Shown one piece after another: positions 1 to 64,000 of a stretch of 64,000 nt of DNA; the stretch's first letter is position 1, and each line of letters begins with the position of its first letter. The DNA comes from Rhodocyclaceae bacterium. GTDB taxonomy: Bacteria; Pseudomonadota; Gammaproteobacteria; Burkholderiales; Rhodocyclaceae. A program made the position numbers and the translations under genes. The stretch covers positions 145,709 through 209,708 of the forward strand of contig NKXK01000024.1 in NCBI GenBank assembly GCA_004379165.1, given 5' to 3'. Under the pieces are notes generated by a model. That model was given only the letters and a program-made list of their open reading frames with translations, made no database searches and was not told where the DNA came from.

Positions 1-607
1 CCTCACCGACCAGAGGGGGCTGTACACCGCCGACCCGCGCAAGGATCCAAACGCGACGCTGATTGAGGAAGCCACTGCCGGCGATGAGTCACTGGAAGCA
101 ATGGCCGGCGGCGCCGGCAGCCGCGTCGGCACCGGCGGCATGATCACCAAGGTCATCGCGGCCAAGCGTGCGGCGCGCAGCGGTGCCCACACCGCCATCG
201 CCAGCGGTCACGAACCCGACCCGATCATCCGCCTCGCAGCCGGGGAGCCGGTGGGCACACTGCTGGTGTCGACCACGCAGCCGCTGGCCGCCCGCAAGCA
301 ATGGCTGGCCGACCACCTGCAACTGGCCGGTCGTCTGGTGCTCGATGCCGGTGCGGTCAAGGCACTTCAGTCGGGCAAAAGCCTGCTGCCGATTGGCGTT
401 ACCGCCATCGAGGGCGACTTCGAGCGCGGCGCGGCGGTCGCCTGCGTTTCACCTGACGGCGCCGAGATCGCCCGCGGCCTGTCCAACTACGGCAGCGGCG
501 AAGCCCGCCTGATTGCCCGCAAGTCGACGCCGGACATCGAAGAACTGCTCGGTTATGTCGACGAGCCGGAAATCATCCACCGCGACAACCTGATTCTGGT
601 CGGCTGA
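1..607 (+). CDS. proB: Glutamate 5-kinase, C-terminal part with PUA domain (5' truncated by window edge)
   Basis: Frame ending at 607 reads [54 protein letters not shown]..., typical of proB kinase C-terminus, followed by a PUA-like region. Confidence 0.93.
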
Positions 608-610
608 ACC

Positions 611-1438
611 TCAGGGCGCCCTGACCGGCGCTGCAGCGTCCAACTGGTCGTAAACCGCCGTCGCGACGCGCGCCAGTTCGCTCTTGGCGATGCCGCCGGA
701 CAAGGCGTAGCCGAAGCGGCCATCGAGCCAGTAAAAGACGTTGATCTCGCCCTCCTGGGCGAAGCGGAAACCGGACTGCCCCTTGCCGGCCCCTTCGGTG
801 GTCACGTAGAGCGTCAACCGCTGGCCGCTCGCCTCCTGATACATGAACTGCGCCACCGGCCCGGCATTGCCCGGCAATAAACGCCCGCCGACCAGTTCGT
901 AGCCCAGCGCACCGAGTTTCGGCACCTTGACCGGGACGCCGAGACGCTTGCTCAACCATTTGACCAGCGCCTCCTCCTGCTCGCCACCGATCTCGACCGG
1001 GCGCCGGGCATCCGGGCTGAAGACCACGTGCGCCACGGCAGCCTGCCGGTACATCGGCACCTTGGCCTGGGTCGGCAGATCACCCGCCGCCCATTGGGCA
1101 TGGCCGAACCAGCCGGCGAAGCCACCCAGCACGGCGAGCACGACGCCGGCCGCCATCTGCAGACAGCGGGCATTGTCCGATTTTGGCCGCTTTTCCGGGT
1201 TCACCGCAGATGCCAGCGGTTGCACGCTGAGCGCGTGCAGCGTGTGGGGCAGCGGCTCATCGAGCACCGGCGCAAACAGCGCTTTCAGATCCTGCTTCTG
1301 TGCCGACCAGACGCGCACACGCAGCGCATCCTCGGGGCAGGCGGCCAAATGCGCCTCGACCCGCGCCCGCTGCGCCGGCGTCAGGGCATTGTCCACATAG
1401 GCGTGCAGATCGTCTTCAGTCATCACTTCCGTTTTCAT
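611..1438 (-). CDS. Anti-sigma factor (transmembrane, zinc-finger-like N-terminus)
   Basis: 275 aa; N-term DDLHAYVDNALTPAQRARVEAHLAACPE, single TM segment (MAAGVVLAVLGGFAGWFG); overlaps the upstream ECF sigma gene by 4 nt. Confidence 0.85.
   Translation of the reverse strand: MKTEVMTEDDLHAYVDNALTPAQRARVEAHLAACPEDALRVRVWSAQKQDLKALFAPVLDEPLPHTLHALSVQPLASAVNPEKRPKSDNARCLQMAAGVVLAVLGGFAGWFGHAQWAAGDLPTQAKVPMYRQAAVAHVVFSPDARRPVEIGGEQEEALVKWLSKRLGVPVKVPKLGALGYELVGGRLLPGNAGPVAQFMYQEASGQRLTLYVTTEGAGKGQSGFRFAQEGEINVFYWLDGRFGYALSGGIAKSELARVATAVYDQLDAAAPVRAP
1177..1212 (+). repeat. 36-bp dispersed repeat, copy A (inside anti-sigma CDS)
   Basis: CCGATTTTGGCCGCTTTTCCGGGTTCACCGCAGATG. Confidence 0.9.
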
Positions 1439-1959
1439 TTCACCACCCGCAGGTCAGCCGGGCGCTGTTCCGCCCCTTTGGCCGTGCCGGCCGGTGTGTC
1501 AAGCAACTCGCGCAAATGCTCACGCCCGCGCGACAGGCGCGACATCACGGTACCCAGCGGCACGCCAAGCGTTGCGGCGATTTCCGCGTAGCTCATTTCC
1601 TCCAGCGCCACCAGCAGCAATACAGCCCGCTGCGCCTCCGGCAAGCGGCCCATCGCCGTCGCCAGATCGCCGACCTCCAGGGCATCGGCCTGAGTTTCCC
1701 GGCTGGGCACGGTCAATGCCTCGTCGTCGAGCGACAGCAATGGGACGCCGAGGCGGCGCAATTGATCGACGCGCAGGTTGTGCATGATGCCGAACAGCCA
1801 GGCCCGCAGATCCGACCCCGCCCGCCACTGGCTGGCCCGCGACCAGGCGCGCACCAGCGTGTCCTGCACGAGGTCGTCGGCCGCCGCCCGCTCACCGAGC
1901 ATCGCCCGCGCGTAGCGGCGCAAACGGGGGATTTCGGCGAGCAGCGCCCGGATATCCAC
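1435..1959 (-). CDS. RNA polymerase sigma factor, ECF subfamily
   Basis: 174 aa; region 2 AADDLVQDTLVRAWSRASQW, region 4 LPEAQRAVLLLVALEEMSYAEIAATLGVPLGTVMSRLSRGR. Confidence 0.93.
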   Translation of the reverse strand: MDIRALLAEIPRLRRYARAMLGERAAADDLVQDTLVRAWSRASQWRAGSDLRAWLFGIMHNLRVDQLRRLGVPLLSLDDEALTVPSRETQADALEVGDLATAMGRLPEAQRAVLLLVALEEMSYAEIAATLGVPLGTVMSRLSRGREHLRELLDTPAGTAKGAEQRPADLRVVK

Positions 1960-1964
1960 GGGGA

Positions 1965-2351
1965 TCAGGGTTTGGCGACACGCCAGACGTTATTTACACC
2001 ATCGCCGCTCCGGTCGCCTGGCTTCTGGTCCTTGATCCAGAAGTACAGCGGCTTGCCCTTGTAGGCCCACTGCTTCGCGCCATCGTCACGGGCGACGACG
2101 CTGTAGTCGCCGCTACCGGACTGAGCATCGCCCACCATCAGGGGCGGCCAGTTAGTGGCACAGGGGCCGTTGCAAACGCTCTTGCCACTGCCGGCGCCAT
2201 CCTTGTCGAAGGTATAGAGTGTCATGCCATTGCTGCCGGTCAGCACGCCATCGCTGACCATGGCCGGCGCCGCCGGGGTGCCCGGCACACCGGCACAGGC
2301 AGCCAACACTAGCAGCAGGCTGCCGGCGGTGAGGATTGTCGTTTTTTTCAT
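1965..2351 (-). CDS. COG4315-type repeat lipoprotein
   Basis: MKKTTILTAGSLLLVLAACAG lipobox; GMTLYTFDKDGAGSGKSVCNGPCATNWPP...WAYKGKPLYFWIKDQKPGD; start moved inward from the ORF track to the lipoprotein signal. Confidence 0.85.
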   Translation of the reverse strand: MKKTTILTAGSLLLVLAACAGVPGTPAAPAMVSDGVLTGSNGMTLYTFDKDGAGSGKSVCNGPCATNWPPLMVGDAQSGSGDYSVVARDDGAKQWAYKGKPLYFWIKDQKPGDRSGDGVNNVWRVAKP

Positions 2352-2430
2352 GGGATTCTCCTTGGGATTTTGGGGGGCTTGCATGAAGGTAAACGCCACT
2401 TGCCCCCGCCTTATTCCATCACCAGGGAAA

Positions 2431-3564
2431 TTATGCCGCGCCCAGCCGCCACAACGACGTGACCTCGGCGGCACGGGCAACATGCAGCGGGTCGCTGGCA
2501 TCCCGGGCTTTCGGATGCATTGGCCGGGTATCGATACGCCCAAGCACGCGCAACCCGCCGTCGGCGATCCAGACCAACAACGCATCGCGACTGCGCAAGC
2601 CGAGATGCTCGGCGAGGTCGGAAATGATCAGCCAGCCCTCGCCCCCCGCGGCGAGATGCGCCCGCAAACCACCGAGAAAGCCCCGGAGCATGCGTGAATC
2701 GGGGTCGTACACCGCGTACTCGATAGGCGAACTCGGCTGCGCCGGCACCCAGGGCGGATTGCAGACCACCAGCGGCGCGCGGCCTTCCGGGAAGAGGTCG
2801 CATTTCTGCAGCGTCACGGCTGCGGTCAACCCGAGTTTCTCGCTGTTTTCGGCAGCACAGGCCAGCGCCCGTGGATCCTGATCGGTGGCGATCACCCGCG
2901 CCACGCCGCGGCGCGCCAAGATCAAGGCCAGGACGCCGGAGCCGGTGCCAACATCGAAGGCCAGATCGCAGCCCGCCGGCAGCGGGGCTTTTGCCACCAG
3001 ATCGACGTATTCGCCACGCACCGGCGAAAAAACCCCGTAGTGCGGGTGAATGCTGCCTTGCAACGCAGCTACCGGCACCCCTTTCTTGCGCCATTCATGG
3101 GCACTGACCACCGCCAGCAATTCGCGCAAGGCAAGGACGCTGTTACTGCCATCCGGCTTGCCCCAGGCGTCACGGCAGGCCTGCCGTACGTCCTGCTCCC
3201 GCTTCAGCGGCAGCTTGTAGTCCGGCCCCAGGGGTACCAGCAGGCGCGCCAGCACCGCGGCCCGTTGTCCCTGGATCTCGCGATGCCGGTTAAACGCCTC
3301 GGCCGGAGCCATTGGCAGACTGGCACGCCAGGCCCGGGCGGCTTCCCGGTCGGCCCGTTGCGTCAAGGCCTGCATCAGCCGCCTCGCCGTCGGCCAGTCG
3401 CCACGCCAAAGGATGGCCGCACCGCCGGCCAGCATCGGCCATGCCACATCCGGGTCGATGCTGTGCACGCATTCCAGCGCTGCCGGCACCGGCAAAGCGG
3501 CTTCGGATCGCCAGCGGGCGCGGCGGGTCTGGCCGTTTTCCAGCCATTCGATCTGTGTGCTCAT
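2431..3564 (-). CDS. Class I SAM-dependent methyltransferase (HemK/RsmC-like)
   Basis: LAFDVGTGSGVLALILA, VVCNPPWVP motif; start chosen at MSTQIEW. Confidence 0.85.
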   Translation of the reverse strand: MSTQIEWLENGQTRRARWRSEAALPVPAALECVHSIDPDVAWPMLAGGAAILWRGDWPTARRLMQALTQRADREAARAWRASLPMAPAEAFNRHREIQGQRAAVLARLLVPLGPDYKLPLKREQDVRQACRDAWGKPDGSNSVLALRELLAVVSAHEWRKKGVPVAALQGSIHPHYGVFSPVRGEYVDLVAKAPLPAGCDLAFDVGTGSGVLALILARRGVARVIATDQDPRALACAAENSEKLGLTAAVTLQKCDLFPEGRAPLVVCNPPWVPAQPSSPIEYAVYDPDSRMLRGFLGGLRAHLAAGGEGWLIISDLAEHLGLRSRDALLVWIADGGLRVLGRIDTRPMHPKARDASDPLHVARAAEVTSLWRLGAA

Positions 3565-3584
3565 GGGGTGATGATACGGCGGGT

Positions 3585-3620
3585 CATCTGCGGTGAACCC
3601 GGAAAACGGGCAAAAATCAG
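3585..3620 (-). repeat. 36-bp dispersed repeat, copy B (rnpB/methyltransferase gap)
   Basis: CTGATTTTTGCCCGTTTTCCGGGTTCACCGCAGATG (minus strand). Confidence 0.92.
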
Positions 3621-3628
3621 TGATCGTT

Positions 3629-4015
3629 GGAAAGCCGGCCGATAAGCCGGGTTCTGTTCCCCTCTTGCGAGGTTCGGCAATCATTCCTCTAGGCCTGTCG
3701 TCACCGACAGGCTCAAGCAACCTACCCGGAAGCAGCGCGGGCCACGCCTCAGCTTCCCTATTTGGTCTTGCTCCGGATGGGGTTTACCGTGCCGTCCGCC
3801 GTTACCGTGGACGCGGTGAGCTCTTACCTCGCCGTTTCACCCTTACCTGTGCGCCTTACGGCGCCATCGGCGGTCTGTTCTCTGTTGCACTTTCCGTTGC
3901 CTTGGGTCTCGCGACCGTATAGCACCCAGCCGTTAGCTGGCATCCTGCCCAATGGAGCCCGGACTTTCCTCCCGACACTTTCGTGTCCAGCGATTGCCTG
4001 GCCGACTTTCCGGGG
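3629..4015 (-). ncRNA. rnpB: RNase P RNA, bacterial class A
   Basis: Reverse strand reads ggaaagtcggcc...ggaggaaagtccgggctcc...gccggcggacggcacggtaaacccc...gaacccggcttatcggccggctttcc; terminal P1 arms ggaaagtcggcc / ggccggctttcc pair; CR motifs recognisable. Confidence 0.95.
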
Positions 4016-4099
4016 CGGATTATACGCACAGGACCAAGAGAGCACGAGTAAGTTGTTGATATTAATGCGGCAAATGTGATAACATTAACGAAATATTTT

Positions 4100-4188
4100 T
4101 TGGCAAACCTTCGCGAAAGCAAGGGACGCAAAGCTTCCGGGCTGACTGACGACACCTTCGAGTCGTCAAAGCTAGCGGGGTTGCCAGC
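4100..4188 (+). promoter_or_regulatory. Cyclic di-GMP-I riboswitch (GEMM-I)
   Basis: ggcaaacc-ttcgcgaaagcaagggacgcaaagcttccgggctgactgacgacaccttcgagtcgtcaaagctagcgggGTTGCC; matches GEMM-I landmarks (GNRA tetraloop gaaa, GGGACGCAAAGC, TAGCGGGGTTxCC) and P1 closes. Confidence 0.92.
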
Positions 4189-4250
4189 AGTGCATATTGA
4201 CCGCATCGCTGATCGTCTCCGGCCTTCGTCCACGCGCACAGGAGACTTTC

Positions 4251-6542
4251 ATGATCACCACCATTCGCTCGACGAACCAATTCCGCATCAGTTCGTCCGC
4301 ACTCCTTCTGGCTGCGATCATCGGCGCATGGAGCCAGAACAGTACCGCCCAGACCTACGCCCCCTGGCTACGCCAGATCGGCATCACCAACACCATCGAA
4401 TCCGCCGCCGCATGGGGCAAGGGCCAATTACTGGGCGTGGTCGATACCGGTATCAACGTCACGCACCCACAGTTCGCCCCGGGTCAGGTTTCGGCCAGCC
4501 TAAGCAGTTGCGCTGCCGTCACATTCCGTTGCGCCAATGGCGTTGCCGATGACAATGGACACGGCACCGCCGTCGCCAGTATCGCGGCTGGATACCGTCC
4601 CTCGCAATTTGCCAACGTTTCCGCTGGCGGTTACACCACGGTCGCCGGCAACTTCATTGGCGTTGCGCCGGCAGCGAACATCGTTGCCGAAAAGGTACTC
4701 GCTGCATCAGGCAGTGGCTACTCCACCGATGTCGCCAATGGCATTCGCAAAGCAGCCGATGCCGGCGCGGGGGTTATCAATGTTTCGATCACCTACGGCA
4801 ATGACAGCGCTACCGTATCCGCCATCAACTACGCTGCCTCCAAGGGTGCCTTTATCGTTTGGGCTGGTGGCAATAGCGCCCAGAACCTGCTGTCCAACCA
4901 GAATACCGTCGGCTTGACGCAGGCCGCCATTCAGCGCCTCGTATTTGCCGGCTCGGTGAATAGTGCAAACGTCGCCTCCAGCTTCACCAACAAGCCGGGC
5001 AGTGGCAACCTGGTCAGCACCACCAACTCACGTACGACCTATGCCGGTCGTTGGGTGATGGCGCCCGGAGAAGCCATCATCGCTCCCAGCACGACCTATG
5101 GAAATAGCGCTTACATGCTATGGTCCGGCACCTCGATGGCTGCTCCTGTGGTCAGTGGCTCGCTGATGCTGCTCCAGAATGCCTGGCCGATTCTCAAAAC
5201 CCGCGGTACGACGGCAGACTTACTGATCGCCACAAGCACCGACCTTGGCAGCAAGGGCGTGGATAGCACCTACGGCAACGGCCTGGTCAATCTGCAGAAG
5301 GCCTTCACACCGGTGGGCGCGCTAACAGTCACCACTGCCCAAGGGACCAGCCTCGATGTCAATGCACTTACCGGCAGCCTCATTTCCAGCGGCGCTCTCG
5401 GCAGCATGAGCAGCATTCGTAGCAAGCTGGCCAATTACACCGCTTTCGACAGTTACACGAGAAATTTCACCGTCAATCTCTCCGGGCTCATTCAATCTCC
5501 GACAAACAAGGCCAGCCTGAATCCTCTGCCCAGCAATGCCTTCAGTGCGCCCAAAGTGTTGAAATTCCAGAATGGCGAACTTGCAGTTTCGCTGACGGCG
5601 ACCACCGACCCGACAGCAAATCTAGGCCGTTTCGACTATCGTGCCGACCTCGAAACCTCCCCCAGCGTCGGTTACACCTTGTTCACCAACTCGGCCGCAA
5701 GCGTCACCGGGCTCGGGTATGGCGCTTCGTCCGCCTACCCCTTCGCCAAGGCAATGTTCAATGACGAGTTGATTGCGCGCCAGATGCAGGACTTTGACAA
5801 CGCAAGCATCAACAACATCGCTCAAAACGGATATCAGATGAGCTACGGGATGCAGTTCAATCCGGAGATCCGTTTTGCAGCCCACTACTCCGCCACGCCG
5901 ACCGACACCCCTCTCCAGCGCATGAACGCCCCTGCCATGCAGATCAAGGTCGGCGCATCCTATCGGGTCAACCAACGCCTGACGGCAGGCCTGACTTACA
6001 GCAACATGGAAGAGAGCGCTTCATTGCTTGGTGCCGGAAACACAGGCAACAGTCTGCTGTCGTTTGGGCACAATCGAAGCAATGTTGCCGGCTTGAGCCT
6101 GGCCTATCGAGTCGGTCTTAACAGCAGCGTCCTATTCAATGGCGAAATGGCGCAAACCGAGACCGGAGAAGGCAATACCGGCAGCTTGTTCGGCGCCACA
6201 TCCAATGTCCGCGCCCAGGCTTTTGGTGTGACATTCATCCAGCAAAACCTCTGGACAGACAAGGACCAGTTGCTCGCATCGATTCGCCAGCCGCTTCGCG
6301 TCTCTTCAGGGCGAGTCGCCATTGTCAGCGCCGACGTCGATGCCAACGGCGAACCGGTTTATCAGAAGCAGTGGGCGAGTCTGGTTCCCGATGGTCGCGA
6401 AATCGACTTCAGCCTGAGCTATGTCCGGCCTACCGGCAAAACCAGTTCGCTCGCAATGCAAGCCATGTATCAGCGCGATGCCTTGAATATCGCCGGTAAT
6501 AACGCGACACAATTTGGCATGCTCTGGAAGACGGCCTTCTGA
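4251..6542 (+). CDS. Subtilisin-like (S8) serine peptidase with outer-membrane beta-barrel-like C-terminus (autotransporter-like)
   Basis: Catalytic motifs VVDTGI, DDNGHGTAVASIAAG, SGTSMAAPVVSGS; C-terminus ends ...FGMLWKTAF; SD aggag just upstream of ATG 4251. Confidence 0.88.
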   Translation: MITTIRSTNQFRISSSALLLAAIIGAWSQNSTAQTYAPWLRQIGITNTIESAAAWGKGQLLGVVDTGINVTHPQFAPGQVSASLSSCAAVTFRCANGVADDNGHGTAVASIAAGYRPSQFANVSAGGYTTVAGNFIGVAPAANIVAEKVLAASGSGYSTDVANGIRKAADAGAGVINVSITYGNDSATVSAINYAASKGAFIVWAGGNSAQNLLSNQNTVGLTQAAIQRLVFAGSVNSANVASSFTNKPGSGNLVSTTNSRTTYAGRWVMAPGEAIIAPSTTYGNSAYMLWSGTSMAAPVVSGSLMLLQNAWPILKTRGTTADLLIATSTDLGSKGVDSTYGNGLVNLQKAFTPVGALTVTTAQGTSLDVNALTGSLISSGALGSMSSIRSKLANYTAFDSYTRNFTVNLSGLIQSPTNKASLNPLPSNAFSAPKVLKFQNGELAVSLTATTDPTANLGRFDYRADLETSPSVGYTLFTNSAASVTGLGYGASSAYPFAKAMFNDELIARQMQDFDNASINNIAQNGYQMSYGMQFNPEIRFAAHYSATPTDTPLQRMNAPAMQIKVGASYRVNQRLTAGLTYSNMEESASLLGAGNTGNSLLSFGHNRSNVAGLSLAYRVGLNSSVLFNGEMAQTETGEGNTGSLFGATSNVRAQAFGVTFIQQNLWTDKDQLLASIRQPLRVSSGRVAIVSADVDANGEPVYQKQWASLVPDGREIDFSLSYVRPTGKTSSLAMQAMYQRDALNIAGNNATQFGMLWKTAF

Positions 6543-6597
6543 CCCAATAGCACCGCCACCGACGTCATTGGCTTGTGAGAACCGGAAGAATTGCGCC

Positions 6598-6633
6598 ACC
6601 AATTGGGGGAGTTTCTCCGGTTCACCGCAACTC
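6598..6633 (+). repeat. Degenerate copy C (intergenic)
   Basis: ACCAATTGGGGGAGTTTCTCCGGTTCACCGCAACTC; core GGTTCACCGCA conserved, first T-tract lost. Confidence 0.4.
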
Positions 6634-6765
6634 GCTTGTCACCGGCGTCGGCGCAACGTAACATCGGACGCTGCACCGCACAAAAAGCGCAGCATCAACG
6701 CGAAACGGCTCTCCAACTGCTTTCCTGTTGTGCCCCTTGACCGGCCACTCAACTACAGGAAATCC

Positions 6766-7656
6766 ATGGTCCGCCTCCAGTTCAGTATCGATCTCCAGTA
6801 CCAGATCACCCCGCCCGCCGCGGATTTTGTCTTCAACTTCCACGCCGCGCTCACGGCAAGCCAGACTGTGCTTGAAGAGTCGCTGGTCATCGATCAGCAT
6901 GTGCCCACCCGACTGGAGATCGAGCCTGCGACCGGTGCCCGCTTCCTGCGCCTGACGGCCAACCCGGGGCCACTCAATGTCGTATATCGCGCGACCGTCG
7001 ATATCGATCATTTCGCGGCGCCACCCGATGCAATCGCTGAAACGCCCGTAGCCAACCTGCCGCTGTCCGTACTGACCTATATTTACCCGAGCCGCTACTG
7101 CCAGTCAGACCGTCTGGCACAACTGGCCATGCGCGAATTCGGGCATTTACCCAAAGGCTACCGGCGCGTCGAGGCCATTTGCAAATGGGTGAGCAATCAC
7201 GTTGTCTTCAAGAGTGCCAGCAGCAGTTCGACGACCTCGGCGATCGACACGCTGACCGAACGAACCGGTGTCTGCCGTGATTTTGCCCACCTGATGATCG
7301 CCCTCTGTCGGGCGCTGAGCATTCCGGCACGCTTCACCACCGGCATCGATTACGGCGCCGACCCGGCACTTGGTCCGACCGATTTTCACGCTTACGTCGA
7401 AGTCTTCCTCGAACAGCGCTGGTATCTCTTCGACCCGTCCGGCACCGCCATTCCAATGGGTTTCGTGCGTATCGGTACCGGTCGCGACGCCGCCGATGTG
7501 TCCTTTGCAACGATTTTCGGCAGCGTCAGTTCGCCACCACCGGTGATCAGCATCAAGGCCGTGACCGCTGCCGACCGCCCCTGGCAAGAACCGCGGCATC
7601 GCGAAGAAGCCCTATCGAGCGACGCCCTGCCCGGACTTTTTCCGGCAACGCGCTAG
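6766..7656 (+). CDS. Transglutaminase-like family protein
   Basis: Core TERTGVCRDFAHLMIALCRALSIPARFTTGIDYG...DFHAYVEVFLEQRWYLFDPSG (Cys-His-Asp triad). Confidence 0.88.
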   Translation: MVRLQFSIDLQYQITPPAADFVFNFHAALTASQTVLEESLVIDQHVPTRLEIEPATGARFLRLTANPGPLNVVYRATVDIDHFAAPPDAIAETPVANLPLSVLTYIYPSRYCQSDRLAQLAMREFGHLPKGYRRVEAICKWVSNHVVFKSASSSSTTSAIDTLTERTGVCRDFAHLMIALCRALSIPARFTTGIDYGADPALGPTDFHAYVEVFLEQRWYLFDPSGTAIPMGFVRIGTGRDAADVSFATIFGSVSSPPPVISIKAVTAADRPWQEPRHREEALSSDALPGLFPATR

Positions 7657-8123
7657 ACCTCAGACAGCGGCAGCGAAAAGCGCTCGACCACGCGGCGCAA
7701 CACAAAACTGGTGTGCACGCCGGTCACCCCCTGAATCCGCGTGATCTTGTTGAGCAAAAGATCCTGGTAGGCATCCATGTCGCGCACCACCACCTTCAAC
7801 TGGTAATCCGACTGCTGGCCGGTGATCAGGAGGCATTCCAGGACTTCGGGAATATCGGCAATCGCCTGCTCCAGATTGGCGAAGCGCTCCGGCGTGTGCT
7901 GGTCCATCGAGATACCGATCAGCGCCATCAGCGTCAGGCCGAGTTTTTTGGCATCGAGATGCGCCCGGTAGCCGGCGATCAGGCCGGAATCCTCCAGCGC
8001 CCGCACCCGTCGAAGGCAGGGCGATGGCGACAGGCCGATACGGTCGGCCAGATCCTGGTTGCTGATACGGCCATCGGCCTGCAGGATAGCGAGAATTTCC
8101 CTGTCGTAACGATCCATCTGCAT
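7653..8123 (-). CDS. Lrp/AsnC family transcriptional regulator
   Basis: MQMDRYDREILAILQADGRISNQDLADRIGLSPSPCLRRVRALEDSGLI; SD aggag upstream of the chosen start. Confidence 0.92.
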   Translation of the reverse strand: MQMDRYDREILAILQADGRISNQDLADRIGLSPSPCLRRVRALEDSGLIAGYRAHLDAKKLGLTLMALIGISMDQHTPERFANLEQAIADIPEVLECLLITGQQSDYQLKVVVRDMDAYQDLLLNKITRIQGVTGVHTSFVLRRVVERFSLPLSEV

Positions 8124-8257
8124 CCAGTTGCTCCTAAATTTTAATTTACGCAATTATCTGCCAATTAATAGCAACAATGAAACCGAATTCGCAATCACCT
8201 GCCAGCTGCTTTTGCGTAATATTTCGCCATCGAAAAAGACTTTACCGGAGCAGTACC

Positions 8258-9952
8258 ATGCAACCATCTCAAGCCCAATCCTCCCGGAAGTACGTCCCCT
8301 TCCCCCCGGTGAATCTCGTCGACCGCCAGTGGCCGGGCCGCACCATCACCCAGGCCCCGATCTGGATGAGCACCGATTTGCGCGACGGCAACCAGGCGCT
8401 GTTCGAGCCGATGAATGCCGAGAAGAAGATGCGCATGTTCAAGACGCTCTGCGCCATCGGCTTCAAGGAAATCGAAATCGCCTTCCCTTCCGCCTCGGAA
8501 ACCGAATTCGGCTTCGTGCGCCAGCTCATCGAAGGCGGCCACATCCCGGACGACGTTCGTATCGAAGTCCTCACCCAGGCGCGCGAGCACCTCATCCGCC
8601 GAACGATGGAATCGGTCAAGGGCGCCAGGCAGGCCATCGTCCACGTCTATAACGCCACCTGCAAAACCTTCCGCGAGAACGTCTTCGGCATGAGCAAGGC
8701 GGAAGTCATCGCCATGGCCACCGACGCCGTGCGCCTCATCCGCACGCTCGCCGACGAGATGCCGGAAACCGAGATCACCCTCGAATACAGCCCGGAACTC
8801 TTCACCGCCACCGAGCTCGATTTCGCCAAGGCAGTCTGCGACGCCGTCACCGAAACCTGGGGTGCGACGCCGCAGCGCAAGGTCATCCTCAATCTCCCGA
8901 CCACGGTCGAGATTGCCACGCCCAACATCTACGCCGACCAGATCGAGTGGATGCACCGCAATCTCGAGCGCCGCGACAGCGTGCTCATCAGCCTCCACCC
9001 GCACAACGACCGGGGCACGGCGGTCGCCGCCGCCGAGCTTGGCCTCATGGCCGGCGCCGATCGCGTCGAAGGCTGCCTCTTTGGCAACGGCGAACGCACC
9101 GGCAACGTCGATCTTGTCACCCTCGCCCTCAACATGCACACGCAAGGCGTCGATCCGCAACTCGATTTCTCGGACATCAATGCCGTTGCCCGCACCTACG
9201 AACACTGTACCCAGCTCCCGATCCATCCACGCCACCCATACGTTGGGGATCTCGTTTTCACGGCCTTCTCCGGCTCCCACCAGGACGCCATCAAGAAGGG
9301 GTTCTCTGCTCAAAAGGTGGATGAGACGTGGGCAGTGCCTTACCTCCCCATCGACCCAGCCGACGTCGGCCGCAGCTACGACTCGGTGATTCGCGTGAAT
9401 AGCCAGTCGGGCAAGGGCGGCATCGCCTACCTCATGGAAACCGAACATGGGGTCGTCATGCCGCGCCGCCTTCAGGTCGAGTTTTCGGGCGTCGTGCAGA
9501 AGCACACCGACACCCACGGCGGCGAAGTCAGCGCCGACGACATCTGGAATCTCTTCGCCAGCAATTACCTCGACGCTGTCAGCCCGATCCGCTACCGCGA
9601 GCATCACCTCTTCGAACACGGTGAAGCTCAGGGCATCCGCCTCGCGGTCGACATCGACGGCCGAGCCTGCGTCCTCACCGGCGAAGGCAACGGCCCGATC
9701 AATGCCACGGTGCACGCCTTGCAGACGGCCGGTTTCAACTTCTCGGTGCGCAGCTACGAAGAACGTTCGATGGTGCCGATGGGCGAAGACGGCAACGCCC
9801 GCGCCTGCGCCATGGTCGAGGTCGCGACCAAGGGCAGCAGCGACCTCTACGGTATCGGCATCGACAGCAACATCGTCACCGCCTCGATCAAGGCCTTGAT
9901 CAGCGGCGTCAATCGCCTCGGCGCTGCCAGCCGCGTAGCGCAGGCTGCGTAA
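8258..9952 (+). CDS. leuA: 2-isopropylmalate synthase (long, LeuA type 2)
   Basis: [62 protein letters not shown]-terminal LeuA dimer domain. Confidence 0.95.
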
Positions 9953-9962
9953 GACCATCGCC

Positions 9963-10253
9963 ATGAGCTATCGCATCATCGGCCTGATCAAACTCTGCGA
10001 CCCGACTGCCTTCGAGATCTACCGCAGCCAGGTCGGGGCCACCATTGCGCAATACGGCGGCAGCGTCCGCCAGCGCGGCAGTGTCGACGCAGTACTCTGG
10101 AACGAACTCGGCGGCGGCGCACCCGATGCCTTTGTGGACATCGAATTCGCCAGCCGCGAAGACGCACAGCGCTGGGCGAATAGCAAGGAATATCAGGCGC
10201 TGTTGCCGGTCCGCAGCGAGGCGATGCAACTGCTGCTGTTCGCCGTTGCCTGA
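9963..10253 (+). CDS. DUF1330-like small protein
   Basis: 96 aa MSYRIIGLIKLCDPTAFEIYRSQVGATIAQYGGSVRQRG...DIEFASREDAQRWANSKEYQALLPVR. Confidence 0.75.
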   Translation: MSYRIIGLIKLCDPTAFEIYRSQVGATIAQYGGSVRQRGSVDAVLWNELGGGAPDAFVDIEFASREDAQRWANSKEYQALLPVRSEAMQLLLFAVA

Positions 10254-10257
10254 TGCC

Positions 10258-11067
10258 TCAGGCGGCCATCAGATCGCTGCGCCGCCCCGGCCTGAACTGG
10301 CGGGTATCGGTGTAGTAGGCCGGATCTTCGTTATCCGGCGTCACGCCGGGGATGCCAAGTAGCGGCAGCGGCTGGAAATCGCGTGGCCGGATAAAGGTGT
10401 CGCCTGCCAGAATGGGCGCGATTTTCGCGTCGACCGCAGCAAGCAATTGCCCCGAATCCTGCCTGAGAAACACCGGCGTCACCGGCAGCAGAATGGCCTT
10501 GGCGGTCAGCCCGCGGAAGGGGTTAAGCAAGGCTTCATAGGTGGCGTGACCGAAGATCATGAAGCGCATCTGCGCGATGACATCCTGGCGCCGCTCAACG
10601 AACAGCGACTGCCATTGGAAGCTGCGCAGCAAATCGAGCAGCGTCGGGTCGCTGGCAAGCACGACAATGCCGCATTCGTCGAAATGTGTCAGCGCGTCGC
10701 GGCGCAGGTTGCGCTGCTCACCCGGCTTTTGCATGGCGGCAACGTGGGCAGCCGTGATCGCCCGCTTGGTTTCAGGAAAGCTCAGCCAGATCAGGGCATT
10801 GAAGAAGTCATGCCAGTTGTCAGGCCGGGTCTCGACCTCGCCCCGCTCCCATAAACGGCATTCGTAGGGCATCCCGTCGGCCTGGGGTGACACGAAGCGA
10901 ACCGGCCGGCCATCGGGCAAAGCTACGGGATACTGCGCCGTCAGGGTACGCAGGGAATCGCTGGCAGGGGCGTCAGGCAGTTCATCCAGCCAGCGCTGTA
11001 CCGGCCAGAATAATGATGAAGCGCCATTCAGTTCAAGGCTCGCCGGCGCATCGCAGGCGACATTCAC
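10258..11067 (-). CDS. DUF3025 domain protein
   Basis: FWPVQRWLDELP...DNWHDFFNALIWLSFPETKRAITAAH...; GTG start at 11067 overlaps the upstream stop codon. Confidence 0.78.
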   Translation of the reverse strand: MNVACDAPASLELNGASSLFWPVQRWLDELPDAPASDSLRTLTAQYPVALPDGRPVRFVSPQADGMPYECRLWERGEVETRPDNWHDFFNALIWLSFPETKRAITAAHVAAMQKPGEQRNLRRDALTHFDECGIVVLASDPTLLDLLRSFQWQSLFVERRQDVIAQMRFMIFGHATYEALLNPFRGLTAKAILLPVTPVFLRQDSGQLLAAVDAKIAPILAGDTFIRPRDFQPLPLLGIPGVTPDNEDPAYYTDTRQFRPGRRSDLMAA

Positions 11068-11501
11068 TCTTCGACGTCGGCCTGCCCGGCCTCTTCCTTG
11101 ACGAAAGTGAGGACACCCTTCTTGGTACGGAAGGTACCGACCAGCGTGCCCATGCCTTCGGCCGGCTCGCCATCCATCTTGGCGAAGCCCTCGCAGGTCT
11201 GGGTTTCGGTGGCATACATGCGTTTGCCGGCCTTGATGATGAAGGCGCCGGACGGCACGCGATAAACCTCGACGCGCGTCTTCTCGGTCCCCTGCCCCAT
11301 GCTGTGCCGACGCAGGCAAGTTGGCATCCGCGACACCGCCATGTAGAGATTGACCTTGCTGTCCCAGAAATATGGCTGTTCGCGGATCAATGACAGCCCG
11401 TGCTCACGGGTGCCGTCGATTTCGTAAGTCGCACCGTCATTCACACAAGCGGTCAGCACCGGCGCAGCCAGCAGGGCAAAGAGAACGGTGCGCAAACGCA
11501 T
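11064..11501 (-). CDS. Putative lipoprotein of unknown function
   Basis: MRLRTVLFALLAAPVLTACVNDG lipobox; internal start chosen. Confidence 0.65.
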   Translation of the reverse strand: MRLRTVLFALLAAPVLTACVNDGATYEIDGTREHGLSLIREQPYFWDSKVNLYMAVSRMPTCLRRHSMGQGTEKTRVEVYRVPSGAFIIKAGKRMYATETQTCEGFAKMDGEPAEGMGTLVGTFRTKKGVLTFVKEEAGQADVEE

Positions 11502-11509
11502 GATGGGCC

Positions 11510-12541
11510 TCAGAGCATTTTCCAGGTCAGCGACTCGCCCGCCCGCAGCGGCACGATGTCGTCGGTACTGAGATAAGGATAGCTCGCCGGGACGGTCCAT
11601 GTCTCCTTCGCCAGCGTGATTTTGTCGGCGTTGCGCGGCAGACCGTACCAGTCCGGGCCGTGGAAACTGGCAAAACCTTCCAGCTTGTCGAGTGCGCCGG
11701 CATTCTCGAAGGCTTCGGCATAAAGCTCGATCGCCGCATAGGCGGTGTAGCAGCCGGCGCAGCCGCAGGCAGCTTCCTTGGTCATCTTGGCATGCGGCGC
11801 CGAATCGGTGCCGAGGAAGAACTTGGGATTGCCGGAAATCGCCGCGGCCACCAGCGCCTCGCGGTGCGTCTCGCGCTTCAGCACCGGCAGACAGTACCAG
11901 TGCGGCCGCACGCCGCCCTGGAAGATGGCATTGCGGTTGTAGAGCAGGTGGTGGGCGGTGATGGTGGCAGCTACGGTGAACCCGGAACTTGCGACAAAAT
12001 CGGCAGCATCACTGGTCGTGATGTGCTCCATGACCACGCGCAATTTTGGGAAACGCTGCGTCAGCGGCAACAGGACGGTGTCGATGAATACCTTTTCGCG
12101 ATCGAACAGATCGACCGCCTGATCCGTCACCTCGCCATGCACCAGCAGCGGCAGGCCGACGCGTTCCATCTCGGCCAGCGTGTCATAGGCTTTGGTGATG
12201 TCAGTCAGACCGGCATCGGAATTGGTCGTCGCCCCGGCCGGATAAAGCTTGACCGCCTTGACGAAGCCGGAGGCGGCCGCCTTCGCCACTTCGCTGGCCG
12301 GCGTGTTGTCGGTCAGGTAAAGCGTCATCAGCGGCTCGAAGCGCATGCCGGCCGGCAAGGCGGCGAGGATGCGGTCACGATAGGCGCCAGCCTGCTCGAC
12401 GGTGGTCACCGGCGGCTTGAGGTTGGGCATGACGATGGCGCGGCCGAACTGGCGGGCGGTATGCGGTAGCACAGCGGCGAGCGCTTCGCCATCGCGCAGG
12501 TGAAGATGCCAGTCGTCGGGACGGGTGATGGTGATTTGCAT
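11510..12541 (-). CDS. pyrC: Dihydroorotase
   Basis: [62 protein letters not shown]. Confidence 0.96.
11968..12003 (-). repeat. Near-consensus copy D inside pyrC
   Basis: CCGATTTTGTCGCAAGTTCCGGGTTCACCGTAGCTG (minus strand), 28/36 identical to copy A, no gaps. Confidence 0.6.
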
Positions 12542-12569
12542 GATTCTGATCCTTGGTAATCCCGTGATT

Positions 12570-13406
12570 TTAGCCTTTCATCGCCAGCGCGAGATCATAG
12601 AGCGCGTTTTTCGGGCTACCGGTGATCGCTGCCGCCAGCTTGGCCGCCTGTTTGGTCGGCAAGCCCTCGGCAAGCAGCAGCTTGAGTACGCGCTCGCCTT
12701 CGCCGCTGTCTGCCTTGTCCGGGGCGCCGGAAACAATGAGGACGAACTCGCCGCGCTGGCGGTTGCCATCTTCCTTCAGCCAAGCCAGCGCCTCGGCCAG
12801 CGGCAGGCTATGCACGGTTTCGAACAGTTTGGTCAGTTCGCGGGCGATGACCAGCGTGCGCTTGCCGAAGACCTCGGCCATTTCAGCCACGGTTTCGAGC
12901 ACGCGGTGCGGCGCTTCGTAGAAGACCAGTGCCGCCTGCGTGTCGCGCAGGCTTTCGAGCACCTGCCGGCGCTGCCCGCCCTTGGCCGGCAGAAAGCCAT
13001 AGAAAAGGAAATGTTCGTCGAGCAGCCCGGCCGCCGACAATGCGGTCGTCGCAGCACAGGCACCGGGCAAAGGGACAACCTTGCAGCCGGCGTCGCGAAC
13101 GGCAGCAACAACGCGGGCGCCAGGGTCGGAAATGCCGGGCGTACCGGCATCTGAAATCAGTGCCACCGATTCGCCGGCCCGCAGCTTTTCAACGATGCGC
13201 GCCGCGGCTTCATGCTCGTTGTGCTGATGCGCCGGCAGCGTGCGTGCCGACGAACCGAGATGCTTGAGCAGCGGTGCGCTGTGCCGGGTGTCCTCGGCGG
13301 CCACCCAGGGTACCCGACGCAGAACCGCCTCGGCGCGCTGGGTGAGATCGGCGAGGTTCCCGAGCGGTGTCGGGACGACATACAATGCGGCAGATTCTTC
13401 TGTCAT
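12570..13406 (-). CDS. rsmI: 16S rRNA (cytidine1402-2'-O)-methyltransferase
   Basis: [36 protein letters not shown]...[15 protein letters not shown]. Confidence 0.95.
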
Positions 13407-13789
13407 TTACGGGTTTGCGATTGAGCGCTGGAGCAAAAGCCGACGATACCACCACCGCCCGCGGCCGCGAAGCCGAGGGACGCGCCGCGGCGTATCTGGC
13501 GAGCTGCGGTCTACGCGAAATTTCGCGCAATTTTCGGGTACGCGGCGGCGAGATCGACCTGATTTTCCGCGATGGCAAGGTGCTGGTCTTCGTCGAAGTC
13601 CGGCAGCGCAGCCGCAGCGATTTCGGCGGCGCCGCGGCGAGCATCACGGCTGCCAAGCGCCAGCGGCTGATCCTCGCCGCCCGGCACTATCTGCTCAAAC
13701 ACCCGGACACCGACTGCCGCTTCGATTGCGTGCTGATCAACGGCGAGCAACTCGAATGGCTGCGCAATGCGTTTTCTGCTGACGATTAG
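13385..13789 (+). CDS. yraN: YraN/UPF0102 endonuclease-like protein
   Basis: GREAEGRAAAYLASCGLREISRNFRVRGGEIDLIFRDGKVLVFVEVRQRS. Confidence 0.9.
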   Translation: MRQILLSFTGLRLSAGAKADDTTTARGREAEGRAAAYLASCGLREISRNFRVRGGEIDLIFRDGKVLVFVEVRQRSRSDFGGAAASITAAKRQRLILAARHYLLKHPDTDCRFDCVLINGEQLEWLRNAFSADD

Positions 13790-14132
13790 CCTGGTGCTGC
13801 TGCTCGGCAGCGCCCATGCCGACAGCGTGCGCCTGCTGATCCAGAACTCGCCGCTGGCCGGCAGCCAGTATTACGCCCTCGACGCCTTCTGGGATGGCAT
13901 CCGCGTCGGCGACCCGCTGAGGCTGATCCGTGAGCCGGACAACCGCCATGACCGCAACGCCATTCGCGTCGAATGGCGCGGCCACAAGCTGGGTTATGTG
14001 CCAAGGGCACAGAATGCCGCCGTCGCAGCCGCCATGGATGCCGGCGACCGCCTGAGCGCCCGCGTATCGTCGCTGAGTCACAACAATAACCCCTGGCTGC
14101 GGGTGACATTCGAGGTCTACCTCGAGCTGTGA
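13767..14132 (+). CDS. HIRAN-domain protein with N-terminal signal peptide
   Basis: MRFLLTISLVLLLGSAHADS signal; DAFWDGIRVGDPLRLIREPDNRHDRNAIRVEWRGHKLGYVPRAQNAAVAAAMD HIRAN core. Confidence 0.82.
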   Translation: MRFLLTISLVLLLGSAHADSVRLLIQNSPLAGSQYYALDAFWDGIRVGDPLRLIREPDNRHDRNAIRVEWRGHKLGYVPRAQNAAVAAAMDAGDRLSARVSSLSHNNNPWLRVTFEVYLEL

Positions 14133-14174
14133 GGTAGAATGTGACGATTATTTGCCCCAACTGCTGACAAAAAC

Positions 14175-14765
14175 ATGGATCTGATTGCCCGCGTCGCCAA
14201 AAATTTCGAAGACAGCGCCCAAACCAAGCTGCACGCCGTCGAGGCACTGTCCGCCCCGATTGCCGCCGCGATCGAAACGATGTTCAACTGCCTGATAAAC
14301 GGCGGCAAGATTCTGGCCTGCGGCAATGGCGGCTCGGCCGGCGACTCGCAGCACTTCGCCGCCGAACTGATCGGCCGCTTCGAAGCCGAGCGTCAGGAAC
14401 TGGCGGCGATTGCGCTGACCACCGACAGTTCCATCCTCACCGCCGTCGGTAACGATTACTCGTTCAACCAGATTTTCTCCAAGCAGGTGCGCGGTCTCGG
14501 CCATGCCGGCGACGTCCTTCTGGCGATTTCGACCTCAGGCAACTCCGGCAACGTCATCGAGGCGATCAAGGCCGCCCACGATCACGACATGCTGGTGGTG
14601 GCGCTGACCGGCAAGGGCGGCGGCCAGATCAGCGAGATGCTGCGCGACGATGACATTCACCTCTGCGTGCCTGCGGATCGTACCGCCCGCATCCAGGAAA
14701 CCCACCTGCTCGTAATCCACTGCCTGTGCGACGGTATCGACGCACTTCTTCTCGGAGCCGAATGA
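14175..14765 (+). CDS. gmhA: SIS-domain phosphoheptose isomerase / DiaA-like
   Basis: [25 protein letters not shown]...[17 protein letters not shown]. Confidence 0.88.
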
Positions 14766-15427
14766 TGCAGAAACCCCGCCTGACCCTCGCTGCCGCCGCA
14801 CTTGTTGCCACCCTGCCCTTCCTGCAGGGCTGCGTGCCTGCAGTTATCGTCGGCGGCGCTGCGGCGGGCGTGCTGACGGCGCACGACCGTCGCTCGACCG
14901 GCACCCAGACCGACGACGAAACGGCCGAGTGGAAGGCGATGCAGAGCACTCCCGCGCAGTACAAGGAACTGACGCACGCCAACTTCACTTCCTACAACCG
15001 CCGACTGCTGATCACCGGCGAGGTGCCGAGCGACGAGGCGAAGTCGGGCATCGAAGCCAAGGTGCGCATGATCGACGGCATCCGCGAGGTGTACAACGAA
15101 CTCGGCATTGGCCCGGCGTCGTCGCTGGGCAGCCGCAGCACCGACAGCTTCATCACATCCAAGGTCAAGGCACGGCTGGTCGACACCAATCAGGTTTCAG
15201 CCAATCACATCAAGGTCGTCACCGAGCGCGGCATTGTTTACCTGATGGGTATCGTCAGCGAACGTGAAGCCAAGGTTGCCGTGGCGGTTGCCCGTACCAC
15301 CGACGGCGTGCGCAAGGTGGTCAATGTGATGGAAGTGGTCAGCGAAGACGAAACCCGCCGCATCGACAACCAGACGCTGGGCGCGCGCAACCCGCCGACG
15401 CAGTCGGCGCCGGTTGAAAAGCGATAA
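14762..15427 (+). CDS. BON-domain lipoprotein
   Basis: [24 protein letters not shown] lipobox, two BON repeats ([12 protein letters not shown]..; [20 protein letters not shown]); ATGA overlap with upstream gene. Confidence 0.87.
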
Positions 15428-15489
15428 GGGACTGACACCAGTACGCGGCAAGCCGGCCGCAGAGTGATACACGCTCAGGGGAGGGCGCC

Positions 15490-15873
15490 ATGAATCTTGA
15501 AAAGGTCATTTTCGGTTTCTTCATCGTTCTGGCAGCGACGCTGAATTTCGGCTTCTTCATCGGCGACATCGACCGCCCCGAACTGCACCATGTCTATGAA
15601 CTGGCGGCGGCACTGGTCGTCAGCCTGATCGCCACCGCGCTCAAGTTCGGCGACCGTACCCAGATCGGCGCCATCCACCTCTCGACCAGCCTCGTCGCCG
15701 ACCTGCAGCTGATCGCCGCGGCGATCACCTGGGCCGTTGCCGTCCATGTCACCGGCGAAGGCATGACCGCCAGCGTCACCTCCAGCGTCGTTTCGCTTTC
15801 CGGCGGCGCGCTGTTCGCCAATATTGTCTCGGTCATCATCCTTATCGCCGAAACCGTGATGATGCGGCGCTGA
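15490..15873 (+). CDS. Small integral membrane protein (DUF6394-like)
   Basis: 127 aa, multiple TM segments, immediately upstream of the K+ channel gene. Confidence 0.7.
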   Translation: MNLEKVIFGFFIVLAATLNFGFFIGDIDRPELHHVYELAAALVVSLIATALKFGDRTQIGAIHLSTSLVADLQLIAAAITWAVAVHVTGEGMTASVTSSVVSLSGGALFANIVSVIILIAETVMMRR

Positions 15874-15898
15874 GCGCCCCGCCCCCGGAGCGACGCGC

Positions 15899-17599
15899 GT
15901 GAACAGCGCCTTCTTCCTCGTTCTGCGGCGCATGCGGGCGCCGATCATTGTCCTCATCGTCATCTATGCGATCTCGGTGCTCGGCCTGACGCTGGTGCCC
16001 GGCGTCGATGCCGACGGCAAAGCCACCGCACCGCTCAGCTTCTTCCACGCCTTTTACTTCATCAGCTACACCGCCACGACCATCGGCTTCGGTGAAATCC
16101 CCGCCGCCTTTTCCGACGCGCAACGGCTATGGGTCATTGTCTGCATCTACCTGACGGTCATCGGCTGGTCGTATTCCGTGGTCACGCTGATCGCGCTGCT
16201 GCAGGACAAGGGCTTCCAGAATACGCTGACCACCAACCGCTTTATCCGCCGCGTCCGGCAGATTCGCGAACCGTTCTACATCGTCTGCGGCTGTGGAGAA
16301 ACCGGCAGCCTGATTTGCAAGACCTTCGACCGCATCGGCCACGCTTTCGTCGTGGTGGAAAAGGACGAACTGCGGGTTGAAGAACTCGACCTGCTCGACT
16401 TCAAGACCGACACACCGGCACTGGCCGGCGATGCCCGCCTGCCGGAAACCCTGAACATTGCCGGCCTGCGCCACAAGCATTGTCGTGGCGTGCTGGCCGT
16501 CACCAACGACGAGCAGATCAACCTCGCTGTCGCCATCGGCGTCCGCCTGCTCAATCCCGACATTCCGGTGATCGCCCGGGCGCGCAGCGACAACGTCGCC
16601 GCCAACATGGCCTCGTTTGGTACCGACCACATCATCAATCCCTTCCAGCGCTTTGCCGAGCATCTGGCGCTGGCCATCGCCGCACCGGAGCGTTTCCGGC
16701 TGATCGAGCTGATCACCGGCCTGCCGGAGTCGCCGATTCCCGAACCGCACCGGCCGCCGCGCGGCCACTGGATCATGTGCGGCTTCGGCCGTTTCGGACA
16801 CGCCGTCGCCCGGCATCTGGAACCCACGGGGATCACGCTGACCATCATCGACCCGACGGCCGCTGACGCCGATCACGCCATCCCCGGCGACGGCACCGAG
16901 GCGCGCACGCTGCGCGCCGCTGGCATCGAGACGGCCGCCGGCATCATCGCCGGCACCGACAACGACGTGAACAACCTGTCGATTGCCGTCACCGCCAAAG
17001 AACTGCGCCCCGACCTCTTCGTCGTGCTGCGCCAGAACCACCACGCCAACGGCCTGCTCTTCGAAGCCTTCGATGCCGACTTCGCGATGGTGCCCAGCCA
17101 CATCGTCGCCCAGGAAAGCATTGCCCTGCTCACCACACCGCTGCTCGCCGAGTTCCTCAAGCAACTGAACGGTACCAACGAAGACTGGTGCACCCGGCTG
17201 GTTCAGCGCCTGCAGACGCTATGCGACGGCCTGACCCCGGCCATCTCCAGCCTGCACTTCACCGCACGCGATACCCCTGCGGCCCATCGCGCGCTGATCA
17301 TGGGGCAGCGATTCAAGCTCGGCGAGTTGCTGCGCGACGGCACCGACCGCACGTTGCCGCTGGCAGCCATCGTGCTGCTGGTCAAGCGCAACGGCGAGAT
17401 CCACCTCCTGCCCGACGACGACTTCCTGCTCGATGCCGGCGACCGCCTGCTCATCGCCAGCAGCCTCGACGCCCGCCGCAATCTCGAATTCACTGTCGAT
17501 AACGCCAACGAGCTCGATTACGTGCTCAATGGCCGCACTGACTCCGGCAGCTGGTTGTGGCAGAAAATCGCAGGAAAGGCGGCGGTCAAGGGTGAATGA
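15899..17599 (+). CDS. Potassium channel family protein with two NAD-binding (TrkA-N/RCK) domains
   Basis: Pore TATTIGFGEIP; YIVCGCGETGSLICKTFDR and WIMCGFGRFGHAVARHLE Rossmann motifs; GTG start. Confidence 0.85.
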   Translation: MNSAFFLVLRRMRAPIIVLIVIYAISVLGLTLVPGVDADGKATAPLSFFHAFYFISYTATTIGFGEIPAAFSDAQRLWVIVCIYLTVIGWSYSVVTLIALLQDKGFQNTLTTNRFIRRVRQIREPFYIVCGCGETGSLICKTFDRIGHAFVVVEKDELRVEELDLLDFKTDTPALAGDARLPETLNIAGLRHKHCRGVLAVTNDEQINLAVAIGVRLLNPDIPVIARARSDNVAANMASFGTDHIINPFQRFAEHLALAIAAPERFRLIELITGLPESPIPEPHRPPRGHWIMCGFGRFGHAVARHLEPTGITLTIIDPTAADADHAIPGDGTEARTLRAAGIETAAGIIAGTDNDVNNLSIAVTAKELRPDLFVVLRQNHHANGLLFEAFDADFAMVPSHIVAQESIALLTTPLLAEFLKQLNGTNEDWCTRLVQRLQTLCDGLTPAISSLHFTARDTPAAHRALIMGQRFKLGELLRDGTDRTLPLAAIVLLVKRNGEIHLLPDDDFLLDAGDRLLIASSLDARRNLEFTVDNANELDYVLNGRTDSGSWLWQKIAGKAAVKGE

Positions 17600-17695
17600 C
17601 CAGTTGTGCAGGCGGCCGTGAGGCCACTGCCAAAATCAGCACAAAACCGGATCGCCTGACCAACTCGAAACGACCCCAAGCGGAGATTTGCAGGA

Positions 17696-18112
17696 TTACT
17701 CGTTGTTCTTTTCTAGCAGCTGTAACAAGCCATGCACATCGCCGAGGACCCATAGGTCAGCAACCCGTCCGTCCCTGAACGAAAAGAGCGCTGCGCCCGC
17801 CCACTCGACCTTTTTCCCAGTTGGTTTGAAGCCAAAAAAGTCGCCGCGGTGTATTCCTGAAAACCGCATTCGGGCAAAACACTGGTTGTCTTCCGCAACC
17901 AGGTCAAGAATGTCACATTGGTAAGCGCCAAGGGCCTGATGCACGAAATCAACGTACTCAGCAAACTCGGAATGTCCGGTTTTACGCTGACCGAGAGATC
18001 CTCTGAACGTGAAGTCTGGCTGAAGCAGCGCGGGAATTGCCGACTTGTCGCGCGTGTTCCATACATCAGCATAGAATTTTTGAACAACCGTCTTGAGGGC
18101 AGAATACTCCAT
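17696..18112 (-). CDS. SnoaL-like/NTF2-fold polyketide cyclase-like protein
   Basis: FYADVWNTRDKSAIPALLQPDFTFRGSLG...MRFSGIHRGDFFGFKPTGKKVEWAGAALFSFRDGRVADLWVLGD. Confidence 0.82.
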   Translation of the reverse strand: MEYSALKTVVQKFYADVWNTRDKSAIPALLQPDFTFRGSLGQRKTGHSEFAEYVDFVHQALGAYQCDILDLVAEDNQCFARMRFSGIHRGDFFGFKPTGKKVEWAGAALFSFRDGRVADLWVLGDVHGLLQLLEKNNE

Positions 18113-18178
18113 GGTGCGTACCGGGAAATTTCATGAGGGGCATCCATTTTGCCCCACGCCCTGCAATGTTTGGCAGGC

Positions 18179-18214
18179 CTGATTTTCGCCACTTTTCCGG
18201 ATTGACCGCAGACT
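18179..18214 (+). repeat. 36-bp dispersed repeat, copy E
   Basis: CTGATTTTCGCCACTTTTCCGGATTGACCGCAGACT. Confidence 0.9.
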
Positions 18215-18259
18215 TCGGTCATCAGCCACCTGCCAGACGATCAGGCACTCAGGTCAGAT

Positions 18260-18682
18260 CTACGCCGCCAGTACCCGCCGCAAGCCACGCATCAGCGTCC
18301 CCAGCCCCGGTAGCTTCATGTACAGCTCTTCGCCGGTATCCCAGTAATCGCGGTGGTAATTGACCTTGCCGTCGCCGTCGAACTTGAGGTGGGAGACGCC
18401 GCGCATGACCTGCGTGGCGCCTTTGCCCCAGAGGCGGACGCGGAAGCAGAATTCCCAGATCAGCATGGCGCCGCCGGCATCAACCACCTTTTCGGTGACG
18501 ACAAAACGCGGCTCGTCGACCTGCGTGAACATGTGACTGAAGATGCGCTGGATGGCGGGCAGGCCGCGGACTTCGTTGAAGGGATCCTTGAACCAGGCAT
18601 CGGCGCTGTAGAACTCCGGGAAGCGGGCGACGGATTCCGGTGTCAGCTCGTGATAGAAGCGGATCAGCGGGTCGAGATTCAT
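18260..18682 (-). CDS. NTF2-like (SnoaL-type) protein
   Basis: FYHELTPESVARFPEFYSADAWFKDPFNEVRGLPAIQRIFSHMFTQVDEPRFVVTEKV. Confidence 0.8.
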   Translation of the reverse strand: MNLDPLIRFYHELTPESVARFPEFYSADAWFKDPFNEVRGLPAIQRIFSHMFTQVDEPRFVVTEKVVDAGGAMLIWEFCFRVRLWGKGATQVMRGVSHLKFDGDGKVNYHRDYWDTGEELYMKLPGLGTLMRGLRRVLAA

Positions 18683-18683
18683 G

Positions 18684-19439
18684 TCAGGCTCCGGTAAAGC
18701 GGCGGATTAGCGGAAAGCTGAGGCAATACGGCAGGTGGGCGATGAGTTTCAGCATGCGCGTAAAGCGTTTCGGGAAGTGGATTTCGAAACGGCCGTCGGC
18801 AAAGCCATCAACCGCCGCCTTCGCGGCCGCCTCGGGCGTCAGCAGTGCCGGCATGTCGAAATCGTTTTTAGCGGTCAGCCGGGTGGCGACGAAGCCGGGA
18901 TTGATGACCCAGACGCCGGTGCCGCGCGGCGCAAGATCGAGGTGCAGTACTTCGGCAAAGTGGATCAGCGCGGCCTTGCCCGGCCCGTAGCACAATGCTT
19001 TGGGCAAACCACGGTAGCCGGCAACGCTGGCGACGAAGGCGATGCCGCCGCCCGGCTGGAGATCGCCGAGGACGGCGGCGGTGAGGCGCATCGCGGCATT
19101 GAAATTGACGGTGACCACCTTTTCCGCCACCGCCAGATCGAAATCGTCGGCGCGCATCGGCACATAGTCGCCCGCCAGATAGACAACCAGATCGACACCG
19201 CCGAGCGTAGCAACCAGCGTGTCACGGGCGGCGCGCAGTGCGTCGGCGTCGGTGGCGTCGCAGGGTAGCAGCAAGGCGTCGGCAATCGCCAGCGCCTGCA
19301 GTTTGTCGCGGCTGCGCGCGGTCAGCGCGAGGCGGGCGCCGCGGCCCGCCAGTTCGTGCGCCATCGCGGCGCCAATGCCGGCCGAGGCACCGACCAGCCA
19401 GACGCGGTTGCCGTGCCAATCGGAAATTTTCGGGTTCAT
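18684..19439 (-). CDS. SDR family oxidoreductase
   Basis: VWLVGASAGIGAAMAHELAGRGARLALTAR; YGPGKAAL. Confidence 0.9.
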   Translation of the reverse strand: MNPKISDWHGNRVWLVGASAGIGAAMAHELAGRGARLALTARSRDKLQALAIADALLLPCDATDADALRAARDTLVATLGGVDLVVYLAGDYVPMRADDFDLAVAEKVVTVNFNAAMRLTAAVLGDLQPGGGIAFVASVAGYRGLPKALCYGPGKAALIHFAEVLHLDLAPRGTGVWVINPGFVATRLTAKNDFDMPALLTPEAAAKAAVDGFADGRFEIHFPKRFTRMLKLIAHLPYCLSFPLIRRFTGA

Positions 19440-19473
19440 GATCGTGGCCTCCAGAGGGCGCCGCACTGACCAC

Positions 19474-19509
19474 CCGATTCTTGGCTATTTTCCGGGTTGA
19501 CCGCAGCAG
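19474..19509 (+). repeat. 36-bp dispersed repeat, copy F
   Basis: CCGATTCTTGGCTATTTTCCGGGTTGACCGCAGCAG. Confidence 0.9.
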
Positions 19510-19524
19510 GGCGCAGCACAGGCT

Positions 19525-20055
19525 TCATGGCGAGCGCTTCACGAAGGTCAGCGACACTTCGCCAAGGTTGAAGCCCCATTTCGACATGTAGGAGCGGTTG
19601 AGCATCACTTTCTCATCCATCAGGAACATCCAGTCGTCGAAATTGACGTGGTAGGTCTTGCCATCGACCGGCAGCGACAGCACGTAACGCCAGCGCAGCG
19701 CATTGCCGGCGACTTCGCCGAGTGCCTCGCCGACCACATCATCGGCCGTGCCGCGCCAGGTGCCGTCCGGCTGCTTTTTCAGTGTCCACACCCGGCGCGA
19801 GGTCGTGCCGTCGGACCACTTGAAATGCTCATCAAGCACGCCGGTATCGCCCGTCCATTTGGCTTCGATGACGACATGAAAGCGTTTCTGTACCTCGCGG
19901 TCCCGCCCCTGGAAGATGCCCCAGGCGTCAAGCGTGCCGTTGAGGTACGTCTGCAGGTCGAGTTTCGGGGTTTCGGCGCGGTATTGCTCGACGCCGGTCG
20001 TGGCGCAGCCGGCCAGGCCGAGGGTGAAGGCCGCCGCAGCGAGGATAAGTTTCAT
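19525..20055 (-). CDS. DUF3833 lipoprotein
   Basis: LDLQTYLNGTLDAWGIFQGRDREVQKRFHVVIEAKWTGDTGVLDEHFKWSDGT; lipobox LAGC. Confidence 0.87.
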   Translation of the reverse strand: MKLILAAAAFTLGLAGCATTGVEQYRAETPKLDLQTYLNGTLDAWGIFQGRDREVQKRFHVVIEAKWTGDTGVLDEHFKWSDGTTSRRVWTLKKQPDGTWRGTADDVVGEALGEVAGNALRWRYVLSLPVDGKTYHVNFDDWMFLMDEKVMLNRSYMSKWGFNLGEVSLTFVKRSP

Positions 20056-21275
20056 GACTTGATCTCCAGTGAATGTCGCCAGCGCCAGAGCAGCAGCGCG
20101 GCAACGGCCTTGAAGCCCAGCGGCAGCAGGGCATAGGCAAAAGTGAGGGCGCCCAGGCCGCTGTCCTGCCCCGGCACATAGCCGAGCAGACCGAGCAGCG
20201 GCAGCGACAGGCCGGCGGCGAGGGCGAGGTTGAGCTTGGCAACGAAATTCCAGACGCCGAAGCAGGCGCCGGCCTGCCCCTGACGCTCGCCAAGGTCAGC
20301 GGCAATTGCAGCCGGCAAGGCGAGATCGGCGCCCAGCGCCAGACCGGAGGCGACACAGATCACGGCAAACGGCCAGAGGTCGCCGGTCCCGAGCAGGGTG
20401 GCGCCGGCAAAGGCGACGATCGACAGCAACATCGCCGCCCACCAGGCCATAGGTCGGCCATAGGCAGAAGACAGCCGCACCCACAATGGGAGCGAAGCGG
20501 CACCGGCGATGAAATAGAGCGCCAGCAGCGGGCCGCTGGCTTTTTCGGAGCCGAGGACATCGGCCACGAAAAAGAGAAACAGCGTGGCCGGCAGCGCGGC
20601 GGCAATGCCGTTGGCGACGAAGATCAGCAGCAGCCGGCGGAATGCGAGATCGGCAAACACCCGGCGCAAGCTGGGCAGCAGCGGTTGCGCCGCCGCCACG
20701 ACCGGGTGGCCGTCGGCGACGCGCGAGAAGGTGATGGCCGCAGCGACCAGCAGCACCGGCGGCAGAACCCAGGCCAGCCGGGCAATACCTTCGCCGAGTT
20801 CTGGTGCCAGGAGCGTCGGCAGCGCCGCAGCCAGCACCACGCCAAGCAGACCGAAGCCTTCACGGCTGGCGGTGAGGCGGGTTCGTGTTGAGGAATCCTC
20901 GCCGACATCCGCCCCCCAGGCCTGATAGGCGACCGACGCCGCCGAGAAGCCGAGGTAAGTCAGTGCCAGCGAGGCGAGCAGCCAGGCAGCAACGTAAGTC
21001 TCAGGCGGGTTAAGCAGGGCGACGAAGCCGAGCGCGAACGGCAGCAGCGCGACGGCGACCATGGTCGGCCGCCGCACGCGGTCAGCCAGCCAGCCCAGCC
21101 AGGGGTCGATGCCGGCATCGAGCAGGCGGGCGCCGAGCAGGATGGCGCCGAGCAGCGGCAGCGCCATACCCGCCGTCTCGGCGTAGAAGCGTGGCACATG
21201 GACGTAGATGGGCAACGCCGCGAAGGCCAGCGGCAGGCCGAGCAGGCCGTAAGCGAGGACGGTGCCGCGAGTCAT
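20052..21275 (-). CDS. MFS transporter (MelB/GPH-like)
   Basis: 407 aa polytopic; LPIYVHVPRFYAE...DAGIDPWLGWLADRVRR. Confidence 0.85.
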   Translation of the reverse strand: MTRGTVLAYGLLGLPLAFAALPIYVHVPRFYAETAGMALPLLGAILLGARLLDAGIDPWLGWLADRVRRPTMVAVALLPFALGFVALLNPPETYVAAWLLASLALTYLGFSAASVAYQAWGADVGEDSSTRTRLTASREGFGLLGVVLAAALPTLLAPELGEGIARLAWVLPPVLLVAAAITFSRVADGHPVVAAAQPLLPSLRRVFADLAFRRLLLIFVANGIAAALPATLFLFFVADVLGSEKASGPLLALYFIAGAASLPLWVRLSSAYGRPMAWWAAMLLSIVAFAGATLLGTGDLWPFAVICVASGLALGADLALPAAIAADLGERQGQAGACFGVWNFVAKLNLALAAGLSLPLLGLLGYVPGQDSGLGALTFAYALLPLGFKAVAALLLWRWRHSLEIKS

Positions 21276-21289
21276 CGCCGCCCCCTGCC

Positions 21290-21820
21290 TCAGGTCACAG
21301 GCCGTTTGAGCAGCAGCGCCCGCAGATCCGGGGCGCTGGTACGCGGGTCGAGCCAGATGCCGAAGAAACGGCGCGCGAATTCCGGCTCCATGATCTCGCC
21401 GGCGGGCCGGCCGTTGTAGATGAAACCAGCACCGTCGGGGCGGTAGTGGCCGATGATGTGGTCACCGGATTTCACGTCGGGGAAGATCTTCGCCATCTGT
21501 TCGCCCCAGCGCTTGAGACTGGCCTCGTCGCCACCCATCGGCCGCATTTCCTTGACGCTGGCTTCAGCAATCGCGACACCGGACAGATTGCGCTTGTAGT
21601 CGAGGCGCAAGGCCAGTGGCGGGCGTTGCGGGTCATCACCGGCCCACAGCGTCGCCTCGTAGACGAGGAAGCCGAAGCGGCGAAACTCGCCGTTGCCCCA
21701 GCGCTTGAGCCCGGCGGTCGGATCGGTGTTGGCGAAGGCTGGCGAAGTGATTGCGGGCAAGCCGAAGGCGGCACCGCCCGACAGCGCCAGCAGCAGGCGA
21801 CGACGTCCCGCGGAGGCCAT
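21290..21820 (-). CDS. Chalcone-isomerase-like exported protein
   Basis: LKRWGNGEFRRFGFLVYEATLWAGD...LALRLDYKRNLSGVAIAEASVKEM...HYRPDGAGFIYNGRPAGEI; Tat/Sec-like leader. Confidence 0.8.
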   Translation of the reverse strand: MASAGRRRLLLALSGGAAFGLPAITSPAFANTDPTAGLKRWGNGEFRRFGFLVYEATLWAGDDPQRPPLALRLDYKRNLSGVAIAEASVKEMRPMGGDEASLKRWGEQMAKIFPDVKSGDHIIGHYRPDGAGFIYNGRPAGEIMEPEFARRFFGIWLDPRTSAPDLRALLLKRPVT

Positions 21821-21821
21821 G

Positions 21822-21857
21822 CCGTTTTCAGGCGTTTTTCCGGGTTCACCGTAGCGC
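21822..21857 (+). repeat. 36-bp dispersed repeat, copy G
   Basis: CCGTTTTCAGGCGTTTTTCCGGGTTCACCGTAGCGC. Confidence 0.85.
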
Positions 21858-21875
21858 GCTGCGGGCGCGACCAGA

Positions 21876-23060
21876 TCAACGATGCGTGAGTTCAAACTGG
21901 ACGACATCGATATTTCCGGCGCGGAAGCCGGCCTCGCAATAGCAGAGGTAAAGGCGCCACAGGCGGCGGAAGGTTTCGTCGAAACCCAGGGCGGCAATCT
22001 GCGGCCAGTTGGCTTCAAAGGCATGGCGCCATTCGGCCAGCGAGCGGGCGTAGTCCTCGCCGAAGGCGTATTCATTGCGCACGACCAGCCCCTGCCGTGC
22101 GGCGGCGGCACGGAAAGCGGCGCGCGACGGCAGCATGCCGCCGGGGAAGATGTATTGCTGGATGAAGTCCGTGCCTTTGCGGTAATCGGCGAACAGGTCG
22201 TCGCGGATGGTGATGCTCTGGATCACTGCCCGGCCGCCCGGCTTCAATGCCTTGCTCACGGTCTTGAAGTACCCCGGCCAGAAGCGTTCGCCGACCGCCT
22301 CGAACATCTCGATGGACACGACGTGGTCGAACTGTTCGCGGGTATCGCGGTAATCCTGCAGGCGCAGGTCGGCGGCCGGTACACGCTTTTCTGCCCAAGC
22401 CAACTGCGCCGGCGACAGGGTCAGACCGGTCAGTTTCAGGCCGTCCTCCACTGCCAGTTCTGCAAAGCCGCCCCAACCGCAGCCGATTTCGAGCACCGAC
22501 TGCCCCGGCTTCGCCTGCAGGCGGCGCAGGATACGGCGGTACTTGGCACGCTGGGCGGTCGGCAGGTCTTCGTGATCCTGCGTGCGGTACAGCGCGCTGG
22601 AATAACTCATGGTCGGGTCGAGCCAGAGCGCGTAGAAATCGTTGCCCAGATCGTAGTGGGCCATGATGTTGCGCTTGCTGCCAGCCTTGCTGTTACGGTT
22701 AAACCAGTGGCGCACGCGGGCCGACAGCAGTTGCCGCCAGTTGCCATAAACCGCCCGGCGCAGCGTGTCGCGGTTGGCGGCGAAGAGGCGGAACAGGCCG
22801 GTGATATCGCTGCTTTCCCACTGGCCGTCGAGATAGGCTTCGCAGAAACCGATGTCGCCACGGGCGAGGATGCGGCTGAACACCGCCTCGTCATGCACGA
22901 TCAGCGTCACACCCGGCTCACCCTCGCCGAAGAGACGGCTGGAGCCGTCCGGCAGACGTACTTCGAGCAGGCCGCCGTACAGGCTTTCGAGCAGTTCAAA
23001 GACCAGACGGGTGTCACGATTCAGGGCGGCAGCGCCCCCCAGGGTCAGCGTATTGTTCAT
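21876..23060 (-). CDS. cfa: Cyclopropane-fatty-acyl-phospholipid synthase family methyltransferase
   Basis: MAHYDLGNDFYALWLDPTMSYSSALY; VLEIGCGWGGFAELAVE; IEMFEAVGERFWPGYF. Confidence 0.92.
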   Translation of the reverse strand: MNNTLTLGGAAALNRDTRLVFELLESLYGGLLEVRLPDGSSRLFGEGEPGVTLIVHDEAVFSRILARGDIGFCEAYLDGQWESSDITGLFRLFAANRDTLRRAVYGNWRQLLSARVRHWFNRNSKAGSKRNIMAHYDLGNDFYALWLDPTMSYSSALYRTQDHEDLPTAQRAKYRRILRRLQAKPGQSVLEIGCGWGGFAELAVEDGLKLTGLTLSPAQLAWAEKRVPAADLRLQDYRDTREQFDHVVSIEMFEAVGERFWPGYFKTVSKALKPGGRAVIQSITIRDDLFADYRKGTDFIQQYIFPGGMLPSRAAFRAAAARQGLVVRNEYAFGEDYARSLAEWRHAFEANWPQIAALGFDETFRRLWRLYLCYCEAGFRAGNIDVVQFELTHR

Positions 23061-23830
23061 TTTGACGGTTCCTGCAAGGGTTGGGCAGCGGCGGGCGGAT
23101 GCACGCCATGGAAGGGCACGCCTTTCAGCCACAGCTTCAGGGCCTGCCAGTGAATGCGCCAGACGACCCCGGCAGTGAGCAGGGGCATCTTGAGAAAGGT
23201 GGTCAGCAGCGCAGTGGACGACCAGCCGACGCGCCGACCACTGATCGCCGTCAGCAGCAGATCGCCCTCGCCGTCGTCGTAGTCGATGCAGGCTAGCGGC
23301 TTGGCGCGCTCGATATGGAAACGGAAACGGTAACCGCCGACAACATCGCAGAAAGGCGAGACATGAAACGCCTTCTCCGCCTTCAGCAGTTGGCCATCGC
23401 GCAGCGGCGAACCATCCGGGTTGTGCAGCAGGTAGTTGTGACGGCCACCAAAGGTATTGTTCACCTCGGCCAGCACGGCGATCAGCTCGCCGGCGGTGTT
23501 GCGGCAGAACCAGAAACTGACCGGGTTGAAGAGCATGCCGAGAACGCGCGGAAAAGTCTGCAGCACGATCTCGCCATCGTCGGGCAGACCGCGTTCGCGC
23601 AACAGGGACTGGATCCACGGCAACAGCGGACTGCCGTCTCGCGGGCCGTGATCGCTGCTGCGCAGGGTCAGCAGGTTGCTGCGGTCAACCGAGAAAATGC
23701 CCCGATTTACCGAATCCAGATCGCGCAGCGGCACCTGCACGTAGAAGACGGGGTAGACGAAGCCGTGCGTCACCGGCCGCAGCCGCTTGTGCATGACGTT
23801 GCCGACGAGAAGTTTCGGGCGTGCGCTCAT
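23057..23830 (-). CDS. DUF1365 domain protein
   Basis: VMHKRLRPVTHGFVYPVFYVQVPLRDLDSVNRGIFSVDRSNLLTLRSSDHGPRDGSPLLPWIQSLL...FNPVSFWFC; overlaps cfa start by 4 nt. Confidence 0.9.
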   Translation of the reverse strand: MSARPKLLVGNVMHKRLRPVTHGFVYPVFYVQVPLRDLDSVNRGIFSVDRSNLLTLRSSDHGPRDGSPLLPWIQSLLRERGLPDDGEIVLQTFPRVLGMLFNPVSFWFCRNTAGELIAVLAEVNNTFGGRHNYLLHNPDGSPLRDGQLLKAEKAFHVSPFCDVVGGYRFRFHIERAKPLACIDYDDGEGDLLLTAISGRRVGWSSTALLTTFLKMPLLTAGVVWRIHWQALKLWLKGVPFHGVHPPAAAQPLQEPSK

Positions 23831-23840
23831 GGCCGTTCTC

Positions 23841-25148
23841 TCAGGCGGTCTCGGCAACTTGCGCCAAGGCCGGCGCGCCTTGCCACGGGGCCACGACACC
23901 CAGGCCATTGACCACGCGCAGCGCCGACTTCAGACCGTCCTCGTGGAAGCCGTAGCTGCCCCAGGCACCTGCCAGCCAGATCCCGTTCTCGCCCTGCACC
24001 GATGCCAGCCGCTGCTGGGCAGCGATGGCCGGGCCGTCAAAGATTGGATGGGCGTAATCGAACTCGGCAATGACCTTGGCCGGATCGGGCTCGCGCGCCG
24101 GATTCAGCGTCACCACCACCGGCGTCTTGAAGGGCAGCGGCTGCAGCTTGTTGATCAAGTAGGAGACGCCAACCGGCTGGTGGCCGGGTTCGCCGGAGCC
24201 GGCGAAGTAATTCCATGCCGACCACAGCTTTTCATCGCGCGGCAGCAGCGCACGGTCGGTGTGCAGCAGCGCGCGGTTGGGCTGATAGCGCACCGATGCC
24301 AGCACGCCACGCTGACCATCGCTGGCGGCATTGCCAAGGATGGCCAGCGACTGGTCGCTGTGGCAAGCCATGACCACCTGATCGAACATCTCGCTGCCTG
24401 CGGCATGCGTCACCCGCAGGCCGTCCGCTTCGCGACGCACCGAGTGCACCGGGCAGGCAAGGCGAATGTCGTCCAGCAGCGCGGCGATTTTCTTCACGTA
24501 CTCGCGGCCACCGCCCTGTACCGTGCGCCAGCTCGGCCGGTCGAAAATCTGCAGCAGGCCATGGTTTTGGCAGAAGCGGACGAAGGTGGACAAGGGCGTA
24601 TCGAGCATCTGGCCGGTCGGGCAAGACCAGATCGCCGCCGCCATCGGCAACAGGTACCAGTCGGCAAAGGCATCGGAGTAGCGGCCTTCGCGCAAGAAGT
24701 CGCGCAGGCTGCGCTGGTTGTCGGGGTGGGAGGCCAGCCAGGCGACGCTCTCGCGATTGAAGCGCAGGATGTCGGAGAGCATGGACCAGAAACTGCGGCG
24801 AACGAGGTTGCGCTTCTGTCCGAAGACCGTCGCCAGATTGCTGCCAGCCCATTCCAGATCCGGGTTCTCCAGGCTGACGGCGAAGGACATCTCGGTTTCC
24901 ACCGATTCAACGCCGAGCAGCGCGAACATCGCGATCAGGTTCGGATAGGTGCGCTCGTTGAAGACGAGGAAGCCGGTATCGACCGGATGCGTCTTCCCAT
25001 CCAGCGTGACATCAACGGTATTGGTATGGCCGCCGAGGTGGCTGCCCGCCTCGAACAGGGTGACTTCATGTTCGCGGCTAAGCAGCCAGGCACTGGCAAG
25101 ACCGGAAATACCGGCACCGACGACAGCGATACGTTGTTTTTTGTTCAT
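23841..25148 (-). CDS. FAD-dependent oxidoreductase (amine-oxidase-like)
   Basis: RIAVVGAGISGLASAWLLSREHEVTLFEAGSHLGGHTNTVDV. Confidence 0.9.
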   Translation of the reverse strand: MNKKQRIAVVGAGISGLASAWLLSREHEVTLFEAGSHLGGHTNTVDVTLDGKTHPVDTGFLVFNERTYPNLIAMFALLGVESVETEMSFAVSLENPDLEWAGSNLATVFGQKRNLVRRSFWSMLSDILRFNRESVAWLASHPDNQRSLRDFLREGRYSDAFADWYLLPMAAAIWSCPTGQMLDTPLSTFVRFCQNHGLLQIFDRPSWRTVQGGGREYVKKIAALLDDIRLACPVHSVRREADGLRVTHAAGSEMFDQVVMACHSDQSLAILGNAASDGQRGVLASVRYQPNRALLHTDRALLPRDEKLWSAWNYFAGSGEPGHQPVGVSYLINKLQPLPFKTPVVVTLNPAREPDPAKVIAEFDYAHPIFDGPAIAAQQRLASVQGENGIWLAGAWGSYGFHEDGLKSALRVVNGLGVVAPWQGAPALAQVAETA

Positions 25149-25174
25149 GGCTGCTCTCCCCTATCCCCGGACGT

Positions 25175-26014
25175 TCAGTCGTTACTGCCGAATAGCTCGG
25201 CGTAAGCGGAATGGTTGTGAATGGACTCGAAGTTTTCCGAGGCGACCTTCCACGACGCAATGCGTGGCTCGTTCATCAACCGGAGGGCAATGTCACGGAC
25301 CAGATCCTCGACGAACTTCGGGTTGTCATAAGCCCGTTCGGTCACCCATTTCTCGTCCGGTCGCTTGAGCAGGCCGAACACCTCGCAGGAGGCCTCGTCC
25401 TCGGCAATACGGACCAGTTCCTCGACCGACATCAGCGAACGCAGCTTGGCTTCCAGCGTGATGTGCGAGCGCTGGTTGTGGGCGCCATAATCGGAGATCT
25501 TCTTCGAGCAGGGGCAGAGACTGGTCACCGGCGCCGTAACGCGAAGCGTCATGCTGGCGTACTCGCCTTCCGGCGCATCGATGATGTAGGTGACGTCGTA
25601 ATCGAGCAGGCTTTCAACACCCGATACCGGCGCCGCCTTGCGGATGAAGTACGGGAAGCTCATTTCGATGCGGCCACTGCGCGCTTCGAGTCGCAACAGC
25701 ATTTCGTCGAGCATGCGGAAAATACCATCCTGCGTCAGCAGGCCATGGCGGGATTCGAGAATTTCGACGAAGCGCGACATGTGCGTGCCCTTCACTTCTG
25801 GCGGCAAGCCGACGGTCATCGCCAGCGTCGCCACAGTGCTCATTTGCTCGCCGTTTCCAGCCTCGATGCGCAACGGGTAACGCAGCCCCTTGACGCCAAC
25901 ATTCTGAATGGCGAGCGCGCGGGTATCGGCGAAAGCCTGCACATCGGGGAGGAAGAAGCGGTCGGGTGCGTTCATGGTCATTCTCCAGTCGGGGTCGGGG
26001 TGAGATACAGCCAA
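25175..26014 (-). CDS. folE2: GTP cyclohydrolase IB (FolE2)
   Basis: [62 protein letters not shown]. Confidence 0.95.
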
Positions 26015-26017
26015 TAC

Positions 26018-26575
26018 TTACTTGATTAAAAATTCGTCGATGCGGGCGAGCAGCGCCTTGTCTTCCGGCGCCGTGGTGCTGCTGAATGCCACCACTTGCT
26101 GGCCATCGCGGCTGATCAGGTATTTGTGGAAATTCCAGGCGGGCTTGCTGCCGGTGCGCTTGGCCAACTCCTTGTAAAAGGCATTGGCCTTGTCGCCCTT
26201 GACCACGGTCTTGCTGACCATCGGGAATTCGACGCCATAGGTCAATCGGCAGAAGTCGGCTATCTGCTTGTCGCTACCCGGCTCCTGCTCACCGAAATCG
26301 TTGGACGGAAAGCCAAGAACAACCAGCCCCTTCTCCTTGAGGCGGTCATGCAGCTTTTCCAGACCGTCGTACTGATTGGTGAAGCCGCAATAACTGGCCG
26401 TATTGACCACCAGCAGCACCTTGCCGCGGAACTGACACAAGGGGAGCGGCTTCCCATCGTTCAGCCCGGTGAATTCGTACTTGAGCAAATCCGGGCAGGC
26501 AGACTCGGCAACAGGCACAACTCCGATGGATAGCACACCTGCAAGGCCGATCATCCGCTTGAAATGTCCAATCAT
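26018..26575 (-). CDS. Glutathione peroxidase family protein, exported
   Basis: VLLVVNTASYCGFTNQYDGLEKLHDRLKEKGLVVLGFPSNDFGEQEPGSDKQI; WNFHKYLI; signal-like N-term; SD aaggagc. Confidence 0.93.
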   Translation of the reverse strand: MIGHFKRMIGLAGVLSIGVVPVAESACPDLLKYEFTGLNDGKPLPLCQFRGKVLLVVNTASYCGFTNQYDGLEKLHDRLKEKGLVVLGFPSNDFGEQEPGSDKQIADFCRLTYGVEFPMVSKTVVKGDKANAFYKELAKRTGSKPAWNFHKYLISRDGQQVVAFSSTTAPEDKALLARIDEFLIK

Positions 26576-26594
26576 TTACGGCTCCTTAACCAAA

Positions 26595-26609
26595 TTTGTC
26601 CTAGACAAT
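26595..26609. promoter_or_regulatory. Palindromic site 1, TTTGTCCTAGACAAT (candidate operator)
   Basis: TTGTC-CTA-GACAA perfect inverted repeat; reverse complement of site 2 matches it closely. Confidence 0.6.
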
Positions 26610-26630
26610 GTGCGCTTTTGTTCGTAATAT
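26602..26630 (+). promoter_or_regulatory. Candidate sigma70 promoter for the B12/MerR regulator: TAGACA-N17-TAATAT
   Basis: -35 26602-26607, -10 26625-26630, 17-nt spacer. Confidence 0.5.
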
Positions 26631-26654
26631 AGAAACCAATAACTCAGTTGTCAA
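26626..26654 (-). promoter_or_regulatory. Candidate strong sigma70 promoter for the gpx-folE2 operon: TTGACA-N17-TATATT
   Basis: Reverse strand: TTGACA (26654-26649), 17-nt spacer, TATATT (26631-26626). Confidence 0.7.
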
Positions 26655-26669
26655 CCGTTTTGTTGATGG

Positions 26670-26684
26670 TTTGTACAGGACAAA
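26670..26684. promoter_or_regulatory. Palindromic site 2, TTTGTACAGGACAAA (candidate operator overlapping the regulator SD)
   Basis: Reverse complement TTTGTCCTGTACAAA shares TTTGTCCTnnACAA with site 1. Confidence 0.55.
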
Positions 26685-26685
26685 T

Positions 26686-27594
26686 ATGAGCAATACGACA
26701 TTCAACATCGCTGCCGTCGAACGTGACACCGGCCTGTCCAAGGATGTACTGCGGATGTGGGAGCGCCGCTACGGCTTCCCGGTCCCCGACCGCGACAGTA
26801 ACGGCGAACGCTGTTACCCCACCGAACAGGTGGAGCGCCTGCGGGTCATCAAACGCCTGATGGACTCGGGCCACCGCCCGGGGAAGCTGCTGGCCATGCC
26901 GCCCGAGGCCCTGGCCGAACTCGCGCCGCGGCGCAGCATGCCGGGCCCGCAGGCCGAGACGCCAAGCTGTGCCGACGAACTCGAATCGCTGATCGGCCTG
27001 ATCAAGGGACATGACGGTGCAGGCTACCAGCAGGCAATGCACCATCGTCTGGCCCGCGAAGGGATGCAACGTTTTGTCCAGTACACTGTGGCACCGCTGA
27101 CCCATCGCATTGGCGAATCCTGGGAGGAGGGCAGCATCGAAGTTTTCGAGGAACACCTGTTCACCGAACTGACCAAACGACTCTTGCGGCAATCCATCGC
27201 GGCGCTGCCGACCGCCCGCGGCGGCGCCCGCATTTTGCTGACCAGCGTCCCCGAGGAACAGCACGTCCTCGGTCTGCTGATGGTCGAGGCCTTGTTTACA
27301 CTGGAGGGTGCCGAGTGCATCCCGCTCGGTACGCAAATGCCACTTTTCGAAATTGCCCGCGCGGCCGAAGCGCACCGTGCCGACATTGTCGCCCTCTCCT
27401 TCTCGATTGCGTTCCCTAGCCGGCAAGTACCGGCTTTGCTGCAACAATTGCGGCAGCTGCTGCCGTCAGGCGTCGCGCTGTGGGCCGGTGGTGCGGGTGT
27501 CGGACGCTGCCCCTCGATCGATGGAGTACGCCTCCTCGCATCACTACCGGAGGCGATCGGAGAGCTGAACACTTGGAAGGCCACCCACGCATGA
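26686..27594 (+). CDS. MerR-family regulator with cobalamin-binding domain (CarH/LitR-like B12 photoreceptor)
   Basis: MerR HTH FNIAAVERDTGLSKDVLRMWERRYGFPVPDR; W-x9-EH motif (WEEGSIEVFEEH); E-x-H-x-x-G cobalamin motif (EQHVLG); SD agga 5 nt before ATG. Confidence 0.88.
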   Translation: MSNTTFNIAAVERDTGLSKDVLRMWERRYGFPVPDRDSNGERCYPTEQVERLRVIKRLMDSGHRPGKLLAMPPEALAELAPRRSMPGPQAETPSCADELESLIGLIKGHDGAGYQQAMHHRLAREGMQRFVQYTVAPLTHRIGESWEEGSIEVFEEHLFTELTKRLLRQSIAALPTARGGARILLTSVPEEQHVLGLLMVEALFTLEGAECIPLGTQMPLFEIARAAEAHRADIVALSFSIAFPSRQVPALLQQLRQLLPSGVALWAGGAGVGRCPSIDGVRLLASLPEAIGELNTWKATHA

Positions 27595-27767
27595 ACGACA
27601 GCGGCTTTCGGGGCAACAAGTCAGCACTGCCGAGTAAGCCCTGTCTCCTCTGTGGCCGCCCGATGAGCTGGCGTCGAAAGTGGGCCCTGACCTGGCATGA
27701 CGTGAAATACTGCTCCGCGGCATGCCGCCGCCTCGCCCGAATGCCCGCGACACCGACGCCCCGTTGA
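27591..27767 (+). CDS. DUF2256 small zinc-ribbon-like protein
   Basis: KPCLLCGRPMSWRRKWALTWHDVKYCSAACRR; ATGA overlap with the regulator. Confidence 0.85.
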   Translation: MNDSGFRGNKSALPSKPCLLCGRPMSWRRKWALTWHDVKYCSAACRRLARMPATPTPR

Positions 27768-27800
27768 GAGAGCGCTGATTTCCTCGCCCCCCCAAACTAG

Positions 27801-29333
27801 ATGCGCCGCCATTTCCTGATCCTCGGCGATCAACTCCACCCGGACCCGCATCCGCTGCTGGTCGATTTCAATCCGGCACACGACCACCTGCTGATGATCG
27901 AAGCGGCCGATGAGGCGCAGCATGTCTGGAGCCACCGCGCCCGCATCGCCCTTTTTCTCTCGGCCATGCGCCACCGCGCCGACGGTTTCCGGCAACTCGG
28001 TCTGCCTATCGACTACCTGACGCTTGGCAGCCATCCTCACGCCAGACTGGCCGACGCACTGAGTGCGCATCTCGCGACCCATCCGACTTCGGTGGTAGTG
28101 ATGCTCGAAGCCGGTGACCTGCGCTTGCAGGATGCGCTGCGGCAGGCCTGTGACGCCGCCGGCAGCGCACTGCTGGTGCGGCCAGACCCGCATTTTTTGT
28201 GCAGTCTCGACGATTTCATGCGCTGGGCTGGTGACAAGCCGGGGCTGCGAATGGAGTTCTTCTACCGCTGGCAGCGGCAGCGCCACAACATTCTGATGGC
28301 CGACGGCGAACCCGTCGGCGGCCAGTGGAATTTTGACGCTGACAATCGCCAGCCCTTCGGCCGGCAAGGCCCGCCCCCACGGCCCCAAGCGCCACGTTTT
28401 GCGCGGGATGCGCTGACGCAGGCAGTCATCGATGAGGTCCGCGCCCGCTTTCCGGATCACCCCGGCTCGCTCGACGACTTCGCCTGGCCGGTCACACTGG
28501 CAGAGGCCGAGGCCGCGCTGGCAGATTTCATTCGCCACCGCCTGCCCGATTTCGGCCGCTGGCAGGACGCCATGTGGGCGGGTGAGCCCTTTCTCTGGCA
28601 TTCGCTGCTTTCGGCAGCACTCAACCTGAAGCTGATTTCGCCGCGGCAGGTGATCGACGCCGCCGTGCAGGCCTGGCAAGACGGCAAGGCACCGCTCCCC
28701 GCCGTCGAAGGCTTCGTCCGGCAGATTCTGGGCTGGCGCGAGTTCGTTCGCGGCATCTATTTCCGCCACATGCCGGCACTGGCCGAGAGCAATCAGTACG
28801 CGCACCATACCCCGCTGCCTGACTGGTACTGGACGGGAAAAACCCAGGCTCGATGCCTCGCGGACAGCATCGGCCAGACCTTGCTTCACGGCTACGCCCA
28901 CCACATCCAGCGGCTGATGATCACCGGCAACTTCGCACTGATCGCCGGCCTCGAACCACGTGCGGTCGCCGACTGGTATCTCGCCGTCTATGTCGATGCG
29001 GTCGCCTGGGTCGAGGAGCCGAACACGCTGGGCATGGCGCTCAATGCCTGGCCGGGCATGACCAGCAAGCCCTACTGCGCCTCGGGGGCCTACATCAAGC
29101 GCATGAGCAATTATTGCAGCGGCTGTCGCTATCGCCCGGAACAGCGAACGGGTGCCTCGGCCTGCCCGTTCACGACCTTCTACTGGGACTTCCTCATCCG
29201 CCACCAGCCTCGCTTCGCCAGCAACCCACGCATGGCCCTGCCGCTGAAGCATGTGGCACGGATGTCCGAGGCTGAACGATCCGCCATTACCGATTACGCC
29301 GAAAAGCTGCGTCAGAATCTGGAAGCCATCTAA
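27801..29333 (+). CDS. FeS-type bacterial cryptochrome/(6-4) photolyase-like protein (COG3046)
   Basis: LILGDQLHPD...; GQWNFDADNR; C-terminal Cys set KPYCAS, YCSGCRY, SACPFTTFYWDFL matching FeS-BCP ligands. Confidence 0.9.
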   Translation: MRRHFLILGDQLHPDPHPLLVDFNPAHDHLLMIEAADEAQHVWSHRARIALFLSAMRHRADGFRQLGLPIDYLTLGSHPHARLADALSAHLATHPTSVVVMLEAGDLRLQDALRQACDAAGSALLVRPDPHFLCSLDDFMRWAGDKPGLRMEFFYRWQRQRHNILMADGEPVGGQWNFDADNRQPFGRQGPPPRPQAPRFARDALTQAVIDEVRARFPDHPGSLDDFAWPVTLAEAEAALADFIRHRLPDFGRWQDAMWAGEPFLWHSLLSAALNLKLISPRQVIDAAVQAWQDGKAPLPAVEGFVRQILGWREFVRGIYFRHMPALAESNQYAHHTPLPDWYWTGKTQARCLADSIGQTLLHGYAHHIQRLMITGNFALIAGLEPRAVADWYLAVYVDAVAWVEEPNTLGMALNAWPGMTSKPYCASGAYIKRMSNYCSGCRYRPEQRTGASACPFTTFYWDFLIRHQPRFASNPRMALPLKHVARMSEAERSAITDYAEKLRQNLEAI

Positions 29334-29364
29334 AATGTCGGCCGATCCCGTTTCGTGTGCCCAG

Positions 29365-29400
29365 CCGATTTTGGGCACTTTTTCAGGTTGACCGCAAATG
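29365..29400 (+). repeat. 36-bp dispersed repeat, copy I (ends on rfaE2 start codon)
   Basis: CCGATTTTGGGCACTTTTTCAGGTTGACCGCAAATG. Confidence 0.9.
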
Positions 29401-29886
29401 AACTACGCCGCCCCCGATTTCGAATCGAAAATCTGCCCGCCGGAGCAACTGGCCGCCCGCGCTGCCGCCATCGCCCGGCCACTGGTATTCACCAACGGCT
29501 GTTTCGACATCCTGCACTGCGGCCATGTCACCTATCTGGCACAGGCCGCTGCACTCGGTACCAGCATGGTCGTTGCGCTCAATACCGATGCCTCAGTCAA
29601 GCGGTTGGGAAAGGGCGACGACCGGCCGGTCAACGCCCTTGAAGACCGCCTCGCGGTCATGGCCTCACTGGGCTGCGTCTCGCTGGTGACCTGGTTCGAC
29701 GAAGACACCCCGCTGCAGCGCATCCTCGAATGCCGTCCGGAAATCCTGGTCAAGGGCGGCGACTGGCCGGTGGAGAAGATCGTCGGCTGCAACGAAGTTC
29801 GTGGCTGGGGCGGCAGCGTGCACTCGATTCCCTTCATCCATCAGAAATCGACGACGGCACTGCTGGAAAAGATCCGCCGGTTGTAA
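29398..29886 (+). CDS. rfaE2: D-glycero-beta-D-manno-heptose 1-phosphate adenylyltransferase
   Basis: LVFTNGCFDILHCGHVTYLAQAAALG...LNTDASVKRLGKGDDRP...EILVKGGDW. Confidence 0.94.
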   Translation: MNYAAPDFESKICPPEQLAARAAAIARPLVFTNGCFDILHCGHVTYLAQAAALGTSMVVALNTDASVKRLGKGDDRPVNALEDRLAVMASLGCVSLVTWFDEDTPLQRILECRPEILVKGGDWPVEKIVGCNEVRGWGGSVHSIPFIHQKSTTALLEKIRRL

Positions 29887-29895
29887 CGCCGGCCG

Positions 29896-31788
29896 TTAAA
29901 GGACGACCTGCGTCCCGAGTTCGACCACGCGGTTGCTCGGGATCTTGAAGAAGGCCGTCGCCGGACTGGCGTTGCGGAACATGGCGACGAAGATTTTTTC
30001 CCGCCAGAACGCCAACTCCGAGCCAAGACGCGGAATCAGCGTTTCGCGACCGATGAAGTAGGACGTGTCGAGGGAATTAAACTCCAGGCCGGCATCTGCA
30101 CATAGCCCGAGTGCCTCGGGAATGTTCGGTTCGTCCTTGAAACCATACTGGATCACCACACTCCAGAAGTTGTCACGCAGCGGCCGGACTTCGACGCGGT
30201 CGATATCCGGCACGTAGGGCACGTCGTAGAACTGCACCGACAGCAGCACCACCCGCTCGTGCAGCACCTTGTTATGCATCAGATTGTGCAGCAGTGCATG
30301 CGGCACACCGGTCGGGTCGGCGTTGAGGAAAACCGCAGTGCCTTCGACGCGGGTCGGCATCGAAGCCGACAGCGACTCCAGGAACATCATCAACTCCAGC
30401 CGCTCGCCCTTGAGGCGCTCGGCCAACAGTTGCCGCCCGCGCTTCCAGGTCGTCATCAGCACGAAGACGCCCACCCCGGCGACCAGCGGGAACCAGCCAC
30501 CGTCAGGAATCTTGAGGATGTTGGCAGCGAGAAAGATCAGTTCCACGGCAAGGAAGCATGAGAACAGCAGCGCCGCCTTGAGCCAGCCCCAACGCCAGAC
30601 CTTGGCGACGACGTAGCAGGCGAGGATGGAGGTGATGACCATGTCGCCGGTCACCGCAATGCCGTAGGCGGCGGCAAGGTTATTCGAGGACTTGAAACCG
30701 AGGACGAGGATCATCACTGCGACCATCAGGCCCCAGTTCACCGCCGGCAGGTAAATCTGCCCCTGTTCTTTTTCCGAGGTGTGCTGGACCTCCATGCGAG
30801 GCACGAAACCAAGCTGCATCGCCTGCCGGGTCACTGAAAAGGCGCCGGAAATCACCGCCTGCGAAGCGATCACCGTCGCCACCGTCGCCAGACCGATCAA
30901 TGGATACAGCGCCCACTCGGGCGCGGCCCGGTAGAAGGGATTGTCGGCAGCCTCCGGGTTACCGAGGATCAGCGCCCCCTGCCCGAAGTAATTGAGCACC
31001 AGTGCCGGCAGCACGAAAGCGAACCACGCGCGCGAGATCGGCTTGCGCCCGAAGTGCCCCATGTCGGCATAAAGCGCTTCGGCACCGGTGACGGCGAGGA
31101 CGACATTGCCCATCGCCAGCAGGGCCATGGCCTTGTTGGCGAGCAGGAACTCGATGCCGTACAGCGGATTCAGGGCATGCAGGATCGCCGGCTGCTCGGC
31201 GATGTTGATGACGCCGAGTACCGCCAGCGCGCTGAACCAGACCAGCATCACCGGACCGAAGAAGGCACCGACGACCGCGGTGCCGCTTTTCTGGACCAGA
31301 AACAGAAGGAACAGCACCACCAGCGTGATCGGGATGACGAAGGGGTGCAGCGCCGGCGCGCCGACCTCCAGGCCTTCGACGGCGGAGAGCACCGAGATCG
31401 CCGGCGTCACCATGCCGTCGCCGTAGAACATGGCCGCACCGAGAATGCCGACGATCATGATCGCCTTGGCCTGCTTCGGCTTGTGCTCCGCCTCATGCAG
31501 CGCCAGCGCGATCAGGGCCATGATGCCGCCTTCGCCGCGGTTGTCGGCACGCATGATGAAGCTGACGTACTTGACCGAAACGACGATGATCAGCGCCCAG
31601 AAAAAGAGCGACAGGCTGCCGAAGATGTTGGCTTCGGTCACCGGAATCGGATGATTGCCGGCGAACACCTCTTTCATCGCATACAGCGGACTGGTGCCGA
31701 TGTCGCCATAGACGACGCCCAGCGCAGCCAAGGCAATGGCGGCCAGCTGCTTGCCGCTGGGCTGGATCGCATTAATTTGACTGCTCAT
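29896..31788 (-). CDS. kup: Kup family potassium transporter
   Basis: ALGVVYGDIGTSPLYAMKEVF; DNRGEGGIMALIAL; FYGDGMVTPAISVLSAVEGL. Confidence 0.95.
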   Translation of the reverse strand: MSSQINAIQPSGKQLAAIALAALGVVYGDIGTSPLYAMKEVFAGNHPIPVTEANIFGSLSLFFWALIIVVSVKYVSFIMRADNRGEGGIMALIALALHEAEHKPKQAKAIMIVGILGAAMFYGDGMVTPAISVLSAVEGLEVGAPALHPFVIPITLVVLFLLFLVQKSGTAVVGAFFGPVMLVWFSALAVLGVINIAEQPAILHALNPLYGIEFLLANKAMALLAMGNVVLAVTGAEALYADMGHFGRKPISRAWFAFVLPALVLNYFGQGALILGNPEAADNPFYRAAPEWALYPLIGLATVATVIASQAVISGAFSVTRQAMQLGFVPRMEVQHTSEKEQGQIYLPAVNWGLMVAVMILVLGFKSSNNLAAAYGIAVTGDMVITSILACYVVAKVWRWGWLKAALLFSCFLAVELIFLAANILKIPDGGWFPLVAGVGVFVLMTTWKRGRQLLAERLKGERLELMMFLESLSASMPTRVEGTAVFLNADPTGVPHALLHNLMHNKVLHERVVLLSVQFYDVPYVPDIDRVEVRPLRDNFWSVVIQYGFKDEPNIPEALGLCADAGLEFNSLDTSYFIGRETLIPRLGSELAFWREKIFVAMFRNASPATAFFKIPSNRVVELGTQVVL

Positions 31789-31843
31789 ACAGTTCCCCGA
31801 AGCAGTTGGCCGCCTCTGCCGGGCCGCCTGACCGCGAGCGGCA

Positions 31844-32689
31844 TCAACCGCCCAGCGCCGCCTTCAGCGACTGAACTTCTTCTTCAGACTCTTCGATAAT
31901 CTCGGCCAGGGTTTCGGCATCGAAAATATCGTCCAGAATCGAGGTATCGACCTCGCCGTCGAGTTCCGGGTCGCGCCAGCCCGACGTCCGGTTGGCGATC
32001 TTGTTGGCGACATAGAGCACGTCGGACAGATTCCGGACCTCGGTAATCTCGCGGTCGGTTTCGTGCATCTGCACCGCTTCAAGGACGGACTCCGGCGAAC
32101 CAAGCGCCGACAGCAGTGCGTGACCGATGTTGTCGTGCCAACCAACGAGCAGCGCATGCAACTCGGCCTTGTCATTGAGGAAGTCGGGGAAGTTGGCAGC
32201 TCGCGACATCAGGTAGAACACCCCGAGATCGTGCACCAGACCAGCAAACATCGCCTCGTCGCCGTTGATCCTGGCCAGCTTCTTCGCCAGCACGCGGCAC
32301 AGCGCGGCGACATGCGACGTATGGACCCACAGGCGCTGCGCGATGCCCTCGAAGGGCTGCATCTGCTTCGACTTGATCAGCTGCTCCATGGCCACGGCAA
32401 AGGAAACGGTACGGACCGCCTCCATGCCAACGCGAACAATGGCACTTTTGACATCGGCGATCTCGCGCCCAGACGGGTTGAGCGCGACCGAATTCGCCAT
32501 GCGGATGATCTTGGTACTCATCAGCGGCTCGGCACCGACCAGTTTGGCCAGTTGCTCGACATTCAGGTTCGGATCCTTGAGCGCGGTCCGCACCTGAAAG
32601 GTGATATCGAGAAAGGTCGGAAAAGTAATCTCGTTGCCGGACAGGTCCTTGGCGATGTCTTCGAGAATTTTGAAGGTAGCGGAACTCAT
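31844..32689 (-). CDS. HDOD domain protein
   Basis: LAKLVGAEPLMSTKIIRMANSVALNPSGREIADVKSAIVRVGMEAVRTVSFAVAM; LVHDLGVFYL. Confidence 0.88.
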   Translation of the reverse strand: MSSATFKILEDIAKDLSGNEITFPTFLDITFQVRTALKDPNLNVEQLAKLVGAEPLMSTKIIRMANSVALNPSGREIADVKSAIVRVGMEAVRTVSFAVAMEQLIKSKQMQPFEGIAQRLWVHTSHVAALCRVLAKKLARINGDEAMFAGLVHDLGVFYLMSRAANFPDFLNDKAELHALLVGWHDNIGHALLSALGSPESVLEAVQMHETDREITEVRNLSDVLYVANKIANRTSGWRDPELDGEVDTSILDDIFDAETLAEIIEESEEEVQSLKAALGG

Positions 32690-32737
32690 GCACGAACCCC
32701 TGACGGTCGGCCCCCTGTGCGGCAGCCGGGTTGAACG

Positions 32738-33202
32738 TTAAAACGGAATATCGTCGCCCAGATCATCGAAGGACGGCTTAGGACGGTTCTTTGGCGGCGC
32801 CGGAGCGTAGTCGGCCTGATCATCGTAGCCGCCTCCGCCGCCAGAGGATGCCGGGCCCCCCATGCCCTGACGACCGCCCAGCATCTGCATCTCAGTGGCC
32901 TCGATTTCAGTCGTGTAACGGTCCTGACCCTCCTTATCCGTCCACTTGCGGGTCTTGATGCGCCCTTCCAGATAGACCTGCGAGCCCTTCTTCAGGTACT
33001 GACCGGCGATTTCAGCCAGCTTGCGGTAGAACACCACCCGATGCCACTCGGTCATTTCACGCTTTTCACCGCTGTTCTTGTCCTTCCAGCTCTCTGTGGT
33101 GGCGAGGCGGATATTGCAGACGGCGTCGCCGCTGGCGGTGTAACGGGTGTCCGGGTCAGCGCCCAGATTGCCGATGAGAATGACCTTGTTCAACGAAGCC
33201 AT
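32738..33202 (-). CDS. ssb: Single-stranded DNA-binding protein
   Basis: [39 protein letters not shown]...; acidic tail DDLGDDIPF. Confidence 0.97.
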
Positions 33203-33214
33203 GCGTTTTGTCTC

Positions 33215-34423
33215 CTAAACAGTGGGGGCCGCCGCCGGCGCACTGCGCCGCTGCGGGAAATTCATGGTGCCGGCAACGATCAGCCAGATCAGACAGAGAC
33301 CGGCGCCGACAGAAAACACGGCATTATCGCCGAAATGCTGCGCAATGTAGCCGCCGGCCGCACCGCCAATGAACAGGCCCATCGCCTGCGTCGTGTTATA
33401 GACGCCGAGTGCCGCGCCCTTGGCAGCCGGCGGCGCAGTCCGCGACACCAGCGAGGGCAGGGTGGCTTCAAGGACATTGAAAGCGACAAAGAAAAGCAGC
33501 AGCCACAGCGCCAGCGTCCACAGCCCCTGACCAGCAACCAGCAGGCCCACCTGAACCACCACCAGCAGCGCAATGGCGCCGCGGAAAACCGGCCGCATCT
33601 TGTCTTTGCGCTCAGCCGCGATGATCGCCGGGATCATCACCGCGAACGACACCAGCACCGCCGGCAGATATACCTGCCAGTGATCGGCGGCGGGCAGGCC
33701 GGCATGATCGATCAGCGCATGCGGGATGACCACGAACATCGCCATCTGCACCATGTGCAACATGAAGATGCCGAGATTCAGGCGGAGCAGGTCGGCGTCG
33801 AAAATCACCCGGCGCAGCTGCAGCCTTTCATGGCCATGCGGCGGCGGGGCCGGTGGCACCGCCTTGAGCAGCAGCACGATGGCCGCCAGCGCCAGCACGC
33901 CGGTCATGATGAACAGCCCGGCCATGCCGATCCAGCCGTACAGGATCGGCGCGCCGACAAGCGACAGCGCGAAAACGAGACCGATGGACGAACCGATCAT
34001 CGCCATCACCTTGGTCCGGTGTTCCTCGCGCGTCAAATCGGCGGCCAGCGCCGTCACCGCCGCCGAAATGGCGCCGGCACCCTGCAACACACGGCCGACG
34101 ATGACCCAGGTCATGTCCGGCGCCCAGGCGGCGACGAAGCTGCCCAGCGCAAAAATCAGCAGCCCGGCGACAATCACCTGCTTGCGGCCGAGATAATCGG
34201 ACGCAACGCCGTAAGGAATCTGGAAAACCGCCTGCGTCAGGCCATAGGCACCGAGTGCGAAGCCGACCAGCGCCAGGTTGTCGCCGCCGGGCAAGGTCTT
34301 GGCGTGCACCGAAAACACCGGCAGGATCAGGAACAGCCCCAGCATGCGCAGGGCGAAGATAGACGCCAGCGAAGCACCGGCGCGGCGCTCTTCGGGACTC
34401 ATGCGGTCGTTGGGTGAAGACAT
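33215..34423 (-). CDS. MFS transporter
   Basis: FALRMLGLFLILPVFSVHAKTLPGGDNLALVGFALGAYGLTQAVFQIPYGVASDYLGRKQVI; start moved to MSSPNDRMS. Confidence 0.88.
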   Translation of the reverse strand: MSSPNDRMSPEERRAGASLASIFALRMLGLFLILPVFSVHAKTLPGGDNLALVGFALGAYGLTQAVFQIPYGVASDYLGRKQVIVAGLLIFALGSFVAAWAPDMTWVIVGRVLQGAGAISAAVTALAADLTREEHRTKVMAMIGSSIGLVFALSLVGAPILYGWIGMAGLFIMTGVLALAAIVLLLKAVPPAPPPHGHERLQLRRVIFDADLLRLNLGIFMLHMVQMAMFVVIPHALIDHAGLPAADHWQVYLPAVLVSFAVMIPAIIAAERKDKMRPVFRGAIALLVVVQVGLLVAGQGLWTLALWLLLFFVAFNVLEATLPSLVSRTAPPAAKGAALGVYNTTQAMGLFIGGAAGGYIAQHFGDNAVFSVGAGLCLIWLIVAGTMNFPQRRSAPAAAPTV

Positions 34424-34539
34424 GGTAATTGTTTTGTTGTGCAATGCAGCGAAAGGAGAAATATTAGCAGGTTTGCTCGCGCCGCCGGCGACCATCAGCC
34501 GCGTTCGGCAATCCAGATTGCCGAACCAGGCACGAGGTT

Positions 34540-34575
34540 CCAGAACAGGGCCATTTTTCAAGTTCACCGCGGCTG
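34540..34575 (+). repeat. Degenerate copy J (intergenic)
   Basis: CCAGAACAGGGCCATTTTTCAAGTTCACCGCGGCTG; second T-tract and core conserved. Confidence 0.4.
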
Positions 34576-34586
34576 TCAACATCGCC

Positions 34587-35288
34587 GTGGCCCGCTCCAA
34601 AAACTCGCTCGCCGATACCTGGCCGCTGCTGCTGATCGGCACCGGCTTTTCTGCCATTGCGCTGGCGGCGCTGGTCATCGCCGCACTGCACCTGATCAAC
34701 CACCTGCGCGCCCAAGCCTGGGTCGAACATCCGGCAATCCTTGAAAGCCATGCCCCCGTCGCCGGCCAGCGCCTGAACAGCGAGCGCAGTTGCCGCCTTG
34801 AAGGCCGCTACCGCTATCAATGGCAAGGTCGCGACTACACCGGCGAGCGCCTCTCCTTCTCGATCATCCACGCCTACAACCTCGACGACTTCGATTTGCA
34901 GCTTGCCGACCATCTAGGCGGCCCGGGCAACGCCATCCACGTCCGCGTCAATCCGGCCGACCCGGCTGAAAGCGTCGCCTTCTCCGAGATCCGCTGGGGA
35001 GAAGTTGGCGCCTGCATGCTCTTCGTTTTCGGCATGGGTAGCGGGGTGCTGTTTTTCCTCTACGCCGCCTTCGCCAAAGGCCGGTCGCGCAAACTCAGCG
35101 GCCGGGGCGCCACACCGGTGCGTTTACACGGCGTGACCGTCCTCATCATGTGGCTGCTGCCCCCGCTCTTCGGCCTGCTTGCCTGGCTGCTCTGGCGCGA
35201 CGGCCATCCGCTGTGGGCCGCCACCCTCGCGCTGCAATGGCCGCTCACGGTCAACGCCAGCGTCGCCTGGCTGCGCCAGCGCAGGTGA
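34587..35288 (+). CDS. DUF3592 domain membrane protein
   Basis: EGRYRYQWQGRDYTGERLSF...VRVNPADPAESV flanked by TM segments; GTG start is a guess. Confidence 0.65.
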   Translation: MARSKNSLADTWPLLLIGTGFSAIALAALVIAALHLINHLRAQAWVEHPAILESHAPVAGQRLNSERSCRLEGRYRYQWQGRDYTGERLSFSIIHAYNLDDFDLQLADHLGGPGNAIHVRVNPADPAESVAFSEIRWGEVGACMLFVFGMGSGVLFFLYAAFAKGRSRKLSGRGATPVRLHGVTVLIMWLLPPLFGLLAWLLWRDGHPLWAATLALQWPLTVNASVAWLRQRR

Positions 35289-35342
35289 CGCCACCCGGCC
35301 GGGCTGGGTATAGTGCCGCCATCAACTTACGGAGTCACCGCC

Positions 35343-36218
35343 ATGTCCGCCACCCGCCATGAACACGCTGCCAGCGCCGTCTCCGGCTGGCTCTTCCTGC
35401 CCGCCTGGCTCGCCTTCTTCGCCGGCGCACTGTGGCAGGTTTTCGGCAACATCTTCATCAACAAGCAGCCCCCCGCCATCAGCGGCTTCCTCGCGCTGCC
35501 GGTGCTGGTCTTCCTCGCCAAGGGCTTCGTCATCCTGCCGCCGAACATCGGCGCGGTGTGCACCTTCTTCGGCCGCTATGCCGGCAGTCTGCGCGAATCC
35601 GGCTTCTTCTGGACCAATCCCTTCTTCCAGCGCCAGCGCATCTCGCTGCGCGTGCATAACCTCAACACGCCAACGCTCAAGGTCAACGACCGCGCCGGCA
35701 ACCCCATCGAGGTCGGCGCCGTCGTCGTCTGGCGCGTGCTCGACACCGCCCGCGCCGCCTTCGATGTCGAAGACTACGAAACCTACGTCGCCATCCAGAG
35801 CGAATCCGCCGTCCGCGTCGTCGCCAGCGCCCGCTGGTACGACGGCGACGAGCACGGCCGCAACTCGCTGCGCGCCGACCTCGACGCCGTGGCCGGCGCG
35901 CTCGCCGACACCATCCAGGAACACGTCGCCCTCGCCGGGATCGAAATCGTCGAAGCCCGTATCGCCCACCTCGCCTACGCCCCGGAAATCGCCAACGCCA
36001 TGCTCCGCCGCCAGCAGGCCGAAGCCGTTGTCGCCGCCCGCAGCCACATTGTCGAAGGCGCCGTCAGCATGGTCCGCCTCGCCATCGACCAGCTCGAACG
36101 CGAAGGCGTCGTCAAACTCGCCGAAGCCGACCGAGTGCACCTCGTCGGCAACCTGCTGACCGTACTGGTGTCGGATAACGAAACGCATCCGGTGATTTCG
36201 GTCGATAAAGGCGGCTAA
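35343..36218 (+). CDS. SPFH/band-7 domain protein
   Basis: GNPIEVGAVVVWRVLDTARAAFDVEDYETYVAIQSESAVRVVAS...RIAHLAYAPEIANAMLRRQQAEAVVAARSHIVEGAV. Confidence 0.9.
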   Translation: MSATRHEHAASAVSGWLFLPAWLAFFAGALWQVFGNIFINKQPPAISGFLALPVLVFLAKGFVILPPNIGAVCTFFGRYAGSLRESGFFWTNPFFQRQRISLRVHNLNTPTLKVNDRAGNPIEVGAVVVWRVLDTARAAFDVEDYETYVAIQSESAVRVVASARWYDGDEHGRNSLRADLDAVAGALADTIQEHVALAGIEIVEARIAHLAYAPEIANAMLRRQQAEAVVAARSHIVEGAVSMVRLAIDQLEREGVVKLAEADRVHLVGNLLTVLVSDNETHPVISVDKGG

Positions 36219-36252
36219 ACCCGCCAGCTGCGACCATAAACATAACTGCCGA

Positions 36253-36288
36253 CCCCCGGGGTGAACCCGAAAAATGCTCGAAAATCGG
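36253..36288 (-). repeat. 36-bp dispersed repeat, copy K
   Basis: CCGATTTTCGAGCATTTTTCGGGTTCACCCCGGGGG (minus strand). Confidence 0.85.
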
Positions 36289-36385
36289 GCACCCGAAAAC
36301 TGGATGTTCATACAGCTAACCCATGCAAAACCGCGCTGATTTGCGTATAGTTGGCACCCCCCTCCTCCAACATTGAACAGCAGCG

Positions 36386-39214
36386 ATGGAAACCATACGC
36401 ATCCGTGGCGCACGCACGCATAACCTCAAGAACATCAACCTCGACCTGCCGCGCGACCAGCTTATTGTGATCACCGGCCTGTCCGGTTCGGGCAAGTCCT
36501 CGCTCGCCTTCGATACGCTCTATGCCGAGGGCCAGCGGCGCTATGTCGAATCGCTGTCCGCCTACGCCCGGCAGTTCCTGCAGCTGATGGAGAAGCCGGA
36601 TGTCGACCTGATCGAAGGCCTGTCGCCGGCGATTTCCATCGAGCAGAAGGCGACCTCGCACAACCCGCGCTCGACGGTCGGCACCGTCACCGAAATCCAC
36701 GATTACCTGCGCCTGCTCTACGCCCGCGCCGGCACCCCCTACTGCCCGGACCACAATCTGCCGCTGGAAGCACAGACGGTGTCGCAGATGGTCGATCATG
36801 TACTGGCGCTGCCGGCCGAGACCAAGCTGATGATCCTGGCGCCCGTGGTTGCCAACCGCAAGGGCGAGCAGATGGATCTCTTCGCTGAACTGCGCGCCCA
36901 AGGGTTCGCGCGGGTACGCGTCGATGGCACGGTGTATGAAATCGACGCCGTGCCCAAGCTGGCCAAGTCGCAGAAGCACAATGTCGATGTCGTCATCGAC
37001 CGCCTGAAGGTACGCGACGACATGCGCCAGCGGCTGGCCGAGTCCTTCGAAACCGCGCTGCGCCACGCCGAAGGGCGGGCAGTGGCGCTGGAGATGGATT
37101 CCAGCACCGAGCACCTGTTTTCCGCCAAGTTCGCCTGCCCGGTCTGCTCGTATGCGCTGCAGGAACTGGAGCCGCGCCTCTTCTCCTTCAACAACCCGAT
37201 GGGCGCCTGCCCGAAATGCGACGGGCTGGGGGTCATCCAGTTCTTCGACCCCAAGCGCGTCGTCACCAACACAGCGGCGTCGCTAGCCAGCGGCGCCATT
37301 CGCGGCTGGGACAAGAAGAACCAGTTCTACTTCCAGATCATCGAGTCGATTGCCGTGCATTACGACTTTTCGGTTGAGACGCCATGGCAGGAACTGGCCG
37401 AGGAACACCGGCAGCTGATCCTCTACGGTTCCGGCCGCACCGAAATCAATTTCCGCTACCTCAACGACAAGGGCACGCGCTTCGACCGCAGCCATACCTT
37501 CGAGGGCATCATTCCCAATCTGGAACGGCGCTATCGCGGCAGCGACTCGGCGGCGGTGCGCGAGGAGCTGGCCAAGTACATCAGCAACTCCACCTGCCCG
37601 ACCTGCAACGGCACCCGCCTGCGCACAGAGGCCCGGCATGTGGGCGTTGGCAGCCACACGCTGCACGAAATCAGCCGCCTGCCGCTGGGCGAGGTACGCA
37701 ATTATTTCAACTGCCTGCAACTGACCGGCGCCAAGGCGCAGGTGGCAGACAAGATCCTCAAGGAAATCACCGCCCGCCTCTCCTTCCTGATCAACGTCGG
37801 CCTCGATTACCTTTGCCTTGAACGCTCGGCCGAGACGCTTTCCGGCGGCGAGGCGCAGCGCATCCGCCTCGCCTCGCAGATCGGCTCCGGGCTCACTGGC
37901 GTCATGTACGTGCTCGACGAGCCGTCCATCGGCCTGCACCAGCGCGACAATGACCGGCTGCTGGAAACCCTGAAGAACCTGCGCGACATGGGCAACACCG
38001 TGCTCGTCGTCGAACATGATGAAGACGCGATCCGCAATGCCGACTACGTGATCGACATCGGCCCCGGCGCTGGTGTGCATGGCGGCGCCATCGTCGCTCA
38101 AGGCACGCCCGCAGAAGTGAGCGCCAACCCGCTGTCGATGACCGGCGACTACCTCGCCGGCCGGCGGGCCATTTTGGCGCCAAAACAGCGTCGCCCGTGG
38201 AACCCGGAACGGGTGCTCAAGGTGGTCGGCGCCTACGGCAACAACCTCAAGGATGTCACGCTGGAAATCCCCGGCGGGCTGCTCACTTGCATCACCGGCG
38301 TCTCCGGCTCGGGCAAGTCCACGCTGATCAACGACACGCTCTACGCCGCAGCCGCCAAACACCTCTACGGTTCGACCACCGAGCCGGCGCCGCACAAGGA
38401 GATCGTCGGCCTCGACCTGTTCGACAAGGTGATCAACGTCGATCAGGCGCCGATCGGCCGTACCCCGCGCTCCAATCCGGCGACTTACACCGGCCTGCTG
38501 ACACCAATCCGTGAACTCTTCGCGCAGGTACCCGAGTCACGCGCCCGCGGCTACGGGCCGGGCCGCTTCAGCTTCAACGTCAAGGGCGGTCGCTGCGAGG
38601 CCTGCCAGGGCGACGGCATGATCAAGGTCGAGATGCACTTCCTGCCCGACATCTACGTGCCCTGCGACGTCTGCCACGGCAAGCGCTACAACCGCGAAAC
38701 GCTGGAGATCAATTACAAGGGCAAGAACATCCACGACATCCTTGGCATGACCGTCGAGCAGGCGCGCGAGTTCTTCGACGCCGTACCGGTCGTCGCCCGC
38801 AAGCTGCAGACGCTGGTCGATGTCGGCCTCAGCTATATCACCCTCGGCCAGAGCGCTACCACGCTCTCCGGCGGCGAGGCGCAGCGGGTCAAGCTGGCGC
38901 TCGAACTGTCCAAGCGCGACACCGGCCGCACGCTGTACATCCTCGACGAACCGACCACCGGCCTGCATTTCCAGGATATCGAGATGCTGCTCAGCGTGCT
39001 GCAGCGGCTGGCGGCCAACGGCAATACCATCGTCGTCATCGAACACAACCTTGATGTCATCAAGACCGCCGACTGGATTGTCGACCTCGGCCCGGAAGGC
39101 GGCGAAGGCGGCGGGCGTATACTGACGGCCGGCACGCCGGAGCAGGTCGCAAAATGCAAGACCAGCCACACCGGACGCTTCCTGAAACCCCTGCTGGAGA
39201 AACCCAAGCCATGA
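36386..39214 (+). CDS. uvrA: Excinuclease ABC subunit A
   Basis: [59 protein letters not shown]; two ABC signatures. Confidence 0.98.
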
Positions 39215-39222
39215 CCCCGACG

Positions 39223-39258
39223 CATCTGCGGTCAACCCTGAAAATCGTCAAAAATCCG
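39223..39258 (-). repeat. 36-bp dispersed repeat, copy L (uvrA/dgkA gap)
   Basis: CGGATTTTTGACGATTTTCAGGGTTGACCGCAGATG (minus strand). Confidence 0.9.
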
Positions 39259-39278
39259 GCTTGGGCGAAAGTTCGGGC

Positions 39279-39659
39279 ATGAGCGGTTTCGAGGAATTCA
39301 AGGGCAAGCAGGGCCTGACGCGCCTGATCAATGCGCTCGGCTATTCGCGCGATGGACTGGCGGCGGCATGGAAGAACGAAGCCGCCTTCCGCGAGGAGGT
39401 GCTGCTGGCCGCCATCACCATCCCACTGGCAGTCGTGCTCGGCAAGTCTGGCATTGAGCGCGCCCTGCTCATCGGCGCCATCCTGTTGATCCTGATCGTA
39501 GAAATCCTCAATTCCGGGCTTGAGGCAGTCGTGGACAAGGCTTCACCGGAAAAGCACGAGCTCGCCAAGCGCGCCAAGGATATGGGCAGCGCCGCCGTGC
39601 TGCTGGCGCTGGTCAACGCCGCCGTCATCTGGGCCTGCGTGCTCTGGCCGGCCGGCTGA
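39279..39659 (+). CDS. dgkA: Diacylglycerol kinase
   Basis: GLTRLINALGYSRDGLAAAWKNEAAFREEVLLAA...EILNSGLEAVVDK. Confidence 0.94.
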   Translation: MSGFEEFKGKQGLTRLINALGYSRDGLAAAWKNEAAFREEVLLAAITIPLAVVLGKSGIERALLIGAILLILIVEILNSGLEAVVDKASPEKHELAKRAKDMGSAAVLLALVNAAVIWACVLWPAG

Positions 39660-39732
39660 GCATGCCAATGGCGTCAGGCAACGGTCAGATTCGATCCGCA
39701 TAATTGCCGTGCTTCTCCTCCAAAGAGGCCTT

Positions 39733-39759
39733 GAACCCGCGTTACTGCGGGTTTTTTTT
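39733..39759 (+). terminator. Rho-independent terminator after dgkA
   Basis: AACCCGC-gttact-GCGGGTT followed by T-tract. Confidence 0.9.
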
Positions 39760-40335
39760 CGTCCCCTGCGCCTCAAGCGCGGCACGGCGAGCCATTTCTC
39801 GAAGCAAGGCGGTAAATTGTTCAGCCACTTCGTGTCGCATGAAGGCTACCCCGACACCGGCAGGCAACCACTGCTCCGGCTCCATTTCCAGCCGGTAATT
39901 TAGCGACGGCACACCCGTTCGCATCACAAAGCGCACTTCACTACGCAAATAGCGGGCGCTCCCCGTCAGCGCCAGAGAGATCAGCCGGCCGTCAGGCGTC
40001 AGTTCAACCCGGCGCTCGGAGTCGAAGCGCAGCGTAAAGGGCCCAAAAGTGGCCGCCCCCGTCTGGGCGATGCGCCAGACGCTGCCGGTGCGATTAAGGA
40101 TACGACTGCTGAGCAGACCGGGCATGAAGGCCGGCATGCGCTCAAAATCGGTGAGCACCGCCAGCGCAATTGCTGGAGCGGCCGACAAGGGCACCGTAAG
40201 TTCGGCGAAATAGCGCCCATTGCGATAATCGACGTCGACATCGTCGTCTTCAACGGCAAATCGGTTCTGCGACCGTGCTACCGGCGACAACAACTCCAGC
40301 GCGAACAAGGCACCGCAGAACCGCCGCCGTTGCAT
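39742..40335 (-). CDS. Exported SRPBCC/START-like protein
   Basis: FAELTVPLSAAPAIALAVLTDFERMPAFMPGLLSSRILNRTGSVWRIAQTG...; signal-like N-term; starts 4 bp after the RND permease gene. Confidence 0.75.
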   Translation of the reverse strand: MQRRRFCGALFALELLSPVARSQNRFAVEDDDVDVDYRNGRYFAELTVPLSAAPAIALAVLTDFERMPAFMPGLLSSRILNRTGSVWRIAQTGAATFGPFTLRFDSERRVELTPDGRLISLALTGSARYLRSEVRFVMRTGVPSLNYRLEMEPEQWLPAGVGVAFMRHEVAEQFTALLREMARRAALEAQGTKKNPQ

Positions 40336-40338
40336 GCC

Positions 40339-43300
40339 TCAGTGCAGCGCCTTGGCGAGGCGCGGGTGCGTACCAACGAAGTGACACAGCGCCGGCAGCA
40401 CGAAGAGCGTCAGCAGCGTCGCCGAGATCAGGCCACCGATCACCACCAGCGCCAGCGGCCGCTGGGTCTCGGCGCCAATCCCGGTAGACAGCGCCATCGG
40501 CAACAGGCCGAGCATCGCCAGCATGGCCGTCATCAGCACCGTCCGCAGACGCGACAGCGCGCCCTGGAAGATCGACTGGTAGTTATCCAGCCCCTCACGC
40601 TTCAGCTGGTTGATGTAGCTCACCATGACCACGCCATTGAGCACCGCCTGCCCGAACAGTGCGATGAAGCCAATCGCCGCCGACACGGACAGCGGAATGC
40701 CGGATATCAGCAGCGCAAATATGCCGCCAATCATCGCAAACGGAATATTGCTGATGATGATCAACGCATCCTTGAACGACTTGAAGGCATCGAAGAGGAG
40801 GACGAAAATCAGCAGGATCGACAGCGGCACGACCAGCATCAGGCGCTTCATTGCCCGCTCCTGATTCTCGAATTCGCCAGACCAGGTGATCGAATAGCCC
40901 TCAGGCAGGCTCAACCCCTGTGCCGCCTTCTGCATATCGGCGACAACGCTGCCCATGTCGCGATCGCGGATGAAAACACCGATGGCGACTACCCGCTGCC
41001 CGGATTCACGGGCGATGTTCATCGCGCCGCTGTTCATGGTGAAGTCGACCAGACTCGCCAGCGGCACCTGCGCGCCGGAAGCCGTCGGCACGAGTATGCT
41101 CTTCAGCCTGTCGAGCTGGCGTTCGCTTTCCGGCAGGCGGACGACCACACTGAAGTGGCGGTCGCCCTCCCACAACTCGGTCGCCGCCTTGCCGGCGAGC
41201 GCTGTTTCGACGACATCCTGGACATCGGCGACATTCAGGCCGTAGCGCGCAGCCGCCGCACGATCGATTTCCAGACGATACTGCGGCAGATCGCCATCGC
41301 GATCGATGAAGGCCCGCACAACGCCCGGCACCTTGCCGATGCGGTCAAGCAGCTGGTTGCCGGACAGGCGCAACTGCTTCATGTCTTCACCGAATATCTT
41401 GATGACGATCTGGCCATCGATCTGCGAAATCGACTCGAGAATCTGGTCACGCACCGGCTGGCTGAAGGTCGGTTCGATCCCCGGAATGTCGTTAAGCTTG
41501 TCCTCCATCTCCTTGACCAGGTGCTCCTTGGTCATCCCCTTGCGCCATTGGGACTCGGGCTTGAGATCAAGCAGCATCTCGGTCATGTTGATGTTCTTCG
41601 GGTCGGTGCCATCTTCAGGCCGCCCCCCCTTGGAGACAACGGCATTGACCTCGGGGAAATCTGCCAGTATCCGCCGCAGCTTGCGCAATTCATTGCGCGC
41701 TTCGCTGACCGAGACCGATGTTGGCAAGGTCACATTGACCCAGATCGAACCTTCGTTGAGCTCCGGCAGGAATTCCGTTCCGAGCTGCGGCACTGCTGCC
41801 GCAGTGATCCCCAGCGCAACAAGCGCCGCCAGCAAGACCCGTTTGGTATTGGCGAGCGTCCACTTGAGGGCTGGTTCATAGCGGTTCATGAACCAGTGCA
41901 TCAGCCGTGTCTCCTCGTGCGGCACCTGCGAGCGGAAAGCAACCTTCGACAGGAAGGGCACCAGCGTCAGCGCCAGTACCAGCGAGGTCACCAGCGCTGC
42001 CACCACCGAGTAGGCCATCGGCGCAAAAATTTTGCCCTCGTGCCGCTGCATGGTGAAGATCGGCAGGTGGGCGACGATGATGATGATGATTGAGAACACC
42101 GTCGGCCGCCCGACTTCGACGACTGCTTCAAGAATGGTTCGCTGCTGCGGCCTGTGGTCGTCATCCTTCTGGGCCTCCCCGAGTCGGCGGAAGATGTTCT
42201 CGATGACGATGACCGCGCCGTCGACGATGATCCCGAAATCCATCGCCCCCAGTGACAGCAGGTTGGCCGGTATGCCGGCGAAGGTCAGGCCAATGAAGGT
42301 GCCAAGCAGCGCCAGCGGAATGATTGCGCCGACAATCGCCGCCGCCCGCAGATCCGCGAGGAAGAGATAGAGCACCAGCGTCACCAGCAAGGCGCCTTCG
42401 AGCAGATTGGTGAAGACGGTTTTCAGTGTGCGACCGATCAGCCAGGATCGGTCGTAGTAAGGGGTGATCTTGACGCCATGGGGCAAACCACCGGCATTGA
42501 GCTGATCGACCTTGGCCTTCAGACTTTCCAGCACGTAAGAGGGGTTTTCGTCCTTGCGCATCAGGACGATGCCGGAAACGACGTCATCGAAATCACCGAG
42601 GCCATCGCTGTAACCGACGATGCCCTGCTCTGGCATCCGCGATTCGACAACCTCGGCAAGGTCGCGGACCAGCACCGGTGCGCCATTGACCTCAGCCACC
42701 ACCACCTGGCCGATTTCTGCCGAGGATCTGAGGAGGCCAAGCGAGCGTATCAGGAACTGCTGCCTGCCCTGCGCCACCGAACCGCCGCCGGCATTGGCGT
42801 TGGCCCGCTGCAGGGCATTGAATAACTGCCCGAGGGTCAGCTTGTAGTCGCGAAGTCGGGCCAGATTCGGCCGAACCTCGTACTGGCGGATCGGACCGCC
42901 GAGAGAAACAACGTCAGCAATACCGGGCACCTGTTTCAGCTGGCGTGACACCTTCCAGTCCTGGATGGCGCGTAACTCGCTGGGCGGTATCCCCTCGCCC
43001 TCAAGACGGTAGCGGAAGATCTCGCCGGTGGCCGTCGCCGGCGGCGCCAGTTCCGGCTCAACGCCGGGCGGCAGGTCGAGGCCGCGCAGGCGTTCCTGGA
43101 TCAGCTGACGGGCCATGAACAGCGACGGTTTTTCGTCGAAAGTGACGACGATGAAGGACAAACCGAACTGGGTATGCGAGAACATCCGGATCGAGTTCGG
43201 CACGCCCGCCAGGGCAATTTCCAGAGGAATCGTCACCTGCTTCTCGACCTCTTCCGGGGCACGGCCCGGATACAGCGAAATCACCGTGACCTGGGTATCG

Positions 43301-43428
43301 GTCACGTCAGGAAACGCCTCGATCGGCAGCGTCCGGAAGGCAGCGACGCCACCACCGATGAACAACAGCAGCCCAAGCAGGACGAAGAGCGGCTCGGTCA
43401 GCGCAAAATGGACAATGCGCTTGATCAT
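40339..43428 (-). CDS. czcA: HME-type RND efflux permease (CzcA/CusA family)
   Basis: 1029 aa; FPDVTDTQVTVISLYPGRAPEEVEKQVTIPLE; TM4 motif DFGIIVDGAVIVIENIFRRL typical of divalent-metal HME-RND. Confidence 0.92.
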   Translation of the reverse strand: MIKRIVHFALTEPLFVLLGLLLFIGGGVAAFRTLPIEAFPDVTDTQVTVISLYPGRAPEEVEKQVTIPLEIALAGVPNSIRMFSHTQFGLSFIVVTFDEKPSLFMARQLIQERLRGLDLPPGVEPELAPPATATGEIFRYRLEGEGIPPSELRAIQDWKVSRQLKQVPGIADVVSLGGPIRQYEVRPNLARLRDYKLTLGQLFNALQRANANAGGGSVAQGRQQFLIRSLGLLRSSAEIGQVVVAEVNGAPVLVRDLAEVVESRMPEQGIVGYSDGLGDFDDVVSGIVLMRKDENPSYVLESLKAKVDQLNAGGLPHGVKITPYYDRSWLIGRTLKTVFTNLLEGALLVTLVLYLFLADLRAAAIVGAIIPLALLGTFIGLTFAGIPANLLSLGAMDFGIIVDGAVIVIENIFRRLGEAQKDDDHRPQQRTILEAVVEVGRPTVFSIIIIIVAHLPIFTMQRHEGKIFAPMAYSVVAALVTSLVLALTLVPFLSKVAFRSQVPHEETRLMHWFMNRYEPALKWTLANTKRVLLAALVALGITAAAVPQLGTEFLPELNEGSIWVNVTLPTSVSVSEARNELRKLRRILADFPEVNAVVSKGGRPEDGTDPKNINMTEMLLDLKPESQWRKGMTKEHLVKEMEDKLNDIPGIEPTFSQPVRDQILESISQIDGQIVIKIFGEDMKQLRLSGNQLLDRIGKVPGVVRAFIDRDGDLPQYRLEIDRAAAARYGLNVADVQDVVETALAGKAATELWEGDRHFSVVVRLPESERQLDRLKSILVPTASGAQVPLASLVDFTMNSGAMNIARESGQRVVAIGVFIRDRDMGSVVADMQKAAQGLSLPEGYSITWSGEFENQERAMKRLMLVVPLSILLIFVLLFDAFKSFKDALIIISNIPFAMIGGIFALLISGIPLSVSAAIGFIALFGQAVLNGVVMVSYINQLKREGLDNYQSIFQGALSRLRTVLMTAMLAMLGLLPMALSTGIGAETQRPLALVVIGGLISATLLTLFVLPALCHFVGTHPRLAKALH

Positions 43429-44543
43429 TTGCGGGCGCCTGCCTGCGGCTTGAAGTACTTGAGCAGGTGCAGATTGCCTTCGATGACCACTTTGTCGCCG
43501 GCTTTCAGACCGGACCAGACATCCAGCCAGCCCTCATGTTCATTACCGGCATCAACTTTCTGCCGGCGGTAGCGTCCAGCGGCTTCCTCGACGAAGGCGT
43601 AACGTGTGTCGCCCTGCAGGAAGATCGCACCGGCCGGCACGTGCAGCGCCTGACTCGGCGGCAGTTCAACCCGCGCCTCGATGAACATCTCGCCCTTCAA
43701 TCGGCGGTCGGCATTCCCCACTTCGCCACGCACGCGGATGGTCCGCGACTGCGGATCGACGAAGTCGGCAACGCGCGTGATCCGCCCCTTGAAGAGCTCA
43801 CCCGGATACTGCTTGACCGAAAAATGGATGGGTTCGCCCGGCTTCAGTGCCGCGACGTCGCCCTCGCCGGCATCGAGCTGAAACCACAGCGCCGTCGGGT
43901 CGGTGATCACGAACATTGGCGCACCCGCCTGCTCGGCGCGGTATTCCATCCCCGGATTGATGTTGCGCTCGACAACCGTACCCGCCAGCGGCGCCTTGAG
44001 GAAATAACTGCCATCGCCATCGCCGCCCAGTCCGGCCAGCCGCCGACTGGTGCGCGCCGCTTCGGCCTGGGCCCGTACCGCCTCAGCCTCTGCCTGCTGC
44101 CAGTCCTTTTCGGCGACCACGCCGGCCTCGCGGAGGACCCGGCTGCGCTCGCGTGCCTGCTCGGCAACGCGCCAGTCGGCAGCTGCCCGCCGAGCATCGC
44201 TCTGCGCCAGGCCATAGTCGGCAGACTGCAGCACGGCCAGCGTCTGTCCCGATTTCACGGCATTTCCCAGGTCGACCGCAATGCTGCTCACGCGCCCGCC
44301 AAGCTGCGGAAACACACGCACGGTGCGCGTCTCGTCCCAGATCAGCCGACCCGGCAGGCGCAGTTCGCTGCCGGAGTTGGCGACGACAGTCGCCAGCTTG
44401 AGAAAGCCGGCGTTTTCGGCATCGACCAGGGTCACGATTTCGCCCTCGACCCGCACCGGCGGCGCCTTGAGGGAGGGCGCCTCGTCGGAGCATGCACCCA
44501 ACCAGACGGCGATCAGGGTGGCGAGAATCAGTCGTTTTCTCAT
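43425..44543 (-). CDS. czcB: RND efflux periplasmic adaptor (CzcB/CusB-like)
   Basis: VRVFPQLGGRVSSIAVDLGNAVKSGQTLAVLQSADYGLAQSDARRA; lipobox; overlaps czcA. Confidence 0.88.
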   Translation of the reverse strand: MRKRLILATLIAVWLGACSDEAPSLKAPPVRVEGEIVTLVDAENAGFLKLATVVANSGSELRLPGRLIWDETRTVRVFPQLGGRVSSIAVDLGNAVKSGQTLAVLQSADYGLAQSDARRAAADWRVAEQARERSRVLREAGVVAEKDWQQAEAEAVRAQAEAARTSRRLAGLGGDGDGSYFLKAPLAGTVVERNINPGMEYRAEQAGAPMFVITDPTALWFQLDAGEGDVAALKPGEPIHFSVKQYPGELFKGRITRVADFVDPQSRTIRVRGEVGNADRRLKGEMFIEARVELPPSQALHVPAGAIFLQGDTRYAFVEEAAGRYRRQKVDAGNEHEGWLDVWSGLKAGDKVVIEGNLHLLKYFKPQAGARK

Positions 44544-45784
44544 GGTGTCTTTCCGGAATCCATCTGGGCCTGCCAGTCGGCCCGTGCTTTTGCATAATCG
44601 GCGCGGGCCGTCACCGCTTCGACACGCAGCTGGCGCAGCGTGCGCCGGGCATCGAGCAGGTCGATCAACCCCATCGCGCCCTTGGCATAGGCAAGCTCGG
44701 CTGCCTGCGCCACGCGCTCGGCATCAGCCAGCAGGCCACCATCGAGGCGCCGGACGCGCTCACGTGCTGCCAGCAATTGCGCACGCGCCTGCGCCCATTG
44801 CCCGCCCGCCATCGCTGCGACCTTTTGCGCCTGCAGGCTGGCCGTCAGGGCATCCGCCTCGGCACGGGCGATTTCGCCCTCGTGTTCATGCCAGACAAAC
44901 AGCGGAATGCTGACACCGATGCCATAGCTGTTGACCGGCGTGTTCTGCGCATAGTGTTCGTACTGGACGCCGACAGTGATATCGCGAGCCCGCTTCGCAC
45001 GCGCCAGATCACGCTCGGCATCGGCGGCCTGACTGCGGCGGCGAGCCGCTTCCAGGTCGGCGCGCTGCGCTGGCAGGCCATCGGCCAGTACCTCATCATC
45101 CGCCAGCGGCCAGGGGTCACTCGCTGACAGCCCCGAGGCAGTCGCCTCGCGCCCGATCAGGTAAGCCAGCGCCTGCCTGGCCTGCACCAGTTCTGCCTGC
45201 ACTGCACGCGCGTCGCTGTCGGCGCGCGATTGATCGATACCCAGACGGGCGACGTCCACCGGCGCCAGATCACCCGCCTTGAGACGTTTCTGGGCGGCGT
45301 CGACGCCGCGCGCGTAGAGCGCCGCAGTTTCAGTGGCCAGCGCAGCCTTTTCCTGGAGCAGCTTGAGATCGAAATAAGCTCGACGTAATTCGGCCAACTG
45401 CTGGCGCGAGGTATCGGCAAGGTCGAGATGGGCGGCCTCGAGACGGGCACCGGCGCTTCGCCGGCGCAATTCGCGCTTGCCGCCCCGCTCGATCAGCTGA
45501 TCGACTCGCAGTTGCGAATCGACTTTCTTGTCCAGCCAGTTGCCAGTCGTGGTGCCGCTATTACGACTGATTTGCAGAAAATTAAGCGACAACTCGGGAT
45601 TCGGCGCCTGCCCGGCGGCTTTCAGGTCTCCTGCGGCCGCATCGACCATCGCCGCCGCCAGACGCAACTCGCGGCTATGCTCACGCCAGAGCGCCTCGAC
45701 TTCGGCAAGGGAGAGGGATGTTGCACCCTGGGCGCAGGCCAGGGCCGGAAGGAAGGCAAGCAGACAGGCGTAAAAACGGCGCAT
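44540..45784 (-). CDS. czcC: TolC-family outer membrane efflux protein (CzcC-like)
   Basis: SLSLAEVEALWREHSRELRLAAAMVDAAAGDLKAAGQAPNPELSLNF; overlaps adaptor. Confidence 0.87.
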   Translation of the reverse strand: MRRFYACLLAFLPALACAQGATSLSLAEVEALWREHSRELRLAAAMVDAAAGDLKAAGQAPNPELSLNFLQISRNSGTTTGNWLDKKVDSQLRVDQLIERGGKRELRRRSAGARLEAAHLDLADTSRQQLAELRRAYFDLKLLQEKAALATETAALYARGVDAAQKRLKAGDLAPVDVARLGIDQSRADSDARAVQAELVQARQALAYLIGREATASGLSASDPWPLADDEVLADGLPAQRADLEAARRRSQAADAERDLARAKRARDITVGVQYEHYAQNTPVNSYGIGVSIPLFVWHEHEGEIARAEADALTASLQAQKVAAMAGGQWAQARAQLLAARERVRRLDGGLLADAERVAQAAELAYAKGAMGLIDLLDARRTLRQLRVEAVTARADYAKARADWQAQMDSGKTP

Positions 45785-45847
45785 TGATGAGGCTTCTGAA
45801 CGGACGTGCTATCCTATGAATCTCCCCTGACCAATTTCTGACACCCA

Positions 45848-46534
45848 ATGCGCATACTGCTCGTCGAAGACGACGAACTGCTGGCCGATGGCCTGGCGCG
45901 GGCATTGCGCCAGTCGGGCTACACGGTGGATATTGCCGCCGATGGCCCGCGCGCCGACAGCCTGCTTGCCGCCGGCGGCTATGACCTGACCATCCTCGAC
46001 CTCGGACTGCCCGGTCTGGATGGTAGCCAGGTGCTGACCCGCCTGCGCGGCCGCCGGCAAAAGACACCGGTGCTCGTCATGTCCGCCCGCATGGCGATCG
46101 AGGAACGCGTCCGCCTGCTCGATCTCGGTGCCGACGACTACCTCGTCAAGCCGGTAGCCTTGGCGGAGCTGGAGGCCCGCGTCCGGGCACTGATTCGCCG
46201 CCAGCTGGGGGCGGAAACCAACTTCTTGACGCTGGGCTCGCTACGCCTGGATCGCGAGGGCAAGCGCGCGTGGCTGGGCGATGAAGCGCTCGACCTCACC
46301 GCCCGCGAATGGGCAGCCATCGAGTATCTGGCCAGCCGGGTGAACCGTATCGTCGCCAAGGAGCAGTTCATGCAGGCGCTTTATAGCTGGGATGACGAGA
46401 TCACGCCGAACGCGATCGAGAAATTCATCTCCCGGCTGCGCAGCAAGCTGGAACCTGCCGGCATCACCATCCGCACGGTACGCGGCCTGGGTTATTTCCT
46501 CGAGAAGCCGGAAGGACATGACCACGACGACTAG
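45848..46534 (+). CDS. OmpR-family response regulator
   Basis: MRILLVEDDELLADGLARALRQSGYTVDIAADG...DLTILDLGLPGLDG...DDYLVKP; winged HTH C-term. Confidence 0.94.
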   Translation: MRILLVEDDELLADGLARALRQSGYTVDIAADGPRADSLLAAGGYDLTILDLGLPGLDGSQVLTRLRGRRQKTPVLVMSARMAIEERVRLLDLGADDYLVKPVALAELEARVRALIRRQLGAETNFLTLGSLRLDREGKRAWLGDEALDLTAREWAAIEYLASRVNRIVAKEQFMQALYSWDDEITPNAIEKFISRLRSKLEPAGITIRTVRGLGYFLEKPEGHDHDD

Positions 46535-47885
46535 TCTGCGCCTGACGCTCCTCGAGCGTCTGCTGCCGGCGATGTTGCTGCTTTTGCTCGCCGGCGCCGG
46601 TACCGCCTACTGGGTTGCCCACGGCAGTGCCACCAAGGCCTACGACCGTTCGCTTTACGATATCGCGCTGGCGATCGCCGGCCAGTTGCAGGTCAGCGAC
46701 GGGCGACTGCAACTCAGCCTGGCCCCGCAGGCGCGGGATGTCTTGCTGACCGACAAATATGACCGGATTTTCTATGCCGTCCATGAAACGAACGGCCGCC
46801 TGATCGACGGTAACCCGGAGTTGCCCCTGCCGATCCAGGAAAGCTGGCGAACACTGGGCAGCGAAGGACGCTCCTATTACGATGGTGTGGTCGACAACGA
46901 GCCCGTCCGCCTCGCCGCCCTGCGTCGCGACATCGGCGGCCATCAGCTGACCATTCTCGCAGCCGAAACCACCGTCAAGCGCAACGCCCTGGTACGTGAA
47001 ATCCTCTTTGGCATGTTGCTGCCCGAGCTGATGCTGGCGCTAGTCAGCCTGGTCGTAGTCCTGATCGGCATACGTACCGGTTTGCGCCCCGTGACGACGC
47101 TCAGCGAACAACTGGCCGTTCGGTCGCCGAATGACCTTCGTCCTCTCGATGTCGACGTCCCGGAGGAAATGGCAACCGTTCAAACCGAAATCAACGGTCT
47201 GCTCGCCCGACTTGACCGTTCGCTGAGCAGTCAGCGTAACTTCGTCTCCGATGCCGCGCATCAATTGCGCACGCCGATCGCCGCACTGCAGGCTCAGGTC
47301 GAGGCGCTGATTCAGGAGGGTGGCGGCAATTCGCAGATGGCCGGCATCCTCAGCGCCACCCGCCGCCTCGCCCATCTCGTCGACCAGTTGCTGGCCTTGG
47401 CCCGGGCCGAACCGGCGCAACCTCAGGCAAATGCTGCGGTGAACCTGGAAAACATCGCAAAATCCGCTGCCGAAGCGTGGCTGCCGAAAGCCATTGCCCG
47501 CAATATCGACCTCGGCTTCGAACTGGCGCCGGTCTGTATCACTGGCAATACGCTCCTGCTTGAAGAGTTGCTCGGCAACCTGGTGGACAACGCGCTACGC
47601 CACACCCCGAGCGGCGGCCAGATCACCGTGGCCTGTGGCGTATCCGAAGAGTGCGCCTGGCTCAGCGTCGAGGACAGCGGCAGGGGCATCGCCGAGGCTG
47701 AGCGGGAGCGGGTTTTCGAGCGCTTCTACCGGTCCCCTGCCAGCCCCGGTGATGGCAGCGGCCTCGGCCTCGCCATCGTCCGCGAAATCGCCCGCCAGCA
47801 TGGTGGCGGGGTCAGCATCGGCGAAAGCGAGGCTCTCGGCGGCGCACTGATTACCGTGCGTTTCGCCAAGCCCGCTACGGCCTGA
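46518..47885 (+). CDS. Sensor histidine kinase
   Basis: FVSDAAHQLRTPIAALQAQVEAL; GNLVDNALRHTPSGGQITV; GDGSGLGLAIVREIARQHGG. Confidence 0.94.
   Translation: MTTTTSLRLTLLERLLPAMLLLLLAGAGTAYWVAHGSATKAYDRSLYDIALAIAGQLQVSDGRLQLSLAPQARDVLLTDKYDRIFYAVHETNGRLIDGNPELPLPIQESWRTLGSEGRSYYDGVVDNEPVRLAALRRDIGGHQLTILAAETTVKRNALVREILFGMLLPELMLALVSLVVVLIGIRTGLRPVTTLSEQLAVRSPNDLRPLDVDVPEEMATVQTEINGLLARLDRSLSSQRNFVSDAAHQLRTPIAALQAQVEALIQEGGGNSQMAGILSATRRLAHLVDQLLALARAEPAQPQANAAVNLENIAKSAAEAWLPKAIARNIDLGFELAPVCITGNTLLLEELLGNLVDNALRHTPSGGQITVACGVSEECAWLSVEDSGRGIAEAERERVFERFYRSPASPGDGSGLGLAIVREIARQHGGGVSIGESEALGGALITVRFAKPATA
47431..47466 (-). repeat. Near-consensus copy M inside histidine kinase gene
   Basis: CGGATTTTGCGATGTTTTCCAGGTTCACCGCAGCAT (minus strand). 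Confidence 0.6.
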
Positions 47886-49797
47886 CCACCTTCGTCCCGC
47901 CCCCATCCTGCCCGTGCTGCGCCATCAGCAGCGCCGAGCCCTGGAAGTAGGCGATTGCCTCCTCAGCCATGACCGGGTCAGTCGCCATCGGCTGTGCCTC
48001 GCGGCCATCGGCGCTGATGCGGAAGGTCTCGATGCGCCGCTTCGGTTGCAGCACGGTCATCACATCGCCCTTGAGGTAGCCGAGATTCTGGTAGGTGGAC
48101 AACAACGCCCGTCCCTCTGCCGGAGGCATGGCAAGGATGTCGCGGCCAATGAAATGGTCGTCCCCGCTCAGCCCGAGCATCGCCAGCAAGGTCGGCACCA
48201 GATCGATCTGGCTGGCGAGCGTGTCAACCTTGCGCGGCGCAACCAGCTTCGGCGCATAGACGATCGCCGGAATGTGGTACCGATGCACCGGGATCTTCGT
48301 TTTGCCGGAGCTGAAGGCGCAATGGTCGGCGACGAAAAGGAAGACGGTGTTGTCGAACCACGGCTTCTTTTTCGCCATTTCGACAAAGCGGCCGATGGCA
48401 TAGTCGGCGTACTTGACGCCACCCGGACGCTTGCCCGGTGACGGAATGTCGATACGGCCCGCCGGATAAGTGAAGGGCACGTGGTTCGAGGCGGTCATCA
48501 CGTGGCCGAAGAAGGGCTTGCCGGCGGCGTGTTCGCGGTCGATTTCAAGCAGCACCTGATCGAAGAGGTGTTCGTCGGCAACGCCCCAGATGTTTTCAAA
48601 TTCGATGATGCCATCGGCAAAATTGCGGCGGTCGGTGACCTTGTAGCCCTGCGCCCCAAAATAGCCATTCATGTTGTCGAAGGCACCATAGCCACCGTAA
48701 ATGAAGTGCGGCGACCATCCGCGTGCGCCCAGCGTCGCGCCCAGCGTATTGAGGTTGGTGACATCGGGCCAGCGCACCACGGACTTTCCGGGTAGCGGCG
48801 GCAAGGCGGCCGACAGGGCCTCCAGGCCACGAACCGTACGTGTTCCGGCAGCATACAGGCGGGTGAAGGACATGCCCTCTTCGGCGAGCCGGTCCAGATT
48901 CGGCGTCAGCCCGTCCTTGCTGCCAAATGCCTGCATGTATTCAGCCGACAGGCTTTCCATCATCACGACGACAACATTCGGTGCCCGACCATGATCGCCG
49001 ATGGCCGGTTTGTAGGCGGCACGATTTACCGGTTGCAGCGTCGCACTGACTTTGGCGTGACCGGAAAGGCGACGCAGGTCGGCCAGCACTTCGTCATCGG
49101 GGCGCATGGCGTAAAACTGACGGTAATCGAGCTTGTTCTGGCGGGCAGCCCAGATGAAGCTGCGCCAGCCATTGTCCGCCAGCTCATTGGCGTAGCTGTT
49201 GGCGGAAAACTCCGGCGGCGTCTGCCCCCAGGCCAGCATGCCGGCAAGACCGGCCAGTCCGGCGACCCAGACGAACTGCGGCACCCGCGGGGCCTCGGTC
49301 ACCACCTGCTGGCGCAGGCTGCGCCGCAATCCCCAGCCCAGCAACAGGCTGAGCGCCAGCAATGCACCAATGATCCGACCGACCGGATAGGACTCACGGA
49401 TGTTGCCGATCACCTCGTTGGTGAACACCAGGTAATCAAGGGCAATGAAATTGAAACGGACGGCGAACTCGTCCCAGAACACCGTTTCTGCCACGGCGAC
49501 GAATAGCAGCGTGAACAGATAAAGGAGGAAAAGTGGCCAACGCAGGCGCTCACGCCACTTTTGCCGTATAACCAACTCAAAGATGGCCCATGGCAGGGCA
49601 ACAACGGCAGCTACCGGCACATCCCGCATCAAACCGGTGCCTAGCGCCGGTAGCAAGCTGTCCAGCGACTGCTGGCCGACCACCATGGCATGCGCCAGCA
49701 AAACGCAGCGGGTGATGAGAAAAACGCCCAACGCCAGCAGCGTGGAAAAACCCCAGAGACGAAGCGCCGGGCCGGAAATTGCGCGAAGAAAATGCAT
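47875..49797 (-). CDS. LTA synthase-like sulfatase-family membrane protein
   Basis: APNVVVVMMESLSAEYMQAFGSKDGLTPNLDRLAEEGMSFTRLYAAGTRTVRGLEAL. Confidence 0.88.
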   Translation of the reverse strand: MHFLRAISGPALRLWGFSTLLALGVFLITRCVLLAHAMVVGQQSLDSLLPALGTGLMRDVPVAAVVALPWAIFELVIRQKWRERLRWPLFLLYLFTLLFVAVAETVFWDEFAVRFNFIALDYLVFTNEVIGNIRESYPVGRIIGALLALSLLLGWGLRRSLRQQVVTEAPRVPQFVWVAGLAGLAGMLAWGQTPPEFSANSYANELADNGWRSFIWAARQNKLDYRQFYAMRPDDEVLADLRRLSGHAKVSATLQPVNRAAYKPAIGDHGRAPNVVVVMMESLSAEYMQAFGSKDGLTPNLDRLAEEGMSFTRLYAAGTRTVRGLEALSAALPPLPGKSVVRWPDVTNLNTLGATLGARGWSPHFIYGGYGAFDNMNGYFGAQGYKVTDRRNFADGIIEFENIWGVADEHLFDQVLLEIDREHAAGKPFFGHVMTASNHVPFTYPAGRIDIPSPGKRPGGVKYADYAIGRFVEMAKKKPWFDNTVFLFVADHCAFSSGKTKIPVHRYHIPAIVYAPKLVAPRKVDTLASQIDLVPTLLAMLGLSGDDHFIGRDILAMPPAEGRALLSTYQNLGYLKGDVMTVLQPKRRIETFRISADGREAQPMATDPVMAEEAIAYFQGSALLMAQHGQDGGGTKVVRP

Positions 49798-49891
49798 GAT
49801 CGATTGCCGTAAAGTGAACTGCCGGCAATGTAGCGACCCGCCTGTGAGGAAGCCGTGAGGGATTTGTGAGTTTTTTGTGAGGGCGAAAAAC

Positions 49892-51193
49892 TCAGTTCAA
49901 TAACAAACAGGCAGGCCCGAAATCGACCGTCAGCTCGCCGCCGCCTTCAGCTGCATTGGCAGCGGTGACCTGCCAGCCGCTGGACTCGCAGGCATGCCTG
50001 ACGAGCGCCAATCCGAGACCGTGCATACCCCGTTCACCGACATAGAAGCGATCGAACACCCGACTCAGGTCGGCTTCGGTGAAGCCCGGACCGGAATCGC
50101 GAACAACCAGCCGGGTATCTGCAATCTGGCAATGGACCGGGCCGGTGCCGCTGTAACGCAGCGCATTGTCGAGCAGATTTCGCAGCACCAGCGCCAGCAA
50201 GGCCGGATCAGCCTGAACGGCCAGCGCCTCAGGAACGGCCAGCACCAGCGGCGGCGCAGGTGTCTGTTCGGCAGTAAGCTCCTGCCACAGCGACTCAAGC
50301 AGTGCTCGCAAGGCCACCTTTTCCTTGACCACCGGCGTTCCCTCACGCGCCAGCAGCAGCAGACTGCTGCTCAGCCGGGTAATGCGGTCGACACTGGCAA
50401 TGATGCGCTGGGCCCGGCGCTGGGCAAGGGTCGGCAGCGCAGGCAAACCCGCCATCAATTCGGCATCGGTGCGGATGCCAGTCAGCGGGGTCCGCAGTTC
50501 GTGCGAAAGGTTTGCTGCAAAAGCGCGCTCACGCTCGATGGCTGTCGCCTGCCTGAGCCGGTATCGTTCGAGCGTGCTCGCCACGGCCAGCAGTTCGTCG
50601 GACATCCCCGGCTCGACCAGCAATTGCGACTCGCTGGCGTCGAGCCGGCTGGCCAGCGATTCCAGTTGCCGCGTCAGCCGCCCGGCCACCAGATACCCGG
50701 CAAGCAGGGTGAACAGCGCCAGGCCAACGGCGGCGATGAGGTTAACTGCGATCAGGCTGTCGAGACGGCTTTCGTGATCCTCGACATCGTAGGCCAGAAT
50801 GTAGCGCGCATTGTCATCCTCGCGCACCGCGACATGGTATTCCTTGCTGCCGAGGTAGGTTTCGTGATTACCCACCGGCAGGCGCGCCAGAAACGGTGGC
50901 ACGCCATGGCCGGCCTCACCCTTGCCGATACGGTAGAGCCACATCGACGGCGTGTTCGGGAAGGCGGCATCCGGCGATTTCTGCCACAGCGCCATGCTGT
51001 GCTCGATCTGCTCACTCAATTGCTGGTCGATGAACTCTTCTTCCTTTCGGTCGAGAAGGCGGAACATCACAATCGACTGAACGACAATGACCATCAACGC
51101 CAGCGCCGCCAGCGACACCGCTACCCGAAAGCGCATACTGTGGGCGCGACGCGGCGCCGGATCAGGCGATGACGAGCTTGTAGCCGAGTCCAT
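49892..51193 (-). CDS. Sensor histidine kinase
   Basis: AFAANLSHELRTPLTGIRTDAELMAGLP; LVVRDSGPGFTEADLSRVFDRFYVGERGMHGLGLALV. Confidence 0.92.
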   Translation of the reverse strand: MDSATSSSSPDPAPRRAHSMRFRVAVSLAALALMVIVVQSIVMFRLLDRKEEEFIDQQLSEQIEHSMALWQKSPDAAFPNTPSMWLYRIGKGEAGHGVPPFLARLPVGNHETYLGSKEYHVAVREDDNARYILAYDVEDHESRLDSLIAVNLIAAVGLALFTLLAGYLVAGRLTRQLESLASRLDASESQLLVEPGMSDELLAVASTLERYRLRQATAIERERAFAANLSHELRTPLTGIRTDAELMAGLPALPTLAQRRAQRIIASVDRITRLSSSLLLLAREGTPVVKEKVALRALLESLWQELTAEQTPAPPLVLAVPEALAVQADPALLALVLRNLLDNALRYSGTGPVHCQIADTRLVVRDSGPGFTEADLSRVFDRFYVGERGMHGLGLALVRHACESSGWQVTAANAAEGGGELTVDFGPACLLLN

Positions 51194-51830
51194 GCACGTT
51201 CTCGATCTCGACCCCGCTGCCAGCCAAGGCCTTGCGCAGGGTCAGCAGTACCGAGCGAAGATTGTCGCTGGCCTCCTGCTCATGCCCCCAAACAAGCAGT
51301 TCCAGTTCACGGCGTGAAAACAGCCGCCCCGGATGCGGCATCAAGCCGGTGAGCAGACGCAGGGCTTTCGGCGGCAGGGACAGCAACCGCCCGTCAAACC
51401 ACACCTGCTGCGCCGTTGCGTCGTAGCGCAAGGCGCCACAGGTAAAAGCGTCAGGCCCGGCTGGTTTGACCTGGCTGCGGCGAGCCAGCACCTGCAACCG
51501 CGCAGCCAGTTCCTGCAGGGCAAAGGGCTTGGCCAGATAATCGTCGGCGCCGGCATCGAAACCCAGCAGTTTGTCCTCGAGGGTATCTCTTGCGGTCAAC
51601 ATCAAAATTGGCACAATTTCGCCATCAGCACGCAGGCTGCGCGCCAGCATAGCGCCGTCGCCATCGGGCAGATTACGATCGAGAACCAGCACATCAAAGG
51701 TCTGCGTCGCCAGTTGCCGCCTCGCCGCGGCGAGTGTCATCGCGTAATCGCACTGATGACCGGCCGCTTCGAGATAGTCATAGATGTTCTCGGCAATCGC
51801 CCGATCATCCTCCACGATCAGCACATGCAT
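51162..51830 (-). CDS. OmpR-family response regulator
   Basis: MHVLIVEDDRAIAENIYDYLEAAGHQCDYA...VLVLDRNLPDGDG...DDYLAKPFALQEL. Confidence 0.93.
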   Translation of the reverse strand: MHVLIVEDDRAIAENIYDYLEAAGHQCDYAMTLAAARRQLATQTFDVLVLDRNLPDGDGAMLARSLRADGEIVPILMLTARDTLEDKLLGFDAGADDYLAKPFALQELAARLQVLARRSQVKPAGPDAFTCGALRYDATAQQVWFDGRLLSLPPKALRLLTGLMPHPGRLFSRRELELLVWGHEQEASDNLRSVLLTLRKALAGSGVEIENVHGLGYKLVIA

Positions 51831-51831
51831 T

Positions 51832-53115
51832 TCAGGCTTCCGAAAGCGTGCCGGCGACGGCAATCCGGTTACGGCCGCCGCGCTTGGCCTCGTACAACGC
51901 CTCGTCGGCAAGCTTCAGCGCTCCTTCCAGCGGCAGGAGGGTGGCATCGGCCAGGCCCATGCTGAAGGTGACGCGAACCAGGCGGCCATCGGGAACACGA
52001 ATCTCGACCCCGGAAAACCGCTCGCGCAGACGTTCTGCCAGACGCAGGGCCTCGTCAATGCCCACTTCCGGAAACAAAAAGGCGAACTCCTCACCGCCAT
52101 AGCGACAGGAGAGATCGGACTGGCGCAGGGTATCGCCGACCAGCGCTGCAAAGGCTTTGAGCACGGCATCTCCGGCCGCATGCCCGTAGGTATCGTTGAG
52201 GCGCTTGAAGTGATCCAGATCGGCCATGCCCACGGTCAACGACCGGCGGTAACGTTGAGCCCGAGCCAGTTCCTGCTCCGCCAGCAGCATGAAATGACGA
52301 CGGTTGGTCAGCCCGGTCAGGCCATCACGGTTGGCCAGCAACTCCAGTTGCTGCCGCGCTGCCTCGTTGGCCACCAGCGAGGCATGCAGTTCGACAATGG
52401 ACTCCTCAACCGCCTGGATTTCAAGCATGTGCGCGGGGGGAAAGGCCGGCGGCGGCTGCTCGACACTGAGTTGCGACAGCTTGCGGTAGATATTCTGCAG
52501 CGGGTGGATCAGCGTCTGCCGGACGAAAAACAAGAACACGCACAGAAACACCGCCTCCAGAAGCACGACTGCAATCAGCTTGTAACGCGCCACCTGCATC
52601 GCCGCATTCACCTCGCGCAGATCGCGGCTGGCGAGGTTTACGCCTTGCACCGAGACATCGTCGACCAGCAGGCTGACCTGAGCACTGAGTTGCCGCCAGG
52701 CCTCGTAGTTGCGCGCAATCGCCCGATCATCGCTGGCGCTTTGCCGCAGCACTTCGGCAAGAAAACGCTCGACCTGACGCGCCAGCTCGGCCGCCGGACG
52801 ATGATCCAAAACGCTGGGATGACTGGCCACCAATTTCGCAACGAACAAGGCCTGCTGCCGCGCCTGCGGACTGGAGACGGCGAACACCCGCTCGCCCTCC
52901 TGCCGCAATTGCTCCAGATTCCGCGACAGGCGCTGGTAGCGGATAATTTCCGGCACCGTATCGTCCTGAAGACGATTGGTCGCGTCGAGTACCTTTTGCT
53001 GATCAAGCCAGATCAACATCACGACGAACCCGAACAGGGCAACAAAAACCACCGCCAACGCTATGAAAGCCCTGCCGGCGCCCAGTCTTCCCGTGATCGC
53101 TGTGCTATCGCTCAC
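51832..53115 (-). CDS. Diguanylate cyclase (GGDEF) with N-terminal periplasmic sensor region
   Basis: CRYGGEEFAFLFPE active-site motif preceded by RQSD I-site; two TM segments. Confidence 0.93.
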   Translation of the reverse strand: MSDSTAITGRLGAGRAFIALAVVFVALFGFVVMLIWLDQQKVLDATNRLQDDTVPEIIRYQRLSRNLEQLRQEGERVFAVSSPQARQQALFVAKLVASHPSVLDHRPAAELARQVERFLAEVLRQSASDDRAIARNYEAWRQLSAQVSLLVDDVSVQGVNLASRDLREVNAAMQVARYKLIAVVLLEAVFLCVFLFFVRQTLIHPLQNIYRKLSQLSVEQPPPAFPPAHMLEIQAVEESIVELHASLVANEAARQQLELLANRDGLTGLTNRRHFMLLAEQELARAQRYRRSLTVGMADLDHFKRLNDTYGHAAGDAVLKAFAALVGDTLRQSDLSCRYGGEEFAFLFPEVGIDEALRLAERLRERFSGVEIRVPDGRLVRVTFSMGLADATLLPLEGALKLADEALYEAKRGGRNRIAVAGTLSEA

Positions 53116-53124
53116 GCTGGCGCC

Positions 53125-53916
53125 TTAATCGAGACTGAAGGGAAAGAACTGGCGGACGATGCGCTGATACGTGCCATCGGCGCGGATCGAAGCTATTGCC
53201 TGATCGACGGCCTTTTGGACTGATGCATCGCCCTTCGGCAAGGCAATATGCACCGAGCCACCCAGGCCATGCTCGGCCACCGCCGGACCAACGAACTGCA
53301 GCTTGCCATCGGGCAGGTTCGAAATCAGCGCATAGCCGCTCAGCGCCGGCGCCAGCAGGAAATCCGCCTCCCCTGCCAGCAGGCGGGCCGGGACATCTTG
53401 CAATACCGACATTTCAACGATGCTCAAGCTGCGGGCCGCTGCGTTTGCCTGCAAATAGCGATACTGGGCCGTGCCGCTGATGGTGATCACCCGGGCCCCG
53501 ACAAGCCGATCAAGTTGGAGCTCGCCGCCGGTCTCGGGCGCAAAGCGTTTCGCCGCTGCCGGTGTACCGATCAGACGCGATGACGAACGCCAGACGGGCG
53601 CGCTGAAGCCCACCCGCTGCTCACGCTCCGGCGTGCGCAGAAAATTACCGAAGCCAAGCTGGTAGTCTCGCTGGGCAACCCCATCGAGGATCGCCTTGAA
53701 TTCCAGACTGGAAAAGGCGCAGCGGGCACCGGCGCGGCGGCAGATTTCACGCGCCAAGGCCTCGTTGAATCCGGCCAACCCACCACCGAGCTGATTTTTC
53801 TGGCTATTTACCTGATCGTAGACCCCCAGCGCCACCCGCCACTCGGCGGCCGAGACAACACCTGCCGAGAGCAAACCCGCGGCGCAGACGAGTGGAAAGA
53901 AATACCGGCGCATCAA
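53125..53916 (-). CDS. Periplasmic solute-binding (SBP_bac_3-like) protein
   Basis: Signal peptide; GGGLAGFNEALAREICRRAGARCAFSSLEFKAILDGVAQRDYQLGFGNFLRTPEREQRVGFS. Confidence 0.85.
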   Translation of the reverse strand: MMRRYFFPLVCAAGLLSAGVVSAAEWRVALGVYDQVNSQKNQLGGGLAGFNEALAREICRRAGARCAFSSLEFKAILDGVAQRDYQLGFGNFLRTPEREQRVGFSAPVWRSSSRLIGTPAAAKRFAPETGGELQLDRLVGARVITISGTAQYRYLQANAAARSLSIVEMSVLQDVPARLLAGEADFLLAPALSGYALISNLPDGKLQFVGPAVAEHGLGGSVHIALPKGDASVQKAVDQAIASIRADGTYQRIVRQFFPFSLD

Positions 53917-54662
53917 TTCACCCGGAAAGGAAGGAACTGAGAGTTTATTCGGTCATAGACGCCGTTGCGCTTGATCCGCTCCAGCGCCGCATCCACCTTT
54001 GTCTTGAGTTCAGGCCGTTTCGGCGAAATACCGAATGACGCATCGCCGGTGAGCGAAGGAACATCCATCACCGTCGCCTGCATGCCAAGTTGCTGGAAAC
54101 GCGGTTGGCGCTGCAGGGCCAGTGCCGTTGCCATCGGGGTCAACACGACCTGTGCAATGCCCGCCACCACTGGCTCGCCCAGCTCGCCGTTGGTAGCGAC
54201 CCCGACCAGTTCCCAGGATTGCGCCTGGGCATAACGCTCCTGCGCCGAGCCACGCACCACGGCCACCCGCACGCCCGGTGCTCCCGGTTGTACGCCGGGG
54301 CGCGCGAACATCAGCGTCCGGGAACGGAAATACGGTTGCGCCAGCAGGATGCGCTGCCGTCGCTCCGGCGTATCGAGCAGGCTGACCGCCGCAATATCGG
54401 CGGCGCCGCCCGCCAGCAGGTCGAGCACCTGATCGAGTCGGGTAACTTCCATCACGCACTGCTCGCCCATTTCGGCGCAGAGCGCACGGGCGATTTCAAT
54501 GCTAAAACCGGTCAGACGCCCATCGGCATCGCGATACGACATTGGCGGCGAGGACTCCAGCACCAGCAGACGCAGGGCGGGAGCAGCCCCAGCGACGCTG
54601 CTCGCCAGCACCAGCCAGCCAATGAAAGTTGCCGCCAACAGGCCGCGAATTGCCATCAACAT
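53913..54662 (-). CDS. Periplasmic solute-binding (SBP_bac_3-like) protein
   Basis: PPMSYRDADGRLTGFSIEIARALCAEMGEQCVMEVTRLDQVLDLLAGGAADIAAVSLLDTPERRQRILLAQPYF. Confidence 0.85.
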   Translation of the reverse strand: MLMAIRGLLAATFIGWLVLASSVAGAAPALRLLVLESSPPMSYRDADGRLTGFSIEIARALCAEMGEQCVMEVTRLDQVLDLLAGGAADIAAVSLLDTPERRQRILLAQPYFRSRTLMFARPGVQPGAPGVRVAVVRGSAQERYAQAQSWELVGVATNGELGEPVVAGIAQVVLTPMATALALQRQPRFQQLGMQATVMDVPSLTGDASFGISPKRPELKTKVDAALERIKRNGVYDRINSQFLPFRVN

Positions 54663-54736
54663 CCGGATATCTTTGGGTATTTTTGTCCAGTATAGGCGGA
54701 ACGCGATTCGGCGCCTACTCGGCAGCACCCGAGTTG

Positions 54737-57700
54737 TCAGCCGACCCGACGCGGCAACTCGACCAGCACCCCCTGCACCGGGAAGAAGATCGCCAGGCGC
54801 AAGGGCGTCGGATCGTCGGCAAACAGTGCTGCGTAGCGCTCAAGCTGTGGCCGGAAAGCCTCGGCTCGTGCCGGCAATTGCGCCGGCGGCTCGCGCACCG
54901 TCTTGTAGTCGATGATCCAGCGTTCGCCATCGGCCACGAAAATCCGGTCAATTACGTGGTTCACCGCAGATGCGCCATCGCGGCTGCTCCACGCCTGCTC
55001 GGCGCCATCGTCATCATGTGCCGCCAGCAGCCATCGCCCGGCCGGGCTGGCAAGCGTCGTCTGCAAGGCCGCGACGACCACGGCTGCCCCCTGCGCCGCG
55101 GCCGCTTCGCCGTGCCCGTGCTGGCGCAGCCAGCGGGTATAAGCCGGCAGCTGAGCAGTGATGCGATCGGTATCCCATGTCGAGAGATCACGCGCTGCCA
55201 ACAACTCCAGACAACGGTGGAGCAAGGTGCCGACCGACGCCTCCAGCGTCAGCGTTTCCGGCAGCGCCTCGGCGGCTGGCGGGTTCTCGGCTGGCCGTGG
55301 CAGATCGGGCAGGACCTGCAGCGCTGCCGGAACCTGCGCCGCGCGTAGACGGAGCAGCGGCGGCGCGAAGCTGGCTGGATCAATACCTGAATCGGTCGTG
55401 CTGACTTCGCCCCCCGCCGCACCGACCCGGGCTGCCGCTTCGGCAAAGACCGTATCAGCCAAGCCCGGCCAGAGGCGGCGCAGCAGCGTGCCGGCCGCCG
55501 GTGGTTTGACGCCGCCGTCCTTGTCGGCATCCAGCCTGGCGACACCAACCAGATGCAGGCGGCGAATCGCCCTTGTCGCGGCCACGTAGAGCAGGCGCTC
55601 GTCCTCATGCGCGCTGCGCGCTGCTTCGAGGCGGCGCAAGGCATCGTAAAGGCTGGGCTCCTCGCTCCCAGAATCGTCACCGCCCTTGGCCGGCATCGGC
55701 GCCACCAGCAGATAATCGCGGCCATCGTCGTCCGTCACCTCATCCCACAGCAGCATCGGCGATTCGTTGCCCCCGGTTTCGCGATGCAGGCCGGGAACGA
55801 TCACCGTCTCGAACTCCAGCCCCTTGGCCTTGTGCACGGTCATCATCTGCACCGCCTCGCCGGCCATCGGGTCGGGTGGTGCGAACAATTCGGCCACCCG
55901 CGTCGCCAGCGTTTCGGCATCCAGCCGACGGCTGGCGGCGAGTTCGTCGAGCAGGACAAAAAAGGCCTGCACATCCGCCAGCCCCGCCGGTGTTTCCAGG
56001 CATTGCGGCCCGCCCAGCATCAGCCAGACCGCCTCCAGCCAACGCCGCGGCGACTGCCGGCCACGTTCGGCAAAGGCCAGCGCCAGAACGCCCGCCACAT
56101 GCGCCAGGCGCTGCCGGCCGTCGACGGACAACGCGGCGAGGCGGTCCGGCTCATGGATCAATTCCCAAACGGTGGCCGTTTTGTTGCCCGCCACCAGCGC
56201 ATGCAGATCGGCCAGGGTCAGCCCGCACCAGGGCGCGCGCAGCATCGCCAGCCAATGCACCCGGTCCGCGCGATGCTGTAGCGCATGAAAGAGACTGAGC
56301 AGATCCTGAATGTGCTGACGATCGGCCAGCGCTTCGATTTCCACCGCCTGAAAACGCAACGCCGGTGCGGCACGACGAATTTCCGCGACCAGCGCGTCCA
56401 GATGCTTGCGCGCCCGCACCAGCACCGCCACCCGGCCTTGCGGATCGATGGCGCGGGCGGTCTCGATCAGTTGCCTGACCAGCACCGCCTCATCGGCCTC
56501 GACACCGTTGCTGCCGTCGGCAAGCACCGGATGGATCAGCACACCGCTATCTACCACCACCTCACGCGTCGCAGCCGATGGTGCGTAACGTACTGCTCCC
56601 AGCGCCGTATCGTCAGCCGCCGGGAAGATACTCGGGAAGGCCTGATTGACCCAGTCGACCACCGCCGGATGCGAACGGTTGTTGCGGAACAGGCGCAGGT
56701 GTTCGAGGCGGATGTCGCCGATGCCGCGTTCGCGGACGTCGAGAAACAACCCGACATCGGCCTTGCGGAAGCGATAGATCGACTGCATCGGGTCGCCCAC
56801 GACAAACAGCGTCCGCCCATCATCGGCCTGCCAGCCGCGGGTCAGCCGTGCCAGCAGTTCGACCTGGCCGGGCGAGGTATCCTGGAATTCATCCACCAGC
56901 AGGTGCTGGATGCGGTAATCGAGCGCCTGCGCCAGATCGGTCGGGTTTTCGTCATCACCGAGGGCCAGGCTGGCGCGGCTGGCGATTTCGATGAAATCAA
57001 CCTCGCCGGCCTCCTGAAAAGCCAGCCACAACTGCCCGGCGGCCAGCCGCAGCAAACGCGTGAAGACGCTGACGGTGAACCAGGAATCTTCGCCAAATTC
57101 AGGCAGCGGCGCCTCGCGCACCGCCTGCAGCGCCTCGGCCAGTCCGGTTACGCCGGCGAGGTCGTCGAGCAGCGCCTTCATCGCAGCCTTCTGCTCGCCG
57201 AAAGCCGTGTCAGCCGGAAAGCCGATGCGCTTGTCGACCGACTTGCGCAGCGTGCCGGTATCGGTCAGCAGCAGTTTCGCCAGCGCCCGCCAGGCCGGCA
57301 GGTCACCGTGGTCTGCGGTCAGCGGCATCATGCGATCGCACAACGGATCGAGCACACCTGAGGCATTCGCTGCGGCAAATCGGGCCAGCGGCAACAGCGC
57401 CCGCTGGCGGTCAGCATCCAGCAGCGCCGCGACGGCAGCCAGATCGCGACCAAGCAGCAGGGCAAAACCGGCCTCGACTTCATCACGCAAATCGGCGCCG
57501 CCCAGCCGCATCGCGTGCGGTAGCCACTGGTCACGCTTGCCGAGCATGCTCACCAGCAGACGCTCCAGACGCCCTGAGTCATTGGCCATGAACGCCAGCG
57601 CCGCAGCGACAACTTCGCCGTCGGCATCGCTCTGCTCGACCATCTCCAGCGTCCGTCGCGCTGCCGTGGCGTAATGCGCTTCGGCGTCATCGGTGACACC

Positions 57701-58132
57701 CGGCTGGTTGCCGAAGCGCGACAGGTATGGCATCTGCCGCGCCAGACTGGCACACAGCGCATCCAGCGTCGTGATCCGCAACCGGCCCGGATGCTGCAAC
57801 AGCGACCAGCCCTGTGCCGCATCGTGCGCCAGCACCGCCAGTGCCAGATCGCAGGTGAGCCGTTTGTGCGGCTGTGTCGGCACCTCGCCCCGCGCCGCCC
57901 GCTCGAGACTGCCGAGAATGCGGTCGCGCATCTCGGTAGCCGCCTTGTTGGTGAAGGTCAGCGCCAGCACTTCCTCAGGATGCCGAACCACCGCCAGCAG
58001 GCGCAGCGTGCGCTGGGTCAGCAGTTCGGTCTTGCCGGCGCCAGCGGGTGCTTCAACGATGAAAGAGGCGAGGTTCAGCGCCCGCTCGCGGGCCAGCCGA
58101 TCCTCCTCAAGCCGAGCTGCGTCCAGGCTCAT
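54737..58132 (-). CDS. addA: UvrD/AddA-type helicase-nuclease
   Basis: FIVEAPAGAGKTELLTQRTLRLLAVVRHPEEVLALTFTNKAATEMRDRI; LLVDEFQDTSPGQ; C-term nuclease WIIDYKT. Confidence 0.9.
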   Translation of the reverse strand: MSLDAARLEEDRLARERALNLASFIVEAPAGAGKTELLTQRTLRLLAVVRHPEEVLALTFTNKAATEMRDRILGSLERAARGEVPTQPHKRLTCDLALAVLAHDAAQGWSLLQHPGRLRITTLDALCASLARQMPYLSRFGNQPGVTDDAEAHYATAARRTLEMVEQSDADGEVVAAALAFMANDSGRLERLLVSMLGKRDQWLPHAMRLGGADLRDEVEAGFALLLGRDLAAVAALLDADRQRALLPLARFAAANASGVLDPLCDRMMPLTADHGDLPAWRALAKLLLTDTGTLRKSVDKRIGFPADTAFGEQKAAMKALLDDLAGVTGLAEALQAVREAPLPEFGEDSWFTVSVFTRLLRLAAGQLWLAFQEAGEVDFIEIASRASLALGDDENPTDLAQALDYRIQHLLVDEFQDTSPGQVELLARLTRGWQADDGRTLFVVGDPMQSIYRFRKADVGLFLDVRERGIGDIRLEHLRLFRNNRSHPAVVDWVNQAFPSIFPAADDTALGAVRYAPSAATREVVVDSGVLIHPVLADGSNGVEADEAVLVRQLIETARAIDPQGRVAVLVRARKHLDALVAEIRRAAPALRFQAVEIEALADRQHIQDLLSLFHALQHRADRVHWLAMLRAPWCGLTLADLHALVAGNKTATVWELIHEPDRLAALSVDGRQRLAHVAGVLALAFAERGRQSPRRWLEAVWLMLGGPQCLETPAGLADVQAFFVLLDELAASRRLDAETLATRVAELFAPPDPMAGEAVQMMTVHKAKGLEFETVIVPGLHRETGGNESPMLLWDEVTDDDGRDYLLVAPMPAKGGDDSGSEEPSLYDALRRLEAARSAHEDERLLYVAATRAIRRLHLVGVARLDADKDGGVKPPAAGTLLRRLWPGLADTVFAEAAARVGAAGGEVSTTDSGIDPASFAPPLLRLRAAQVPAALQVLPDLPRPAENPPAAEALPETLTLEASVGTLLHRCLELLAARDLSTWDTDRITAQLPAYTRWLRQHGHGEAAAAQGAAVVVAALQTTLASPAGRWLLAAHDDDGAEQAWSSRDGASAVNHVIDRIFVADGERWIIDYKTVREPPAQLPARAEAFRPQLERYAALFADDPTPLRLAIFFPVQGVLVELPRRVG

Positions 58133-60846
58133 GTCTCAACTCCGTGCATCAGTGTCTGCGCCAGCAATCGCCGACGCTCCGGCAGGCGCAGCAGTGGCAA
58201 GACGTCACAGTATTTGAGCCGGCCTTCGTCAGCAAAGCGCACGCCAGCCTCGCCGTCACGCACCTCGCCGGCCACCCGATGCAGCGCCTCACGCCAGTGC
58301 GCGACCACCGCCGCCCAATCAGGGAAGCGATCCACCGGGAAGAGCTTGCGTTTCTCCTCATCCAGCCCCTGCACGCCGGGCAGGATGTCCTTTTCCTCGG
58401 CGACGCCGGCGAATGCTGGTTTGTCGAGCAGCACCTTGGCGAACACGACAGCAGCTACCGCTTCACTGACCAGCGCCGCGTAAATCGGCAGTTGCGGCTC
58501 GGTAATCCGCGCTTCGGCCCAGTTCCTGGTGTCGATGCTGGCGCCGGTCTTATAGTCGATGATCACCTGACGGCCGTCAGCCAGCCGGTCGATGCGGTCG
58601 ACCACCATGCGCACGCGAATGCCCTCGATCTCGACCTCGGCCGGCGCTTCGCAAGCGAGTACATCGAAGGGCAGAGCACGCGCAGCCTCCACCGCCAGCC
58701 AGCGGGCCACCAGCCGCTGCAGGCGGGCGGCCTCCAGTTGCCGGAAACGCACCGGCAAGGGGCTGCGCCGCTCGGTCTCGAAGGCGGACAGCGCGGCGGC
58801 AATGGCGGTGTCGATGGCAGCGGTTTGGTCTGCATCATCGAGCGCCGCCAGCGCCGCCGAACTGCCAATTGTCCGCCAGAAGGCCTCCAGCGCCGCATGC
58901 ACCAGTGTCCCCCGGGCGGCCGGATCGAGCCCTTCGACCGGCGCATCCATGGCCTCGGCACCCAGGCGGTACTGATAAAAGGCCCAGGCGGGGCAGATTG
59001 CCTGCGCCCGAAGCAGCCAGCTACCTCCCGCGACCCGCTCGCCGGCAGCCACCGGCGGTGCTTGTGCATCATCGATGGCATGCAGCGCCCCTTCGAGCGT
59101 GTTCGCCAGCACGTGAGTCAAGGTCGGCGGGGCATCGAAGCGGGCCGTCGACGCTTCGGGCAGATCGGCCAGCAAGGGGCTGGGCCGGCGCAAGCGGCTG
59201 CCGTCGGCAAGGGCATAGGAGAAATGCTGCTCTGGCGCGTTCTGGCGCAGGCGCTGCTGCACGGCGCGGGCAAAGGCCAGTTCGACATCGGCACTGGCAT
59301 GGGCGGCACCGGCGGCACGCAGCAACTCGGCAGGCAGCAGGGGATTGGGACGCGGCGCCGGCGGCCACTGATCGTCGTTCATGCCCATCACCCACAGGCC
59401 ATCGAACTCCAAGCCGGCGATTTCGAGCACGCCGAGAATCTGCACCGACGGCTGGCCGCGGGTTTCCGGCTGGAAGATGCGCTGTGCGGTCAGCTGCGAC
59501 AGGCGGCGGATCGCGTCGGCCTGCACCACCGGACCGAGCAGGCCGTCGAGCGCCGCGAAGGCATCCAGCGTTTCGGCAAAGGCCTGACGGGCCTGAAACT
59601 CACGGCTGGACAAGGGCCGCTCACCGGGCCAGCCCAGACCCTGCAGCGCCGCGCGGAAGACACCAACCCAGCCCGAAGGCGGCTGGCGGCGCGGTGCCGC
59701 ACTGAGGGTCTCATGTAGCGCCTGCAGCGCGGCCAGCGTCACGGGGCAATCATCAGCCTTGGCGCCGGCGACGCCAGTTGCAGCCCATTCGGCATGGCGT
59801 TGCCCGAGGCGGATCAGCGCCGGCAGGGACGTGAAGTAAGGCAACTCGCGGCGCAGCGCCAGATCCAGCCGCGCCCGGGCATCGGCTTCGCTGACATCGG
59901 TGGACCAGCCAGTGGCCAGCAGTAGCGACGACAAGCGGGCCTGCTCCAGCTTGGCGCCGCCGCCCAGCGCGAGGGCTTCAAGCGCTGTCCGCACCAGCGG
60001 CTGCTCGGCCAGCGGCTGCCCAAACGAGAAATTGAAACAACGCGGCAATTCGGCGCCGTCAGGGCGGATCAGCGTCGGATGCAGGACGTCGTCGAGACGA
60101 TACGCCAACCGCTCACGCACGGCGGCCAGGTCCGGCGCAACGATCGCCAGTCGGCAATCACGATCGGCCGCCAGCCGTTGTGCCACCCAGGCGACCGCGG
60201 CGGCGCATTCGGCATCGACGTCGGCGCAGGCATGAACTGCCGCCGGTAGCGGGCTACTGCGGTCAACCTGAAAAAAAGTCCGAAATTCGGTTGCCACACC
60301 CTGAGTGCTCAGCGCCGCAGCGAGGCGCTTTTCCAGCGGCGACGGGCGGTCGAAACCCAGCAGCATGACGTGTGTCGGCAGAACAAATGCCCCGGCCTCG
60401 ATGAGCCCGATCACTGCCAGATGCAATCCGGCCACATCGCGCCAATGCGCCTGTCGGCAACGCTGGACGAAGGCCTGCCGCCACTGCGCAAAGCGGCGGC
60501 ACTCCTCGGCGGCCATGGTACCGCCCGGCGCCAGTTGCCAGACCTGACACAAGGCGTGGGCCTCGGCCGCCGAGGCTGCCATGCCGCGAATATCGAACAA
60601 CGCCGCTGCCCCGTCGAACGAGGTGGCGATCACCTGCTCCCACAGCAGCTGCTCGGCAAAGGGATCGAGGGCCGGCGGCAGGTCGGCGATGCCAGTCAGT
60701 CGCGCTTCATCCGCCAGCCCGGCCAGCCATTGCGCCGGCGTCAGCGCGCGCGGCGTGCGCCAGACCTGCACCGTCGCCGATGGCGGCGCCTGGCGCAACG
60801 TTTGCGCCAGGCGCGCCGTGGCGCAGAGGATCAGTTCATCGGACAT
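58129..60846 (-). CDS. PD-(D/E)XK nuclease-family protein (AddB-like)
   Basis: VEIEGIRVRMVVDRIDRLADGRQVIIDYKTG; GLEFDGLWVMGMNDDQWPP; overlaps addA by 4 nt. Confidence 0.85.
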   Translation of the reverse strand: MSDELILCATARLAQTLRQAPPSATVQVWRTPRALTPAQWLAGLADEARLTGIADLPPALDPFAEQLLWEQVIATSFDGAAALFDIRGMAASAAEAHALCQVWQLAPGGTMAAEECRRFAQWRQAFVQRCRQAHWRDVAGLHLAVIGLIEAGAFVLPTHVMLLGFDRPSPLEKRLAAALSTQGVATEFRTFFQVDRSSPLPAAVHACADVDAECAAAVAWVAQRLAADRDCRLAIVAPDLAAVRERLAYRLDDVLHPTLIRPDGAELPRCFNFSFGQPLAEQPLVRTALEALALGGGAKLEQARLSSLLLATGWSTDVSEADARARLDLALRRELPYFTSLPALIRLGQRHAEWAATGVAGAKADDCPVTLAALQALHETLSAAPRRQPPSGWVGVFRAALQGLGWPGERPLSSREFQARQAFAETLDAFAALDGLLGPVVQADAIRRLSQLTAQRIFQPETRGQPSVQILGVLEIAGLEFDGLWVMGMNDDQWPPAPRPNPLLPAELLRAAGAAHASADVELAFARAVQQRLRQNAPEQHFSYALADGSRLRRPSPLLADLPEASTARFDAPPTLTHVLANTLEGALHAIDDAQAPPVAAGERVAGGSWLLRAQAICPAWAFYQYRLGAEAMDAPVEGLDPAARGTLVHAALEAFWRTIGSSAALAALDDADQTAAIDTAIAAALSAFETERRSPLPVRFRQLEAARLQRLVARWLAVEAARALPFDVLACEAPAEVEIEGIRVRMVVDRIDRLADGRQVIIDYKTGASIDTRNWAEARITEPQLPIYAALVSEAVAAVVFAKVLLDKPAFAGVAEEKDILPGVQGLDEEKRKLFPVDRFPDWAAVVAHWREALHRVAGEVRDGEAGVRFADEGRLKYCDVLPLLRLPERRRLLAQTLMHGVET
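60254..60289 (-). repeat. Near-consensus copy O inside addB-like gene
   Basis: CGAATTTCGGACTTTTTTTCAGGTTGACCGCAGTAG (minus strand). Confidence 0.55.
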
Positions 60847-60864
60847 CCGACAGTTGCGGCAGGA

Positions 60865-61494
60865 TTACTGCACCGCCGCCGGTCGTGCCGGTGCCGGCAT
60901 TGCCGGACGCGGGGCCGCTGGTGCTGCCGGCGCCGGAGCAGCAGTCGACGCACTGGCCGGCTTTGCGGGCATCGCCGGTCTCGCAGGCGCCATGCCGCCA
61001 CCGGACACGGCTGGCTTGGCAGGCTGCACAGGTGCTGCCGGCTGCGCAGGTTGCACGGGCTTTACTGCAGCGGCGGATGAGGGCATTGCCGGCGCAGCCG
61101 GTGCCCCGACCGGGCGGGCCGGTGCGGCGGCTTCGGGCGCGCGCGCGGCTGGGGCAGGAGCGACCGGCGCTGGCCGGCTAGCGGGCGGCGGTGTTAATGC
61201 AGCCGGTGCTGGGCGGGTAGTAGCAACGGCCGCCTTGCCGGCACCGACCGTGACTTCCTTGCGCAAATCCTTGAGGGTCGCCGGGCCGATGCCGGGCACG
61301 TTCTGCAGGTCATCGACCGACTTGAACGGACCATTCTGCCGGCGGTAATCGACAATCGCCCGCGCCTTGGTCGGGCCGATGCCCTTGAGCCCGTCGAGCT
61401 CTTCCGGGCTGGCGGTATTGATGTTGATCTGGCCGAAAGCCAGGCCAGCCCACAGCAGGCCACTCAACAACAAGGTCAGGCTACGCTTGATCAT
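60865..61494 (-). CDS. ComEA-like helix-hairpin-helix protein with long Pro/Ala-rich C-terminus
   Basis: MIKRSLTLLLSGLLWAGLAFGQININTASPEELDGLKGIGPTKARAIVDYRRQNGPFKSVDDLQNVPGIGPATL. Confidence 0.85.
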   Translation of the reverse strand: MIKRSLTLLLSGLLWAGLAFGQININTASPEELDGLKGIGPTKARAIVDYRRQNGPFKSVDDLQNVPGIGPATLKDLRKEVTVGAGKAAVATTRPAPAALTPPPASRPAPVAPAPAARAPEAAAPARPVGAPAAPAMPSSAAAVKPVQPAQPAAPVQPAKPAVSGGGMAPARPAMPAKPASASTAAPAPAAPAAPRPAMPAPARPAAVQ

Positions 61495-61570
61495 GCTTGC
61501 TCTCCGGTGCGGGAAAAACGACAGTATGCCGTAGCCGTAGCGCATTGGCTGCGCCTGTCGGCATTGGCAA

Positions 61571-63793
61571 TCAGCGCGTGCCGACCGAGAGGAAGAGATT
61601 GGAGGCGCCGCTGGTGGAACGGCCGTAGCCGAAATAGATTGGCCCGAAGGGCGTTTCACCGCCGAAATAGACTGCCGTCGAATCGAGCAGCCCGTCGGCA
61701 GTGCGCTCGGTGTATGGACGGCCGATGCGGGCGGCCTCGAAGGATACCCCCAGCCGCATGTCGCCGCGCAGGCCGAGTGGCAGGCGACCGACGATGCGTT
61801 CGGCGCGTACACCGGCATAACGGACGTCATCGCCCAGCAACTGGTTATAGGCAAAGGCCGTCATGTTCTGAAAGCCGCCCAGCGAGCCGGCATCGAACAG
61901 GGGCAGTTCGCCGCGGGTAGCTGCGACATAGGCAACGCGACCGGTCAGCACCGTCGCGCCGAGGGCATATGCGCCCCGCAGGTCAAGGCTGGCCTTGCCA
62001 TAACTATCCTGCGGCGATTCAAAGTAGCTGAGATTGGCCGCCCAGCCCCGCGTCGCGAAATGCATGCGGTCAAACTGGTCGATATCCAGCGACACTCTGG
62101 CACCGGCGATGCGCTCCTCGAAATTGGGGAAAAGCGGCAGGCCAATATCGAGCGTACTGTCGATCTCGCGCTGCAGCCAGCCCAGACGCAGCGTGCCGAG
62201 CACGCCAAGCTGATGCCCGATGCTGGCGAAGGCGCTGCGCTCGAAGACCCGGTACTGGGCAAAACGGTGATTGTTTTCGTAGAGGTTCAGGCGACGCTGC
62301 TCGGCACCGACGGTCAGGTCGACGAAATAGCGCTGCGCCGGGTCGATCGGCTGATAGAAATTGACCCCCAGCCGGCTGTTCGAGCCCACCTCGCCGGTGA
62401 CCAGCAACTCGCCACCAAGATCATTGAGCCAGGTCTTGTGATAACCCAGCCGCACGCCGAAGGACGAACCCTGATTGCTGTCCGCGTAGAGATTCATCCC
62501 GAAGCGCAGATAATCCGGCCCCCAGGCTTTCTCGGTCGGCGTCACGCGCAGGATATTCCGGTCACGTTCGCGGAGCAGCGTGTAATCGACGCTCTCGTAA
62601 TAGCCGTCACCGTAAATTCGCATCAAATCCGGGTTGACCACAGACGGTCGCAGGGTTTCGCCGGGTTTGACATGCAGATGCCGGGCGACGGCCAACGGGT
62701 TAACACGCCGCAGTCCGATGATCTCGATCTCATCAATGTGAGGCGAAGTTTTCTGCGTGACTTCGATGCCCCGCTGCCACGCTGCATAGCGCTCAGGCGA
62801 GACGGCCAGTTGCGCCAGCCGGCTGGCCAGCGCTTCGGCAGCCTGACGCCCGCGATCGGCGGCCTCGGCGTTACGACCAAAATCGCCGGCGGTGATGCCG
62901 TCCAGATCCGGCTTGATATAGATGTCCTGTGCCTTGAGGCTGGCCAGCGAGCGGCTGACATTCTGTTCGGTGAGGATATTAACCATCTGCGCCGACACCG
63001 TCAGCAGCGAGCCGACCTCGTTGGCGTTGAGCAGCGGCGAGCCGACATTCACCGCAATCACGACATCGGCCTGGCAACGCTCGCGGACTTCGGCCACTGG
63101 CAGGTTATCGACCAGCCCGCCATCAACCAGCTTGCGCTCCTGATGATCCACCGGCGCCAGCAACCCGGGCACGGCCATGCTCGCGCGCATCGCCTTGGTC
63201 AGCGAACCGTCACGAAACACCACCCGCTCGCCGGAACCGATATCGGTGGCAATGATCGACAGCGGCAAGGGCAGGCTTTCTATCGGCCGTTCTTCCTGAT
63301 TGGCACGCACCAGCTGGTTGATGAACAGCTTGATCTTCTGGCCGGTGACAACTGCCGACTGGTACTGAACCCCCTCCGCCTTGACCCCGGATTCGGAGCC
63401 GGGCAAGTAGGCCCGCGAGATGTTGCGGTGGCGCTGGCTCATCTCGGAATACTCCGGATTGTCCTGGAACATGTCGTTCCAGTCCGCCTGCGCCATTGCC
63501 TGCCGCATAGTCGTCGGCGGCATGCCGGCCACCCAGGCACCGGCGACGAGCGCGCCCATGCTGGTCCCGGCCACGCAATCGACCGGCACCTTGAGACGCT
63601 GCAACACCTCCAGCACGCCGATATGCGCCGCACCGCGCGCACCGCCACCGCCCAGCACAAGACCGACGCGCGGCCGCGTCGCTTCCGTCGCTTCCGTCGC
63701 TTCCGTCGCTTCCGTCGCTTCCGTCGCATCCGCCATCTTGGCGACGAGCGACAACAGCAGGCTCAGCAGCAGGTAACGCAGGATCAGCTTCAT
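61571..63793 (-). CDS. Patatin-like phospholipase with BamA-type barrel (type Vd/PlpD-like)
   Basis: RPRVGLVLGGGGARGAAHIGVLEVL; GTSMGALVAGAW; VDGGLVDNLPV; C-terminal surface-antigen barrel. Confidence 0.9.
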   Translation of the reverse strand: MKLILRYLLLSLLLSLVAKMADATEATEATEATEATEATRPRVGLVLGGGGARGAAHIGVLEVLQRLKVPVDCVAGTSMGALVAGAWVAGMPPTTMRQAMAQADWNDMFQDNPEYSEMSQRHRNISRAYLPGSESGVKAEGVQYQSAVVTGQKIKLFINQLVRANQEERPIESLPLPLSIIATDIGSGERVVFRDGSLTKAMRASMAVPGLLAPVDHQERKLVDGGLVDNLPVAEVRERCQADVVIAVNVGSPLLNANEVGSLLTVSAQMVNILTEQNVSRSLASLKAQDIYIKPDLDGITAGDFGRNAEAADRGRQAAEALASRLAQLAVSPERYAAWQRGIEVTQKTSPHIDEIEIIGLRRVNPLAVARHLHVKPGETLRPSVVNPDLMRIYGDGYYESVDYTLLRERDRNILRVTPTEKAWGPDYLRFGMNLYADSNQGSSFGVRLGYHKTWLNDLGGELLVTGEVGSNSRLGVNFYQPIDPAQRYFVDLTVGAEQRRLNLYENNHRFAQYRVFERSAFASIGHQLGVLGTLRLGWLQREIDSTLDIGLPLFPNFEERIAGARVSLDIDQFDRMHFATRGWAANLSYFESPQDSYGKASLDLRGAYALGATVLTGRVAYVAATRGELPLFDAGSLGGFQNMTAFAYNQLLGDDVRYAGVRAERIVGRLPLGLRGDMRLGVSFEAARIGRPYTERTADGLLDSTAVYFGGETPFGPIYFGYGRSTSGASNLFLSVGTR
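63681..63725 (-). repeat. 9-bp tandem repeat (gcttccgtc)x5 encoding (TEA)n
   Basis: Five perfect in-frame copies plus one degenerate copy (gcatccgcc) directly after the signal peptide region. Confidence 0.95.
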
Positions 63794-63816
63794 AGTGCTC
63801 CGGAATGACAGGCAGA

Positions 63817-63843
63817 AAAAAGCCCCGCATCGCGGGGCTTTTC
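63817..63843. terminator. Bidirectional Rho-independent terminator
   Basis: aaaaAGCCCCGC-atc-GCGGGGCTtttt. Confidence 0.9.
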
Positions 63844-63860
63844 GTTGAAGCGTCGGCAGA

Positions 63861-64000
63861 TTACTTGGTGCCAATGACTTCGATGTCGACGCGACGATCC
63901 GGCTGCAGGCAGGAGATCAGGGCGGCGGTCTTGGCGTTGCCCTTGCACTTGTCGCCGGTGACCGGCTGCTTCTCGCCCTTGCCTTCGGTGTAAACGCGGT
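63861..64000 (-). CDS. OmpA-family protein, C-terminal end (truncated by window edge)
   Basis: Reverse frame ...RVYTEGKGEKQPVTGDKCKGNAKTAALISCLQPDRRVDIEVIGTK*. Confidence 0.85.
   Translation of the reverse strand, partial: RVYTEGKGEKQPVTGDKCKGNAKTAALISCLQPDRRVDIEVIGTK

Follow-up and report, generated by a model that had tools for sequence, protein, structure and literature searches.

The question raised by this locus is whether a leader RNA that binds c-di-GMP governs a protease displayed at the cell surface and, if so, whether the second messenger raises or lowers the amount of that protease. We analysed a stretch of 64,000 nucleotides from a Rhodocyclaceae bacterium (hereafter the window), for which a preliminary description had placed a GEMM-I leader at 4100-4188. 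A cmscan search of the whole window upheld the identity of this leader and its hallmarks, and moved its start to 4092. Rfam family RF01051 (c-di-GMP-I, GEMM-I) matches there over its full length (model positions 1-87, plus strand) with an E-value of 8.9e-9 and 58.1 bits, against a gathering cut-off of 35 bits. Two Rfam families exceed their cut-offs in the window, namely RNase P RNA and c-di-GMP-I, and RF01051 matched only once in the 3.06 Mb genome, at this same copy (E 9.8e-11). The core motifs GGCAAACC (4102-4109), a GAAA tetraloop, GGGACGCAAAGC and GGGGTTGCC are all found within 4102-4185, with TTGCC of the 3' part of the aptamer at 4181-4185. On a provisional mapping of the Vc2 numbering, G4103 and C4184 would fit the c-di-GMP type and not the cGAMP type. 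The relevant change for cGAMP-type variants is G20A in Vc2 (PMC6274999).

Transcription probably begins at the aptamer or slightly upstream of it. A consensus scan found one promoter-like site (0.3 expected in shuffles), TTGATA-18-TAACAT with TG before the second hexamer, and transcription starting about 7 nt past it would put the RNA start at the aptamer. No terminator-like site was found in 3950-4400. The aptamer ends 62 nt before the ATG, the very gap given in the preliminary description. The RNase P RNA gene (3627-4009, minus strand, 314 bits) points away from the riboswitch gene, at a distance of about 80 bp.

Table 1. Features of the leader and of the protease gene (positions in the window).
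Feature	Position	Strand	Basis
Promoter-like site	4056-4085	+	Consensus scan only
c-di-GMP-I (GEMM-I) riboswitch aptamer	4092-4188	+	RF01051, 58.1 bits, cut-off 35
Aptamer core GGGACGCAAAGC; GGGACG (4123-4128) is the proposed alternative partner of the linker strand	4123-4134	+	Sequence; complement enrichment
Linker strand CGUCUCC; GUCUCC (4215-4220) to SD, CGUCUC (4214-4219) to aptamer core	4214-4220	+	Folding and duplex scans
Shine-Dalgarno (SD) AGGAGAC, hidden in a predicted hairpin (GGAGAC, 4241-4246)	4240-4246	+	Folding
S8 (subtilisin-like) protease, 763 aa, signal-peptide-like N-terminus, barrel-like C-terminal domain	4251-6542	+	
Peptidase_S8 domain, aa 56-344	4416-5282	+	PF00082 125.8 bits, alignment, PDB subtilisin matches
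C-terminal domain; helices aa 495-518, 12 strands aa 528-761, F763	5733-6539	+	AlphaFold2

The gene behind the leader has an intact reading frame with an ATG start. Its product had been called an S8 peptidase, and it is one: in addition to the Pfam match, the catalytic residues D65, H104 and S295 and the oxyanion residue N208 are invariant in an alignment with 30 relatives, and subtilisins in the PDB match the protease part both by sequence and by fold (Foldseek). The N-terminus MITTIRSTNQFRISSSALLLAAIIGAWSQNSTAQ is signal-peptide-like, as judged by eye. AlphaFold2 with 30 sequences gave a mean pLDDT of 73.8 and a pTM of 0.51 (with 8 sequences the model was poor, pLDDT 46.5); it predicts the subtilisin fold, a poorly predicted linker at about residues 375-470, two helices and 12 strands. 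The last residue, F763, is invariant among the 30 relatives. This is the layout of a type Va autotransporter (helix, 12-strand barrel, aromatic last residue) as seen in prediction only, and it is AlphaFold2 that supports the beta-barrel-like C-terminus proposed earlier. Neither Autotransporter (PF03797) nor any other Pfam family matched the C-terminal domain, and no PDB chain matched it by sequence; the best 50 Foldseek PDB matches were all subtilisins with no solved barrel among them, a list that is uninformative on the barrel. We label the predicted domain autotransporter-like because AlphaFold2 models a barrel for which Pfam and the PDB sequences give no match. The S8 autotransporters EprS and fusolisin share the layout of a subtilase with a C-terminal barrel, but the window protein matches the NCBIfam model of neither. 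By this model the protease is probably surface-displayed, and the barrel would serve to display its own protease.

The protease gene has a G+C content of 58.2% (70% at third positions), as against 63.3% and 84% in a nearby leuA-like gene, and the barrel family was absent from all four same-genus genomes sampled. As a side reading, these two observations may reflect patchy inheritance or transfer of the protease gene. A transglutaminase-like protein (PF01841) is encoded at 6766-7656 on the same strand, directly 3' of the protease gene.

Is the pairing of aptamer and protease conserved? Among 200 genomes of the same family, the aptamer lies upstream of 12 of the 14 genes that combine the S8 domain with the barrel. 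It stands directly upstream and on the same strand in all eight of the closest full-length genes (that of the window and seven others at 47-70% identity), and it precedes four more distant ones (G024, G044, G085 and G193). The genes without it are G100 and G041, a probable member of the group that is possibly split; a broken gene in G172, with an in-frame TGA and pieces on two contigs, also lacks the aptamer. A scan of GTDB genomes provided further homologues. Rfam places the aptamer before those from Rhodocyclus, Dechloromonas and other Azonexaceae, Uliginosibacterium, Accumulibacter, Oryzomicrobium, a Methylophilaceae bin and others, and the distinct leaders of this protease gene family that carry the switch number 19, the window included. 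Before the homologues tested from Chromobacteriaceae, Magnetococcales bins and Alphaproteobacteria, no trace of the aptamer was seen even at an E-value of 5. Presence and absence of the aptamer require 3 changes on a maximum-likelihood protein tree, compared with 9.6 in shuffles. The neighbourhoods of the riboswitch-protease unit differ, with rnpB adjoining it only in the window and tRNA genes lying upstream in L063-L065. Covariance model, conservation across species and structure prediction agree with the earlier proposal of a riboswitch ahead of a surface S8 peptidase. The copy in the window scores below those before close relatives (58.1 against 63.9-77 bits), which, together with the lack of the barrel family in the sampled same-genus genomes, could be taken to mean that it is a relic whose ligand response has been lost. 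We regard this as highly improbable, given a full-length match well above the cut-off, intact core motifs and an intact protease reading frame.

How, then, might the leader act on the gene? The SD sequence AGGAGA (4240-4245) lies 5 nt before the ATG, and folding places it inside a hairpin in which the linker strand GUCUCC pairs with GGAGAC (Table 1). Pairing of the SD or the AUG recurs in most of the other leaders, with other sequences on both strands. Helices picked by eye from the folds illustrate this, and are not a test of it: Rhodocyclus leaders have an SD/AUG hairpin of 9-11 bp, L069 pairs UGCCCUUU with AAAGGGCA, L070 UUCUCCGG with CCGGAGAA and L007 CGAUUUCC with GGAAAUCG, in L075 GUCAUC/GAUGGU covers the AUG, and in L008 the automatically chosen SD is unpaired and the adjoining GAAAUCG paired. 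The test itself, complementarity to the SD upstream of it relative to dinucleotide shuffles, gave a Fisher p of 1.5e-9 for the 19 leaders and of 4.7e-7 for 13 representatives, p-values that are optimistic, since the representatives too are related to one another. In the window by itself the SD duplex reaches a p of 0.033, and the predicted SD pairing of 0.83 is not clearly above the 0.67 of shuffles. The overall folding energy of the leader, considered as a further signal, was no lower than in shuffles (z 0.09) and was set aside as uninformative. On the sequences compared here, a linker hairpin that would hide the SD or the start codon with clade-specific sequences appears to be a new feature.

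The minimum-energy fold of the window leader hides the SD even without ligand; an OFF switch would therefore have to be kinetic. The same fold is what an ON switch requires, in which ligand binding would disfavor the SD hairpin and c-di-GMP would induce the protease, for example for adhesin maturation while a biofilm is being built. Vc1 of V. cholerae and Bc2 of B. thuringiensis are ON switches (PMC4744006, PMC6366702). The two class I switches of V. cholerae respond oppositely, and not via termination (PMC6366702), so that the direction cannot be borrowed from relatives. Nevertheless, we found no pairing by means of which the folded aptamer could release the SD from its hairpin, and the complement that we did find in the linkers targets the aptamer core, a segment that should be inaccessible once ligand is bound. 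We consequently consider an ON switch unlikely, if deserving of attention.

That complement was detected by comparison with shuffled linkers. Strands able to pair with the aptamer core GGGGACGCAAAGC are over-represented in the linkers, with p 4e-8 for the 19 leaders and 9e-6 for the 13 representatives, compared with 0.11 for a reversed-core control; the relatedness of the sequences makes these values optimistic as well. By reference to the Vc2 structure, we take this core to lie in the ligand pocket. The complementary strand has three recurrent forms: the Rhodocyclus group has GCGUCUCC, the Accumulibacter group GCUUUGCAUCCC, and L075, L077 and L083, whose own core is GGCGGCGC, have GCGCCGCC. 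In the window alone the complement spans 6 bp (p 0.20), and the enrichment, a candidate feature that is new here, is weak in the window itself. As a general trait of all GEMM-I leaders of the family the core complement was rejected as weak (p 0.003 for 90 leaders, control 0.32). The strand that complements the core, or one adjoining it, also pairs with the SD or the AUG; anti-SD and anti-core strands overlap by 88 nt where 55 nt are expected (p 0.10). Strict mutual exclusion of the two strands, positive in sum, was not significant at that value and was not retained.

Given these complementarities, the reading we favor, and consider rather probable, is that the class I riboswitch in this leader is a translational OFF switch, through which high c-di-GMP leads to less protease. 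At low c-di-GMP, the linker strand CGUCUCC would invade the aptamer core at GGGACG and leave the SD free, such that the protease could be produced, exported and then presented on the surface through its own barrel. At high c-di-GMP, ligand would lock the core, the linker strand would pair with the SD instead (GUCUCC/GGAGAC) and translation would stop. Surface proteolysis would then fall as cells settle and rise once c-di-GMP drops. Computation shows the aptamer, the S8 domain, their conserved association and the SD/AUG hairpin across relatives, and we infer the ligand response, the alternative pairing, the OFF direction and the function of the barrel; that the protease clips surface or matrix proteins is the least secure step of the model. 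A constitutive SD hairpin, with the aptamer acting via, for instance, the promoter, mRNA stability or Rho-dependent termination, would fit both the non-significant overlap of the competing strands and the report that Vc1 mechanisms beyond intrinsic termination are unresolved (PMC4744006). It would leave unaccounted for a hairpin kept across clades despite changed sequence on both strands, as well as linkers enriched in core complement, and we judge it improbable.

A translational OFF switch at this locus would have its nearest precedent in C. difficile, whose functional class I switches are OFF switches (PMC6200980, PMC6366702). There, the switch in front of zmpI turns down an adhesin-cleaving protease, whose surface-protein substrates are themselves induced by c-di-GMP (PMC6200980, PMC6366702). 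The arrangement of ZmpI (PPEP-1) and its switch Cdi-1-12 is that of the window, where a class I aptamer immediately precedes the gene of an exported protease; however, the Gram-positive enzyme is a zinc protease and the window protein an S8 protease with a predicted barrel. Transcription termination is the mechanism described for the class I switches of C. difficile (PMC6366702), whereas the window leader has no terminator-like site in the region scanned. Processing of adhesins or matrix, as already suggested in the preliminary description, is a plausible guess because of this analogy with ZmpI. The LapD/LapG system offers a second comparison. If the OFF reading is right, c-di-GMP in both cases restrains a protease that releases a surface protein, but LapG is a periplasmic cysteine protease (Peptidase_C93) held by a protein receptor and the window has an S8 gene under an RNA switch. 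Relative to RF01051 riboswitches at large, the aptamer here is no different, being full-length, above cut-off and part of a coding-strand 5' leader; the additions are the target gene, S8 with barrel, and the translational platform. A search of the open literature turned up no report of a c-di-GMP riboswitch in front of an S8 or autotransporter gene.

Should the OFF direction hold, Gram-negative bacteria, among them Accumulibacter, Dechloromonas and Rhodocyclus, would couple c-di-GMP to surface proteolysis by RNA alone, converging on the logic of ZmpI and LapG. Furthermore, the mode of action of class I switches in proteobacteria, reported as unclear for Vc1, where no anti-SD was seen (PMC4744006), may be easy to study in this simple leader. 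The leader and protease together may also provide a handle for finding the protease substrate.

The source genome is likely to use c-di-GMP signalling, as it contains 29 GGDEF matches. One of these proteins is encoded in the window at 51832-53115 (minus strand), and here the preliminary description of a GGEEF diguanylate cyclase with an I-site agrees with a PF00990 match of 139.2 bits and an I-site-like RQSD five residues before GGEEF. Because there are 29 such matches in the genome, its presence in the window says little, and a special link between it and the switch is not supported. LapG (PF06035, Peptidase_C93) is absent from this genome, but several genomes with the S8 gene do encode it, which leaves unsupported the idea that the S8 protease replaces a missing LapG. 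The TPS-type adhesin family PF05860 had no match in the genome, and control genomes were equally silent, making this result uninformative.

Which other genes stand behind such aptamers? We sampled 86 GEMM-I loci in the bacterial family, two of them loci of the S8 and barrel gene, and picked downstream genes mechanically, so that all target counts are minimum counts. DUF1631 genes are the commonest target, at no fewer than 18 of the 86 loci (L036, L140, L153, L172 and others), and HDOD genes follow at least 8. S8 genes account for at least 7 loci and M12 reprolysin-like genes for at least about 6; the M12 reprolysin-like or M11 metalloproteases, unrelated to S8, are at L038, L044, L045, L051, L159, L179 and L180. 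At no fewer than 7 loci (L039, L041, L046, L057, L144, L181 and L185) the aptamer precedes a small exported protein that carries a WxCW motif and matches no Pfam family. Since unrelated protease families recur behind GEMM-I, exported proteases are a recurrent target of class I switches in this family. It is tempting to go further and to propose, tentatively and with less than even confidence, a family-wide regulon of exported proteases under class I switches, comprising three mutually unrelated kinds (S8 joined to the barrel, S8 carrying a prodomain and Ig repeats, and M12 reprolysin-like), an RNA-level counterpart of LapG. In such a regulon one linker strand would read either the aptamer core or the SD, and barrel and riboswitch would form a module with exchangeable passengers, as in L011 with its PilZ-fused non-protease.

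Two other loci carry the barrel family behind a GEMM-I aptamer. L011 (986-3411, on contig 104 of G087) had been a candidate S8 homologue; lacking an S8 domain, it was rejected and removed from the S8 counts. Its GEMM-I aptamer is followed by one frame that runs from PilZ, a c-di-GMP-binding type of domain, through a signal-peptide-like stretch and a non-protease passenger to the barrel family of the window protein; either the passenger has been swapped, or two genes share the frame. In L158 (contig 217 of G150), a GEMM-I aptamer precedes a 203-aa frame whose end corresponds to the final 65 residues of this barrel family, either a remnant or a short relative.
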